Shown piece by piece: positions 1-41,513 of a stretch of 41,513 bases of DNA (the stretch's first letter is position 1; every line of letters begins with the position of its first letter). The notes beneath the pieces are model-generated. The model worked only from the letters and a program-made list of their open reading frames with translations, was not told where the DNA came from and searched no databases. Origin of the DNA: Sulfurimonas sp. (GTDB lineage: Bacteria > Campylobacterota > Campylobacteria > Campylobacterales > Sulfurimonadaceae); assembly GCF_018698455.1 (NCBI RefSeq), contig NZ_JABIOQ010000006.1, forward strand, positions 1 to 41,513. The letters are read 5' to 3'. A program made the translations under genes and the position numbers.

Positions 1-182
1 ATAACTTCATCTGGTCCGAAGAAGAATTTTTCAAACTTATTTCCACTTGTAGGTGCAACTATAGCAGCTACTGATGGAGTTTTTCTTTGAATAGTGTAAT
101 CATAGTCTAACATTCTTTGGATAGCAGTTTTGTTGTTGTTCCAAAAAATTGCTTGTGTATCTTTAGTATATAATTTTTCCAT
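1..182 (-). CDS. aclA: ATP-citrate lyase, larger subunit AclA (N-terminal part only)
   Basis: Only the first 60 or so codons are in the window; the gene runs off the left edge. The start is the ATG at 182-180, with a GGAG-type ribosome site at 184-191. The peptide opens MEKLYTKDTQAIFWNN, followed by a 'VAPTSGN.FEKFFFGPDEV' segment typical of the subunit related to the C-terminal two thirds of animal ATP-citrate lyase. AclA with AclB splits citrate to acetyl-CoA and oxaloacetate using ATP and CoA, a key step of the reductive TCA cycle. It lies 14 bases behind aclB and is surely co-transcribed with it. Identity rests on the short N-terminus plus the neighbour. Confidence 0.85.
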   Translation of the reverse strand, partial: MEKLYTKDTQAIFWNNNKTAIQRMLDYDYTIQRKTPSVAAIVAPTSGNKFEKFFFGPDEV

Positions 183-196
183 ATTTTCTCCTTAGT

Positions 197-1531
197 CTAC
201 GCTAGTGCCATACGAACTATGTCAGTCACGTGTGTTTCTGGTCCATAAACTTCAATGTAAAGACCTAATTTATCTGCAGCTTCTTTGATATCTTTAAGAC
301 CTTTTTCATAGTTAGGTCCTCCACGACGAACGTAGATTTTAAGATCAACAGCTTTCATTTTCTCAGCATATATTTCAAATGCTTGAATGATACCTGTAAA
401 AGTTTTTGCTACATCAGTAAAGTTAGCAATGGCTCCACCGATAATCATAACTTTACCACGACCTTGAGGATCTTTTTCTCTAGTCATTAAATCAAGTAAT
501 GTTTCTGCATAAAACTTTGTTTCACCTGTAGTTGGACCACCAGAGTACTCACCATAGTTTGCAAGATCATCAATTCCAGCCATATCAGCGATAGTATCAG
601 CATAAACAACTGAAGCACCACCACCGGCAACCATAGTCCAAATTCTAGCTTCTGGTTTAAGTAAAGTAAGTTTAAGTGAAGCACCAGTTTTAGCATCAGC
701 TTCTTCAATAGCTTCAACTTCTGGAGATTTAGCTTCCATACCAAACGCAGTAGGATATTCAACATCACCCCACTCTTCTACCATCATGAATCCAGCAGTA
801 TCATCAAGTTTTGCAACCATATCAAGAAGTTCAACCTTAGTGTCTTGCATTACAAATGGGTTAATTTCAAGATATGCAAAGTTTAACTCACGGTATGCTT
901 TAAAGAAACCAATACAAAATTCAGCAAAGTTTGCTTTATCTTTATCAGCTACATCTTTAGGAACACTTGCTCTAATCTTTTTAGCAATTTCATCTTCTGT
1001 TGCAGTAATCGGGAATGCTACTTCAATAACTTTCTCATCCCAGTTCTCTTCAATAGCAATACCACCTTCTGCAGACATATAGATAACATCATCATCACCA
1101 ACACAAGTAGCAGAAACATAATACTCTTCAGCATCAGTATGTGGAGTAAACGGTTCAACAATAAAGTTAGTAAGTTTATCTACTGATGGTTCACCTGTAG
1201 GCTTGTCGCCATCAAATGAGAAATAAACACTCTGATTACCAGAAGCTTTTTCATCTATCCATGAAGCAGCTTTAGATAAAGACACATCACCTGGTTTTTT
1301 ATCTCTAAAAAGAACTAAGTCATTCATGCCGCGTTTACCAAATAACATATCTGGTTTTGCAACTAACTTTTTATCTTTAATCCAAGATGCAGTTTTTGCA
1401 GCCTCTTTAAGTTCTGATCCATTTTGAACCATTACTGTTTCATATGCATAAGTAAAGTCTGGAAAGTATTTATCCCAATGTTTTGCTAAGATAGACTTAG
1501 CATCATATTCGCGTATCGCTTTTTGAGCCAT
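197..1531 (-). CDS. aclB: ATP-citrate lyase, smaller ATP-grasp subunit AclB
   Basis: This 444-residue protein corresponds to the N-terminal part of animal ATP-citrate lyase. It has an ATP-grasp, succinyl-CoA-synthetase-beta-like first part (MAQKAIREYDAKSILAKHW) and a Gly-rich citrate-binding part (WTMVAGGGASVVYADTIAD, then YGEYSGGPTTGET). It phosphorylates and activates citrate in the cytoplasm, together with AclA. Its presence marks autotrophic carbon fixation by the reductive TCA cycle, which in Campylobacterota is typical of Sulfurimonas-like organisms. The start ATG is at 1531, preceded by an AGGGAA ribosome site. It is first of an aclBA pair; the 89 bases upstream are AT-rich and could hold its own promoter, but I see no strong consensus. 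Confidence 0.95.
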   Translation of the reverse strand: MAQKAIREYDAKSILAKHWDKYFPDFTYAYETVMVQNGSELKEAAKTASWIKDKKLVAKPDMLFGKRGMNDLVLFRDKKPGDVSLSKAASWIDEKASGNQSVYFSFDGDKPTGEPSVDKLTNFIVEPFTPHTDAEEYYVSATCVGDDDVIYMSAEGGIAIEENWDEKVIEVAFPITATEDEIAKKIRASVPKDVADKDKANFAEFCIGFFKAYRELNFAYLEINPFVMQDTKVELLDMVAKLDDTAGFMMVEEWGDVEYPTAFGMEAKSPEVEAIEEADAKTGASLKLTLLKPEARIWTMVAGGGASVVYADTIADMAGIDDLANYGEYSGGPTTGETKFYAETLLDLMTREKDPQGRGKVMIIGGAIANFTDVAKTFTGIIQAFEIYAEKMKAVDLKIYVRRGGPNYEKGLKDIKEAADKLGLYIEVYGPETHVTDIVRMALA

Positions 1532-1620
1532 GTGAAATTCCCTATTTTAATATTTGTACAGTATTTTAGCGTAAAGTTATTAATTTAATATGCTGTGTTT
1601 ATCTTTAGTATAAAAGTAGT

Positions 1621-2814
1621 TTATAGTGTGTTTATTTTTGTAACATTTGCTCTGTATAGAGTCTTATTTTTGTAACTTATTGTTACAAATGATGTATTGT
1701 TTTCGCTATTATTACTCTCTCTTAAAACATTTTTTTTGCAATAAGAGATATTATAAAATTTTAATCTTTTTTGCATATTCGCATTTGTTTCAACACAATT
1801 AATACCCTTTATTCTTAATTCACGAGATAAATCTTTTGCTACATGCATATTATAAGCAAAATGATTTTTGGGCTCATCTATAAAGTTATATAACTCCTTA
1901 TTGAAAGAAACAATAATTGAATTAAAAATTAAAATAACAAATGAACTCACAAAAATGAGTTTATATCCTTTTCTAAATATCTTTAGTCTTACTTTATATG
2001 AGCTAATAAAAGATTGTGCTACAAGAGGTAGTGATATAATTAAGTATGGTGCAAAATGTTCTATTGCAATTCTTTGTCTAAATGAAAGAGCTAATGAGAG
2101 AATAAGGCCAGTAACTGCTATGTACCAAATCAAATCTATCTTACCAGTCATATATCTTCTGTGAAGGATATAGCAGATATATATAAAAATGATTGGGCTA
2201 AATACAGCACTATATATACCGATCGTATCCAAAAAATGTCCGGTTGGTGAACCAGATGCACCAAAACCGTAGAGGTAGCTTGTAAGCGAATAAAGGAAGA
2301 TACTATATAGAACTAAATATTTTCTTTTTGCCAATATATAGTAAAAAAATAATCCTAAAAATAAATATGCAAACCCAATGTCAATTATTGAATAAACAAG
2401 GAGTAATATTATTATAAAAGGTTCTGGGAACTTTTGCTCTAAATATATAAAAAGGAGTAATCCAAAAATAACCATTCCTGCACTATTAATTACAATAGCA
2501 GAACTAACTACTCCCGGCAATAAGATAAATACTAAAACTAACCATATTCGATCTCGCCCTAGATTAATATATCTTTTTGAAATATCGTACATAAGTAAGA
2601 CACTCATCAAATGAAAAAATATCATTACAAAACGTAGACCAAAGTCATTTTGTCCAAATATATTTAAAGATTTTTGAACTAAAAACTGGAGAAATGAGAA
2701 ATCATCATATACCAGAGCAGCTTCATCGAAAGATATAGAAACATTATATGTTTGAAAGAAGAGTATACAAGCATCTACTCCTAATATAAGAAAGAAGATG
2801 TACCTATGTATCAT
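1621..2814 (-). CDS. Polytopic membrane protein, GT39/ArnT-like glycosyltransferase candidate
   Basis: The 397 residues contain about nine to ten hydrophobic segments, followed by a hydrophilic C-terminal tail of about 80 residues (roughly 315-397). The first loop after TM1 carries 'SISFDEAALVYDD', resembling the acidic loop motif of GT-C glycosyltransferases (GT39/ArnT/PMT type), which move sugars from polyprenyl phosphate to acceptors on the outer face of the inner membrane. The start overlaps the stop of trpG by 4 bases (ATGA), so the two are translationally linked, although no functional link is obvious. The substrate cannot be told. It is shorter than typical ArnT (about 550 residues). 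The assignment rests on topology and the loop motif. Confidence 0.6.
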   Translation of the reverse strand: MIHRYIFFLILGVDACILFFQTYNVSISFDEAALVYDDFSFLQFLVQKSLNIFGQNDFGLRFVMIFFHLMSVLLMYDISKRYINLGRDRIWLVLVFILLPGVVSSAIVINSAGMVIFGLLLFIYLEQKFPEPFIIILLLVYSIIDIGFAYLFLGLFFYYILAKRKYLVLYSIFLYSLTSYLYGFGASGSPTGHFLDTIGIYSAVFSPIIFIYICYILHRRYMTGKIDLIWYIAVTGLILSLALSFRQRIAIEHFAPYLIISLPLVAQSFISSYKVRLKIFRKGYKLIFVSSFVILIFNSIIVSFNKELYNFIDEPKNHFAYNMHVAKDLSRELRIKGINCVETNANMQKRLKFYNISYCKKNVLRESNNSENNTSFVTISYKNKTLYRANVTKINTL

Positions 2815-3380
2815 AACCGTAAAAAATTTCCAATTATTTTATGTCCATACTCACTCATTATTGATTCTGGATGAAACTGAACACCATAAATCTCTTTATC
2901 TTTAATCTTTAATGCCATTATTTCGTGATCATCTTCACTAAATGCAGTTACCTCTATCTCTTTAGGCAAATTAGCTTTATCTACTATCAAAGAATGGTAG
3001 CGCGTAGCAATAAATTCTTGTGGTAAATCCTTAAATAAATCACAACTAGCACTCTGTTTCATTAGAGATGTTTTTCCATGCATCATTTTTTCTGCACGTA
3101 CTACATCAGCACCAAACACTTGAGCTATACTTTGATGACCTAAGCAAATACCTAAAATAGGTAGTTTGTCTTCAAAGTACCTAATAACATCTAGAGTAAT
3201 TCCTGCTTCATCAGGAGAAGCAGGACCAGGAGATATTATTATTTTTTCAGGACAAAGTGCTTCTATTTCTTCTACACTCATCTCATCATTTCTAATTATT
3301 TTAAGATTAGCTCCTAGCTCTCGGCAGTACTGAACTATATTATAAGTAAAACTATCATAATTATCTATCATTAAAATCAA
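2811..3380 (-). CDS. trpG: Glutamine amidotransferase subunit of anthranilate / aminodeoxychorismate synthase (TrpG/PabA)
   Basis: This is a complete 189-residue class I glutamine amidotransferase. The nucleophile is Cys79 in GICLGHQ, and the His170/Glu172 pair sits in QFHPES. The N-terminus MILMIDNYDSFTYNIVQY and the oxyanion-loop SPGPASPDEAG are typical of TrpG and PabA. It supplies ammonia from glutamine to chorismate-using synthases for tryptophan or folate. No trpE or pabB is nearby, so it may serve both pathways, as reported for single-copy homologues in other bacteria. It lies 59 bases behind the permease gene and overlaps the next gene by 4 bases. Confidence 0.9.
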   Translation of the reverse strand: MILMIDNYDSFTYNIVQYCRELGANLKIIRNDEMSVEEIEALCPEKIIISPGPASPDEAGITLDVIRYFEDKLPILGICLGHQSIAQVFGADVVRAEKMMHGKTSLMKQSASCDLFKDLPQEFIATRYHSLIVDKANLPKEIEVTAFSEDDHEIMALKIKDKEIYGVQFHPESIMSEYGHKIIGNFLRL

Positions 3381-3439
3381 TTCTATTTTCCTCTATTCTT
3401 TATGTATAGAATTATATCTTTATTATCTTGTTAGAATTA

Positions 3440-4243
3440 TTAGATACTATTTTGAACCTTTTTTTTGTTTGTCAATTTTTGTAAATAATTTGATATATTA
3501 ATTAATGAAAATGTTACAAGAAAAATCATGAGTCCAGGAAAAAAGCTTACCCACCATGCTATTTCAATGACATCTTTTCCTCCACTTAAAATAGTTCCCC
3601 AACTCATCTGTGGAGAAACAATCCCCAAGCCTAAAAAGCTGAGTCCTGATTCTGCTAAGATGGCTCCTCCCACACCAAAAGTAAAGCTTACAAAATAAAT
3701 TGGAGCTAAAATTGGAGCATAATATTTCAATAATATTTTCAATTTATTTACCTTTGCTATATTCAAGATTTTAATATAAGGTTGAGAGCTCACTTTAAAG
3801 CTCTCAGATCTGATTAATCTAGCTGTTGTCATCCAACCTGTAACAGAAATTATAATGATTAGGACTAATATAGAAGCTGATATGTAACTCACTAAAGCTA
3901 AAAGCAAAAAGAATGTTGGAAAAGTTAAAAATAAATCTACTGTAATTATAAGTGCCTTGTCAACTTTTCCTCGAAAGTATCCAGCTGTTGACCCTACAAT
4001 AAGTCCTATGAAGGAGGCAATAAAAGCACTGCCAACACCAATAATTAAAGAAGTTTTTCCCCCTTCGATAAGACGAGCTAAAATATCTCGACCTAATCTA
4101 TCTGTTCCTAAAATATATTCTAATGAGGGAGGAATAAGTATAGCATCTTTGTGTAATGTTCCTGCATCATCAGCATATATAAAAACTCCAAAAAAAGAGA
4201 ATATAAAGATAAACGAAATAACAAATATACTGAATTTAGGCAT
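3440..4243 (-). CDS. ABC transporter permease, DppC/OppC type (peptide/nickel family)
   Basis: This 267-residue inner-membrane permease has an N-terminal membrane segment, then 'LGTDRLGRDILARLIEGGKTSLIIG', the classic start of the DppC/OppC transport domain, and later 'ESGLSFLGLGIVSPQMSWG', the EAA-loop region. Five to six membrane helices are visible. The family forms heterodimers with a DppB-type permease and uses DppD/DppF ATPases and a binding protein to import peptides, nickel or related solutes. None of those partners is here: the gene sits 5 bases behind flgK and ahead of trpG, so partners must be elsewhere. The substrate is unknown. Confidence 0.88.
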   Translation of the reverse strand: MPKFSIFVISFIFIFSFFGVFIYADDAGTLHKDAILIPPSLEYILGTDRLGRDILARLIEGGKTSLIIGVGSAFIASFIGLIVGSTAGYFRGKVDKALIITVDLFLTFPTFFLLLALVSYISASILVLIIIISVTGWMTTARLIRSESFKVSSQPYIKILNIAKVNKLKILLKYYAPILAPIYFVSFTFGVGGAILAESGLSFLGLGIVSPQMSWGTILSGGKDVIEIAWWVSFFPGLMIFLVTFSLINISNYLQKLTNKKKVQNSI

Positions 4244-4248
4244 AAAAA

Positions 4249-6111
4249 TTACTGTTTAATACCTAAGAGTGTTTGCATCATCTGATCTACTGTTGTAATA
4301 ATTTTAGCAGCTGCACCATATGATGTTTGATACTTAATAAGATTTGTCAATTCTTCGTCCATACTAACCTTAGATGTAGAGTCATATTCCATCTGTGTTG
4401 AATTAAATAGCGTTGAAACAGTTTCATTTCTAGTTATTGCCGAATTTGTTGAAATACCTACATAAGTTGCTGTAATATCATACATGCCGTATATCGTTGA
4501 ATCATATGATTTATCTGCTGCTTGAAAGCTATAAGTTTCAAACTGCTGCTGAACCATATCTAAAGCGACTCTATTATCCCCAATATTAGTAGAATATCCA
4601 GATCTAAGATCTGTTGGATTATTTCTTATATCAACTGCCAAATTCATATTTTTTGCACTATCTCCATCAAAAAACCTTCCTAGTCCAATAGCCCCTGCAA
4701 AATTACTCCCAGTTGCAAACTCGTTAGTTGTAAGATTATCTGCGACTGAAAATGTATACCCATTTGAAATAAATTCAGGCCTCATATTCATACTCAAGCT
4801 TTTTTCACCTGCTGCCGAAGGAGTATAACTAAACAATATAAAGTCATCTATATCATTGTTTGCCGAATTATCTGCATTATCATCTAAATTTGCTGCGATT
4901 TGGACTTCAATACTATTCATCGAAGTAAAGTCATCAATCTTAATATTTCTTTTGGCTACTTCATTTCCATCAATGTCATAAATTAAAATGTCAAAAGAAC
5001 CTTTATTAATGTTTAATCCAGATGTAATCAGAGCATCTCCTGCATTTACATCAATTACATTTGACTCCATCTTCCCAGTTGCATTCTGGGCATAAAGATT
5101 ATTTGTACCTTCTATCATACCTTGTGCAAGTGCATCTAATTGGCTAATTACATTTTGTAAGATTCCATCTGAAGGTACTCCACTTGTTGTGTCTATTGTA
5201 CCACCCCGTAAATCAAATATAGCACCAATCTTCCCGTCGCTAATAATTTCTTCTAGCGGAATCTTTTGTCCATCTTGTCTGTCATAAGAAACCTCATAAA
5301 AACCAGAGGGGTTCTCTTTGTTTGTGATAAAAAGAGGATGAAAACTACTTCCATCAACAATATTAAATCCATTTATGGAAAGAGTATAGCTCCCTTCGGT
5401 AGTATTCGAGTTACTATGTATATTCATATTTGCTGTAAGTTTAGAGTTCGTCACATCTGCACCAATCAGTTTTGAAAGGTTTCTTTCAATTACATTACGT
5501 TTATCTCTTAAATCATTAGCACTATATCCACTTGTAGTTTCAGAAACTTCTATCTGAATATTTAAACCAGCCAACTCTTCTGCTAATTCATTCACCTGAT
5601 TTACATTAACTACTAACTGCTCATTCATTTGCGACTGTAAGTTTTCAACAAGTTCAACAGTTTGTGAAATATGCTGGGAAAGTGTTTGAGTCTGCTCTAC
5701 TAAAGCTATTTTAATCGAATCATTTTCTGGATTATCTGCAAATGTTTGCCACATGCCATAGTATGTTGCCATATCAGATTTAATACCTACCCCATCTATT
5801 TCAGGAAAATAGGTAGAGAGTTGATCAAGAGTTTGTTGCTCAAAGTCGCTATACTCTTTATCTGCAGATACTGCTGAGTATCTATCAAAAACAAAATTAT
5901 CGAAAATTCTTTTTATGTCTTGAATTTCCACACCATTACCCACATTTCCTGCAGCTAAAGGAATCGGAGTAGCGGATGTTGAAACTACTCTTTGTCTTGT
6001 ATAACCTTCTGTTTCAGCATTAGCTATATTATGACCTGTTGTACTTATTCCAACCTGTGCCGCATTTAAAGCACTATACCCTATGCCTAATGTACTAAAT
6101 ATAGAAGACAT
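4249..6111 (-). CDS. flgK: Flagellar hook-associated protein 1, FlgK
   Basis: This 620-residue protein forms the first hook-filament junction ring. The N-terminus (MSSIFSTLGIGYSALNAAQVGISTTGHNIANAETEGYTRQRV) carries the flagellar rod/hook ANTGY-like motif and coiled-coil heptads; the C-terminus (EELTNLIKYQTSYGAAAKIITTVDQMMQTLLGIKQ) is the matching helical D0 part. The variable middle, about residues 250-480, is rich in Asn, Asp and Ser, as expected of a surface domain. It is the last flagellar gene of the flgI-flgJ-flgM-flgN-flgK run and starts 1 base after the FlgN-like gene, its likely export chaperone. Confidence 0.95.
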   Translation of the reverse strand: MSSIFSTLGIGYSALNAAQVGISTTGHNIANAETEGYTRQRVVSTSATPIPLAAGNVGNGVEIQDIKRIFDNFVFDRYSAVSADKEYSDFEQQTLDQLSTYFPEIDGVGIKSDMATYYGMWQTFADNPENDSIKIALVEQTQTLSQHISQTVELVENLQSQMNEQLVVNVNQVNELAEELAGLNIQIEVSETTSGYSANDLRDKRNVIERNLSKLIGADVTNSKLTANMNIHSNSNTTEGSYTLSINGFNIVDGSSFHPLFITNKENPSGFYEVSYDRQDGQKIPLEEIISDGKIGAIFDLRGGTIDTTSGVPSDGILQNVISQLDALAQGMIEGTNNLYAQNATGKMESNVIDVNAGDALITSGLNINKGSFDILIYDIDGNEVAKRNIKIDDFTSMNSIEVQIAANLDDNADNSANNDIDDFILFSYTPSAAGEKSLSMNMRPEFISNGYTFSVADNLTTNEFATGSNFAGAIGLGRFFDGDSAKNMNLAVDIRNNPTDLRSGYSTNIGDNRVALDMVQQQFETYSFQAADKSYDSTIYGMYDITATYVGISTNSAITRNETVSTLFNSTQMEYDSTSKVSMDEELTNLIKYQTSYGAAAKIITTVDQMMQTLLGIKQ

Positions 6112-6112
6112 C

Positions 6113-6541
6113 TTATACCCTAACTTCTAATATTGTTGGATTTTTTGATGCAGTTTTTGTATAGCCTTGCATCTCTGTAGGAATAAGTCTTTCTAGGAAA
6201 GTATTGTATAAATTGCTTACAACGAGTACTTGTTTAGCATATTTTTTGTTTACATCTCTAAGTGTAGCAAGTTCTATTTTAAGTTCATCTAGAAGTTTAT
6301 GTTGTTCTTGATTAATTAGGTTTGTCAGTTCTACACCTGAATTATTTGTCATTAAAGATGATATTTCGTGATCAATTATTGCTTTTTTTGCTTCAAAACT
6401 TTTAAGTTTTTCTTCTTTTAAAGATAGTCTTTGGAACTGTGCATCATGTTTTGCAACTTTGATGTCTTCCATGTCAGACTCTGTAATTTTAATTATATCC
6501 CTTAAATCATTTAAGGCATTTTGTAAATGATGAGATAACAT
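6113..6541 (-). CDS. flgN: FlgN-like flagellar export chaperone
   Basis: This 142-residue, almost wholly alpha-helical, charged protein starts MLSHHLQNALNDLRDIIKIT and has long coiled-coil stretches at about 15-70 and 75-115. That is the size and style of FlgN, which holds FlgK and FlgL soluble and feeds them to the flagellar secretion gate. Its place between flgM and flgK matches the gene in this position in Campylobacter. FlgN is poorly conserved in sequence, so the call is based mainly on context, size and helical pattern. Confidence 0.75.
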   Translation of the reverse strand: MLSHHLQNALNDLRDIIKITESDMEDIKVAKHDAQFQRLSLKEEKLKSFEAKKAIIDHEISSLMTNNSGVELTNLINQEQHKLLDELKIELATLRDVNKKYAKQVLVVSNLYNTFLERLIPTEMQGYTKTASKNPTILEVRV

Positions 6542-6567
6542 AATTTACTCCTGTTGATTACTTAGTT

Positions 6568-6771
6568 TTAAAGTAACTCGTCCGCTATCTTTTGAGATAA
6601 TACATCTAAGTTAACTTTATACTCTCCAGAGTTTATCGACTCTTTGAGTTTTTCAACACCACTCATATCATCCTGCTTTGTAGCTACGACATCTTGTTTT
6701 GTTGTATTTGAGTCATTCATCTTACTTGCATAAGCCGACTGTACCGCTGCACTATTGAGATTTGAAATCAT
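6568..6771 (-). CDS. flgM: Anti-sigma-28 factor FlgM
   Basis: This 67-residue protein starts MISNLNSAAVQSAYASK. The C-terminal half 'DMSGVEKLKESINSGEYKVNLDVLSQKIADELL' is the usual FlgM signature of helices that wrap FliA (sigma-28). The N-terminal half is low in complexity and presumably disordered. FlgM blocks sigma-28 until it is secreted through the finished hook. It is shorter than enterobacterial FlgM (97 residues), as is usual in Campylobacterota. A sigma-28 type promoter lies just upstream at 6814-6840, which would give the expected autoregulatory loop. Confidence 0.9.
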   Translation of the reverse strand: MISNLNSAAVQSAYASKMNDSNTTKQDVVATKQDDMSGVEKLKESINSGEYKVNLDVLSQKIADELL

Positions 6772-6813
6772 AATCTATCCTTTAACATTTTCTTGGTTTT
6801 TTTATATATAACT

Positions 6814-6840
6814 ATATCGACAAAGGATAGATATTCTTTA
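6814..6840 (-). promoter_or_regulatory. Sigma-28 (FliA) type promoter for flgM-flgN-flgK
   Basis: On the minus strand TAAA (6840-6837) is separated by exactly 17 bases from CGATAT (6819-6814). This equals the spacing in the FliA consensus TAAAGTTT-N11-GCCGATAA. It lies 43 bases before the flgM ATG and just after the flgJ stop. A match of motif and spacing in this position is strong, but no transcript start was measured. Confidence 0.75.
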
Positions 6841-6848
6841 GTGTTTTA

Positions 6849-7142
6849 TCAATTTTTTCTACTAAGATATTCATATAACATCTGTGAAAATCCAAAGCCT
6901 CCTGCACTTGCACGCGAGAGTTCATCTCTGTACATTGACTTATAGATTTTATCACCAGGATCGTTCTCTTGAGAAAATATATTTTTTTCATCTTTGGCTG
7001 CGTTATCCATAAGCATTTTAATGATAACAGCCTCAAAAGCATCAGTTTGATCTCGTAGTTCTTTATCTTCAACATTCTTATTTATTGCTGGAACACTGTT
7101 TTGCTGTGAAAGTATTTGCGAAGTATTTATTGGATAGCTCAT
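6849..7142 (-). CDS. flgJ: Flagellar rod-binding protein FlgJ, rod-cap domain only
   Basis: The 97 residues cover the N-terminal rod-binding (Rod-binding/FlgJ_N) domain: 'DQTDAFEAVIIKMLMDNAAKDE' followed by 'IYKSMYRDELSRASAGGFGFSQMLYEYLSRKN' matches the usual 'F.s.Fl..ml...l...gglGlad.ly.ql' pattern. The C-terminal muramidase domain found in gammaproteobacterial FlgJ is absent, as in other Campylobacterota, so a separate peptidoglycan hydrolase must open the wall for the rod. It overlaps the flgI stop by one base, showing translational coupling. Confidence 0.9.
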   Translation of the reverse strand: MSYPINTSQILSQQNSVPAINKNVEDKELRDQTDAFEAVIIKMLMDNAAKDEKNIFSQENDPGDKIYKSMYRDELSRASAGGFGFSQMLYEYLSRKN

Positions 7143-8188
7143 TAAATCACCTTTAAGTCTGCAGATATACTACCTGCTGTTTTCATAGCTTCTAATATCG
7201 CAATGATATCTTTAGGTGTAGACCCTAGCTTTTGAAGAGAGCGGACTAAGTTTGCAACTGTAGTCGTTCCTTCTTTTGTATACACTTCATTTTGGTTCAG
7301 TCCTATTACAAGGTTTTCATCGACTTCCATTGCTCCATCAGGAGATATAACACTTTTTTGTTCAACTATTTTAATTGTGATATCACCATGCGTGATAATA
7401 ATTGGCTTTAGTGTTATATCAACACCTGCAACGATCGTACCCGTTCTTTCATTAATAATAATTCTGTTTTTAGTCGTATAGTCCATATCAATTTCTTGAA
7501 CCTCTGCCAAAAACTCTATCATAGAACGATTCTCTGGGCGTTTTAGTTTTATACTTCTAGAGTCCATTGCAACAGCTATTTGTGTATTATAAAAACTATT
7601 CACAGCCTTTTGTACTGCCACCGCGTTTTTAAAGTCTGACTCTTTTAAAGAGAGTGTTGCATACTCTTGGTGAAATAGATCTATATTTATTTCACGTTCT
7701 ATAAAACCACCATCGAAAACCATACCCGCTGTAGGGTGTGACTCTGCACCCGATCCTCTTAGATTTCTTCCACCTATACTTACTGAACCTTGTGCTAATG
7801 CATAAATCTTCCCATCAACCCCTTTAAGAGGAGTCATAAGAAGTGTTCCGCCTTCTAGAGATTTAGCATCACCAATTGAGGAAACATTTACACTAAACTT
7901 ATCACCCTGTCTCGCAAAAGGTTTTATTGTAGCTGTTACAACCACTGCTGCAACATTTTTAGATTTTATGTCTATGGGATTCATATCTATATTCATTGCT
8001 TTGAGCATATTTGAAATAGATTGGAGGGTAAATTTTGAAGTTGTCCCATCACCAGTCTTTTTAAGACCGACAACAAGAGAATAACCAATAATCTGATTTT
8101 CTCGAACACCAATGATATTTGATATATCATTAATCTTTGTCGCGTTGAGAGTACTAAGAAGAAGTATAAAAAGGATAAAGAGTTTCAT
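7142..8188 (-). CDS. flgI: Flagellar P-ring protein FlgI
   Basis: This 348-residue secreted protein forms the P-ring around the flagellar rod in the periplasm. The N-terminal signal peptide is MKLFILFILLLSTLNA (cut near residue 16). Motifs include 'DISNIIGVRENQIIGYSLVVGLKKTGD', 'GTLLMTPLKGVDGKIYALAQG' and the C-terminal 'TTVANLVRSLQKLGSTPKDIIAILEAMKTAGSISADL', all typical of FlgI. It is first in the flagellar run and has a sigma-54 type promoter directly upstream (8216-8230). Confidence 0.96.
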   Translation of the reverse strand: MKLFILFILLLSTLNATKINDISNIIGVRENQIIGYSLVVGLKKTGDGTTSKFTLQSISNMLKAMNIDMNPIDIKSKNVAAVVVTATIKPFARQGDKFSVNVSSIGDAKSLEGGTLLMTPLKGVDGKIYALAQGSVSIGGRNLRGSGAESHPTAGMVFDGGFIEREINIDLFHQEYATLSLKESDFKNAVAVQKAVNSFYNTQIAVAMDSRSIKLKRPENRSMIEFLAEVQEIDMDYTTKNRIIINERTGTIVAGVDITLKPIIITHGDITIKIVEQKSVISPDGAMEVDENLVIGLNQNEVYTKEGTTTVANLVRSLQKLGSTPKDIIAILEAMKTAGSISADLKVI

Positions 8189-8215
8189 TAAATTCCTTGC
8201 ATTTACAAGAAAAAA

Positions 8216-8230
8216 GCAATTACTATTCCA
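8216..8230 (-). promoter_or_regulatory. Sigma-54 (RpoN) type promoter for flgI
   Basis: The minus strand reads TGGAATAGTAATTGC. The invariant GG and GC are exactly 10 bases apart, and TTGC matches the -12 element; the -24 element TGGAAT fits TGGCAC at four of six bases. The predicted start is about 12 bases further, leaving a short leader with an AAGGA ribosome site before the ATG at 8188. In Campylobacter and Helicobacter rod/hook genes of this class are RpoN/FlgR-dependent, which supports the call. It lies in the 44-base gap behind rsmD. Confidence 0.7.
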
Positions 8231-8232
8231 CT

Positions 8233-8829
8233 TTACTCTTCGATAAGATAGCTAAGAGTAGTGTTTCCAAACTTTTTAGATTTTTTAAGTTCAAAGTTTC
8301 CTAATTTATTAGGAATTTCTAAACCTGTCATATGCTCAATTATAACCATTTCGACATATTCACTTGGAAGAGCGGCTATAAGAGCCATTGTTTTATCATA
8401 GATATCTTCCATTCCTTCTCGTATGCTAAAAGGTGGGTCAACATAAACATAAGCTCTCTGCTGTGTCTTTTTGAGTTTGGCAACAACTTCTTTTATATTT
8501 GTAAAACTATCCCCACTATAAACATAGCAATCCGAAGCACCAAGAGAAGCTATATTACTTTTTAAAATACGAAGTGCATCTCTGTCTTTTTCCATAAAAT
8601 AGATCTCTTTTGCTCCGCGACTCAAAGCTTCAAGACCAATGGAACCACTTCCAGAGAAAACCTCAACAAAAACTGAATCAACTATGTCAAACTGAAGAGT
8701 ATTAAAAAAAGATTCAAGGACTATGGTTTTTGAACTTCTTGTTGTCACTTTACTGGGTATATTGAGAACCTTACCCTTATACTTTCCAGAGATAATCTTT
8801 TTTGTAAACTTATTACTATTATTTTTCAT
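8233..8829 (-). CDS. rsmD: 16S rRNA (guanine966-N2)-methyltransferase RsmD
   Basis: This is a 198-residue SAM-dependent methyltransferase. It has an N-terminal RNA-binding start 'IISGKYKGKVLNIPS', the SAM motif 'FVEVFSGSGSIGLEALSRGAKEIYFMEKD' and the catalytic DPPF in 'RAYVYVDPPFS'. It modifies a guanine in helix 31 of 16S rRNA on the assembling 30S subunit. Length and motifs fit the family. It is the last gene of a tightly packed minus-strand run from 10861; its start overlaps the end of the next upstream gene by 11 bases. Confidence 0.93.
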   Translation of the reverse strand: MKNNSNKFTKKIISGKYKGKVLNIPSKVTTRSSKTIVLESFFNTLQFDIVDSVFVEVFSGSGSIGLEALSRGAKEIYFMEKDRDALRILKSNIASLGASDCYVYSGDSFTNIKEVVAKLKKTQQRAYVYVDPPFSIREGMEDIYDKTMALIAALPSEYVEMVIIEHMTGLEIPNKLGNFELKKSKKFGNTTLSYLIEE

Positions 8830-9187
8830 AAAATGCTTTTACCGCTCTTATAATATTAGACTGATACTCTTGTGTTAAAAGTTCTATCCGTTTTTCTAAA
8901 ATACTAAAATCCATACATTCAGTATGACTATAAGGCTCTTCTTCTGATTCACTTCCACCTAACTCTTTATATCTACTTTCAAGTGCAAGAATCAGCTGTG
9001 ATTTTGAAAATGGTTTTAGTAAGTCAACATTCTCACCACTTCCAATATAAAAGCACCTATCATCATTAAGGCACTCCTGATCTCTTACCACTATGTCACA
9101 TTTTTTTGTACTACTAAGATACTTCTCTAAAAAAAGTTCCAATGACTTTTGTAATAAGGGAGACTTACACTCTACTGCAATTTTCAT
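8819..9187 (-). CDS. Small cytoplasmic protein with receiver-like fold features (function unknown)
   Basis: I do not recognise this 122-residue protein as a named family. Residues 1-75 have an alternating strand/helix pattern like a response-regulator receiver: 'MKIAVECKSPLLQKSLELFLEKYL', 'CDIVVRD', then 'LLKPFSKSQLILALESRYKEL', where the KPF followed by a helix copies the end of receiver domains. The usual acidic pair after strand 1 is missing, so phosphorylation as in CheY is doubtful. A short helical tail (about 92-122) follows. It sits between rsmD and the exonuclease-like gene with overlapping or nearly touching ends. The receiver resemblance is inference. Confidence 0.6.
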   Translation of the reverse strand: MKIAVECKSPLLQKSLELFLEKYLSSTKKCDIVVRDQECLNDDRCFYIGSGENVDLLKPFSKSQLILALESRYKELGGSESEEEPYSHTECMDFSILEKRIELLTQEYQSNIIRAVKAFYEK

Positions 9188-9189
9188 AA

Positions 9190-9894
9190 CTATCCTTGTA
9201 AGTAGTAGTTTATACTATACTTTATATCTTCATCTAAATCATCGGCTTTATTTAAAAGCCACTCGGCATAAGCCCTATCAACATGACAAACCTCTTCTAT
9301 AAACTGACCCTTATGTTTTCCAAAATTAAACTTACAAATTAGCACATTTTGGGAACTAAGCTCTATCATTTTTTCAATGGATGCCATATCTTCGAGGTAG
9401 TGTAAAAGTAGCTCTGTCACTATAACATCACTAAGTGCGTTGTTCGCATATAAAGCATCTTTAATTCCATAGCACTCTTTTTGTTTTTCTTCATTACGAT
9501 ATAGCTTGAGTTCATAACGTAACACTTGTAAGGAAAACAGTTCACACTCTGGTATAAGATGTTTAGTGACTCTAGAGGAATCAATAACACTTCCTTTCCA
9601 TAATAGTCCACTTCCTACAAGTTTTTCTAAAAAGAAGTTTGCATTATGTGAGATGAGAATACTTTCTTCATTGTTATTATCTGACAAAAAATGATAAGCT
9701 TTACTATCAAGGAATGAACCTTTCTCTTTTATCATTTCATTCGTGATATGATGTACACTTGATGCTTGTGGAGATATTTTTTTACCCTCATTAAGAAGTT
9801 CATATATATAATGCTCCTCATTTAAAAGCGCGATAGAACAGATTTTATCATTTACCTCCACCCCAGTTGTTTCCATGTCTAAAAAAATTAACAT
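9190..9894 (-). CDS. DnaQ-like 3'-5' exonuclease domain with C-terminal DUF3820-like segment
   Basis: The 234-residue protein begins 'MLIFLDMETTGVEVNDKICSIALL', the ExoI motif (DxE) of DEDD exonucleases; 'SSVHHITNEMI' follows as in DnaQ proteins. The ExoII region 'SHNANFFLEKLV' lacks the usual Asp after AxF, and the ExoIII region 'YANNALSDVIVTELLLHYL' keeps the Asp but has Asn where DnaQ has His. Activity may therefore be weak or lost. The C-terminal 'FNFGKHKGQFIEEVCHVDRAYAEWLLNK' resembles the short DUF3820-type segment found behind some exonucleases. It overlaps the following membrane-protein gene by 7 bases. Confidence 0.75.
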   Translation of the reverse strand: MLIFLDMETTGVEVNDKICSIALLNEEHYIYELLNEGKKISPQASSVHHITNEMIKEKGSFLDSKAYHFLSDNNNEESILISHNANFFLEKLVGSGLLWKGSVIDSSRVTKHLIPECELFSLQVLRYELKLYRNEEKQKECYGIKDALYANNALSDVIVTELLLHYLEDMASIEKMIELSSQNVLICKFNFGKHKGQFIEEVCHVDRAYAEWLLNKADDLDEDIKYSINYYLQG

Positions 9895-10436
9895 TTCGTC
9901 AGCCTTATGCGTTTACATTTCATCGTAAGAATCATAAAGGAAAAGTAGCCCGCTAAAAGAATAAATCCATAAAGTATATAAGTATTAAACCATGAGAAAA
10001 GTGAGACTGACGATGAAAATAAATATACAAGTGCAAGTGCAATTATTATCTCTGAAGCAACTATCCATATTAGAAGCATAAACCATTTTCTCCATACCTT
10101 CACTAAATCTCCATAACCTATAAACTCTATAAGCTCCTGTTTATCATTTTTAAGACAAGACAAAAGTTCTATTTTATACTCCCCGTAACATATATTAAAA
10201 ATATACTTCAGTGATAAAAAAAGTGAAAGTAAAAGTGTAATACTCCAAAGTAGAACAAACCAAAAACTAAAAATTTCAAACAGTGCACTTATCAGCTCTG
10301 TGTTTAAAGAGGGTAAACCCTGTTTTACATAAAGGTACAAGCTTACAATAGCACTGAAAATTGATGCGAAAAAGATACTAGAAAATGAAACGAAGAGAGC
10401 CCATCTTAACCAAATGAAAAAGTAAAACTTACTCAT
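9888..10436 (-). CDS. Inner-membrane protein of unknown function, about four membrane segments
   Basis: I do not recognise this 182-residue protein. Four hydrophobic stretches are visible at about 9-35, 50-72, 115-138 and 145-170, with a charged cytoplasmic loop at about 75-112 (CYGEYKIELLSCLKNDKQELIEF). It ends in a basic tail (KCKRIRLTKC). It begins 2 bases after the stop of the 140-residue gene and overlaps the exonuclease-like gene, so it belongs to the rsmD run. No catalytic motif is visible. Confidence 0.6.
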   Translation of the reverse strand: MSKFYFFIWLRWALFVSFSSIFFASIFSAIVSLYLYVKQGLPSLNTELISALFEIFSFWFVLLWSITLLLSLFLSLKYIFNICYGEYKIELLSCLKNDKQELIEFIGYGDLVKVWRKWFMLLIWIVASEIIIALALVYLFSSSVSLFSWFNTYILYGFILLAGYFSFMILTMKCKRIRLTKC

Positions 10437-10438
10437 CT

Positions 10439-10861
10439 TTATTTACTAAATCTATCTAACATAGTATGATAATGCTCAAGTGTCATAAAGCTCTTCTCAA
10501 ATCTATAACGAATAATAAACTCAACAACCTTATCTTTGAACTCAGTCTCAACATTTTCCACTCTTCCAAAATAGGCTAAAGAAATATTTTTACTTTTGAC
10601 ATCTGTATTCTTATCATATTGTATTGCTAGAACTTGAAGGTATTTTCCTTCTTTTATCTCTCCTAAATTTTCATTTAAAAGTGAAGCACCAGAAAGATTT
10701 ATAGCTTTAAATATAAAAATATTTTTAAACTTGGGTACCTTTTGATCGACACCAACTTCTAGATATAGTTCTTCTAAAATTTTTAGGTTATTTTTTCTCG
10801 CTAGTTCATAACTAGAGATTTTATTTGTTAAGTTTTTTAATCGCTCTAATGCTGAACTCAT
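10439..10861 (-). CDS. Conserved-looking cytoplasmic protein, function unknown
   Basis: This 140-residue soluble protein is not one I can name. It starts MSSALERLKNLTNKISSYELARKNNLKILEELYLEVGV, a helical lead that may form a coiled coil, followed by a likely beta-rich part (about 45-130). It has no signal peptide. It is the first gene of the packed minus-strand run 10861 to 8233 and is divergent from murA, with 74 bases between the two starts that must hold both promoters. Confidence 0.6.
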   Translation of the reverse strand: MSSALERLKNLTNKISSYELARKNNLKILEELYLEVGVDQKVPKFKNIFIFKAINLSGASLLNENLGEIKEGKYLQVLAIQYDKNTDVKSKNISLAYFGRVENVETEFKDKVVEFIIRYRFEKSFMTLEHYHTMLDRFSK

Positions 10862-10935
10862 ACCTATTTCCTTTCATCAAAGTATATCAAAAAATAATTA
10901 GATATAATGTCATAAATTACTAAATAAAGAGACTT

Positions 10936-12198
10936 ATGGACTACTTAAAAGCACAAAGTGTAAAATCACTCAATGGTATAATAAAAATTTCTGGTGCGAA
11001 GAATGCATCCCTTCCTCTTATTGCCTTGACAATACTCTCAAGTGAAATTGTCTCTTTAAAGAATCTCCCTAATGTTGCGGATATAAAAACACTTCTGAAG
11101 CTTCTTAGTAACCTTGGTGCTATTTGTAAATTTCATGAAGATAGAGTTACTGTTGACACCAGATCCCTACATGAAACAAAGGCAACTTACGACATCGTTA
11201 AAACGATGAGAGCATCAATCCTTGTTTTAGGTCCAATCCTTGCACGCTTCGGACATTGTGAAGTTTCTCTACCAGGAGGCTGTGCAATTGGTCAGCGTCC
11301 TATTAATTTACATCTAAAAGCGTTAGAGCAGATGGGTGCTAAAATAGCAATTAAAGCTGGTTATATCGAAGCAACTGCACCTGATGGTCTAACGGGCTGT
11401 AATATTATTTTTGATAAAATAACTGTAACTGGAACTGCCAATATTGTAATGGCTGCTGCCCTTGCGAAAGGTGAGACTACTATTACAAACGCAGCGAGAG
11501 AACCTGAAGTAGTACAACTTTGTGAGGTTTTAAGTGCAAGCGGAATAGAGATAGAAGGTATTGGTACTGCTATTCTAACTATCAAAGGAACAGCTGGAAA
11601 GCTTATCGCCATAAAAGAATTTTCTGTTATTCCTGATAGAATAGAAGCAGGAACATACCTTTGTGCTGGAGCTATTACAAAATCACAAATCACACTAACA
11701 AGTGTAGAGCCTAAACACCTTGGAGCAGTTTTAGCAAAACTCGAAGAGATGGGTAATAGTTTTACCATTACTGATTACACTATAACCATTCATCCTGCCC
11801 AAGAAATAAAACCTGTAAAGATTGTCACTCAAGAATACCCTGCATTTCCAACAGATATGCAAGCTCAATTTCTAACATTAGCAACTCAAGCAAATGGTGT
11901 TTCAATTATAGAAGAAAGACTTTTCGAAAATCGTTTTATGCATGTGAGTGAACTTCAACGTATGGGTGCAGATATAACACTCAATGGTCATACAGCAACA
12001 GTCTGCGGAAAAACAAAGTTATGTGGTACGGATGTTATGGCGACAGACCTTAGAGCCTCTTCTGCACTTGTTTTAGCAGCACTAGTTGCAAATGGTGAGA
12101 CCAATATTCACCGTATATACCATCTTGACCGTGGATATGATTCTTTAGAAAAAAAATTAGGGAATGTTGGAGCAAAAATACAAAGATTAAAAGAGTAA
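10936..12198 (+). CDS. murA: UDP-N-acetylglucosamine 1-carboxyvinyltransferase MurA
   Basis: This 420-residue enzyme adds enolpyruvate from PEP to UDP-GlcNAc, the first committed step of peptidoglycan synthesis. It shows '[17 protein letters not shown]' at the N-terminus and the active loop '[17 protein letters not shown]' with Cys116, so it should be of the fosfomycin-sensitive type. Later segments '[17 protein letters not shown]' and '[20 protein letters not shown]' are typical. It is a single gene between convergent and divergent neighbours; a TATAAT at 10903-10908 may be its -10 box. It ends in a shared hairpin with hspR. Confidence 0.97.
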
Positions 12199-12211
12199 CT
12201 CTTTAATCTTT
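12182..12211. terminator. Bidirectional hairpin between murA and hspR
   Basis: The stretch from 12182 to 12211 is an almost perfect inverted repeat (AAAGATTAAA...GAGT / ACTC...TTTAATCTTT). It spans the stop codons of the two convergent genes murA (ends 12198) and hspR (ends 12203), with T-rich sequence on both sides, as expected for a terminator working in both directions. Confidence 0.7.
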
Positions 12212-12580
12212 AAATATAATCATTTCGTAAACTGATCTAGTTGTAACAAGAGCCTTATCTGGTGAAACGGAGTGTGAGTTTTGAGCACAGTTTACCTCAT
12301 GACGAAGTTCTGCTATCTCTTTTTCCATTTCATCAACATTTATTTTTAAGCGAAGTATTATATCTACCCCGGCAAGGTTTACCCCTAACTCACGAGTTAA
12401 ACGAAGTATTAGTTTTATTTTATCTACGTCGCGTTCAGAGTAAAGTCTTATGCGACCATTAGATCGCGAAGGACATATGAGGTTTTCACGTTCATACTGA
12501 CGTAAAGTCTGTGGGTGTATATCTAAAATTTTAGCAACGATACTTATTAAATAAACTGGCTCATCATATTTGTGTATCAC
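12203..12580 (-). CDS. hspR: MerR-family heat-shock repressor HspR
   Basis: The 125 residues form a MerR-type winged helix: 'EPVYLISIVAKILDIHPQTLRQYERENLICPSRSNGRIRLYSERDVDKIKLILRLTRELGVNLAGVDIILRL', followed by a short coiled coil 'EMEKEIAELRHEVN'. The lack of effector-binding cysteines, the position directly behind cbpA (13 bases) and the strong HTH match to HspR give the name. In Helicobacter and Campylobacter HspR represses chaperone genes through HAIR sites. Such sites lie in this window before cbpA (13521-13541) and clpB (24270-24290), so it probably controls itself and clpB. Confidence 0.92.
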   Translation of the reverse strand: MIHKYDEPVYLISIVAKILDIHPQTLRQYERENLICPSRSNGRIRLYSERDVDKIKLILRLTRELGVNLAGVDIILRLKINVDEMEKEIAELRHEVNCAQNSHSVSPDKALVTTRSVYEMIIFKD

Positions 12581-12593
12581 TTGCTAAACCCTT

Positions 12594-13466
12594 CTAGTCT
12601 TTTGGTAGTTTTTCTTTCATTATTTCAACTAAGTCTTCATCGAGAGTCTCAACATTTGGCAAAACTATATTTGCTTCTAGATAGAGGTTTCCTCGTGTTT
12701 TCAACTTACGGTTCATTGCACCCATTTCTTTAACACGAAAACGTTGTCCATTCTTTGTATTTTGAGGTACTTTAAGTTTTATCTCTTTCTCTAAAGTTTC
12801 TATAGCAATTTTCTCTCCAAAAAGTGCTGCAAAAAGAGGTACATCAAAACTTTTAACTAAATCATCACCTTCTCTCACATAATCTGGGCTAGATGCTACT
12901 GTGATTTTAAGGAACAGGTCTCCAACTCGACCAGACTGAGCATGACCTTTACCTTTAACACGCATCTTTTCACCAGAGTTCACACCAGCAGGAATCTTAA
13001 TGTCAAATCTATCGCCTTGAACAGAAACAGGATGACTTCCTCCTAATATAGACACGATAAAAGGAATCGTTACATTTGTTTCAATATCAAGATTAACTTC
13101 TTGTTGAAAGCCACCTCCACCAAAGCCGCCACCGAATGGATTACCGCCACCGCCGCCACCATTTGAAAACATTTCACGAAGTATATCTTCCATACTTCCA
13201 GCGCCTGCACCACCATGACTACGTGAGAAATCATGAAAATTCTGTCCACCGAACATAGAATCGCCCTGCATGTCATACTGCTGTTTCTTTTCTTTGTCAC
13301 TGAGAATTTCATACGCAGAGTTTATTTCTTTAAACTTCTCCTCTGAATCTGGATCTTTATTTACATCTGGATGATACTGACGAGCTAGTTTTCTATACGC
13401 TTTTTTTATTTCTGATTCGTTCGCACTTTCGTTTATTTCTAAAGTTTTGTAAAGGGATTTTGCCAC
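12594..13466 (-). CDS. cbpA: DnaJ-family co-chaperone CbpA
   Basis: The 290 residues comprise a J domain with HPD at 32-34 (QYHPDVNKDPDSEEKF), a Gly/Phe-rich linker (about 85-120) and two substrate-binding beta domains. No CxxCxGxG zinc-finger repeats are present, so this is CbpA (class B), not DnaJ. It stimulates DnaK and binds unfolded clients. It is followed at 13 bases by hspR, the arrangement found in H. pylori and C. jejuni, and is preceded by a sigma-70 promoter overlapped by a HAIR operator. Confidence 0.94.
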   Translation of the reverse strand: MAKSLYKTLEINESANESEIKKAYRKLARQYHPDVNKDPDSEEKFKEINSAYEILSDKEKKQQYDMQGDSMFGGQNFHDFSRSHGGAGAGSMEDILREMFSNGGGGGGNPFGGGFGGGGFQQEVNLDIETNVTIPFIVSILGGSHPVSVQGDRFDIKIPAGVNSGEKMRVKGKGHAQSGRVGDLFLKITVASSPDYVREGDDLVKSFDVPLFAALFGEKIAIETLEKEIKLKVPQNTKNGQRFRVKEMGAMNRKLKTRGNLYLEANIVLPNVETLDEDLVEIMKEKLPKD

Positions 13467-13506
13467 TGTTTTTCCTGATAAATTTTTTATATTAATTATT
13501 AGTGTG

Positions 13507-13541
13507 ATTATATCATAAGAGTTGAGTGTATGTCAATCAAG
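13507..13541 (-). promoter_or_regulatory. Sigma-70 promoter of cbpA-hspR with HspR operator (HAIR)
   Basis: On the minus strand TTGACA (13536-13531), an 18-base spacer and TATAAT (13512-13507) form a near-consensus promoter, 41 bases before the cbpA start. Over its -35 box lies CTTGATT-GACATAC-ACTCAAC (13541-13521). It fits the HspR inverted repeat CTTGAGT-N7-ACTCAAG at 12 of 14 positions with the exact N7 spacing. HspR encoded downstream would block RNA polymerase here until heat shock. Confidence 0.82.
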
Positions 13542-13640
13542 TTAACACCACAAATCTTTATACATTTAAATTAATACTACTCTTAACCTTCATTTTATAT
13601 GGACTTATTTTAGAGATAAGTAACTTTGTAGTGGATAGTC

Positions 13641-14639
13641 CTAACTCTGATAGTTATGTATTTCTCTAATAATCATGTTTTGCTCTTTAAAAAGGTATTC
13701 AATAATTTTTTTACTGCTTTTTCCTGAACTAACTATCAAAAATATTACTTTTAATGTTTCTTCTTCCTTATAATCTGTTTTAAGATATTTGGTTTGTACA
13801 AGGATTATATCGTCATTCAGAGTAATGTATATTGAAGTTTGCTTCTTTAAAAATTCTTCTTCTTGAGGACTATTTATAAATATACTAATACTTTTTTCTG
13901 ATAAGTCACATACATTGAATTCAAAAACTTTAGCATTTGAGTCTTCCACATGTGCAATAACTTTTACTGTAGGTTCAATGCGAATTGATTGTCTCTTGTG
14001 CATATCTTCTTTTGCAAAAACAAAATTATTAATCTTAAAGATATTTTCATTTGTATTGGCAACATTCCCACGTAGAGTAAGCCTTCCTTTTTTGGTATTT
14101 GAAATAAGTAGGATACTTGTACTTTCTAGAAGTGAGATATGATGCTTACGGTCTACTAATACCTCTATGAAATTTTCACTAAGTCTGAGAATCTTACCAA
14201 ATTTATTTAAGGGAAGACCTTTATAGAAAGTTAATACATTTACCTTAGAAATTTGATTAATTTTAAAAAAATTTGCGACCTCCGTATCAACATTCTTCGA
14301 GATGACTCTCGTGTGCTCTCTTCCATCACTCGCGATTGAGCCACACAGAGATGCTGTAAGTGTAGTAAAGGAAAATATATATAAATCGTCATGTTGATTT
14401 TTTGAGATTAAAATTGTTGCATCTTTGCATTTAAAATATTCATTATTCGTAAAAAGCAAGAATAGATTTTCTTCATTTTCTATATTAATTGTTTTGAGAA
14501 AAACTTCAATGGCATTTTTCTTACTAAGAGATTCAATGTTTAAGATTCTCAACATGTACCGGTTAATAAGGTCTATTTTTTTGTTTTTAAAGATTATAAT
14601 CCCATTAGGGAGTAAATCACAAACTTCCAACTTAGTCAT
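13641..14639 (-). CDS. PAS-like plus PilZ-like domain protein (possible c-di-GMP binder)
   Basis: The N-terminal ~100 residues look like a PAS domain ('LEVCDLLPNGIIIFKNKKIDLINRYMLRIL'). The C-terminal half resembles a tandem PilZ arrangement: a PilZN/YcgR-like part ('VNVLTFYKGLPLNKFGKILRLS'), then 'HKRQSIRIEP', which fits the c-di-GMP RxxxR motif, and 'FEFNVCDLSEKSISIFI', fitting DxSxxG with Ser in place of Gly. No membrane segment is visible. I prefer the ATG at 14639 because AGAGGAA precedes it; an earlier ATG at 14678 has no ribosome site. It is a single gene facing the cbpA promoter. It may act as a motility or surface effector. Confidence 0.68.
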   Translation of the reverse strand: MTKLEVCDLLPNGIIIFKNKKIDLINRYMLRILNIESLSKKNAIEVFLKTINIENEENLFLLFTNNEYFKCKDATILISKNQHDDLYIFSFTTLTASLCGSIASDGREHTRVISKNVDTEVANFFKINQISKVNVLTFYKGLPLNKFGKILRLSENFIEVLVDRKHHISLLESTSILLISNTKKGRLTLRGNVANTNENIFKINNFVFAKEDMHKRQSIRIEPTVKVIAHVEDSNAKVFEFNVCDLSEKSISIFINSPQEEEFLKKQTSIYITLNDDIILVQTKYLKTDYKEEETLKVIFLIVSSGKSSKKIIEYLFKEQNMIIREIHNYQS

Positions 14640-14755
14640 ATTTTTTGTTCCTCTAGCAAAAATTTCTGTTACATACATACAAATAGATATTTAAGAGAGC
14701 GATTATTCCCTAGCAATCATCTTTTAACCTCGTATAAATACTTTTATTAATAACA

Positions 14756-14795
14756 CATCTTTTTTTAAAGTTTTTTTGACTTTAAATCAAAGATG
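14756..14795. repeat. Long imperfect inverted repeat (hairpin) at the edge of the decayed region
   Basis: CATCTTTTTTTAAAGT (14756-14771) pairs with ACTTTAAATCAAAGATG (14779-14795) across a 7-base loop, with one or two mismatches. It begins 3 bases beyond the stop of the decayed minus-strand frame. It could be the terminator of that lost gene or the end of a former mobile element. Confidence 0.5.
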
Positions 14796-14797
14796 CA

Positions 14798-15121
14798 TTA
14801 CTCTGTTGAGATTGAAATACTAACTTCAAATCCTGTAACTATCATACTCAACTTAAGCATGGCGACTTTTGCACCCAAATCCAAGTAAATCTTAAGTAGT
14901 GCTCGTTATGTAGTGATTATACTTGTAAAATCTTTATTGTTCTTTACAATCTCATCAATCTGTGCTATTTTGACCATGATTTCAATAAATGCTTGCAAAG
15001 TAATAGATAAATTTTGAAGTTCACACTACAAATCTTTAAAGAGTCCACCTATGGTTTTAGGTTCATTGCTCATTCTGTTAATGAAGCTGACAATAGTATA
15101 AGCAAAAATGAGAGAGTAATT
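14798..15121 (-). pseudogene. Decayed reading frame, family not recognised
   Basis: On the minus strand one frame from 15121 to the stop at 14800-14798 reads as protein-like sequence (NYSLIFAYTIVSFINRM..., FIEIMVKIAQIDEIVKN..., IYLDLGAKVAMLKLSMIV). It is broken only by TAG at 15028-15026 and TAA at 14908-14906. In DNA this AT-rich, about eight stops would be expected in 108 random codons. The +1 frame just upstream (about 15200-15122) continues with LKIKKKTLNAIYEKHKMQ, suggesting a frameshift. It looks like the C-terminal remnant of a lost gene, possibly of a mobile element, but I cannot name it. Confidence 0.45.
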
Positions 15122-15343
15122 TTACCTGCATTTTATGTTTTTCATAAATAGCATTGAGAGTTTTCTTTTTTATCTTTAAAGTTCTAAATTTTGTTATTAG
15201 TTGCTATCCTTGAGATAACTTTTAACCTAAGTAAAAAATATACTAAAAATAGGGACTATTTTAGCTGAAAATCTTGTTTCTATGAAAATATCAAAGATGT
15301 AATAGAAAATTTATTAGAAATAAGAAAAACTCACTTATGGTTT

Positions 15344-15622
15344 ATGGGTAAAGCTGACTCAAAGTATCAAGAAGTATTAGATATCGAGATAGAGATGAAT
15401 AAAATCCAAGCTAAAACAATTATTACACCAAAACAATACACTGAAATATATAATTTATCAGTAAAGCTACAAGGACATTGCAGAAATCGGATCAAAGATC
15501 CATTGCCCTATTATCAGGAAGCACGAGGTGAAAAAATCACTTATTATGTTGAAGAAGTAGATAAGTGGCGATCTAAACAACGACAAAAAAAAGATAAAAT
15601 AAGGTATTTAGCAGTGATTTGA
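15344..15622 (+). CDS. Short DNA-binding-like protein (excisionase/AlpA-like), possibly truncated
   Basis: The 92 residues contain 'IITPKQYTEIYNLSVKLQGHCRNRIKDPLPYYQE' and 'KITYYVEEVDKWRSKQRQKK', the pattern of helix-turn-helix excisionase/AlpA proteins, where a mini-wing 'DPLPY...KI.Y..EEVDKW' follows the helices. The same frame stays open and protein-like upstream to a stop at 15266-15268 (ENIKDVIENLLEIRKTHLW), but no good start or ribosome site is visible. This may be the 3' part of a larger broken gene. It lies 90 bases from tRNA-Val, a common insertion site for integrating elements. Confidence 0.45.
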   Translation: MGKADSKYQEVLDIEIEMNKIQAKTIITPKQYTEIYNLSVKLQGHCRNRIKDPLPYYQEARGEKITYYVEEVDKWRSKQRQKKDKIRYLAVI

Positions 15623-15712
15623 AGAGGTTCGAACTACATAACTCAGTATTCTTAAAGTATTTTACAATTTCGTTAAACATATTGAAAGTAAGGGCTGGAA
15701 ATGGTTTATGGA

Positions 15713-15787
15713 TGGTGCTCGATACTGGATTTGAACCAGTGACCACCTCCATGTCATGGAGGCACTCTACCGCTGAGTTAATCGAGC
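15713..15787 (-). tRNA. tRNA-Val (anticodon GAC)
   Basis: The minus strand folds as a complete tRNA. The acceptor stem is GCTCGAT/ATCGAGC; the D arm ACTC-AGCGGTA-GAGT follows. The anticodon stem CCTCC/GGAGG holds the loop ATGACAT, whose middle bases GAC read valine codons GUC/GUU. The T arm is ACTGG-TTCAAAT-CCAGT, with discriminator A and an encoded CCA. It lies between the scar region and the DUF1624 gene, in the same direction as the rpmH-to-ruvX run. Confidence 0.95.
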
Positions 15788-15845
15788 TTATGGTGTTTCG
15801 GTCGGGAATTATACCCATATTTTAAACAATTTCAATACTTAATGA

Positions 15846-16544
15846 TTAAGTTATAGCAAAAAAAACTCCAAATAGCAGAGGTTGATGAAGAAGATAAATA
15901 AGTAGAGAGTTTTTTCCCATATATGCAAAGACAATATTTATTTTAGAATCACTCTTATAAAAACTATTATCAAAGAATTTCAAATGAAGATTATAACTAC
16001 TAAATACCATTCCTAGTAAAAAAACACCAAACCAAGGAAACAGTCCAACTAGGTCTTCTGTGTACTTTATAGGTAAGTTTAGAGGCTCTTGGAGTATGTT
16101 AAAAAGCCAGTGCATATTTGGTGTACCAATGTTGTAAGCTGTTATGATTAGGATTGCAACAATCAGTGAAGTTTTGGGTATATGTAAAAATAAGAGTCCA
16201 AAGATAGAAGCAAAAAGAAAAAAATGAAGTATGCCAAAATATATCCAAGAGTTTGGAAACTGAGTGTAACTTCCAATACTTACAAAAAGTGAAGCAAGTG
16301 CTAAGATTAAAATTCTCTTTTTTAATTTAGTAAAATTTAAACCATTTTCATTTGCTAGCTTTATACTGATTCCAGCAGAAAACAGAAACATACACACGAT
16401 AAAGTATCTAAAATATTTCCAAAAAGCACCATGAAGAATATCTATATCTAAAATATGAAAATTATTTAAATCAAAAAATAGATGAAAAATTATCATCAAG
16501 AAAATTGCATGGCCACGAAATACATCTAGTCCGACAAGTCTCAT
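15846..16544 (-). CDS. DUF1624 / heparan-alpha-glucosaminide N-acetyltransferase-like membrane protein
   Basis: This 232-residue polytopic protein starts 'MRLVGLDVFRGHAIFLMIIFHLFFDLNNF', the 'R...lD..RG.ai..Mi..H..' opening of the DUF1624/HGSNAT catalytic domain, and later shows 'GLFPWFGVFLLGMVF' and 'GKNSLLIYLLHQPLLFGVFF', also typical. About seven membrane helices are visible. The family is related to membrane acyltransferases that move acetyl groups across membranes; the conserved His of the first helix is present. The substrate is unknown. It overlaps the ruvX end by one base and so is the last gene of the rpmH-led run. Confidence 0.8.
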   Translation of the reverse strand: MRLVGLDVFRGHAIFLMIIFHLFFDLNNFHILDIDILHGAFWKYFRYFIVCMFLFSAGISIKLANENGLNFTKLKKRILILALASLFVSIGSYTQFPNSWIYFGILHFFLFASIFGLLFLHIPKTSLIVAILIITAYNIGTPNMHWLFNILQEPLNLPIKYTEDLVGLFPWFGVFLLGMVFSSYNLHLKFFDNSFYKSDSKINIVFAYMGKNSLLIYLLHQPLLFGVFFAIT

Positions 16545-16948
16545 TATTTCTTTTTTTGTTTCATTTTATAGAGGTATCTTTGTAAAATAATCATTGCAGA
16601 GATAGAATCTATTCTGCCATCTCTTATGTATTTTATTTCACCTTTCATAAGGTTTTCAGCTTCAAGTGAGCTTCCTGCTTCATCTTGATAAATAACTTCG
16701 CCTTCAAATGCGACAAGCCCCATAAAGTGTGCGATTCTTCGTCGCATTTCATCTTCACTACTTCCACCAAGGGGAATACCGATAACAACAGTATCAATTT
16801 CCCATTCGGCTATGACCTTTCGTACTTCGTGCGAAGCTTGGTCACGATTTGTACGGATAACTGCTGGGAGTGGTGTTACCAAATCTTTATGTGCAGAGTA
16901 AGCTAAACCTATGCGTTTTAAGCCTAAGTCAATCGCTATATATTTCAT
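16544..16948 (-). CDS. ruvX: Putative pre-16S rRNA nuclease / Holliday junction resolvase-like YqgF (RuvX)
   Basis: This 134-residue RNase H-fold protein has 'MKYIAIDLGLKRIGLAYS' with catalytic Asp7, 'IDTVVIGIPLGGSSEDEMRRRIAHF', and 'YQDEAGSSLEAENLMK' with the second acidic site (DE). The final 'IRDGRIDSISAMIILQRYL' holds the third Asp. The family finishes 16S rRNA 5' ends and may act in recombination. It lies 1 base behind mnmE and overlaps the DUF1624 gene. Confidence 0.93.
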   Translation of the reverse strand: MKYIAIDLGLKRIGLAYSAHKDLVTPLPAVIRTNRDQASHEVRKVIAEWEIDTVVIGIPLGGSSEDEMRRRIAHFMGLVAFEGEVIYQDEAGSSLEAENLMKGEIKYIRDGRIDSISAMIILQRYLYKMKQKKK

Positions 16949-16949
16949 G

Positions 16950-18287
16950 TTATTTTCCTAAACAGAATGAACCGAACATTTTGTCCAGCATTTCGTCATT
17001 TTCAAATGGTCTTGTTATTCCAGCCATCTCTTTTACCGCCTCATTTAAGTGAAAAGAAAAAATCTCTAATTCTTGATCTTCAAGTGGTATGAAAGCCTCT
17101 TTAATATTTTGCATTGTCATTTCAACTGCTGAAATTTGACGCTGTGATATCAACATAACTTCATCAGAGACATTACTAACATTCATAATCTCTTCAAGAG
17201 AATCAATAAGCGAACTCACATCATTTTTTGAGTTTAGCTCTAAATCATATGCGATGTTATCTAAGTTAAATTTATTTTGTAAATCTATTTTATTTTTTAT
17301 AATAATAATATTTTTTGTTTCTCTGTAGTTTTCTACAAGTCTTGCTATTTCTAAGTCTTCACTGTCTGCTTCACGAGAACCATCAAACAGAACAACCACG
17401 ATATCACTCTCTTCTATTGCTTCTAAACTTCTTTGTATTCCTATGCGTTCTATCTCATCATTAGCATCACGTATACCAGCCGTATCTACAATTTTTATGA
17501 GATGTGTTCCTATTTTTACTTGTTCTTCAATAGTATCTCGAGTAGTACCTGCTATCTCACTGACTATGGCTCGGTTATAATTTAGTAGTGCATTTAAGAG
17601 TGAACTCTTTCCAACATTTGGTTTTCCAATGATAGCTACACGAAAGCCTTGCATAAGACCTTCTCTCGCTTTTGAAGCACTCAAAGTTTTTTTAAGAAGT
17701 ACATACAACTCATCAAGCTTAGCTCTTATTTGTAAGACTAAATCTTCTGGTAAATCTTCTTCAGCATAATCAATAGTCACTTCAGAGTATGCAAGTATAT
17801 GTATAATCTCATCACGAACAGATTCTATAAACTCTTTTAAAGAGCCTTTCATTTGTAAGGCAAGTATCTTTGCGGCATCTTCACTTTTAGCCTCTATGAG
17901 CTGTGATATTGCCTCTGCTTCACTTAAATCTATACGACCATTAAAAAAAGCTCTTTTAGAAAACTCTCCAGCTTCGGCAAGTCTTGCCCCTGCGTTTAGT
18001 GTCGCCTTGAGTATACTCTGAGCTACAACATATCCTCCATGACACTGTATCTCTACAACATGTTCAGCAGTAAAAGAATACGGAGCTTCAAAGTAGATTA
18101 TAATTGCTTCATCGATGAGTTCATCCGAAGAGTTATATACATCACTCAATGTAGCATATCTAGTTTTCAGGGTGTCTTTTTTTGTGAGGGTCTTTGCAAT
18201 CGTTAGAGCTTTATCACCACTAATTCTTATAATGGCGATAGAGCCTATGCCATTAGCCGTTGCTACTGAACATATAGTATCTGTCAT
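16950..18287 (-). CDS. mnmE: tRNA uridine-5-carboxymethylaminomethyl modification GTPase MnmE
   Basis: This 445-residue protein has the N-terminal folate-binding domain ('MTDTICSVATANGIGSIAIIRISG'), a helical domain, and an inserted G domain with G1 'AIIGKPNVGKSSLLNALL', G2/G3 'GTTRDTIEE' and 'VDTAGIR', and G4 'IKNKID'. It ends in CLGK, the conserved C-x-GK tail that coordinates the modification reaction. With MnmG it makes cmnm5U34 in tRNAs. Length and motifs are normal. It is part of the conserved rpmH-rnpA-yidD-yidC-khpB-mnmE order. Confidence 0.97.
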   Translation of the reverse strand: MTDTICSVATANGIGSIAIIRISGDKALTIAKTLTKKDTLKTRYATLSDVYNSSDELIDEAIIIYFEAPYSFTAEHVVEIQCHGGYVVAQSILKATLNAGARLAEAGEFSKRAFFNGRIDLSEAEAISQLIEAKSEDAAKILALQMKGSLKEFIESVRDEIIHILAYSEVTIDYAEEDLPEDLVLQIRAKLDELYVLLKKTLSASKAREGLMQGFRVAIIGKPNVGKSSLLNALLNYNRAIVSEIAGTTRDTIEEQVKIGTHLIKIVDTAGIRDANDEIERIGIQRSLEAIEESDIVVVLFDGSREADSEDLEIARLVENYRETKNIIIIKNKIDLQNKFNLDNIAYDLELNSKNDVSSLIDSLEEIMNVSNVSDEVMLISQRQISAVEMTMQNIKEAFIPLEDQELEIFSFHLNEAVKEMAGITRPFENDEMLDKMFGSFCLGK

Positions 18288-18293
18288 GAGAGT

Positions 18294-19250
18294 TTAATTA
18301 TTGTGATAATCGTTTACGATTATATATTTCAGTCCATCTTTAGTAGTACGAATTACTACATATTTTTGAGGGTACTTTTCACGAAGTTCTTTTAGAGCAA
18401 TTTGTACTAAAACACCATCAAGAATCTTTGTTTGAGCTCGTCCATCTTTTTCTATGTTTTCATAAACATTTTGAAGGTAACGTCCTACAGATTCTTCTTG
18501 ATTTTTTAAAAACTCTGCTATTTCTAAACGTAACTGTATATCATACTTAGTATTTATCCAGTTAAAAATCATATAAGAGAGTGCCTTATATCTGTAACCC
18601 TCTTTTCCTATGAGTAAAGCAGCATCATCACCTTTAAACTCAACAAGAAGAGTCTGGTCATCATACTTACTTACTTCGATTTTATCGATACTAAAACATG
18701 CAAATTTAAAAAGAGCATTAATTTCAACTTCGACTTCTTTAACGATTCCATTTATATTAAGAGATTCAGAAGAAGTTTCTTGTCCATCGTCTTGTGTTTC
18801 ATCAAACTCATCGTCATAGTCAGCAGTATAGTCAAGTCCACTTCCTAAGTCATCATCATCTTGATCACTTACAAAAGAGATAGGCCCAATAGCATCATTA
18901 AGAATTACTTCGGGCTCTTCTATTTTTTCTACTTTTACTTGCTTCTCTTGTTGTTTAAAAGGTTTCTTACTTCTTGGAGGTTTAGATGCTTTGGGTTCTT
19001 CTTTTTTTAAATATTGTTCTGCTGCCATAGTAGGTTTCTCTTTTATCTTTGCAGGAGTACTCTCTTTAACCGTCTCTGCTACTTGTGTTTCACGAACAGC
19101 AACAATAATTGCTGTTCTTTTAAACATACCTAAAATACCACTTCTTGGAGTTTGTACAACTTCTATGATAAGTTCAGTTACTGAACAGTTAAACTTAGTA
19201 GCTGCATCTTTATATGCGATTTCTAATGTTTGTGCTTCTATTTTAATCAT
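18294..19250 (-). CDS. khpB: RNA-binding protein KhpB (Jag/SpoIIIJ-associated)
   Basis: The 318 residues begin with a Jag_N domain ('MIKIEAQTLEIAYKDAATKFNCSVTELIIEVVQTPRSGILGMFKRTAIIVAV'), then a Lys/Pro/Glu-rich and Asp-rich linker at about 60-165. A KH domain ('LLIGKEGYRYKALSYMIFNW') and a C-terminal R3H-like region follow; the usual ERR-IIH R3H core is not clear. The protein binds RNA in the cytoplasm and is almost always encoded next to yidC. It starts 2 bases after the yidC stop. Confidence 0.9.
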   Translation of the reverse strand: MIKIEAQTLEIAYKDAATKFNCSVTELIIEVVQTPRSGILGMFKRTAIIVAVRETQVAETVKESTPAKIKEKPTMAAEQYLKKEEPKASKPPRSKKPFKQQEKQVKVEKIEEPEVILNDAIGPISFVSDQDDDDLGSGLDYTADYDDEFDETQDDGQETSSESLNINGIVKEVEVEINALFKFACFSIDKIEVSKYDDQTLLVEFKGDDAALLIGKEGYRYKALSYMIFNWINTKYDIQLRLEIAEFLKNQEESVGRYLQNVYENIEKDGRAQTKILDGVLVQIALKELREKYPQKYVVIRTTKDGLKYIIVNDYHNN

Positions 19251-19252
19251 AT

Positions 19253-20866
19253 CTACTTCTCGCTTTTTATCGCTATCGCTTCTTTAGCATCTTTAGCATT
19301 CTTAAATTGTTGATTAACAATAAACTGCTGAAGAATTGAGAAAAGATTATTTACGAACCAGTAAAGAACAAGACCTGATGGAAAAGTTATGAAGAAAAAT
19401 GTAAATATTACAGGTAAAAATTTCATAACTTTTTCTTGCATTGGATCTGTAAAAGTAGTAGGTGTAAGTTTTTGTTGAAAAAACATAGATGCACCCATAA
19501 GAAGTGGTAAAACATAGTAAGGGTCCATACGTGAAAGGTCATTTACCCATAAAATCCACTCTGCACCTTGAAGTTCTTCAGCATTTAGTAAAACACGGTA
19601 AATCGCGAAGAAAACAGGAATTTGCATTAACATAGGAAGACAGCCACCAAGAGGGTTCGCACCATTCTTTTTGTACATGTCCATAGTTGCTTTGTTTAGT
19701 CTTGCTGGATCGCCCTTATACTTCTCTTTAAGCTCTTTCATCTTAGGAGTAAGTTGTTTCATCTTCTGCATAGAAACCATACCCTTATAAGTAAGAGGGT
19801 ACAGAACAAATCGGATAATAGCCGTTAGTGCAATAATCGACCAACCCCAGTTTCCAAAGATACTATACAACCATGAAAGAAGTGCGAAGAGTGGTTTGGC
19901 CGCAAATGTAAACCAACCATATTCAATCGCATTTGTTAAAACAGGATTAATAGCTTTCAATGTTTTATAATTCTTCTGTCCAACATATCCATTAAATTTA
20001 ATATTTTGTAAACCATCAAAATATACAACAGGATTATCTTCACGGTCACGTTCAACAATAATGTTTCTTTCTTTATCAAAACCGTACATGATTGAAGCGG
20101 TATACTGATCAAACGCAGAGATCAACGCTACAGCTGAAAAAGCTTTTCTCCCCTCAGCATCACCATCTTCGATTATAGTAACTAACTCATCTTCATTAGT
20201 AGTAGTATAAACCATAGCACCAACAACTGTCATCATCTGCTCAGACTCATTTACACGAGGTCTCTGACCTAGATACACATAGTATCTTTTATCTTGGGAA
20301 ACAGCTATCTCTACATCATAATGTCCATCAGTAAAAAATGTTAATGTTTTTGTGATGGTTAAGTTTGTTAAGTTTTGTGTTAAAACTACTTTCTTTGCTT
20401 CACCCACTAAAGTAACTTCACTTGAATTTGCTGTGTATGCTACTGAAGATGCTTCTTTGTTAAGTGCCTCATCCATAAATCTCAAATAAAGAGGTTTAGT
20501 ACCAGTAGATGGTATTAGCTGTGCATGCCCATCATCTTTATTTCTATATCTTGCATCGAGTAACTCTTTTGAAGATATACGACCAAGTGTGTCCATTTTT
20601 AAAATGAAATCCTTACTCGTAACAGTTAGAATTGTATTCCCAGCATCTACTGGTAGACTTTCTACTGAGGAAACCACATGTCCGGCCTCTGTATCCACTG
20701 TGTCTTTAACAGTAGCTGAATTAGTAGATTTGTTTATAGTACTTTGAGCATTTTCTGCTACCTCATGTTCAACGGGTGGAAATATCGCAGTGTATCCTAC
20801 GAAAAAAATTACTGATAATAGTACTGCTACTATTAGTCTCTGATTTGGTGACATTTGGTCTAACAC
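19253..20866 (-). CDS. yidC: Membrane protein insertase YidC
   Basis: This 537-residue inner-membrane insertase has an N-terminal anchor (NQRLIVAVLLSVIFFVGYTAIF), a large periplasmic beta domain (about 30-335) as in Gram-negative YidC, and then the conserved five-helix core starting 'PLFALLSWLYSIFGNWGWSIIALTAIIRFVLYPLTYKGMVSMQKM'. A cytoplasmic hairpin 'LKEKYKGDPARLNKATMDMYKKNGANPLGGCLPMLMQIPVFFAIY' follows. I take the GTG at 20866 as start because AAGG lies 7 bases before it, inside the yidD end; the next ATG (20854) has no such site. Basic C-terminal tail as usual. Confidence 0.96.
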   Translation of the reverse strand: MLDQMSPNQRLIVAVLLSVIFFVGYTAIFPPVEHEVAENAQSTINKSTNSATVKDTVDTEAGHVVSSVESLPVDAGNTILTVTSKDFILKMDTLGRISSKELLDARYRNKDDGHAQLIPSTGTKPLYLRFMDEALNKEASSVAYTANSSEVTLVGEAKKVVLTQNLTNLTITKTLTFFTDGHYDVEIAVSQDKRYYVYLGQRPRVNESEQMMTVVGAMVYTTTNEDELVTIIEDGDAEGRKAFSAVALISAFDQYTASIMYGFDKERNIIVERDREDNPVVYFDGLQNIKFNGYVGQKNYKTLKAINPVLTNAIEYGWFTFAAKPLFALLSWLYSIFGNWGWSIIALTAIIRFVLYPLTYKGMVSMQKMKQLTPKMKELKEKYKGDPARLNKATMDMYKKNGANPLGGCLPMLMQIPVFFAIYRVLLNAEELQGAEWILWVNDLSRMDPYYVLPLLMGASMFFQQKLTPTTFTDPMQEKVMKFLPVIFTFFFITFPSGLVLYWFVNNLFSILQQFIVNQQFKNAKDAKEAIAIKSEK

Positions 20867-20869
20867 GGG

Positions 20870-21193
20870 CTAGCCTTTATATGAAAAATTTTTTATTATG
20901 TAATAGCGGTTCCTAGAATCTGGAACCAGCCAATACTTTATAGTCTCAACCCTTAATTTTACGGGTTTACATCGGAGTTCATCGAGTAATGGATACTCAA
21001 TTCCTCCATCAAATAATTGATTACAACGTAGTATTCTAGTTAAAGAGTGGTAAAACGCACTTGAAATTGAGTTATTTTCAAAATTTAATCGTGCAAATTC
21101 ACTACAAGATGGATAATAACGACAAGAACCGAAGCCAATAAGGGTAAAAAACTTCTGGTAGAGCCATAAAAGTTTAAGTAAGAGTTTTTGCAT
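20870..21193 (-). CDS. yidD: Membrane protein insertion efficiency factor YidD
   Basis: This small protein carries the family core '[30 protein letters not shown]', with the two conserved cysteines, then 'RILRCNQLFDGGIEYP'. I choose the ATG at 21193 (107 residues, starting MQKLLLKLL) because YidD proteins normally begin right at this helix; an ATG at 21217 would add eight residues. It overlaps the 3' end of rnpA by 20 bases. The C-terminus is longer than average (about 30 extra residues). It assists YidC-dependent insertion at the inner membrane. Confidence 0.92.
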   Translation of the reverse strand: MQKLLLKLLWLYQKFFTLIGFGSCRYYPSCSEFARLNFENNSISSAFYHSLTRILRCNQLFDGGIEYPLLDELRCKPVKLRVETIKYWLVPDSRNRYYIIKNFSYKG

Positions 21194-21512
21194 TAGTGAG
21201 TATTTTTTTGAAGTCATGTGTTAATTTTTCATGTGAAGATTCGAAGAGTCCAACTTTTGCAACGAAAACATAAGATCCATCTTTGAGTGTGCTGGAGTAT
21301 TCAGTAAAGATAGCTCGCATTCTACGTTTAGCACGATTGCGTTTTACGGCATTACCTAACTTTTTAGTTGCGGTAAAGCCTACTTTATGAATTCCATTTT
21401 GAGGAAGAAAAAAAAGGACAACACTACTTGAATGTTGATTTTTGCCTCTATTGTAAACATACTGAAACTCCTTATGGAGTTTCAGTGTGTTAAATCCGCC
21501 TAAACTGACAAT
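21174..21512 (-). CDS. rnpA: Ribonuclease P protein component RnpA (non-ATG start)
   Basis: The frame 21512 to 21174 encodes '[19 protein letters not shown]', '[27 protein letters not shown]' (the RNR RNA-binding core) and '[11 protein letters not shown]'. This is clearly RnpA, the protein subunit that helps the RNase P RNA trim tRNA 5' ends. No ATG, GTG or TTG exists between the upstream stop (21518-21516) and the conserved part. Candidate starts are ATT at 21512-21510 (AAAGG lies 9 bases before it) or CTG at about 21488. With ATT the protein has 112 residues and overlaps rpmH by 13 bases. The identity is sure; the start is not. Confidence 0.93.
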
Positions 21513-21634
21513 CTTTTACGACCTTTAGCTCTACGACGGTTTATTATTCTACGACCATTTTTAGTGGACATACGTAATCTGAAACCATGTGTTCTCTTTC
21601 TAGGTGTTGAATGTGGTTGGTATGTTCTTTTCAT
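21500..21634 (-). CDS. rpmH: 50S ribosomal protein L34
   Basis: This 44-residue, very basic protein ([20 protein letters not shown]..., [17 protein letters not shown]) is a full-length L34. The start ATG is at 21634, with AAGGA about 10 bases upstream. It is first of the rpmH-rnpA-yidD-yidC-khpB-mnmE-ruvX run. The 67 bases to the clpB stop must hold the operon promoter; I see AT-rich sequence but no clear consensus. dnaA, which sits next to rpmH in many bacteria, is not here. Confidence 0.97.
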
Positions 21635-21701
21635 TTGACATATCCTTATATAAATTTAAGTTCGAAATAATACAAAAATATTACTTAAAATGTCATTAAG
21701 G

Positions 21702-24230
21702 TTATGAGACCAATACCTTAACTTCACCATCTTCCATCGTAAACTCCGCCTTTGATCCTTCGGACACCTTTCCTTCTAGTATAAGATCAGCTAGTCTATC
21801 TTCTACTATTTGATAAAGAGCACGTTTAAGTGGACGAGCACCATACACAGGGTCAAATCCAGCTTCAGCAATAAATTTCTTCGTATCTTCACTCAGAGTA
21901 AGTTCAATGTTTCTTGACTCAAGTTTCTTAACAATTTCATTAAAGAAGATATCTATAATACTTACTATCTCTTCTTGACCTAATGCATCAAAAGTTACTA
22001 TATCATCAAGTCTATTTAGGAATTCTGGTTTAAAAGTCTGTTTAAGTTCATCGCTAGGTGTATTTGAAGTAAGAATTATAATGGTATTTGTAAAGTCTAC
22101 TGTTACACCTTTGTTATCAGTTAATCTTCCATCATCTAAAACCTGCAATAGTATATTAAAGACATCTGGATGTGCTTTTTCAACCTCATCAAAGAGTATT
22201 ACACTGTAAGGTTTTCTACGGACTGCTTCTGTTAGTTGTCCCCCCTCATCGTATCCTACATATCCAGGTGCCGCTCCAACTAAACGAGAGACTGCATGTT
22301 TTTCCATATACTCACTCATATCTATTCGTATAAGTGCATCTTCGCTGTCAAAAAGAAACTTAGCCAGTGTTTTAGCTGTTTGCGTTTTTCCGACCCCTGT
22401 TGGTCCTAGGAATAAAAAACTTCCAATTGGTGAATTACTATCACTAAGACCTGCTTTGTTGCGTTTAATGGCACGTGCAACTGTATGAGTTGCTCTACTC
22501 TGCCCTATAACATCTTTTTCTAACTCAGCTTGCACATTAAGAATTTTTGTTTGTTCAGTCTGAAGCATTTTTGCAACGGGGATTTTCGTCCAACGGGACA
22601 CTACCGAAGCTATAGAATCTTCATCTACACAATTTTTAAGTAGTGTTCCTTCTTCTTGCAATCTTTCCCAATTCTCATTAATGGCTTTTTCTTCTTCGAT
22701 GAGTTTTGGTATGTCTCCATACTCTATCTCAGCGGCACGGTTAAAGTCTGAACTACTTTTTGCACTCTGTGCATCATGGCGTTTAGATTCTATCTCATGT
22801 TTAATAGTTGCTATCTTTTCAAAAACCTCTTTTTCAGTTTCAAACTGTGCTTTTAGTTTTTGAACAGTCTCTACAACATCGGCTAATTCTTTTTCTATCT
22901 CCACTAAACGTTTCTCATTTGAAGGTGTCTTCTCCATTTTAAGAGCCTCTTTTTCTACCATGAGTTCAGAGTGTCTGCGTTTAGCCGCGGAGAGGATATT
23001 TGGTTCTGACTCTATTTGCATTTTTAACTCTGCTGCAGCTTCATCTATAAGGTCAATCGCTTTATCTGGAAGAAATCTATCTGCTATATATCTATCTGAG
23101 AGTTTTGCAGCCGCGACAAGAGCACTATCTGTAATGGTCACATTATGATGAGACTCTAAGCGTTCTTTTATGCCACGAAGGATTTGTAAAGACTGATTTA
23201 CTGTTGGCTCATCAAGATTAATAGACAAAAATCGACGCTGCAGTGCTGTATCTTTTTCAAAGTACTTTCTATACTCTTTAAGTGTAGTTGCTCCAATAGT
23301 ATGAAGCTCTCCACGAGCTAGAGCGGGTTTTAAGATATTTGCAGCATCCATACTTCCCTCTGATGCACCTGCACCAACTATTGTATGAATCTCATCTATG
23401 AAAAGAATGATATTTCCATTTTCCTTTACTTCGTCTATAACTGCTTTAAGTCTATCTTCAAACTCTCCACGATACTTAGCCCCTGCAATTAAAGCGGACA
23501 TATCAAGAGCTATTACTTTTTTATTCTGTAAAGAGGTAGGAACATCTCCATTATAGATTCTCTGAGCTAAACCTTCTACTAAAGCTGTTTTACCAACTCC
23601 AGGCTCTCCTAATAGGATAGGGTTGTTTTTTGTTTTACGAATAAGAATCTGCATCATTCTGCTTATCTCTTCATCACGACCGATAACGGGAGCTAGTTTT
23701 CCTTCTGCCGCTTCTTTTGTTAAGTCTATTCCATATTTCGAAAGTGCTTCGAGCTTCTCATCTGCACTTTGAGAGTCTATCTTAACTCCCCCACGAGATG
23801 ATTCAAGGTTTTTAGTAAACTCTAGCATATCTATGTATTTTGGAAGTATTGTAGAAAATGGAGGAGTTTTCAAGTTGCTAAGTATATATGTATCTACCGC
23901 AAGAAAACTATCTCCATTTTGAGTCATTAGTCCAGCACCATTTTCTAAAGTCTGTGCAAAGTTTTTTGATAAACGTATATTCTCTTTAGTTATAGCAGAA
24001 GATTTTGGAAACTTTTCACTTAAACTTTTTATATCTAATTCTATAGTAATCTTGTCAATATTCATTTTATTGAACATTTGATTTAAAATAGAATCTGAAT
24101 TTGTAAGTAGTCCCCATAAAAAATGTTCTATTTCTACTTCTTGATTTTTATTATGTAGTGCCAGTGAAATGGCACTTTCTATTGCTTCTGTCATATTATG
24201 TGTTAGTTTTTCAAATATATTTTGACTCAT
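21702..24230 (-). CDS. clpB: Disaggregase chaperone ClpB
   Basis: The 842 residues hold a Clp N domain (two repeats, 1-140), a first AAA module (Walker A GEPGVGKT, Walker B ILFIDEIH, arginine finger region ALQRRF), a coiled-coil M domain (about 395-520) and a second AAA module ([19 protein letters not shown]). A C-terminal small domain ('[17 protein letters not shown]') follows. The M domain distinguishes ClpB from ClpA. It threads aggregated proteins with DnaK help. Upstream, at 24260-24290, a sigma-70 promoter overlapped by an HspR operator indicates heat-shock control. Confidence 0.97.
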
Positions 24231-24259
24231 TGTTAATCCTTTAATTTATAGTTACACTC

Positions 24260-24290
24260 ATTATAGCAACTTGAGTCTATCTTTGTCAAG
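24260..24290 (-). promoter_or_regulatory. Sigma-70 promoter of clpB with HspR operator (HAIR)
   Basis: On the minus strand TTGACA (24289-24284), an 18-base spacer and TATAAT (24265-24260) form a near-perfect promoter 30 bases before the clpB ATG. CTTGACA-AAGATAG-ACTCAAG (24290-24270) overlaps it and fits CTTGAGT-N7-ACTCAAG at 12 of 14 positions, one half-site being perfect. Placement over the -35 box is the same as at cbpA, supporting co-regulation. Confidence 0.85.
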
Positions 24291-24370
24291 TTTGTTTAGT
24301 TATTTAATTCATATCTACTTTTATTATTTTCTTAATAAATTTTTACTATAATTTCCTTAAAGGATTGCGA

Positions 24371-25051
24371 ATGCCAACAGTTTTAGAAGCTTTACAGAAC
24401 CGTTCTTCAAAAAGAGCATATACTAATGAGAAAATTCCTAAAGAAACTTTAGAGAAGATACTCAATGCAGCTGCACTTACTCCAAGTGGGGCCAACATGC
24501 AACCATGGGTTACTTATGCTATTACAAATGAAGAAGTTCTAAAAAATGTTGGTGATGCAGTAATCAAAAAAATGGATGAAGGTGTTTTAAACGACCAGTT
24601 TATTCAGTACTATCCAATAAAGTGGACAAATCCATATAAAAAACGTCGTATCGTTACAGGTGCTGGCCTTTATAAACATATGGATGTAGATAGAAAAGAT
24701 GATATAACTCGTGTCCAAATGTGGAAAGATAACTTCAGATGGTTTGGTGCAAACACAGTAATTTTTGTATTTACAGCAAAAGCAAATATTGATGAAGCAC
24801 AAGGTGCATTTATAGATTGTGGTGCTTATATGCAAAGTATTATGCTTGCAGCTCAAGATTTTGGAATAGAATCTTGTCCTCAAGGATCTACAACTGAATT
24901 TGGTAAAGTAATCGCTCGTACATTAGATATTCCTGAAAATCTTGCACTTTTATATAGTGTTGTGTTAGGTTATGAAGATAAATCTTCAAAAATCAATGCA
25001 TATCAACCAGAAAAGGTAAAACTAGGAGAGTCTGTTACTTTCATAGACTAA
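24371..25051 (+). CDS. Nitroreductase-family flavoprotein
   Basis: The 226-residue protein begins 'MPTVLEALQNRSSKRAYTNEKIPKETLEKILNAAALTPSGANMQPW', with the FMN-phosphate-binding RSSKRAY and SGANMQPW segments. Later come 'GAYMQSIMLAAQDFGIESCPQGS' and 'VVLGYEDKSSKINAY', typical of FMN-dependent NAD(P)H nitroreductases (oxygen-insensitive type). It probably reduces quinones, nitroaromatics or a flavin; the true substrate is open. The ATG at 24371 has AAAGGA before it. It is transcribed divergently from clpB and ends in a shared hairpin with the PLP gene. Confidence 0.9.
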   Translation: MPTVLEALQNRSSKRAYTNEKIPKETLEKILNAAALTPSGANMQPWVTYAITNEEVLKNVGDAVIKKMDEGVLNDQFIQYYPIKWTNPYKKRRIVTGAGLYKHMDVDRKDDITRVQMWKDNFRWFGANTVIFVFTAKANIDEAQGAFIDCGAYMQSIMLAAQDFGIESCPQGSTTEFGKVIARTLDIPENLALLYSVVLGYEDKSSKINAYQPEKVKLGESVTFID

Positions 25052-25057
25052 GAAACT

Positions 25058-25078
25058 CGAAGAAGTTTATCTTCTTCG
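25058..25078. terminator. Bidirectional terminator between the nitroreductase and PLP-enzyme genes
   Basis: CGAAGAAG (25058-25065), loop TTTAT, CTTCTTCG (25071-25078) form an 8-base-pair perfect stem just after the nitroreductase stop. It overlaps the last codons of the convergent gene (stop at 25067-25069). T-containing tails follow on both strands. Confidence 0.65.
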
Positions 25079-25915
25079 TTTATACCTCTCACACATACTA
25101 ACATTTCCGGTTACTCCCCCGCTATGAATATATAACACCGACTCCTCTGTTTGGGACATAAGTGCCATCCACATAGCTGGTGCATACAGTAAGTCAAACT
25201 CTATTCCAGCACTTTTTAACTTCTCATAAATTTCATAAAACTCATCATAAAGTTTTGCAAAATGATACTTCTTTTGGGGCTCTAAGATTATAAGGTTACT
25301 TGGAATCTCTGCTAATGCACTCATCTGTTCTCGAAGATAAGTTACATCTCCAACACAGGGAGTAGTGTAAACTTTGTACTCAGGGAGAGCTAATGCTAGG
25401 TAAAGAGCTGTTGTCCCGGTTCCAGAAGGAGTAGCCACACTCTTAACCTCTAAGTTTTGGGCTCTAATTTCATCAGCTAAAACTTCGAGACCTTCTTTTG
25501 CACTTCTATGAGCTCCACCTTGATCTACTACTAATGTATATTCATCATTACTTAATGAAAGAGAAGCTACAAAACTTCTATAGAGTTCAAACTCTATCTC
25601 AGTATGTTTCATTCCTAGGCTAAGCGAATGAAAAAGGTTATCTTCTATTTCACTATGGAGTTTTTTACTTAGAGGCTTAGTATAGTAGAGAAACTCCCAT
25701 CCTTTTACCTTACATATAGCAGCTATAGCAAGCATGGCGTTTGACTGCATTCCACCATAAGAGATGATCGTTTTATATCTGTTTTTTGGAGTATTTAAAA
25801 GAGTGTACAGTTTTCTGTACTTATTTCCGGAGAGGTATTTGTCTATTTTGTCATCGCGTTTAACTAAAAAATCCCGTCCATCTAAAGTGATTTTAGAGAG
25901 AGGGGACATAGTCAT
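25067..25915 (-). CDS. PLP-dependent enzyme of the ACC deaminase / D-cysteine desulfhydrase family
   Basis: The 282 residues show 'FLVKRDDKIDKYLSGNKYRKLYTLL' with the PLP lysine (Lys32 in SGNKYRK), then 'KTIISYGGMQSNAMLAIAAIC' and 'SVATPSGTGTTALYLALAL', the Gly-rich phosphate-binding loop. This is fold-type II, close to DcyD and ACC deaminase. It is shorter than these (about 330), mainly near the C-terminus. A role in D-amino-acid or D-cysteine breakdown is plausible but unproved. Its promoter should lie in the short gap after the PpiC gene, or both may be one transcript. Confidence 0.85.
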   Translation of the reverse strand: MTMSPLSKITLDGRDFLVKRDDKIDKYLSGNKYRKLYTLLNTPKNRYKTIISYGGMQSNAMLAIAAICKVKGWEFLYYTKPLSKKLHSEIEDNLFHSLSLGMKHTEIEFELYRSFVASLSLSNDEYTLVVDQGGAHRSAKEGLEVLADEIRAQNLEVKSVATPSGTGTTALYLALALPEYKVYTTPCVGDVTYLREQMSALAEIPSNLIILEPQKKYHFAKLYDEFYEIYEKLKSAGIEFDLLYAPAMWMALMSQTEESVLYIHSGGVTGNVSMCERYKRRR

Positions 25916-25928
25916 ATCTATACTAGAT

Positions 25929-26759
25929 TTATTTTATAGTTGCTTTTTCATGAAGTTTTTTCATTACATCTTTCATGTATGATTTAAATTTTTCCATTTT
26001 TAAACGCTGTTCGATAAATGCTTTTACTTCCTTGTATGTTCTTGTTGCTGCTGCTTTTTTGTCTTCAAGATAAATAACATGAAAACCAAAGTTTGTTTCC
26101 ACTGGAGACAATGTTGCTGTTCCAACTTTCATACTAAATACTTTTTTGTTAAATGCAGGTACCATCTGTCCATCAGCGAAATAACCTAAATCTCCACCTT
26201 TTGGTCCACTAGGTCCTGTTGACTTTTCTTTAGCAAGCTCTATAAACTTCGACATTAGTTTTTCTCCACTTAGTGGTTTAATCTGTGCAATTATATTTTT
26301 TGCTTCGTCCTCGGTTTTAACTAAGATATGACGTGCATGAAGTGTCTCTTTTTGGTTAAACTCTTCTTTATTCTTGTCATAGTAACTCTTGAGGTCTTTA
26401 TCTGAAATTTTAATACTATTGAGTTGCTTCTTTTGCCACACTTGAACAGCCAACTCTTTTTTCATTCTCTCTTCTTGCTTTTTATATTCAGCCTCATACT
26501 CTTTTGTTTTAAGAATACCAGTATTTTTAGCATCGCCATATATTAGTTCTTTGCCAACTAACTGCTGAAGAACTTGCTGTCTTAATTCGTTAATTCTGTT
26601 TGCTGGAACTTCATTAAGACGACCTTGAGTCGCATTCATAAGTTCATTATCCACTTCACTTTGAGTGATTGCTTTGCCATTAACAGTTACTAAAGTAGTT
26701 GCAGAGAGTGCAATACCACTTAGTAAAAGAGTTGAGAGAAGTTTTGTAGCTGTGTTCAT
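25929..26759 (-). CDS. Periplasmic peptidyl-prolyl isomerase / chaperone, PEB4 (SurA-PpiC) type
   Basis: This 276-residue exported protein has a signal peptide (MNTATKLLSTLLLSGIALSATT), a SurA-like helical N-domain (about 25-130) and a parvulin rotamase domain ('LHARHILVKTEDEAKNII', 'STGPSGPKGGDLGYFADGQMVPAFNKKVFSM', 'ETNFGFHVIYLEDKKAA'), then a helical C-terminus. The layout matches PEB4/Cj0596 and HP0175 of Campylobacterota, which help outer-membrane proteins fold. It lies 13 bases before the PLP gene on the same strand. Confidence 0.93.
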   Translation of the reverse strand: MNTATKLLSTLLLSGIALSATTLVTVNGKAITQSEVDNELMNATQGRLNEVPANRINELRQQVLQQLVGKELIYGDAKNTGILKTKEYEAEYKKQEERMKKELAVQVWQKKQLNSIKISDKDLKSYYDKNKEEFNQKETLHARHILVKTEDEAKNIIAQIKPLSGEKLMSKFIELAKEKSTGPSGPKGGDLGYFADGQMVPAFNKKVFSMKVGTATLSPVETNFGFHVIYLEDKKAAATRTYKEVKAFIEQRLKMEKFKSYMKDVMKKLHEKATIK

Positions 26760-26837
26760 TTATATTCCTTCATTTATTGTTATTAGGAAGTGTAATCTTT
26801 ATTAACTAACACTTATTAAACAAACGAATATACTTTG

Positions 26838-28766
26838 CTATAAGTATCTACTTAAAATACTCTCTAACTTTTCTTTTGTTAGTGGTTTACTTAAGTAATC
26901 ATCGAATCCCTCTCCAAGAAGCATTTCTCTATCACCTTCCATTGCCATTGCAGTAAGTGCGACTATTGGAGTCTTTATATTTTGTCCAAAAGATTCTTTT
27001 ATCTCATGTGTTGCGATAATACCATTTTTATGTGGCATATCTATATCCATAAATATAATGTCATACTTAGTTTCTGCTGATGCGTCAACTGCTTCATTCC
27101 CATCAGAAGCCATTGATACTTTAATGTTATATGTCTCTAAAAGTATTTTTATTAGCTTTTGATTTATAACGTTATCTTCCACGACAAGTGCATGAGTTCT
27201 ACTTTTAAGTTCCATTTCCCTCTTTTCTTTGAACCCATGAACATGGTAAATAAAGTATAGTTGTTGTGCTATGATACTTGGGTGAAGAGGAAGATTTATC
27301 GTGTAGTTTACTTTATGTTCAAGCTTAGTTACGATATCTTGTCCAGTTGCTAATACTAAAATTATAGGAGTACCTTTTGCATAAGTTTCAAACTCATTTA
27401 TCCATGATGGCTCACTTTGATCTGCCAACAGATAGAGTGCATCAACACCATCATATATATTTTCATCCAACATATTTGATTTTACAACGTCAATGCCAAA
27501 TGAACGTAGGTAGAGTGTTAAAAGATTTGCTTCGTCTAGTAGTTTATTATCCAGTAACAGAACTTTGACTTTTTTCTTAGGTATTGGCTCAAAACTTTGA
27601 TCTTTGGACTCTTTAAAGTCTAAAACAAAATGCACTCTTGTTCCATCATCCTGACTTTTAATCTTAAGTTCAGAGTTAAGAAGGTTAACTAAACCACAAG
27701 AGAGACTCAGTCCAACACCCAGTCTTTCATCTGCCTGATTTGTTGAAGTAAAAGGTTCATTAAGAATGGCTACCTGCTCACTAGAGATACCTTTCCCTTT
27801 ATCTCTTACAGTAAAGCCAATAGTGCATTCTCCACTACTCAAGCGCTTCAAAAGCTTTATTTCTATGTTTACTCGGGAGCCTTTAGCTGTGTACTTTACT
27901 GCGTTTTCTGCGATAGAGTATAAAACTTGAGAAATTTTCTTTGGATCACCAAGAAGTACTTTTGGAATTTTGGGATCTATAAAAGTAATGACTTTAATAC
28001 CTTTTTCATATGCACCAAAATAAATACCCGAAAAAAGCTCTTCAACAACATGGATAAAATTAAATTCACTTAACTGAAGCTTTAAACGACCTGCTTGCAG
28101 TTGAGAAAGGTCTAAAAGAGTTTCAATGTTTGTCATCAAATTTTTTGAAGAACGGTTTATGAGACTCAGATATTCTTGTTGGCTCTCTGTTAGTTGTGTT
28201 TTATCAAGAAGCTCAATAAACCCGAGTATAGAGTTCATTGGTGTTCTAAACTCATGCCCTATATTAGATAAGAAATTTTGTTTTAGTTGTTCCACTTCAT
28301 GAATTTTTAGTTCAGACTCGTAGACTTTAGAAATATCTTCAAACTCTAAAATATAAACTTTAGAGTTTTTTTGGGACTTATGGGCCACTGCACTTATAGT
28401 CATTATCGAACCATCTTTACTTGCTATACTAACTCGATAGCCACCTTGCTGATGCTTCCTAATATAGTCTAACCAGCTCTTATCTGATTCGGTAAATATT
28501 TCTTCATATTCATCTAAAAAAAGGTCTCGAACACTTGCATTTTGTTCCCTAAACATATTAATATCATCATAGCCCATCACATCGAGGAATCTTTGGTTAG
28601 AGCCTATCCAACCAGGACCATCCATGAAATAAAGTATCATTAAACGACTATTGTTAACTATGTCAAGATAAAAATCTTTATCTAGCTGCTCATCTAACTC
28701 TGAGCTCTTTACTCGCCGTGTTTTATTTGTATTTTTATCTGATGAAAATAATGATAACATACCCAT
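26838..28766 (-). CDS. Hybrid sensor histidine kinase (PAS-HisKA-HATPase-pseudo-REC-REC)
   Basis: The likely start is the ATG at 28766, preceded by AGGAGA; an upstream ATG (28868) would overlap nth and lacks such a site. Domains in order are PAS (about 25-145), HisKA ('NFLSNIGHEFRTPMNSILGF', phospho-His), HATPase ('AENAVKYTAKG', 'VRDKGKGIS', 'GVGLSLSCGL'), a receiver-like domain without phospho-Asp ('ALYLLADQSEPSW') and a full receiver ('ALVVEDN', 'DIIFMDIDMPHKNG', 'ALTAMAM', 'LSKPLTKEKL'). No transmembrane segment is visible in the chosen form, so sensing is cytoplasmic. No HPt or output regulator is adjacent. Confidence 0.93.
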   Translation of the reverse strand: MGMLSLFSSDKNTNKTRRVKSSELDEQLDKDFYLDIVNNSRLMILYFMDGPGWIGSNQRFLDVMGYDDINMFREQNASVRDLFLDEYEEIFTESDKSWLDYIRKHQQGGYRVSIASKDGSIMTISAVAHKSQKNSKVYILEFEDISKVYESELKIHEVEQLKQNFLSNIGHEFRTPMNSILGFIELLDKTQLTESQQEYLSLINRSSKNLMTNIETLLDLSQLQAGRLKLQLSEFNFIHVVEELFSGIYFGAYEKGIKVITFIDPKIPKVLLGDPKKISQVLYSIAENAVKYTAKGSRVNIEIKLLKRLSSGECTIGFTVRDKGKGISSEQVAILNEPFTSTNQADERLGVGLSLSCGLVNLLNSELKIKSQDDGTRVHFVLDFKESKDQSFEPIPKKKVKVLLLDNKLLDEANLLTLYLRSFGIDVVKSNMLDENIYDGVDALYLLADQSEPSWINEFETYAKGTPIILVLATGQDIVTKLEHKVNYTINLPLHPSIIAQQLYFIYHVHGFKEKREMELKSRTHALVVEDNVINQKLIKILLETYNIKVSMASDGNEAVDASAETKYDIIFMDIDMPHKNGIIATHEIKESFGQNIKTPIVALTAMAMEGDREMLLGEGFDDYLSKPLTKEKLESILSRYL

Positions 28767-28794
28767 AAGATATCTCCTAAGTGAAAAATATACT

Positions 28795-28823
28795 TTGATT
28801 ATAACACAAAATATTGCTAGAAT
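28795..28823 (+). promoter_or_regulatory. Sigma-70 type promoter for nth, possibly leaderless
   Basis: TTGATT (28795-28800), exactly 17 bases, then TAGAAT (28818-28823). Transcription would start near 28830, the A of the nth ATG. No ribosome site precedes that ATG. The motif is good but not tested. Confidence 0.55.
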
Positions 28824-28829
28824 ACAGTT

Positions 28830-29471
28830 ATGAAAAAAGCCACAAGAAAAGAGATAGCTGAAATACATCAGCTTTTTATTGATAGATATGATGATGCGGT
28901 TACAGAGCTTACTTATAAAAATGCTTATGAACTTGTTGTAGCCGTAGCACTTTCAGCACAATGCACGGACAAACGAGTAAATATTCTAACTCCACCATTA
29001 TTTGAGAATTACCCTTCTCCTCAGTCATTAGCTATTGCAGAGCTTGATGATGTCAAGAAGTTTATCAACTCTTGCTCATTTTTCAATAACAAGGCTAAAA
29101 ATATTATAGCTATGGCACAAAGAGTTGTGGAAGTATATGATGGTGAGATACCTTTAGATAGTAAAGAACTCCAGACACTTGCTGGGGTCGGTCAAAAAAC
29201 AGCAAATGTTGTAATGATAGAATATACGGGTGCAAACCTTATGGCTGTAGACACTCATGTCTTTCGTGTAGCACATAGACTTGGTTTAAGTGATGATAAA
29301 ACAGCAATTAAAACAGAAGCCACACTAGCTAAAAAGTTCAAAAACAACCTTCATGCCTTGCATCAAGGAATGGTTCTTTTTGGTCGTTATATATGTAAGG
29401 CAAAAAATCCTAGCTGTGATGAGTGTTTTTTAACCGAGTATTGTAAAACAAAAGAAACTTTCAAAGTTTAG
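28830..29471 (+). CDS. nth: Endonuclease III (DNA glycosylase/AP lyase)
   Basis: The 213-residue base-excision enzyme has the helix-hairpin-helix 'LQTLAGVGQKTANVVM' with the catalytic Lys, 'AVDTHVFRVAHRLGL' with the catalytic Asp, and the iron-sulfur cluster ligands C-x6-C-x2-C-x5-C in 'ICKAKNPSCDECFLTEYC'. It removes oxidised pyrimidines. It has normal length and is divergent from the hybrid kinase gene. Confidence 0.96.
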   Translation: MKKATRKEIAEIHQLFIDRYDDAVTELTYKNAYELVVAVALSAQCTDKRVNILTPPLFENYPSPQSLAIAELDDVKKFINSCSFFNNKAKNIIAMAQRVVEVYDGEIPLDSKELQTLAGVGQKTANVVMIEYTGANLMAVDTHVFRVAHRLGLSDDKTAIKTEATLAKKFKNNLHALHQGMVLFGRYICKAKNPSCDECFLTEYCKTKETFKV

Positions 29472-29484
29472 ATATAATTTGATT

Positions 29485-29715
29485 ATGATTAAAAAAATTA
29501 TATTATTCTTTTTACTTGTTTTTATGAGTATTTTATTCACTGCATGTATCAACAAGCATGGTGTCTCAGCAAAATACTATAGTGGCTGTAAAGAATATTA
29601 TGACTTACAGGGTTACTATCATAAAGAGTGTGGAGAAGATGACATTTTTACATATAAAGAAGCTGGTGAATTTTTAAAAAAGAAAGATACGACACCTAAG
29701 GGTAACGTTTATTAA
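29485..29715 (+). CDS. Small putative lipoprotein
   Basis: The 76-residue product begins MIKKIILFFLLVFMSILFTAC, a signal peptide with a lipobox-like FTAC. The mature part is short and polar with several Tyr and two Cys (YYSGCKEYYDLQGYYHKECGEDD). I do not recognise a family. It starts 13 bases after nth and is probably co-transcribed with it. The ATG at 29485 is chosen; a TTG 6 bases upstream is in frame. Confidence 0.6.
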   Translation: MIKKIILFFLLVFMSILFTACINKHGVSAKYYSGCKEYYDLQGYYHKECGEDDIFTYKEAGEFLKKKDTTPKGNVY

Positions 29716-29727
29716 AGGAAGAGAAAA

Positions 29728-29853
29728 ATGAGTACAGGACTAATAGTATTTTTTGTGATTACTACCATTATAGGTATTGGTGTGGTTGTTATTTTTAGTG
29801 TTGACAGCATAAGTGCTAAAATTTTTGGAGCTGACGACAGAGGAAAAAAGTAA
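29728..29853 (+). CDS. Tiny single-span membrane protein (41 residues)
   Basis: The frame 29728-29853 encodes MSTGLIVFFVITTIIGIGVV followed by VIFSVDSISAKIFGADDRGKK. It has an AAGGAAGAG ribosome site just upstream and lies 12 bases after the preceding small lipoprotein gene. One membrane span and a charged tail are visible. I do not recognise it; the good ribosome site and spacing argue that it is real. Confidence 0.55.
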   Translation: MSTGLIVFFVITTIIGIGVVVIFSVDSISAKIFGADDRGKK

Positions 29854-29881
29854 GCGACTACTTTATAGCTATAAAGGTCGC
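29854..29881. terminator. Bidirectional hairpin between the tiny membrane gene and cmoA
   Basis: GCGAC-TA-CTTTATA (29854-29867), a 2-base centre, TATAAAG-GTCGC (29870-29881): 12 paired bases with a 2-base bulge. It overlaps the end of cmoA (stop at 29858-29860), so its plus-strand role is to stop the nth run and its minus-strand role is to stop cmoA. Confidence 0.65.
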
Positions 29882-30565
29882 AAAATTTGCCCAACGAAAA
29901 ACAACTTCACAATGAGAAAATCCACAATTAAGCGCCATTTTAATGTTTTCTTCTTCACTATAGGGAACTAATACATTCTCCAAAGCCTCGCGTTTTTGCA
30001 TAATTTCATACTCAGAATAACCTTGAGTCTTTTTAAAGTCATAATAGCATTCTATCAAATCTTTGTTGAGTTTTGTTTGATGAGAAATAACCTTTTCACT
30101 AAAAATAAAAACACCTTTTTCCCTCATAGAATCAGCTATCTTCTTTACAAGTTCTTCACGAACTAAAGGACGAATAAACTGAAGTGTATAGTTACTTATA
30201 AATACATCTGCTTTTTTATACTCGTATTCCAAGATATCTGCATTTTTCACATCTATTTTCACACCATATGCTTCACATTTTCGGCGAGCTTGTGCAAGCA
30301 TAGCTTCTGAGTTATCCAGACCAATAAGTTCTGCATTTACTTCTAGCCCTCTGTGAATATTTAAGAGTAATGAAGCGGTGGAACAACCAAGGTCATATAA
30401 CACACCACCCTCTTCTAAATTTTTAAGTGCAAAAAACTGAGTTATTTTTTGACTCTCTTTATAAAAAGGGACACTGCGTTCAAGCATATCATCAAAGACA
30501 GCGGCAACTTCTTCATCAAACTCAAACTGCTTTTTTATCGGTTTTGTAAATACTGTATCATTCAT
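29858..30565 (-). CDS. cmoA: Carboxy-S-adenosyl-L-methionine synthase CmoA
   Basis: This 235-residue SAM-fold enzyme turns SAM and prephenate into carboxy-SAM for wobble uridine cmo5U34 modification of tRNA. Motifs: '[22 protein letters not shown]' at the start, '[13 protein letters not shown]', '[21 protein letters not shown]', '[10 protein letters not shown]' and the C-terminal '[13 protein letters not shown]', all typical of CmoA. CmoB is not in the window. Confidence 0.95.
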
Positions 30566-30613
30566 AATGTAATTTTATCTAAATTAGCATATAATTAAAC
30601 AAAAAGGGGTCAA

Positions 30614-30928
30614 ATGGAACTTTCTGTCTCAAACTTAATGATGTTATTTTTTCTATTTGCTTTAACTACAAGTCTCTGGAAGGTTTATCCTTTTTTACAA
30701 ACAAAAACGCTCAAAGATAATGATAAAACGGATGAAGCCCAGATGCAATTAAAAGAGTTAATGTTAAAAATCATAAAAGAAAATAATGAAGATTTAAAAA
30801 GAGAGGAACTCTTTTTGAAAATGAAAGAAGATAAGGATTTTGACAGTAAACTCTTTTGGCGTTTTAATCAAAATCGTTTAAACCACCTTATTAAAGCTCA
30901 TGACCGGGAACACTTTACTAATAATTAG
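30614..30928 (+). CDS. Small membrane-anchored protein, function unknown
   Basis: The 104 residues consist of one N-terminal membrane helix (NLMMLFFLFALTTSLWKVYPFL) and a charged helical cytoplasmic part (LKELMLKIIKENNEDLKREELFLKMKEDKDF), ending 'FWRFNQNRLNHLIKAHDREHFTNN'. An AAAGGGG ribosome site precedes the ATG. It is divergent from cmoA. I cannot assign a family. Confidence 0.6.
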   Translation: MELSVSNLMMLFFLFALTTSLWKVYPFLQTKTLKDNDKTDEAQMQLKELMLKIIKENNEDLKREELFLKMKEDKDFDSKLFWRFNQNRLNHLIKAHDREHFTNN

Positions 30929-31044
30929 TATATTAAAGTAAGTTATACCACCTTGGAAAAATAAAACCACACTTGTGTAGAAAAATAGAAAATTTCTAAG
31001 TAATATTCTTTTTTTAAGAAAAATTAAGCATTAGTTAAATAATC

Positions 31045-31072
31045 TTTACATATTATGTATTTATCTTATAAT
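31045..31072 (+). promoter_or_regulatory. Sigma-70 type promoter of the four-gene envelope operon
   Basis: TTTACA (31045-31050), a 16-base spacer and a perfect TATAAT (31067-31072) lie just before an AAGGGAA ribosome site and the ATG at 31091. This would start the transcript at about 31079 and cover the run to 36105. Confidence 0.6.
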
Positions 31073-31090
31073 TGACAAAGGGAATTAATA

Positions 31091-32014
31091 ATGTTTACAA
31101 ATGTTATCAGAACAGCTCTATTTTTCTTAGGTCTTACAATGATTTTAGGAGGTTGTGCTAAAAAACAACTCCTTCTAAATACATATGTAGCTCCTAAAAA
31201 GCCTAAAGAAGTTACTCAAATGCTTGATCAAAGCACATCATCTGCAGGTTTTTTAGAAATAGAAATAGTGAAAAATATTTTAAAAGCCGATGGAATAAAG
31301 TCGGATAAATCTTTTGATAGTAAACTTCTTTCAAGTTTGAAAAAATTCATTACACAAACTAATTTCATTTCTATTAGTGAGGTTGAAGATAAGGGAAGTC
31401 TTTCTCTTGACATGAAAGTTTTAGTATTTGAATATAAAACTACTTCAAATACTATAACAGGTTTAGTAGGTGTAGAGTTTAACATTCGAAAAGATGGAAC
31501 AGTTTTTTATTCACAAAATTATAAACATAATATTAAAAGATACTCAAAAGCTGGAAAACAAGGTTTACCTTCTAGAGCGCAACTACTTTCTGAAGCATCG
31601 GACTATTTAGCTAAAAAACTCATTAAAGACATCTCTCCTATGCAGACACGTAAACTTGTTGAGATTATGTCACTTCCAAGTGAACTTGAATATACACAGA
31701 AATATGCAAAAGACAAGAATTACGAGGGTGCTATAAAGGGTATGAAGAAGTACGATGGTGAAAAAACATATGAGTATTATTTTAACCTTGCTGTATATTA
31801 TGAAGCATTAGCTTCTAAAACTGATGATTTAGCACTGTTGACAAAAGCGGATGAGTATTATGAAAAAGCAATGCAACTGAGTGAAGGATCAAATGAAATC
31901 ATTACAAAAGGGAAATCTAAGTTCGACAAGTACTATAAGATAATAAAAAAAGTTGCTGATCAAAAAGCCAAAAATGCTGTGCAAGACGACAACAGCATGT
32001 TTCAAATTCTATAA
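31091..32014 (+). CDS. Lipoprotein with possible CsgG/LpoB-like domain and TPR-like C-terminus
   Basis: The 307 residues start with a lipoprotein signal (…LFFLGLTMILGGC; cut before Cys22). Residues about 45-180 have the alternating pattern of CsgG/LpoB-type periplasmic domains ('DSKLLSSLKKFITQTNFISISE', 'LSLDMKVLVFEYKTT', 'EASDYLAKKLIKDISP'). Residues about 195-275 look like two TPR units ('YAKDKNYEGAIKGMKKY', 'YFNLAVYYEALAS', 'LTKADEYYEKAMQLSEG'). It is probably anchored to the outer membrane. It is first of a four-gene run; the domain call is inference and needs a profile search. Confidence 0.65.
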   Translation: MFTNVIRTALFFLGLTMILGGCAKKQLLLNTYVAPKKPKEVTQMLDQSTSSAGFLEIEIVKNILKADGIKSDKSFDSKLLSSLKKFITQTNFISISEVEDKGSLSLDMKVLVFEYKTTSNTITGLVGVEFNIRKDGTVFYSQNYKHNIKRYSKAGKQGLPSRAQLLSEASDYLAKKLIKDISPMQTRKLVEIMSLPSELEYTQKYAKDKNYEGAIKGMKKYDGEKTYEYYFNLAVYYEALASKTDDLALLTKADEYYEKAMQLSEGSNEIITKGKSKFDKYYKIIKKVADQKAKNAVQDDNSMFQIL

Positions 32015-32031
32015 AACAACAAGGAAAATGA

Positions 32032-33279
32032 ATGTTAAAAAAGATTAAAAGTTCATCAATCAAGTTAAGTATAGTTGCAGCATTAGCTGTAAGTCCGTTT
32101 TCATTATATGCAGCTTCTGCTGGAGGAATGATTGAAGGTTCTTCAGAGTCTTCAAGTGCTATGCTAGAAGACCCAAGTTTTGAAAAGCAGATAGTAAGAA
32201 TTAATGTTGGTATAAACTTAGTAAGAATCAATACTGACATCTTAGAGAGTATGCCTGTTTCACAAGATAGTGAATGGGTTGATAAAGTTGTTTCAGCGGT
32301 AGACTATGCTACTGTAAATAATTTAGATGCAGTGAAGTACGATGCATATTACTCTACTGTAAACGTTACTAATGCCCTTCTTGGTAAAGCAGTTTCTATT
32401 AGAATGAGTCCTCTTGAAGCTAGACTATTTTGGCAAGCATCTGTACTATACAAAAATAAAACAAATGGAAATAAAGGTTTTAATATACCTAATATGAATG
32501 TTTTTCCTGATATTTCAGACACAAAGACATACACTTCATTTAAATCAGATTCAAAAGTTTCATTCATAGATGTTGAAGCTGCTAGTGGAAATTTATATAA
32601 CAATGTTGAAGATGCTGTTATATCATTACTTCCAGAAGATTTACAAGAAGCGGTTAGTTCTGCAAAGTCTGAATATATTACAGCAAGAGATGAACTAGGT
32701 AGTGCTACATCAGATGTAAAAACAATCGATGCTTGGTTAGATGATGATGCTAATGCACAAAGCGGTGAAAGAGCTGATAAAGAAGCAGAACTTGAGACAG
32801 CGACAGTACTAGAAGAAGAGAGAGGAGCTGCTTTTGAAGAGAAAGAAAATGTTTATTTTGAATTAATTACGAGTGGAGCAGAAGCTATCGAATCTAATTT
32901 TGATGAATCTAAGGTTCCTTTAGCTAAAAAACTTGTAAATTTATTAGATGCAGTTGATAATAACGCATTTGGTGCAGTCAGTATGTTCGCATCAGCAACT
33001 GCAGGTATGGCAAGAGGTTCCGGAATGATAGAAAAGGAATTAAAGGCAATGACAATAGCACAAGGCTTAACTAGTTTAGTTGGTAATCAAAAAGAATTTA
33101 TAGGTGAAAGATTATCAAGACTTGGAGTAGGTACTTTATTAGCTCTTCCAAATATATTTATTGGTAGCTACTATGCAGGTTCACAGTCAAGTAAAATAGG
33201 AAAATATCAGGACATTGTAAATGCAGTGTTAGATGGTGCAGAGGCAGCTAAATCAAGTGCTGATGAAGCTACTAAATAA
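32032..33279 (+). CDS. Exported protein of unknown function with a coiled-coil region
   Basis: I do not recognise this 415-residue protein. A cleavable signal peptide is clear (SSIKLSIVAALAVSPFSLYAAS). A mixed domain follows (about 50-190), then an acidic, Ala/Glu-rich coiled-coil-like stretch (about 200-280, 'ERADKEAELETATVLEEERGAAFEEKENVYFE'). A helical C-terminal part contains a hydrophobic stretch ('LGVGTLLALPNIFIGSYYAG', about 364-383) that could touch a membrane. It overlaps the next gene by one base and sits between two lipoprotein genes, so it is likely periplasmic and works with them. Confidence 0.65.
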   Translation: MLKKIKSSSIKLSIVAALAVSPFSLYAASAGGMIEGSSESSSAMLEDPSFEKQIVRINVGINLVRINTDILESMPVSQDSEWVDKVVSAVDYATVNNLDAVKYDAYYSTVNVTNALLGKAVSIRMSPLEARLFWQASVLYKNKTNGNKGFNIPNMNVFPDISDTKTYTSFKSDSKVSFIDVEAASGNLYNNVEDAVISLLPEDLQEAVSSAKSEYITARDELGSATSDVKTIDAWLDDDANAQSGERADKEAELETATVLEEERGAAFEEKENVYFELITSGAEAIESNFDESKVPLAKKLVNLLDAVDNNAFGAVSMFASATAGMARGSGMIEKELKAMTIAQGLTSLVGNQKEFIGERLSRLGVGTLLALPNIFIGSYYAGSQSSKIGKYQDIVNAVLDGAEAAKSSADEATK

Positions 33280-34307
33280 TGCTAAACATCTCTAAAAGTA
33301 TTTTACTTATAGCTATAAGTACTTTAATAGTTGGATGTGGAGCGGGCACTCAGCCCACTCCATCCGCTGGTAATTTACCACAATGGTTCCTAAATCCTAA
33401 TCACTCAAATTCAATATTTTATTATGGTGTTGGTGAAGGTTCTAGTAAAGATACTGCCAAAGCTAATGCTCTATCTCAGATAGGTGGTGAAATTTCTATT
33501 AGTGTATCCGCTGATTTAGATATGACTACAACCGAAACTAATGGCCAAATTGATGAATATATGAAATCTCAAACGAAGTCATCAATAGAAAAGATTAAAT
33601 TCTCTGGTGCTGAAGTTATGCAAAATGCATATAATGCTGGTAACTTTTATAGTTATGTTAAAGTCGACAGAGATGTTTTATTTTCAGCACAAAAGAATGC
33701 TATGCTCGTAGAGTATGACAAATTAAATTCTCTGTTTGATAGTGCTAAATTAAACAATATTTTTGTTTTAATAAATCAAAAGTCAAAAATTGAAAAACTT
33801 GTTAGTACGGTAGCATCTAAATTGCCAATTTTAAAAGCAATAAATGCAGATTTCAAACAAGCTCAATATCAATCCAAGTTAGATGCGATAAGTAAAGGCT
33901 TAAGAGATTCTATACCAAATGCCATGGTACATGTAACTCATAGCAAGGTACCTGCATTCGCAGAAGTTGTAAAACAATACATATCTTCATATGGAATGAC
34001 CTTGGTAGATAATCCAAAGTCTGTGAAAAATAAAAATAATCTAATCATCGTAAAGGTTAGAAAAACAGATAAGCCTAAAAATGTTAAAACTTCTGATCCA
34101 AGACTTAAGGGTGCTTCATTCGCAGATGTAATAGTTACATTAACGACTCTAAACAGTACAAATAAGGTTATTGCTCAGAATAGAATTCAAGTATTAAACA
34201 TTTCAAAGGACGGGTATGCGGCGGCAGCCATTAAGACTCCTAAATTTGAAAATGAGATAAAGAAAAAAGGTATATTAAACATCCTTTTAGACACTGCAAA
34301 TAATTAG
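33279..34307 (+). CDS. LPP20-family lipoprotein
   Basis: The 342 residues begin MLNISKSILLIAISTLIVGC, a lipoprotein signal with Cys20. The next part 'LPQWFLNPNHSNSIFYYGVGEGSSKDTAKANALSQIGGEISISVSADL' is the hallmark of the LPP20 domain (P.W......Y.VG.G......A...A...ia..i...v). The C-terminal half is unlike small LPP20 proteins and resembles no family I can name. The start overlaps the stop of the preceding gene, so the two are translationally coupled. LPP20 lipoproteins are often encoded next to LpoB/CsgG-like lipoproteins. Confidence 0.78.
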   Translation: MLNISKSILLIAISTLIVGCGAGTQPTPSAGNLPQWFLNPNHSNSIFYYGVGEGSSKDTAKANALSQIGGEISISVSADLDMTTTETNGQIDEYMKSQTKSSIEKIKFSGAEVMQNAYNAGNFYSYVKVDRDVLFSAQKNAMLVEYDKLNSLFDSAKLNNIFVLINQKSKIEKLVSTVASKLPILKAINADFKQAQYQSKLDAISKGLRDSIPNAMVHVTHSKVPAFAEVVKQYISSYGMTLVDNPKSVKNKNNLIIVKVRKTDKPKNVKTSDPRLKGASFADVIVTLTTLNSTNKVIAQNRIQVLNISKDGYAAAAIKTPKFENEIKKKGILNILLDTANN

Positions 34308-34320
34308 TCAAAAGTACTAA

Positions 34321-36105
34321 ATGAGAAAACTTATATGCAGATTTCTCTTCTTGCTCTTTTTAAGCACTTCACTATTCGCTTACGATAACTTGATTTTGGA
34401 TGAACTCTCTGTTCATCCATATTGGGCTAAACTACTTCACTATGATAAAACAACTCTCATAAATAATAAAGATTTTTTTTTATCTAAAAAAGAAAATATA
34501 GATTTAAAAGATGAACTTCTCGAAACTATAAAAGCATTCCAAAACAACTCCTCTTCAATTTGTAAATACCCCGCAAGATATAAATGGATAAACTCAAAAC
34601 TGCATTTAAATCTTAAGCATGCTGAGTGCAAGAAATTAAAAGATTTTCTCAAACCAAATTTTAATAAGATAAGTTTAGTTTTCACCTCTGAACGCTATAA
34701 CTCTCCGGCATCTGTATTTGGGCATACATTTATTAAAGTAGAGTCGGATGATGCTAAGTATGTGATCGATTATACTGCCAAGGTACCAATAAAGGTTAGC
34801 TCTCCAGTATATGCCTATAAAGGAATATTTGGCGGCTATAAAAGTAAATATAAATTTTTGCCATTTTTAGCAAAAGAACATGAATATAGAAATGAAGAGT
34901 TTCGTGATTTAATCAGTTTTGATCTCCTCTTTAAAGAAGATGAAATTGAAAATATTTTATTACATCTTTATGAAATTTTAGACACAGACCAAGACTATTA
35001 TTTTATGAGTAGGAACTGTAGTTCAGAGCTTATTAAACTTATTGATTTCGCAAGGGATGATATGGAACTCACTTCAAAATTATCTCATATCACAGTGCCC
35101 ATAGATATTGTGCATATTTTAAAAAATTCCGGATATATTAAAAACATAAATTCAAGTGCATCAAAATTTAAACAATTCAACAATGTGATCTTTAAGATGG
35201 ATGACAACAATATAAACATATTAAAAAAGATAATTACAAGAAAAAGAAGTGTATATAATTTTTACAATGATAAGAGAATAACCAAAAAAGATAAAAAAAA
35301 TATAGTTTTAGCAGCAATCAATTTCATAGAGATAGAGTCTACAAAAAGTGATTTTGATACTAAACTACTCTATCCACTCATGAAACTAATAAAAATAAAA
35401 AATAAGAATAGCTTGGAGCAGCTAGATGAAAATACTAGTTATGATGATATCCCTCTTTCGAATAAATTTCATAAATTTGTAGTCGGTCATGGTTACAAAA
35501 TGGACAAAGTGAATTATGCTTATCTTGGTTATCGATACTTATATAGAAATAGATTTGACCTCATGGATAAGATTGAGAAAAATGGAAGTGTTGAAGTTAT
35601 GGATTTTATGTTTAGATTACAAGATGACAAGATTGACCTAGAAAAGCTTACCCTTATAAACCTTGAAGCCTTACCAATATCGAGTATATTCTTTACTCAA
35701 AATACAAAAAGAATGCAGGTAGGTGCCCAGAGGCTTTTTTATGATGACCATCTTTATGCGTATATAAATTATGGCCTAGGATATAGATATAGGTTAAACA
35801 AGAACTTGACATATCATATATCAGCTCAAACAGGGGCTTACTATCATAAAGAAGATATTTATATGGCTTCAGCAGAATTTTCATTAGAGTATCAAGAAGT
35901 ACATAAATACATATTTGACATAGTGTATAAACATAGATATTTCTATGACTTCGAATCTTCTAATAGCCAAATCAAAGCACATAGATTAGATCTAAATAGC
36001 CACATTAAAGTATTTAAAAACAACACAATTAATTTTAGTTTTTCATATAATATTGATATAAAAGAACACTACCAAACTGCGATAAACTATACTCTTTACT
36101 TTTAA
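34321..36105 (+). CDS. DUF4105 (Lnb N-terminal) periplasmic protein with a probable beta-barrel C-terminus
   Basis: The 594-residue protein has a signal peptide (LICRFLFLLFLSTSLFA) and a DUF4105 domain at about 100-260. That domain has 'NSPASVFGHTFIKV' (His135) and 'YYFMSRNCSSELIKLID' (Cys233), the pair expected for its papain/NlpC-like active site. The last ~170 residues alternate aromatic and polar residues ('HLYAYINYGLGYRYRLNKNLTYHISAQTGAYYH', 'KYIFDIVYKHRYFYDF') and end in YTLYF, an outer-membrane barrel signature. Thus a catalytic periplasmic domain seems tethered to the outer membrane. It is last of the four-gene run. The substrate is unknown. Confidence 0.78.
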   Translation: MRKLICRFLFLLFLSTSLFAYDNLILDELSVHPYWAKLLHYDKTTLINNKDFFLSKKENIDLKDELLETIKAFQNNSSSICKYPARYKWINSKLHLNLKHAECKKLKDFLKPNFNKISLVFTSERYNSPASVFGHTFIKVESDDAKYVIDYTAKVPIKVSSPVYAYKGIFGGYKSKYKFLPFLAKEHEYRNEEFRDLISFDLLFKEDEIENILLHLYEILDTDQDYYFMSRNCSSELIKLIDFARDDMELTSKLSHITVPIDIVHILKNSGYIKNINSSASKFKQFNNVIFKMDDNNINILKKIITRKRSVYNFYNDKRITKKDKKNIVLAAINFIEIESTKSDFDTKLLYPLMKLIKIKNKNSLEQLDENTSYDDIPLSNKFHKFVVGHGYKMDKVNYAYLGYRYLYRNRFDLMDKIEKNGSVEVMDFMFRLQDDKIDLEKLTLINLEALPISSIFFTQNTKRMQVGAQRLFYDDHLYAYINYGLGYRYRLNKNLTYHISAQTGAYYHKEDIYMASAEFSLEYQEVHKYIFDIVYKHRYFYDFESSNSQIKAHRLDLNSHIKVFKNNTINFSFSYNIDIKEHYQTAINYTLYF

Positions 36106-36221
36106 GTCTTATGTTATAATCTTAATTTTAAAAGTTAAAAATTCAGAATTATCGAGTATATCTACTAATTCTAATTAAATTCATACTATAATTACTTAAG
36201 TTTCTAAAGTAAAGGATATAT

Positions 36222-36659
36222 ATGTTAGATTCATTCAAAGTCAATCGTCAAAAATATTATACGGATATAGTTCAAGAAATTAAATCTTGTTCTTATAGAA
36301 ATAAAAGGTATAGTTTAAATTTTTCAATTGCAATAGCTTTAGTTAGTGGTCAAATTAATCTTAATAGTTTTTCTGGCTACAAAAGAAAAAGCGACAAATT
36401 CATAGTTTTAGAAGATCATCTTGCTTGCTTAATCCTTGAAGGAACAGATTCAGATTCTGCGATAAGAGCCACATCAAAATTACACAATCAATTTCAATTA
36501 GAAAATTTTAATAAAAAAATATTTATAGCAGTGGTAACTGCGAGTGATTATACTGATGATAATGCAATGATACACTCTTTATTTAATCTATTAGTATATG
36601 CGGCTGAAAATAATATGGATAACTTAGTTATTGACAAAGATCAGATACCTGGGAAATAA
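36222..36659 (+). CDS. Degenerate GGDEF-like domain protein
   Basis: The 145 residues resemble the second half of a diguanylate cyclase fold: 'DKFIVLEDHLACLILEGTDSDSAIRATSKL' fits 'gdeFaillp.td...A...a..l', and 'LLVYAAENNMDNLVIDKDQI' fits the final 'ad.AlY.AK..GrnrV'. The catalytic GG(D/E)EF loop is absent ('KRKSDKFIVLED'). Cyclase activity is therefore unlikely; it may bind a partner or a nucleotide. It stands alone, with AAAGGA before the ATG. The family assignment is inference. Confidence 0.5.
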   Translation: MLDSFKVNRQKYYTDIVQEIKSCSYRNKRYSLNFSIAIALVSGQINLNSFSGYKRKSDKFIVLEDHLACLILEGTDSDSAIRATSKLHNQFQLENFNKKIFIAVVTASDYTDDNAMIHSLFNLLVYAAENNMDNLVIDKDQIPGK

Positions 36660-36712
36660 TGCTAAGGTCAATATGTAAATTGTTATTTTATAAAGTAACA
36701 TTACAATATTCC

Positions 36713-36754
36713 ACCTATTTTCCACAACACCTAAAGTATCTTCGGAAAATAGGT
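36713..36754. repeat. Perfect 11-base inverted repeat beyond the end of fba
   Basis: ACCTATTTTCC (36713-36723) and GGAAAATAGGT (36744-36754) are exact reverse complements, 20 bases apart. The site lies between the GGDEF-like gene and the end of fba, with no T-run on either side. It does not look like an ordinary terminator, but could still end either transcript. Confidence 0.5.
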
Positions 36755-36774
36755 TAAAAAGAGAAAGGGTTAGT

Positions 36775-37854
36775 TTAGTTTCTATCCATCGCGTTTAAGT
36801 CATTAAACGCAACTACAACTCTATCTACTAGAGTTTCTTGTCCTGCACGTAACCACTTTCTTGGATCGTAGTACTTTTTGTTAGGCTTATCGTCACCTTC
36901 TGGGTTTCCTATTTGAGCTTGTAAGTAGTCAGTATACTTCTCAATATAATTTTTTGTCCCTATCCAAGTTGCCCATTGTGTATCTGTATCGATGTTCATT
37001 TTTATAACACCGTAACCGATAGCTTCTTTTATCTCGCTTGGCTCTGAACCTGAACCACCGTGAAACACAAAGTTTACGGGTTTTGCATCTGTACCAAACT
37101 CTTTTGCTATAAAGTCTTGTGAGTTATCTAATATTTTAGGAGTTAAAGAGACATTTCCTGGTTTATAAACGCCATGAACATTACCAAATGAAGCGGCAAT
37201 AGTAAAGTGGGAAGAAACTTCACTTAACTCTTTATAAGCAAATGCAACCTCTTCTGGTTGAGTATATAAAAGAGCATTATCAATGTTTGTGTTATCCACA
37301 CCATCTTCTTCTCCGCCTGTAACACCAAGCTCTATTTCTATACTCATTTCAATAGCACTCATACGTTTAAGATATGCCTTACAAGTATGAATATTTTCTT
37401 CCAAAGGCTCTTCTGAAAGGTCAAGCATATGTGATGAGAAAAGAGGAGTTCCATTTGCCTTATAATAATTTTCACTCGCAGTTAAAAGTGCATCTATCCA
37501 AGGAAGAAGTTTTTTTGCAGCATGGTCAGTATGAAGGATAACTGCTACACCATAAGCTTCAGCCATCATATGTGTATGTATTGCTCCTGACACTGCACCT
37601 GCGATTGCAGATTTCTCATTTTCATTTGAAAGTCCTTTACCTGCATAGTACGATGCTCCACCATTACTAAACTGAATGATAACCGGTGAGTTAACCTTTG
37701 CAGCAGCTTCTAAAACAGCATTTATTGAGTCTGTACTCACTACATTTACAGCAGGGATAGCAAATCCAACCTCTTTAGCATGTGCATATACTTTTTGAAC
37801 ATCTTCTCCAAAAAGTACCCCTGGTTTTACTATATCTAAAATGCCTTTACTCAT
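36775..37854 (-). CDS. fba: Class II fructose-bisphosphate aldolase
   Basis: The 359-residue zinc enzyme has 'FAIPAVNVVSTDSINAVLEAA', the metal-binding 'AVILHTDHAAKKLLPW', 'ELGVTGGEEDGVDN' and 'FVFHGGSGSEPSEIKEAI' with the phosphate-binding loop. Length is equal to FbaA of E. coli. It splits or forms fructose 1,6-bisphosphate; in an autotroph it should mainly run toward hexose. The ATG at 37854 has AAGGTGA 5 bases before it; an in-frame GTG 9 bases upstream is less likely. It is divergent from the cyclase-like gene. Confidence 0.96.
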   Translation of the reverse strand: MSKGILDIVKPGVLFGEDVQKVYAHAKEVGFAIPAVNVVSTDSINAVLEAAAKVNSPVIIQFSNGGASYYAGKGLSNENEKSAIAGAVSGAIHTHMMAEAYGVAVILHTDHAAKKLLPWIDALLTASENYYKANGTPLFSSHMLDLSEEPLEENIHTCKAYLKRMSAIEMSIEIELGVTGGEEDGVDNTNIDNALLYTQPEEVAFAYKELSEVSSHFTIAASFGNVHGVYKPGNVSLTPKILDNSQDFIAKEFGTDAKPVNFVFHGGSGSEPSEIKEAIGYGVIKMNIDTDTQWATWIGTKNYIEKYTDYLQAQIGNPEGDDKPNKKYYDPRKWLRAGQETLVDRVVVAFNDLNAMDRN

Positions 37855-37883
37855 ATGACTCACCTTAAAATTTTAATTTTGTT

Positions 37884-37915
37884 ATTATATTAAAAAGTTC
37901 ATTTAAAAGAACTTT
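37884..37915 (-). promoter_or_regulatory. Likely fba promoter with a palindrome at the -35 position
   Basis: The minus strand has TATAAT at 37889-37884, 30 bases before the fba start. Upstream of it lies the inverted repeat AAAGTTC-N8-GAACTTT (37894-37915), covering the -35 region, which itself has poor consensus. The repeat may be an operator or simply a hairpin in divergent transcripts. Confidence 0.4.
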
Positions 37916-37955
37916 ATGGTAAACTTGGCTAATTATGTAACACAGAAAAGAGAAA

Positions 37956-38609
37956 ATGATTAGAGAAAAAACACAAGCAATAACAACAGATATTGTTCTT
38001 ATTGATATCATCAATTTTTCAAAGCTCAATTCAAGTGAACAGTTAGAAATAGTAAAATTTTTAACTAAAAGCTTCAAAAAAATTATAGAAAAAATGTTAG
38101 TAAATTCAAATATGACATTGTCAAAATTTATTTTAGGTTTTGTTTCAACTGGTGATGGTTTCTACTGCCTTTTAAACCCAAGACTTAAAGGTTTTGGAAC
38201 TATGCTTGGTCTTAGTTTTAATCACTTTTCTGAGCATATTTCTAAACGCTATCCTTACTTTGAAGGCATTAGGATAGCTGTTCATACAGGTGAAGTAAAT
38301 GAGTTTACCGATATTTTAGGAAGTAAAAACTTTATTGGTGATGGACTTAATGATTGTGCGAGATACTTAGAAATTAAAAACTTTACTATCTCTACGGTAA
38401 TGGTTTCAGACTATGCTTTTGAGAGTTTAAAAAAGTTTTTAGATATACATAAAGACTTTAGTCGACTCTTACTCAGTAGAGAGTTTAAATATGCGAGTAT
38501 GCAAACATTTAGCGATAAACATGCAAATGAGAAAAAAGGTTGTTTAGTCTGGTTAAGACAATCTGGAATCATTAATCCACCAGATATAAACTTTAACTCA
38601 ATGATATAA
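37956..38609 (+). CDS. Class III nucleotidyl cyclase-like protein, single domain
   Basis: The 217 residues contain the core of a class III cyclase. 'DIVLIDIINFSKL' has the first metal Asp (Asp17), 'STGDGFYCLL' the second (Asp67), and 'GIRIAVHTGEV' and 'FIGDGLNDCARYLE' supply Asn132 and Arg136 of the transition-state N-x3-R motif. The residues that usually choose the base differ: Val63 in place of Lys/Glu, and Asn125 in place of Asp/Cys. No sensor, membrane or HAMP domain is present. The metal and transition-state residues suggest it could be active, but the product nucleotide cannot be predicted. The next gene begins 27 bases later. Confidence 0.75.
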   Translation: MIREKTQAITTDIVLIDIINFSKLNSSEQLEIVKFLTKSFKKIIEKMLVNSNMTLSKFILGFVSTGDGFYCLLNPRLKGFGTMLGLSFNHFSEHISKRYPYFEGIRIAVHTGEVNEFTDILGSKNFIGDGLNDCARYLEIKNFTISTVMVSDYAFESLKKFLDIHKDFSRLLLSREFKYASMQTFSDKHANEKKGCLVWLRQSGIINPPDINFNSMI

Positions 38610-38636
38610 AATTAAAGCTAGGAATACAAGGACACA

Positions 38637-39251
38637 ATGAAACTTACAATAGATGAATACTCACATAAATTTAAAATGTCTAAAGAGATGGTGATTTCTA
38701 AGATAACTACAAAAAAGTTATCACATACCATAGAGAATGACATAACTTATATCTTACTCGATACTCCTATACTAAAAACACCTAAATTACTTGTTCCAGT
38801 AAAACAAAAAACTACTGTTGCCATGGTAATTTCTCTTTATCAAAAAGAGAATCAACAACTCAAAGAAAAAATAGTAGAACTAGAAGAGAAAATAGATAAA
38901 CTCATTGATGATAAAGAACAGATGCTTCGTGATGAAATGAATAAAATTGAAAATCTTTATAACTCAAAAGATGAACAACTTAAAAGCATCGTCGAGATAA
39001 TTAATGCAAAGTTTAAACAAGAACAATCCACAACTGTCCATGAAGTTCAGACTATAGAACAACAAACGCAGCAAGAAGAGATAGTAGAACTCAAGTACTA
39101 TCTTAAAAGTCTAGACCTCAAATCCAACCAAAGAAAGCAAATCAAAAGCAGATTTTTAGCATCTTATGGAAAAGATGTTCGTGTCATTAAACAAAATGGA
39201 AAAATTTATCTTGATTTTTCTAAATACGATTATAGTGATTTGTTGGAATAG
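38637..39251 (+). CDS. HTH-like and coiled-coil protein, function unknown
   Basis: The 204 residues start with a MerR/excisionase-like helix-turn-helix pattern ('LTIDEYSHKFKMSKEMVISKITTKKLSHTIENDITYILLD'). A long heptad coiled coil follows at about 66-120 ('YQKENQQLKEKIVELEEKIDKLIDDKEQ'), then a Gln-rich linker and a compact basic C-terminal part ('LKSNQRKQIKSRFLASYGKDVRVIKQNGKIYLDFSKY'). It could bind DNA and oligomerise. It follows the cyclase-like gene at 27 bases, with AAGGACAC before the ATG. I cannot name a family. Confidence 0.6.
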   Translation: MKLTIDEYSHKFKMSKEMVISKITTKKLSHTIENDITYILLDTPILKTPKLLVPVKQKTTVAMVISLYQKENQQLKEKIVELEEKIDKLIDDKEQMLRDEMNKIENLYNSKDEQLKSIVEIINAKFKQEQSTTVHEVQTIEQQTQQEEIVELKYYLKSLDLKSNQRKQIKSRFLASYGKDVRVIKQNGKIYLDFSKYDYSDLLE

Positions 39252-39669
39252 CCCTGAGTGAAGGACAAGAGTTGACATTAAAGACTAGTGATATTGGGGA
39301 GACCCCCTCTGTGTCAGGATAGTTGTCCGAAACCTATGCTGATAAAAATAAAATCAGACTTAGAAATAAATTATGAAAGTATTTAAATAGTACAGCTCAA
39401 TACAGATATAAATCTTGCATAAACAATCCAGTTAATCTTTAAAACAATCAAAAACTTCCTTATTATCTAATATATTTATATAACATCTTAGCATTATATT
39501 CATTTTATAGTAAATATACACGGAATACCGTATATAATATTGTATTTATATATGATAATATATAGTATAATTTATATTATTGTTACTTTATATACTATAA
39601 TACAAATTTTAATGTATATATATATGTTATTAATGTATTTTAAAGTATTTAATCCGTATAATCTTTCTT
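39252..39669. other. Gene-free region: short GC-richer block, then strongly AT-rich stretch
   Basis: I see no credible gene here. The first part (39252 to about 39360) is relatively GC-rich and can fold (GGGG-AGA-CCCC at about 39296-39306). From about 39460 to 39660 the sequence is dominated by A and T, with many TATA runs and a palindrome ACGG-AATA-CCGT. TATAAT at 39657-39662 sits 7 bases before the next ATG. The region may hold the promoter and operators for the 39.7 kb genes. Confidence 0.55.
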
Positions 39670-39909
39670 ATGCAAATTAATGACCTATTTAACATCCTTC
39701 ATAACTCTCTAGAGTCTCAAAATAATGGCAAGAAAATATCTCTTAAAGATATGTCCCAACGTTTTGGTCTCTCTATGCGTACATATCAAGACTGGAAGCT
39801 TGGACGTGCTAAACCACAAGCTGCAGCTACTGTGATGCAAATGTTAGGAATGTTAGATGATTCAGAGATAATAAGAACTGTTCGAAAAATTAATTCACTA
39901 GAGGAATAA
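39670..39909 (+). CDS. Small helix-turn-helix protein (XRE-like)
   Basis: The 79-residue protein has 'ISLKDMSQRFGLSMRTYQDWKLGRAKPQAAATVMQMLGML', a Cro/CI-type helix-turn-helix in which 'LSMRTYQDWKLGRAKP' is the recognition helix. There is no other domain. It is likely a regulator. No ribosome site precedes the ATG, and TATAAT ends 7 bases upstream, so its mRNA may be leaderless. It is first of three close small genes before the helicase-like gene. Confidence 0.7.
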   Translation: MQINDLFNILHNSLESQNNGKKISLKDMSQRFGLSMRTYQDWKLGRAKPQAAATVMQMLGMLDDSEIIRTVRKINSLEE

Positions 39910-39913
39910 GTTG

Positions 39914-40147
39914 ATGAGTGCACTTACAAAAAATGAAAGAGATGGTCTTGATGAAGTATTTTCATCTATACATTCACATGCAAATAAGTACCAAAAAATA
40001 AAAGACTTATCTGCATTGATAATGAATCAACAGACCGGTTGTGAATTTAAAAACCTCTTCAAAGTGGCTACTTATGGATTCAAAGAGAACAGTTTGTCCA
40101 CTTTTATTATAAAACATACTAAAAAGAAGAAAAAATTAAGCAAATAA
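39914..40147 (+). CDS. Small protein of unknown function
   Basis: The 77-residue product (MSALTKNERDGLDEVFSSIHSHANKYQKIKDLSALIMN...) is helical, with a very basic C-terminus (KHTKKKKKLSK). I do not recognise a family. It starts 4 bases after the HTH gene with GAGGAA before its ATG, so the two are surely co-transcribed and may act together. Confidence 0.6.
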   Translation: MSALTKNERDGLDEVFSSIHSHANKYQKIKDLSALIMNQQTGCEFKNLFKVATYGFKENSLSTFIIKHTKKKKKLSK

Positions 40148-40224
40148 ACTATAAAGTGTCTCTAGCTGAATGATTCACATTTTTGATGAAAGTTCGGAAA
40201 TATTTTAAATCTAAGGGTAAATTT

Positions 40225-40509
40225 ATGAATAAAGCACAATTCGTTGAATTAGTACAAGAAAGTGGTAACTACAAGACTAAAGTAGAAGCAGAAGCTGCAA
40301 TTAAAGCATTTACAGAAGCAGTTACAACTGCTCTAGTTAAAAAAGAAGATGTTTCTTTAGTAGGTTTTGGTAGTTTTAACGCTGCACTTCAAAAAGGTAA
40401 AAGTGGCAAAGTACCAGGTACTGACAAGGCTTATACAACTCAAGATAAAATGGTTCCTAAATTTAAAGCTGGTAAAGGTCTTAAAGACCGTGTTGCAGCT
40501 GGTAAGTAA
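40225..40509 (+). CDS. HU-family nucleoid DNA-binding protein
   Basis: The 94 residues start MNKAQFVELVQESGNYKTKVEAEAAIKAF and contain the signature 'VSLVGFGSFNAALQKGKSGKVPGTDKAYTTQDKMVPKFKAGKGLKDRV', so the fold is HU/IHF. The DNA-gripping arm has GKSGKVPGTDKAYT in place of the usual R.GRNP.TG, a variant. The ATG at 40225 with AAGGG before it is preferred; an upstream in-frame TTG adds 14 unrelated residues. It may be the general HU of the cell or part of the local module. Confidence 0.93.
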   Translation: MNKAQFVELVQESGNYKTKVEAEAAIKAFTEAVTTALVKKEDVSLVGFGSFNAALQKGKSGKVPGTDKAYTTQDKMVPKFKAGKGLKDRVAAGK

Positions 40510-40523
40510 CAACTAATATATTG

Positions 40524-40539
40524 TCACCCTCACAGGTGA
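40524..40539 (+). terminator. Weak hairpin after the HU gene
   Basis: TCACC (40524-40528), 6-base loop, GGTGA (40535-40539), followed by TAATATTTTATTTTC. The 5-base-pair stem and T-rich tail could act as a weak rho-independent terminator before the helicase-like gene, 17 bases downstream. Confidence 0.45.
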
Positions 40540-40555
40540 TAATATTTTATTTTCA

Positions 40556-41513
40556 ATGAAACTTTCTTTACTTAACTCACTTTTCAAAAAAAAATCTACA
40601 CTTTTGCAAACTCCTAATTCAATACTTATCAAAAAATTAAAAGAACTTTCCCTAAAAAATAATTTTCTCATCTTTGTAAATACAAATATTTATCATAATT
40701 CAAATATTTATCATACAAAACTTATATTAATTAATAGTACTGGTATTTATGTCTTTGAAACTAAAGAGTGGACCTTCAAGGAACTAAGGAATGCCGCAGC
40801 ACAAAAAGCATATCAACAAGAATATTCTTCAAAGACTCTTTCTTTCGATAATGTTCAAGAAATTCTCAAAAGAAAGCTCCAATCTATTAGAGAAATAAAA
40901 GTTGGGATATTTAACTATCTTATAATGGAGTATTTAAGTACAGATGAGTACTCTCATCTTAATGCTTCCCTTCAAGATTTACTGCCTAATCAAAAAATTA
41001 TCTTTTGCGATTCAAATGAAAATGAAATACTGAAAAAACTTTCAGGTGCCACAAATACCCCAGTTAGTTACAATGATGTAAATATAGTTGCAAGTAGTAT
41101 CTTTGTTCAGTACTCTTTTCTCAAAGAAGATTTAACAACTACTCTCTGTACTCCAGAACAAATTTTATTTCTAGATCAAAAATTACTAAATATTACACAT
41201 CTTCAAGGTTTACCAAGAAGTGGGAAAAGTACTCTTTTATTACTAAAATCTATCTTCTTAATCATAGAAAAAGAAGCTCGCAATATTTTAATTATCAAAC
41301 CAACAATTTTAAGTGCAGATATATTAAAGAAAAGACTACTAAGTATTTTAGAGCACTCCATCTTAAGTATAGATTTAACCTCAATTAACATCATTTCTAA
41401 GAGTCAACTAAAAGGAATGAATCCAAAAAAGATTAATACTTTTGAAATAGTTATGTGTGACGATGCTCATTTATTTGAAAAAGAATTTATCTTTTCACTC
41501 AAAGAAAAGTGTA
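40556..41513 (+). CDS. NERD-domain and P-loop helicase-like protein (N-terminal part, runs off the right edge)
   Basis: About 319 codons are visible with no stop. Residues about 30-130 resemble a NERD nuclease-related domain ('LILINSTGIYVFETKEWTFKEL', with E-x-K); the acidic residue that usually precedes this block is replaced by Lys. At about 205-225 'TPEQILFLDQKLLNITHLQGLPRSGKSTLLLL' gives a Q-like motif and Walker A. 'NILIIKPT' (motif Ia) and 'FEIVMCDDAHLF' (Walker B) follow. NERD joined to a superfamily 1 helicase is a known combination with suspected DNA-processing or defence roles. It follows HU and the HTH pair on the same strand. Confidence 0.72.
   Translation, partial: MKLSLLNSLFKKKSTLLQTPNSILIKKLKELSLKNNFLIFVNTNIYHNSNIYHTKLILINSTGIYVFETKEWTFKELRNAAAQKAYQQEYSSKTLSFDNVQEILKRKLQSIREIKVGIFNYLIMEYLSTDEYSHLNASLQDLLPNQKIIFCDSNENEILKKLSGATNTPVSYNDVNIVASSIFVQYSFLKEDLTTTLCTPEQILFLDQKLLNITHLQGLPRSGKSTLLLLKSIFLIIEKEARNILIIKPTILSADILKKRLLSILEHSILSIDLTSINIISKSQLKGMNPKKINTFEIVMCDDAHLFEKEFIFSLKEKC

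Follow-up and report, generated by a model that had tools for sequence, protein, structure and literature searches.

What brings four adjacent genes for exported proteins together in a Sulfurimonas sp., and what could their products build in the cell envelope? The genes occupy positions 31091-36105 of the stretch analyzed here (the window; 41,513 nucleotides of contig NZ_JABIOQ010000006.1), which an earlier note, made from the sequence alone, had read as an envelope operon.

Organization of the Locus

The four genes lie on the same strand, with 17 nt between genes 1 and 2, a 1-base overlap (TAATG) between genes 2 and 3, and 13 nt between genes 3 and 4:

31045-31072, + strand, possible sigma-70 promoter, uncertain (TTTACA-16-TATAAT, 11/12 consensus matches)
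31091-32014, + strand, gene 1 (lipo1), 307 aa
32032-33279, + strand, gene 2 (mid), 415 aa
33279-34307, + strand, gene 3 (LPP20 lipoprotein), 342 aa
34321-36105, + strand, gene 4 (DUF4105), 594 aa

A check of the coordinates confirmed the layout described earlier, including the reading frames, the single strand, the tight spacing and the overlap. Export signals had been noticed on all four products and were also found by eye: genes 1 and 3 carry lipoboxes (ILGGC and, at the N-terminus of gene 3, LIVGC), and genes 2 and 4 start with ordinary signal-peptide-like N-termini. The four reading frames are regarded as genes and not as chance frames because all of them are conserved at the protein level in other genomes, and the envelope operon reading is supported for the four-gene set. 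The “good promoter” of the earlier note fared less well. The site does match the consensus at 11 of 12 positions, but promoter-like sites are not enriched in the region (43, compared with 41.7 in shuffles), and its −10 box ends only 18 nt from the gene 1 ATG, so that transcription starting from it would truncate the Shine-Dalgarno sequence. The upstream region is partly conserved, with a TATTAT...ATC stretch common to the window and two relatives.

Genes 1 to 3 as the Travelling Unit

The unit that travels between genomes is formed by genes 1-3 (the trio), and not by all four genes. The order and strand of the trio are kept in 24/24 loci where all three genes were seen, and strong matches to lipo1 occur in the phylum only in genomes that also have mid. 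All these loci belong to Campylobacterota of the Sulfurimonas kind, and most of the genus has no trio. Its three proteins diverged in step between two subtypes, with identities of ∼31, 26, and 23% for genes 1, 2, and 3, respectively.

Joint travel of all four genes, which the earlier note had proposed to check, is confined to three genomes: DUF4105 adjoins the trio in the window and in two relatives, all other trio loci being without this neighbor. Moreover, DUF4105 is present in 36/60 genus genomes, mostly away from the trio. Both observations would suit a gene 4 that is a mere chance neighbor with an unrelated role, an explanation to which we give a minor share of the probability. Against it, the four-gene order is repeated in three genomes with differing flanking genes, and the distance between the LPP20 and DUF4105 genes is 13 nt in two of them, the frames adjoining in the third. 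One gene order amid differing flanks, combined with such close spacing, points to a travelling four-gene unit.

The Bat Cluster and Its Cassettes

Bat/MoxR clusters, described in Bacteroides in 1999, are widespread and conserved, yet their function has stayed obscure ever since. Most relatives carry the trio within such a cluster, between batD and moxR, with genes for VWA, VWA-TPR, and BatD proteins on one side and those for MoxR, DUF58, VWA, VWA-TPR, and BatD on the other. This MoxR/VWA/BatD cluster, absent from the earlier note, is the usual partner of the trio in relatives. By contrast, the trio of the window is a diverged form that is detached from the Bat slot and stands alone with the DUF4105 gene. 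In this genome moxR comes straight after batD, on another contig, leaving the slot empty and the trio away from moxR. All three genomes with a DUF4105-linked trio, this one included, have a Bat slot without a cassette (p 4e-4).

In most genomes of the genus that were examined, the batD-moxR slot holds an LPP20-containing lipoprotein cassette, which may be the trio, a CsgG-LPP20 pair or an LPP20-475aa-LpoB set. These cassettes agree with the earlier statement that LPP20 and CsgG/LpoB lipoproteins often occur together. Across 76 genomes mid was found in 16 and slot CsgG in 56, with both in only 3 (Fisher p 2e-7). After correction for relatedness, a mean of 2.9 out of 5 independent pairs were opposite and 0.1 the same; this is the direction expected for an exchange, with pairs too few for significance. 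Bat clusters have been described in Bacteroides, Leptospira, and Borrelia (PMC3557215, PMC5700661), and the available text of these papers does not report CsgG/LPP20 lipoprotein cassettes in them; the same text treats the function of Bat itself as unresolved (PMC3557215). Among the papers available for searching, none joined MoxR with LPP20, and none dealt with COG3014.

The reading that we prefer, with a probability of about 0.45, sees the trio as the outer-membrane module of a complex that spans the envelope; as a rule this module would be coupled to Bat/MoxR, and here it would be paired with an acyl-transfer enzyme. The parts of the module would be a lipoprotein of the CsgG/LpoB superfamily bearing a TPR arm, gene 2 as a helical spacer and the LPP20 lipoprotein. 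Built into the Bat cluster of most relatives, the trio probably provides the outer-membrane side of this complex and the Bat proteins (VWA-TPR, BatD) its inner-membrane and periplasmic side, while MoxR may act as ATP-driven chaperone, a joint mechanism that we infer. The analysis establishes the linkage of the genes, their place in the slot, the fold class of gene 1, the catalytic residues and, with good support, the families to which the parts belong, whereas assembly into a complex, location, ring formation, and the activity and substrate of the enzyme are inferred. In this genome the separation of the trio from moxR speaks against the reading, as does a normal Lnt (see below). Since the trio lies in the Bat cluster in most relatives, the locus suggests outer-membrane partners for the long-unexplained MoxR/Bat system. 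If this is true, the lipoprotein cassettes found at one fixed place in the cluster are concrete partners of this kind, making the function testable in one genus, and the window's version adds a direct genetic link between the module and an enzyme of the lipoprotein-acyltransferase type.

Domain Structure of the Trio Proteins

Gene 3 was correctly assigned to LPP20 (PF02169, 42.8 bits, curated cut-off 25.9). It shares this domain with the family and, over residues 34-187, is similar by phmmer to the solved LPP20-family protein 4kzs (E 7e-5). However, it is longer than known LPP20 proteins, and the form found in the window falls into its own clade with two relatives.

The gene 2 protein is exported and mostly helical, with a long helical hairpin at residues 202-237 and 247-288. 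Sequence searches of Pfam, NCBIfam and the PDB gave no match, in line with the earlier view that this protein is without a named family, and a comparison with the plasmid collection gave none either. Its AlphaFold2 model has a pLDDT of 69 overall and of 82-93 across residues 191-320; Foldseek against the PDB from this pLDDT 69 model retrieved helical hairpins only (best E 0.03). A VIA-align Z of ∼10 over ∼90 residues is within the range common for helical hairpins and was not used to assign a fold. The family alignment contains 17 members; the relatives are mostly lipoproteins with lipoboxes, whereas the gene 2 protein of the window is not a lipoprotein. Kinship with the 475-aa protein encoded beside LpoB in the alternative cassette was rejected (hhalign probability 2.3, signal peptide only).

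Gene 1 comprises a CsgG/LptE/PelC-like α/β domain (residues ∼26-191) and a C-terminal TPR domain (∼195-291). With its AlphaFold2 model (pLDDT 85), Foldseek matched PelC, CsgG, and LptE at E 2.5e-5 and up; the value for CsgG (4uv2, E 6.7e-5) is near those for PelC and LptE and denotes a shared fold only. VIA-align gave Z ∼10-11 for both domains. PelC, LptE, CsgG, and TraT are among the top structural matches, which bears out the CsgG/LpoB-like fold proposed for this protein. Gene 1 shares the lipobox and the α/β fold with the lipoproteins of this group, but has an extra TPR domain and matches neither Pfam profile: CsgG (PF03783) matched neither gene 1 nor any of 15 family members, and LpoB (PF13036) matched neither gene 1 nor its family members. 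DUF6340 appeared below cut-off only, a match to phage P, also below cut-off, was taken as chance, and the PDB sequence search gave no usable match. The Bat slot's CsgG-TPR lipoprotein resembles gene 1 in a profile comparison (prob 96.5, E 7e-10). Like PelC, CsgG, and TraT, gene 1 may, together with LPP20, assemble into rings or scaffolds at the outer membrane, from which the gene 2 hairpin and the gene 1 TPR arm would extend into the periplasm.

The trio might instead regulate peptidoglycan synthases, with an LpoB-like gene 1 acting from the outer membrane on a penicillin-binding protein, LPP20 and gene 2 as scaffold, and the Bat linkage as a control of envelope growth. One slot cassette does contain a true LpoB beside LPP20 (PF13036, 139-148 bits), and the slot CsgG protein matches LpoB weakly (28.5 bits). 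Nevertheless, gene 1 itself matches neither the LpoB nor the CsgG profile and carries a TPR domain that LpoB lacks; this alternative is improbable. Less probable still is a role in export, with the trio as a channel or secretion scaffold of the CsgG/PelC type and gene 4 as modifier of the lipid or lipoprotein being exported: several of the best structural matches of gene 1 (PelC, CsgG, TraT, LptE) form oligomeric outer-membrane assemblies, but the fold is common to many non-channel lipoproteins, and no conserved substrate, synthase or β-barrel export gene lies beside the trio. Most unlikely is that the trio adds a ring to some machine of the cell surface, much as FlgP/FlgT do in the flagellar H/T ring. 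Structural matches of gene 1 do include FlgT and the LPHT ring (Z ∼10), and one LPP20 paralogue of this genome adjoins an FlhB-like gene, but gene 1 matches LptE or PelC at least as well, the loci read have no recognizable flagellar gene clusters near the trio, and most of the genus lacks it.

Gene 4 as a Putative Acyl-Transfer Partner

The outer-membrane module outlined above would be joined in the window by the product of gene 4, whose architecture is DUF7843, Lnb_N (DUF4105) and DUF7840, with a barrel-like, outer-membrane-like C-terminus ending in YTLYF. The DUF4105 assignment is correct (PF13387, 118.1 bits, cut-off 22.2), and PF25225 (62 bits) and PF25222 (56 bits) also match; a match to ribosomal protein S8 fell below cut-off and was taken as chance, and the PDB sequence search gave no usable match. 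H135, N232, and C233 are invariant across 10 homologues, H135 and C233 corresponding to the catalytic His and Cys of a permuted NlpC/P60 core, in agreement with the Cys/His active site suspected earlier. The earlier note had missed that this protein belongs to the Lnb family of lipoprotein N-acyltransferases. In Bacteroides the enzyme identified as lipoprotein N-acyltransferase is DUF4105/Lnb (PMC12994826, citing doi 10.1073/pnas.2410909121), which is kin to the permuted NlpC/P60 acyltransferases (PMC12994826). Judged by its sequence, gene 4 is a candidate Lnb-like thiol acyltransferase. It has the Lnb_N domain and the invariant His and Cys in common with the Bacteroides enzyme, but differs in its DUF7843 and its DUF7840 barrel-like C-terminus, and its genome also encodes Lnt.

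This Lnt is normal and above cut-off, so the Lnb-like enzyme would not be needed for routine lipoprotein N-acylation. Lnt was matched in 59/60 genomes searched (above cut-off in 54, the window's genome included), which rules out DUF4105 as a substitute for a missing Lnt. In the window's clade, where the Bat slot is empty, the module would be uncoupled from it and co-produced with the outer-membrane Lnb-like enzyme, which, via Cys233/His135, may transfer or remove acyl chains of lipoproteins or phospholipids, its targets perhaps including the module's own lipoproteins. More speculatively, and doubtful at present, the batD-moxR interval could be a slot in which LPP20 lipoprotein cassettes of the outer membrane are exchanged, letting the Bat/MoxR machine take different outer-membrane modules; the window's clade would then keep its module outside the slot with its own outer-membrane Lnb-type acyltransferase, remodelling the acylation of the module's lipoproteins. 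The C-terminal Phe of gene 4 is present in all three trio-linked DUF4105 copies.

Operon Organization and Protein Families

The individual parts of the four-gene operon belong to established families, and what appears to be new is their arrangement together with the family of gene 2. All four ORFs that the earlier note had claimed at 31091-36105 are found there on the + strand, the first and third with lipoboxes:

31091-32014, + strand: gene 1, 307 aa ORF, lipobox
32032-33279, + strand: gene 2, 415 aa ORF, plain export-like N-terminus
33279-34307, + strand: gene 3, 342 aa ORF, lipobox
34321-36105, + strand: gene 4, 594 aa ORF, plain export-like N-terminus

Genes 1 and 2 are 17 nt apart, genes 2 and 3 overlap by one base, and 13 nt separate genes 3 and 4. 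The promoter proposed for them is doubtful: one 11/12 match is present at 31045-31072, but promoter-like sites are not enriched relative to shuffled sequence, and the -10 box lies very near the start codon. Part of this upstream stretch is common to the window and two relatives. Short ORFs at 30614-30928 and 36222-36659, on either side of the operon, are without a credible family match, and a minus-strand tRNA gene (15716-15787) is the sole Rfam match in the window.

Profile searches bear out the assignment of gene 3 to LPP20 (PF02169, 42.8 bits), which also matches the solved LPP20-family protein 4kzs, and that of gene 4 to DUF4105, now Lnb_N (118 bits), accompanied by DUF7843 and DUF7840. 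Gene 1 matches DUF6340 only, below the cut-off, and these searches gave no family match for gene 2. The modeled structure of gene 1 (pLDDT 85) has two domains. The first is an α/β domain like those of PelC, CsgG, LptE and TraT, with Foldseek E values starting at 2.5e-5 and alignments of 113-131 residues at Z about 10-11 and rmsd about 2.6-4; the second is a TPR domain (80-100 residues aligned, Z about 10-11). The model of gene 2 is helical with one well-predicted hairpin, and structure comparison returned no informative match for it. At least five further LPP20 genes are present in the same genome (L104, L105, L106, L107, L108), several adjoining another lipoprotein gene and one an FlhB-like gene.

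Distribution of Genes 1-3

Among 60 close relatives 5 carry gene 2, as do 16 of the 76 well-completed genus genomes and, at E <= 0.001, 14 of 397 phylum genomes (two of the 14 being marginal only); in a collection of 84,980 species its loci come from MAGs labeled Sulfurimonas, Helicobacteraceae, Epsilonproteobacteria or just “bacterium.” Gene 2 is therefore a family of the Sulfurimonas group with a patchy distribution. On the moxR gene tree about 12 changes are needed to explain its presence, a figure inflated by poorly supported branches, and it has therefore been repeatedly gained or lost.

Genes 1-3 (the trio) keep the same order and strand in 24/24 loci showing all three. The exceptions to the full trio are two loci at contig ends, L021, where gene 2 and LPP20 are present without gene 1, and L045, which carries a lone extra gene 2 (6627-7763) with neither lipoprotein gene beside it, the same genome having a full trio as well. 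A tandem duplicate of gene 2 is found in L016 (6908-8092 and 8119-9432). Two types of trio can be distinguished, the window type being 55-78% identical internally and the other 46-72%. Between types, identity is about 31% for gene 1, 26% for gene 2 and 23% for gene 3, so the three proteins have diverged in step. The lipid anchor does not always sit on the same proteins (L005, L006, L011, L016, L020, L048 and window 32032-33279): most relatives encode gene 2 as a lipoprotein whereas the window type does not, the LPP20 Cys has disappeared from several relatives, and gene 1 keeps its Cys wherever the N-terminus is visible.

The batD-moxR Slot

In most relatives the trio lies within a MoxR/VWA (Bat) cluster, ordered VWA, VWA-TPR, BatD, [trio], MoxR, DUF58, small membrane protein, VWA, VWA-TPR, BatD. 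The stretch ahead of moxR was inspected in about 70 genomes of the genus, and the slot between batD and moxR is usually filled by one of three cassettes, every one with an LPP20 protein:

Cassette (a): the trio
Cassette (b): CsgG (PF03783) and LPP20 pair
Cassette (c): 244-aa protein, LPP20, 475-aa lipoprotein, sometimes DUF1425, LpoB (PF13036)

Some genomes carry two cassettes next to each other, the CsgG-LPP20 pair being accompanied by either the trio or cassette (c). At the profile level gene 1 aligns with the CsgG protein of the slot (probability 96.5, E 7e-10), largely through the common TPR yet also over the final helix of the α/β domain; the trio and the CsgG-LPP20 pair therefore probably share two parts, with gene 2 as an addition. 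Among the 76 genomes, gene 2 occurs in 16, slot CsgG in 56, both in 3 and neither in 7 (Fisher p 2e-7), and the tree-corrected exchange has the same direction, being not significant with only about five independent pairs. In a second genus (G163, G209) the trio again stands apart from moxR, with a DUF481 gene coming after it.

Linkage to the DUF4105 Gene

A DUF4105 gene follows the trio only in the window and in the relatives G009 and G002. The genes flanking the four-gene set differ among these three genomes, so the four genes move as a unit there. In the genome of the window moxR directly follows batD, and the slot is likewise without a cassette in G009 and G002; further empty slots occur in G453, G010 and G309. 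All three genomes with a DUF4105-linked trio are thus among the six cassette-less slots (p 4e-4 over the roughly 70 slots that could be read, relatedness ignored). In place of a lipoprotein cassette, two related genomes have in this slot a gene for a chemoreceptor-like protein of about 760 aa and one for a leucyl/phenylalanyl-tRNA transferase (L127 in G002, L158 in G453).

In PMC12994826, DUF4105 is stated to have been identified as Lnb, the Bacteroides lipoprotein N-acyltransferase (citing doi 10.1073/pnas.2410909121), and Lnb is placed among the kin of permuted NlpC/P60 lipid enzymes; an independent classification includes DUF4105 in the papain-like folds (PMC10318531). H135 and C233 of gene 4 are invariant across ten homologues. 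The C-terminal residue is Phe in the three trio-linked copies, and this end, with the DUF7840 match, would fit an outer-membrane barrel. Since an ordinary Lnt is present in the genome, the gene 4 enzyme is not the general N-acyltransferase.

On these findings, the trio may be an outer-membrane lipoprotein module, its location being predicted and its complex putative. In relatives it would work with the Bat proteins, MoxR serving as chaperone; in the window, separated from Bat, it would be co-expressed with the putative acyl-transfer enzyme, whose predicted activity may be directed at lipoproteins or phospholipids. Published work describes the VWA domains of some Bat proteins as exposed to the periplasm (PMC5700661) and Bat function as unresolved (PMC3557215), and envelope defects reported for rhizobial mutants (cited in PMC5700661) agree with an envelope role. 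No paper joining MoxR with LPP20 was found in the literature searched.

DUF4105 genes adjoining lipoprotein genes are recurrent, as other copies in the genus (L097, L099, L100) come after a small lipoprotein gene (SGCAT... motif). In L019, L050 and L051 (genus g25) the trio lies apart from moxR with a DUF481 gene directly behind it, which perhaps parallels the DUF4105 partner in the window.
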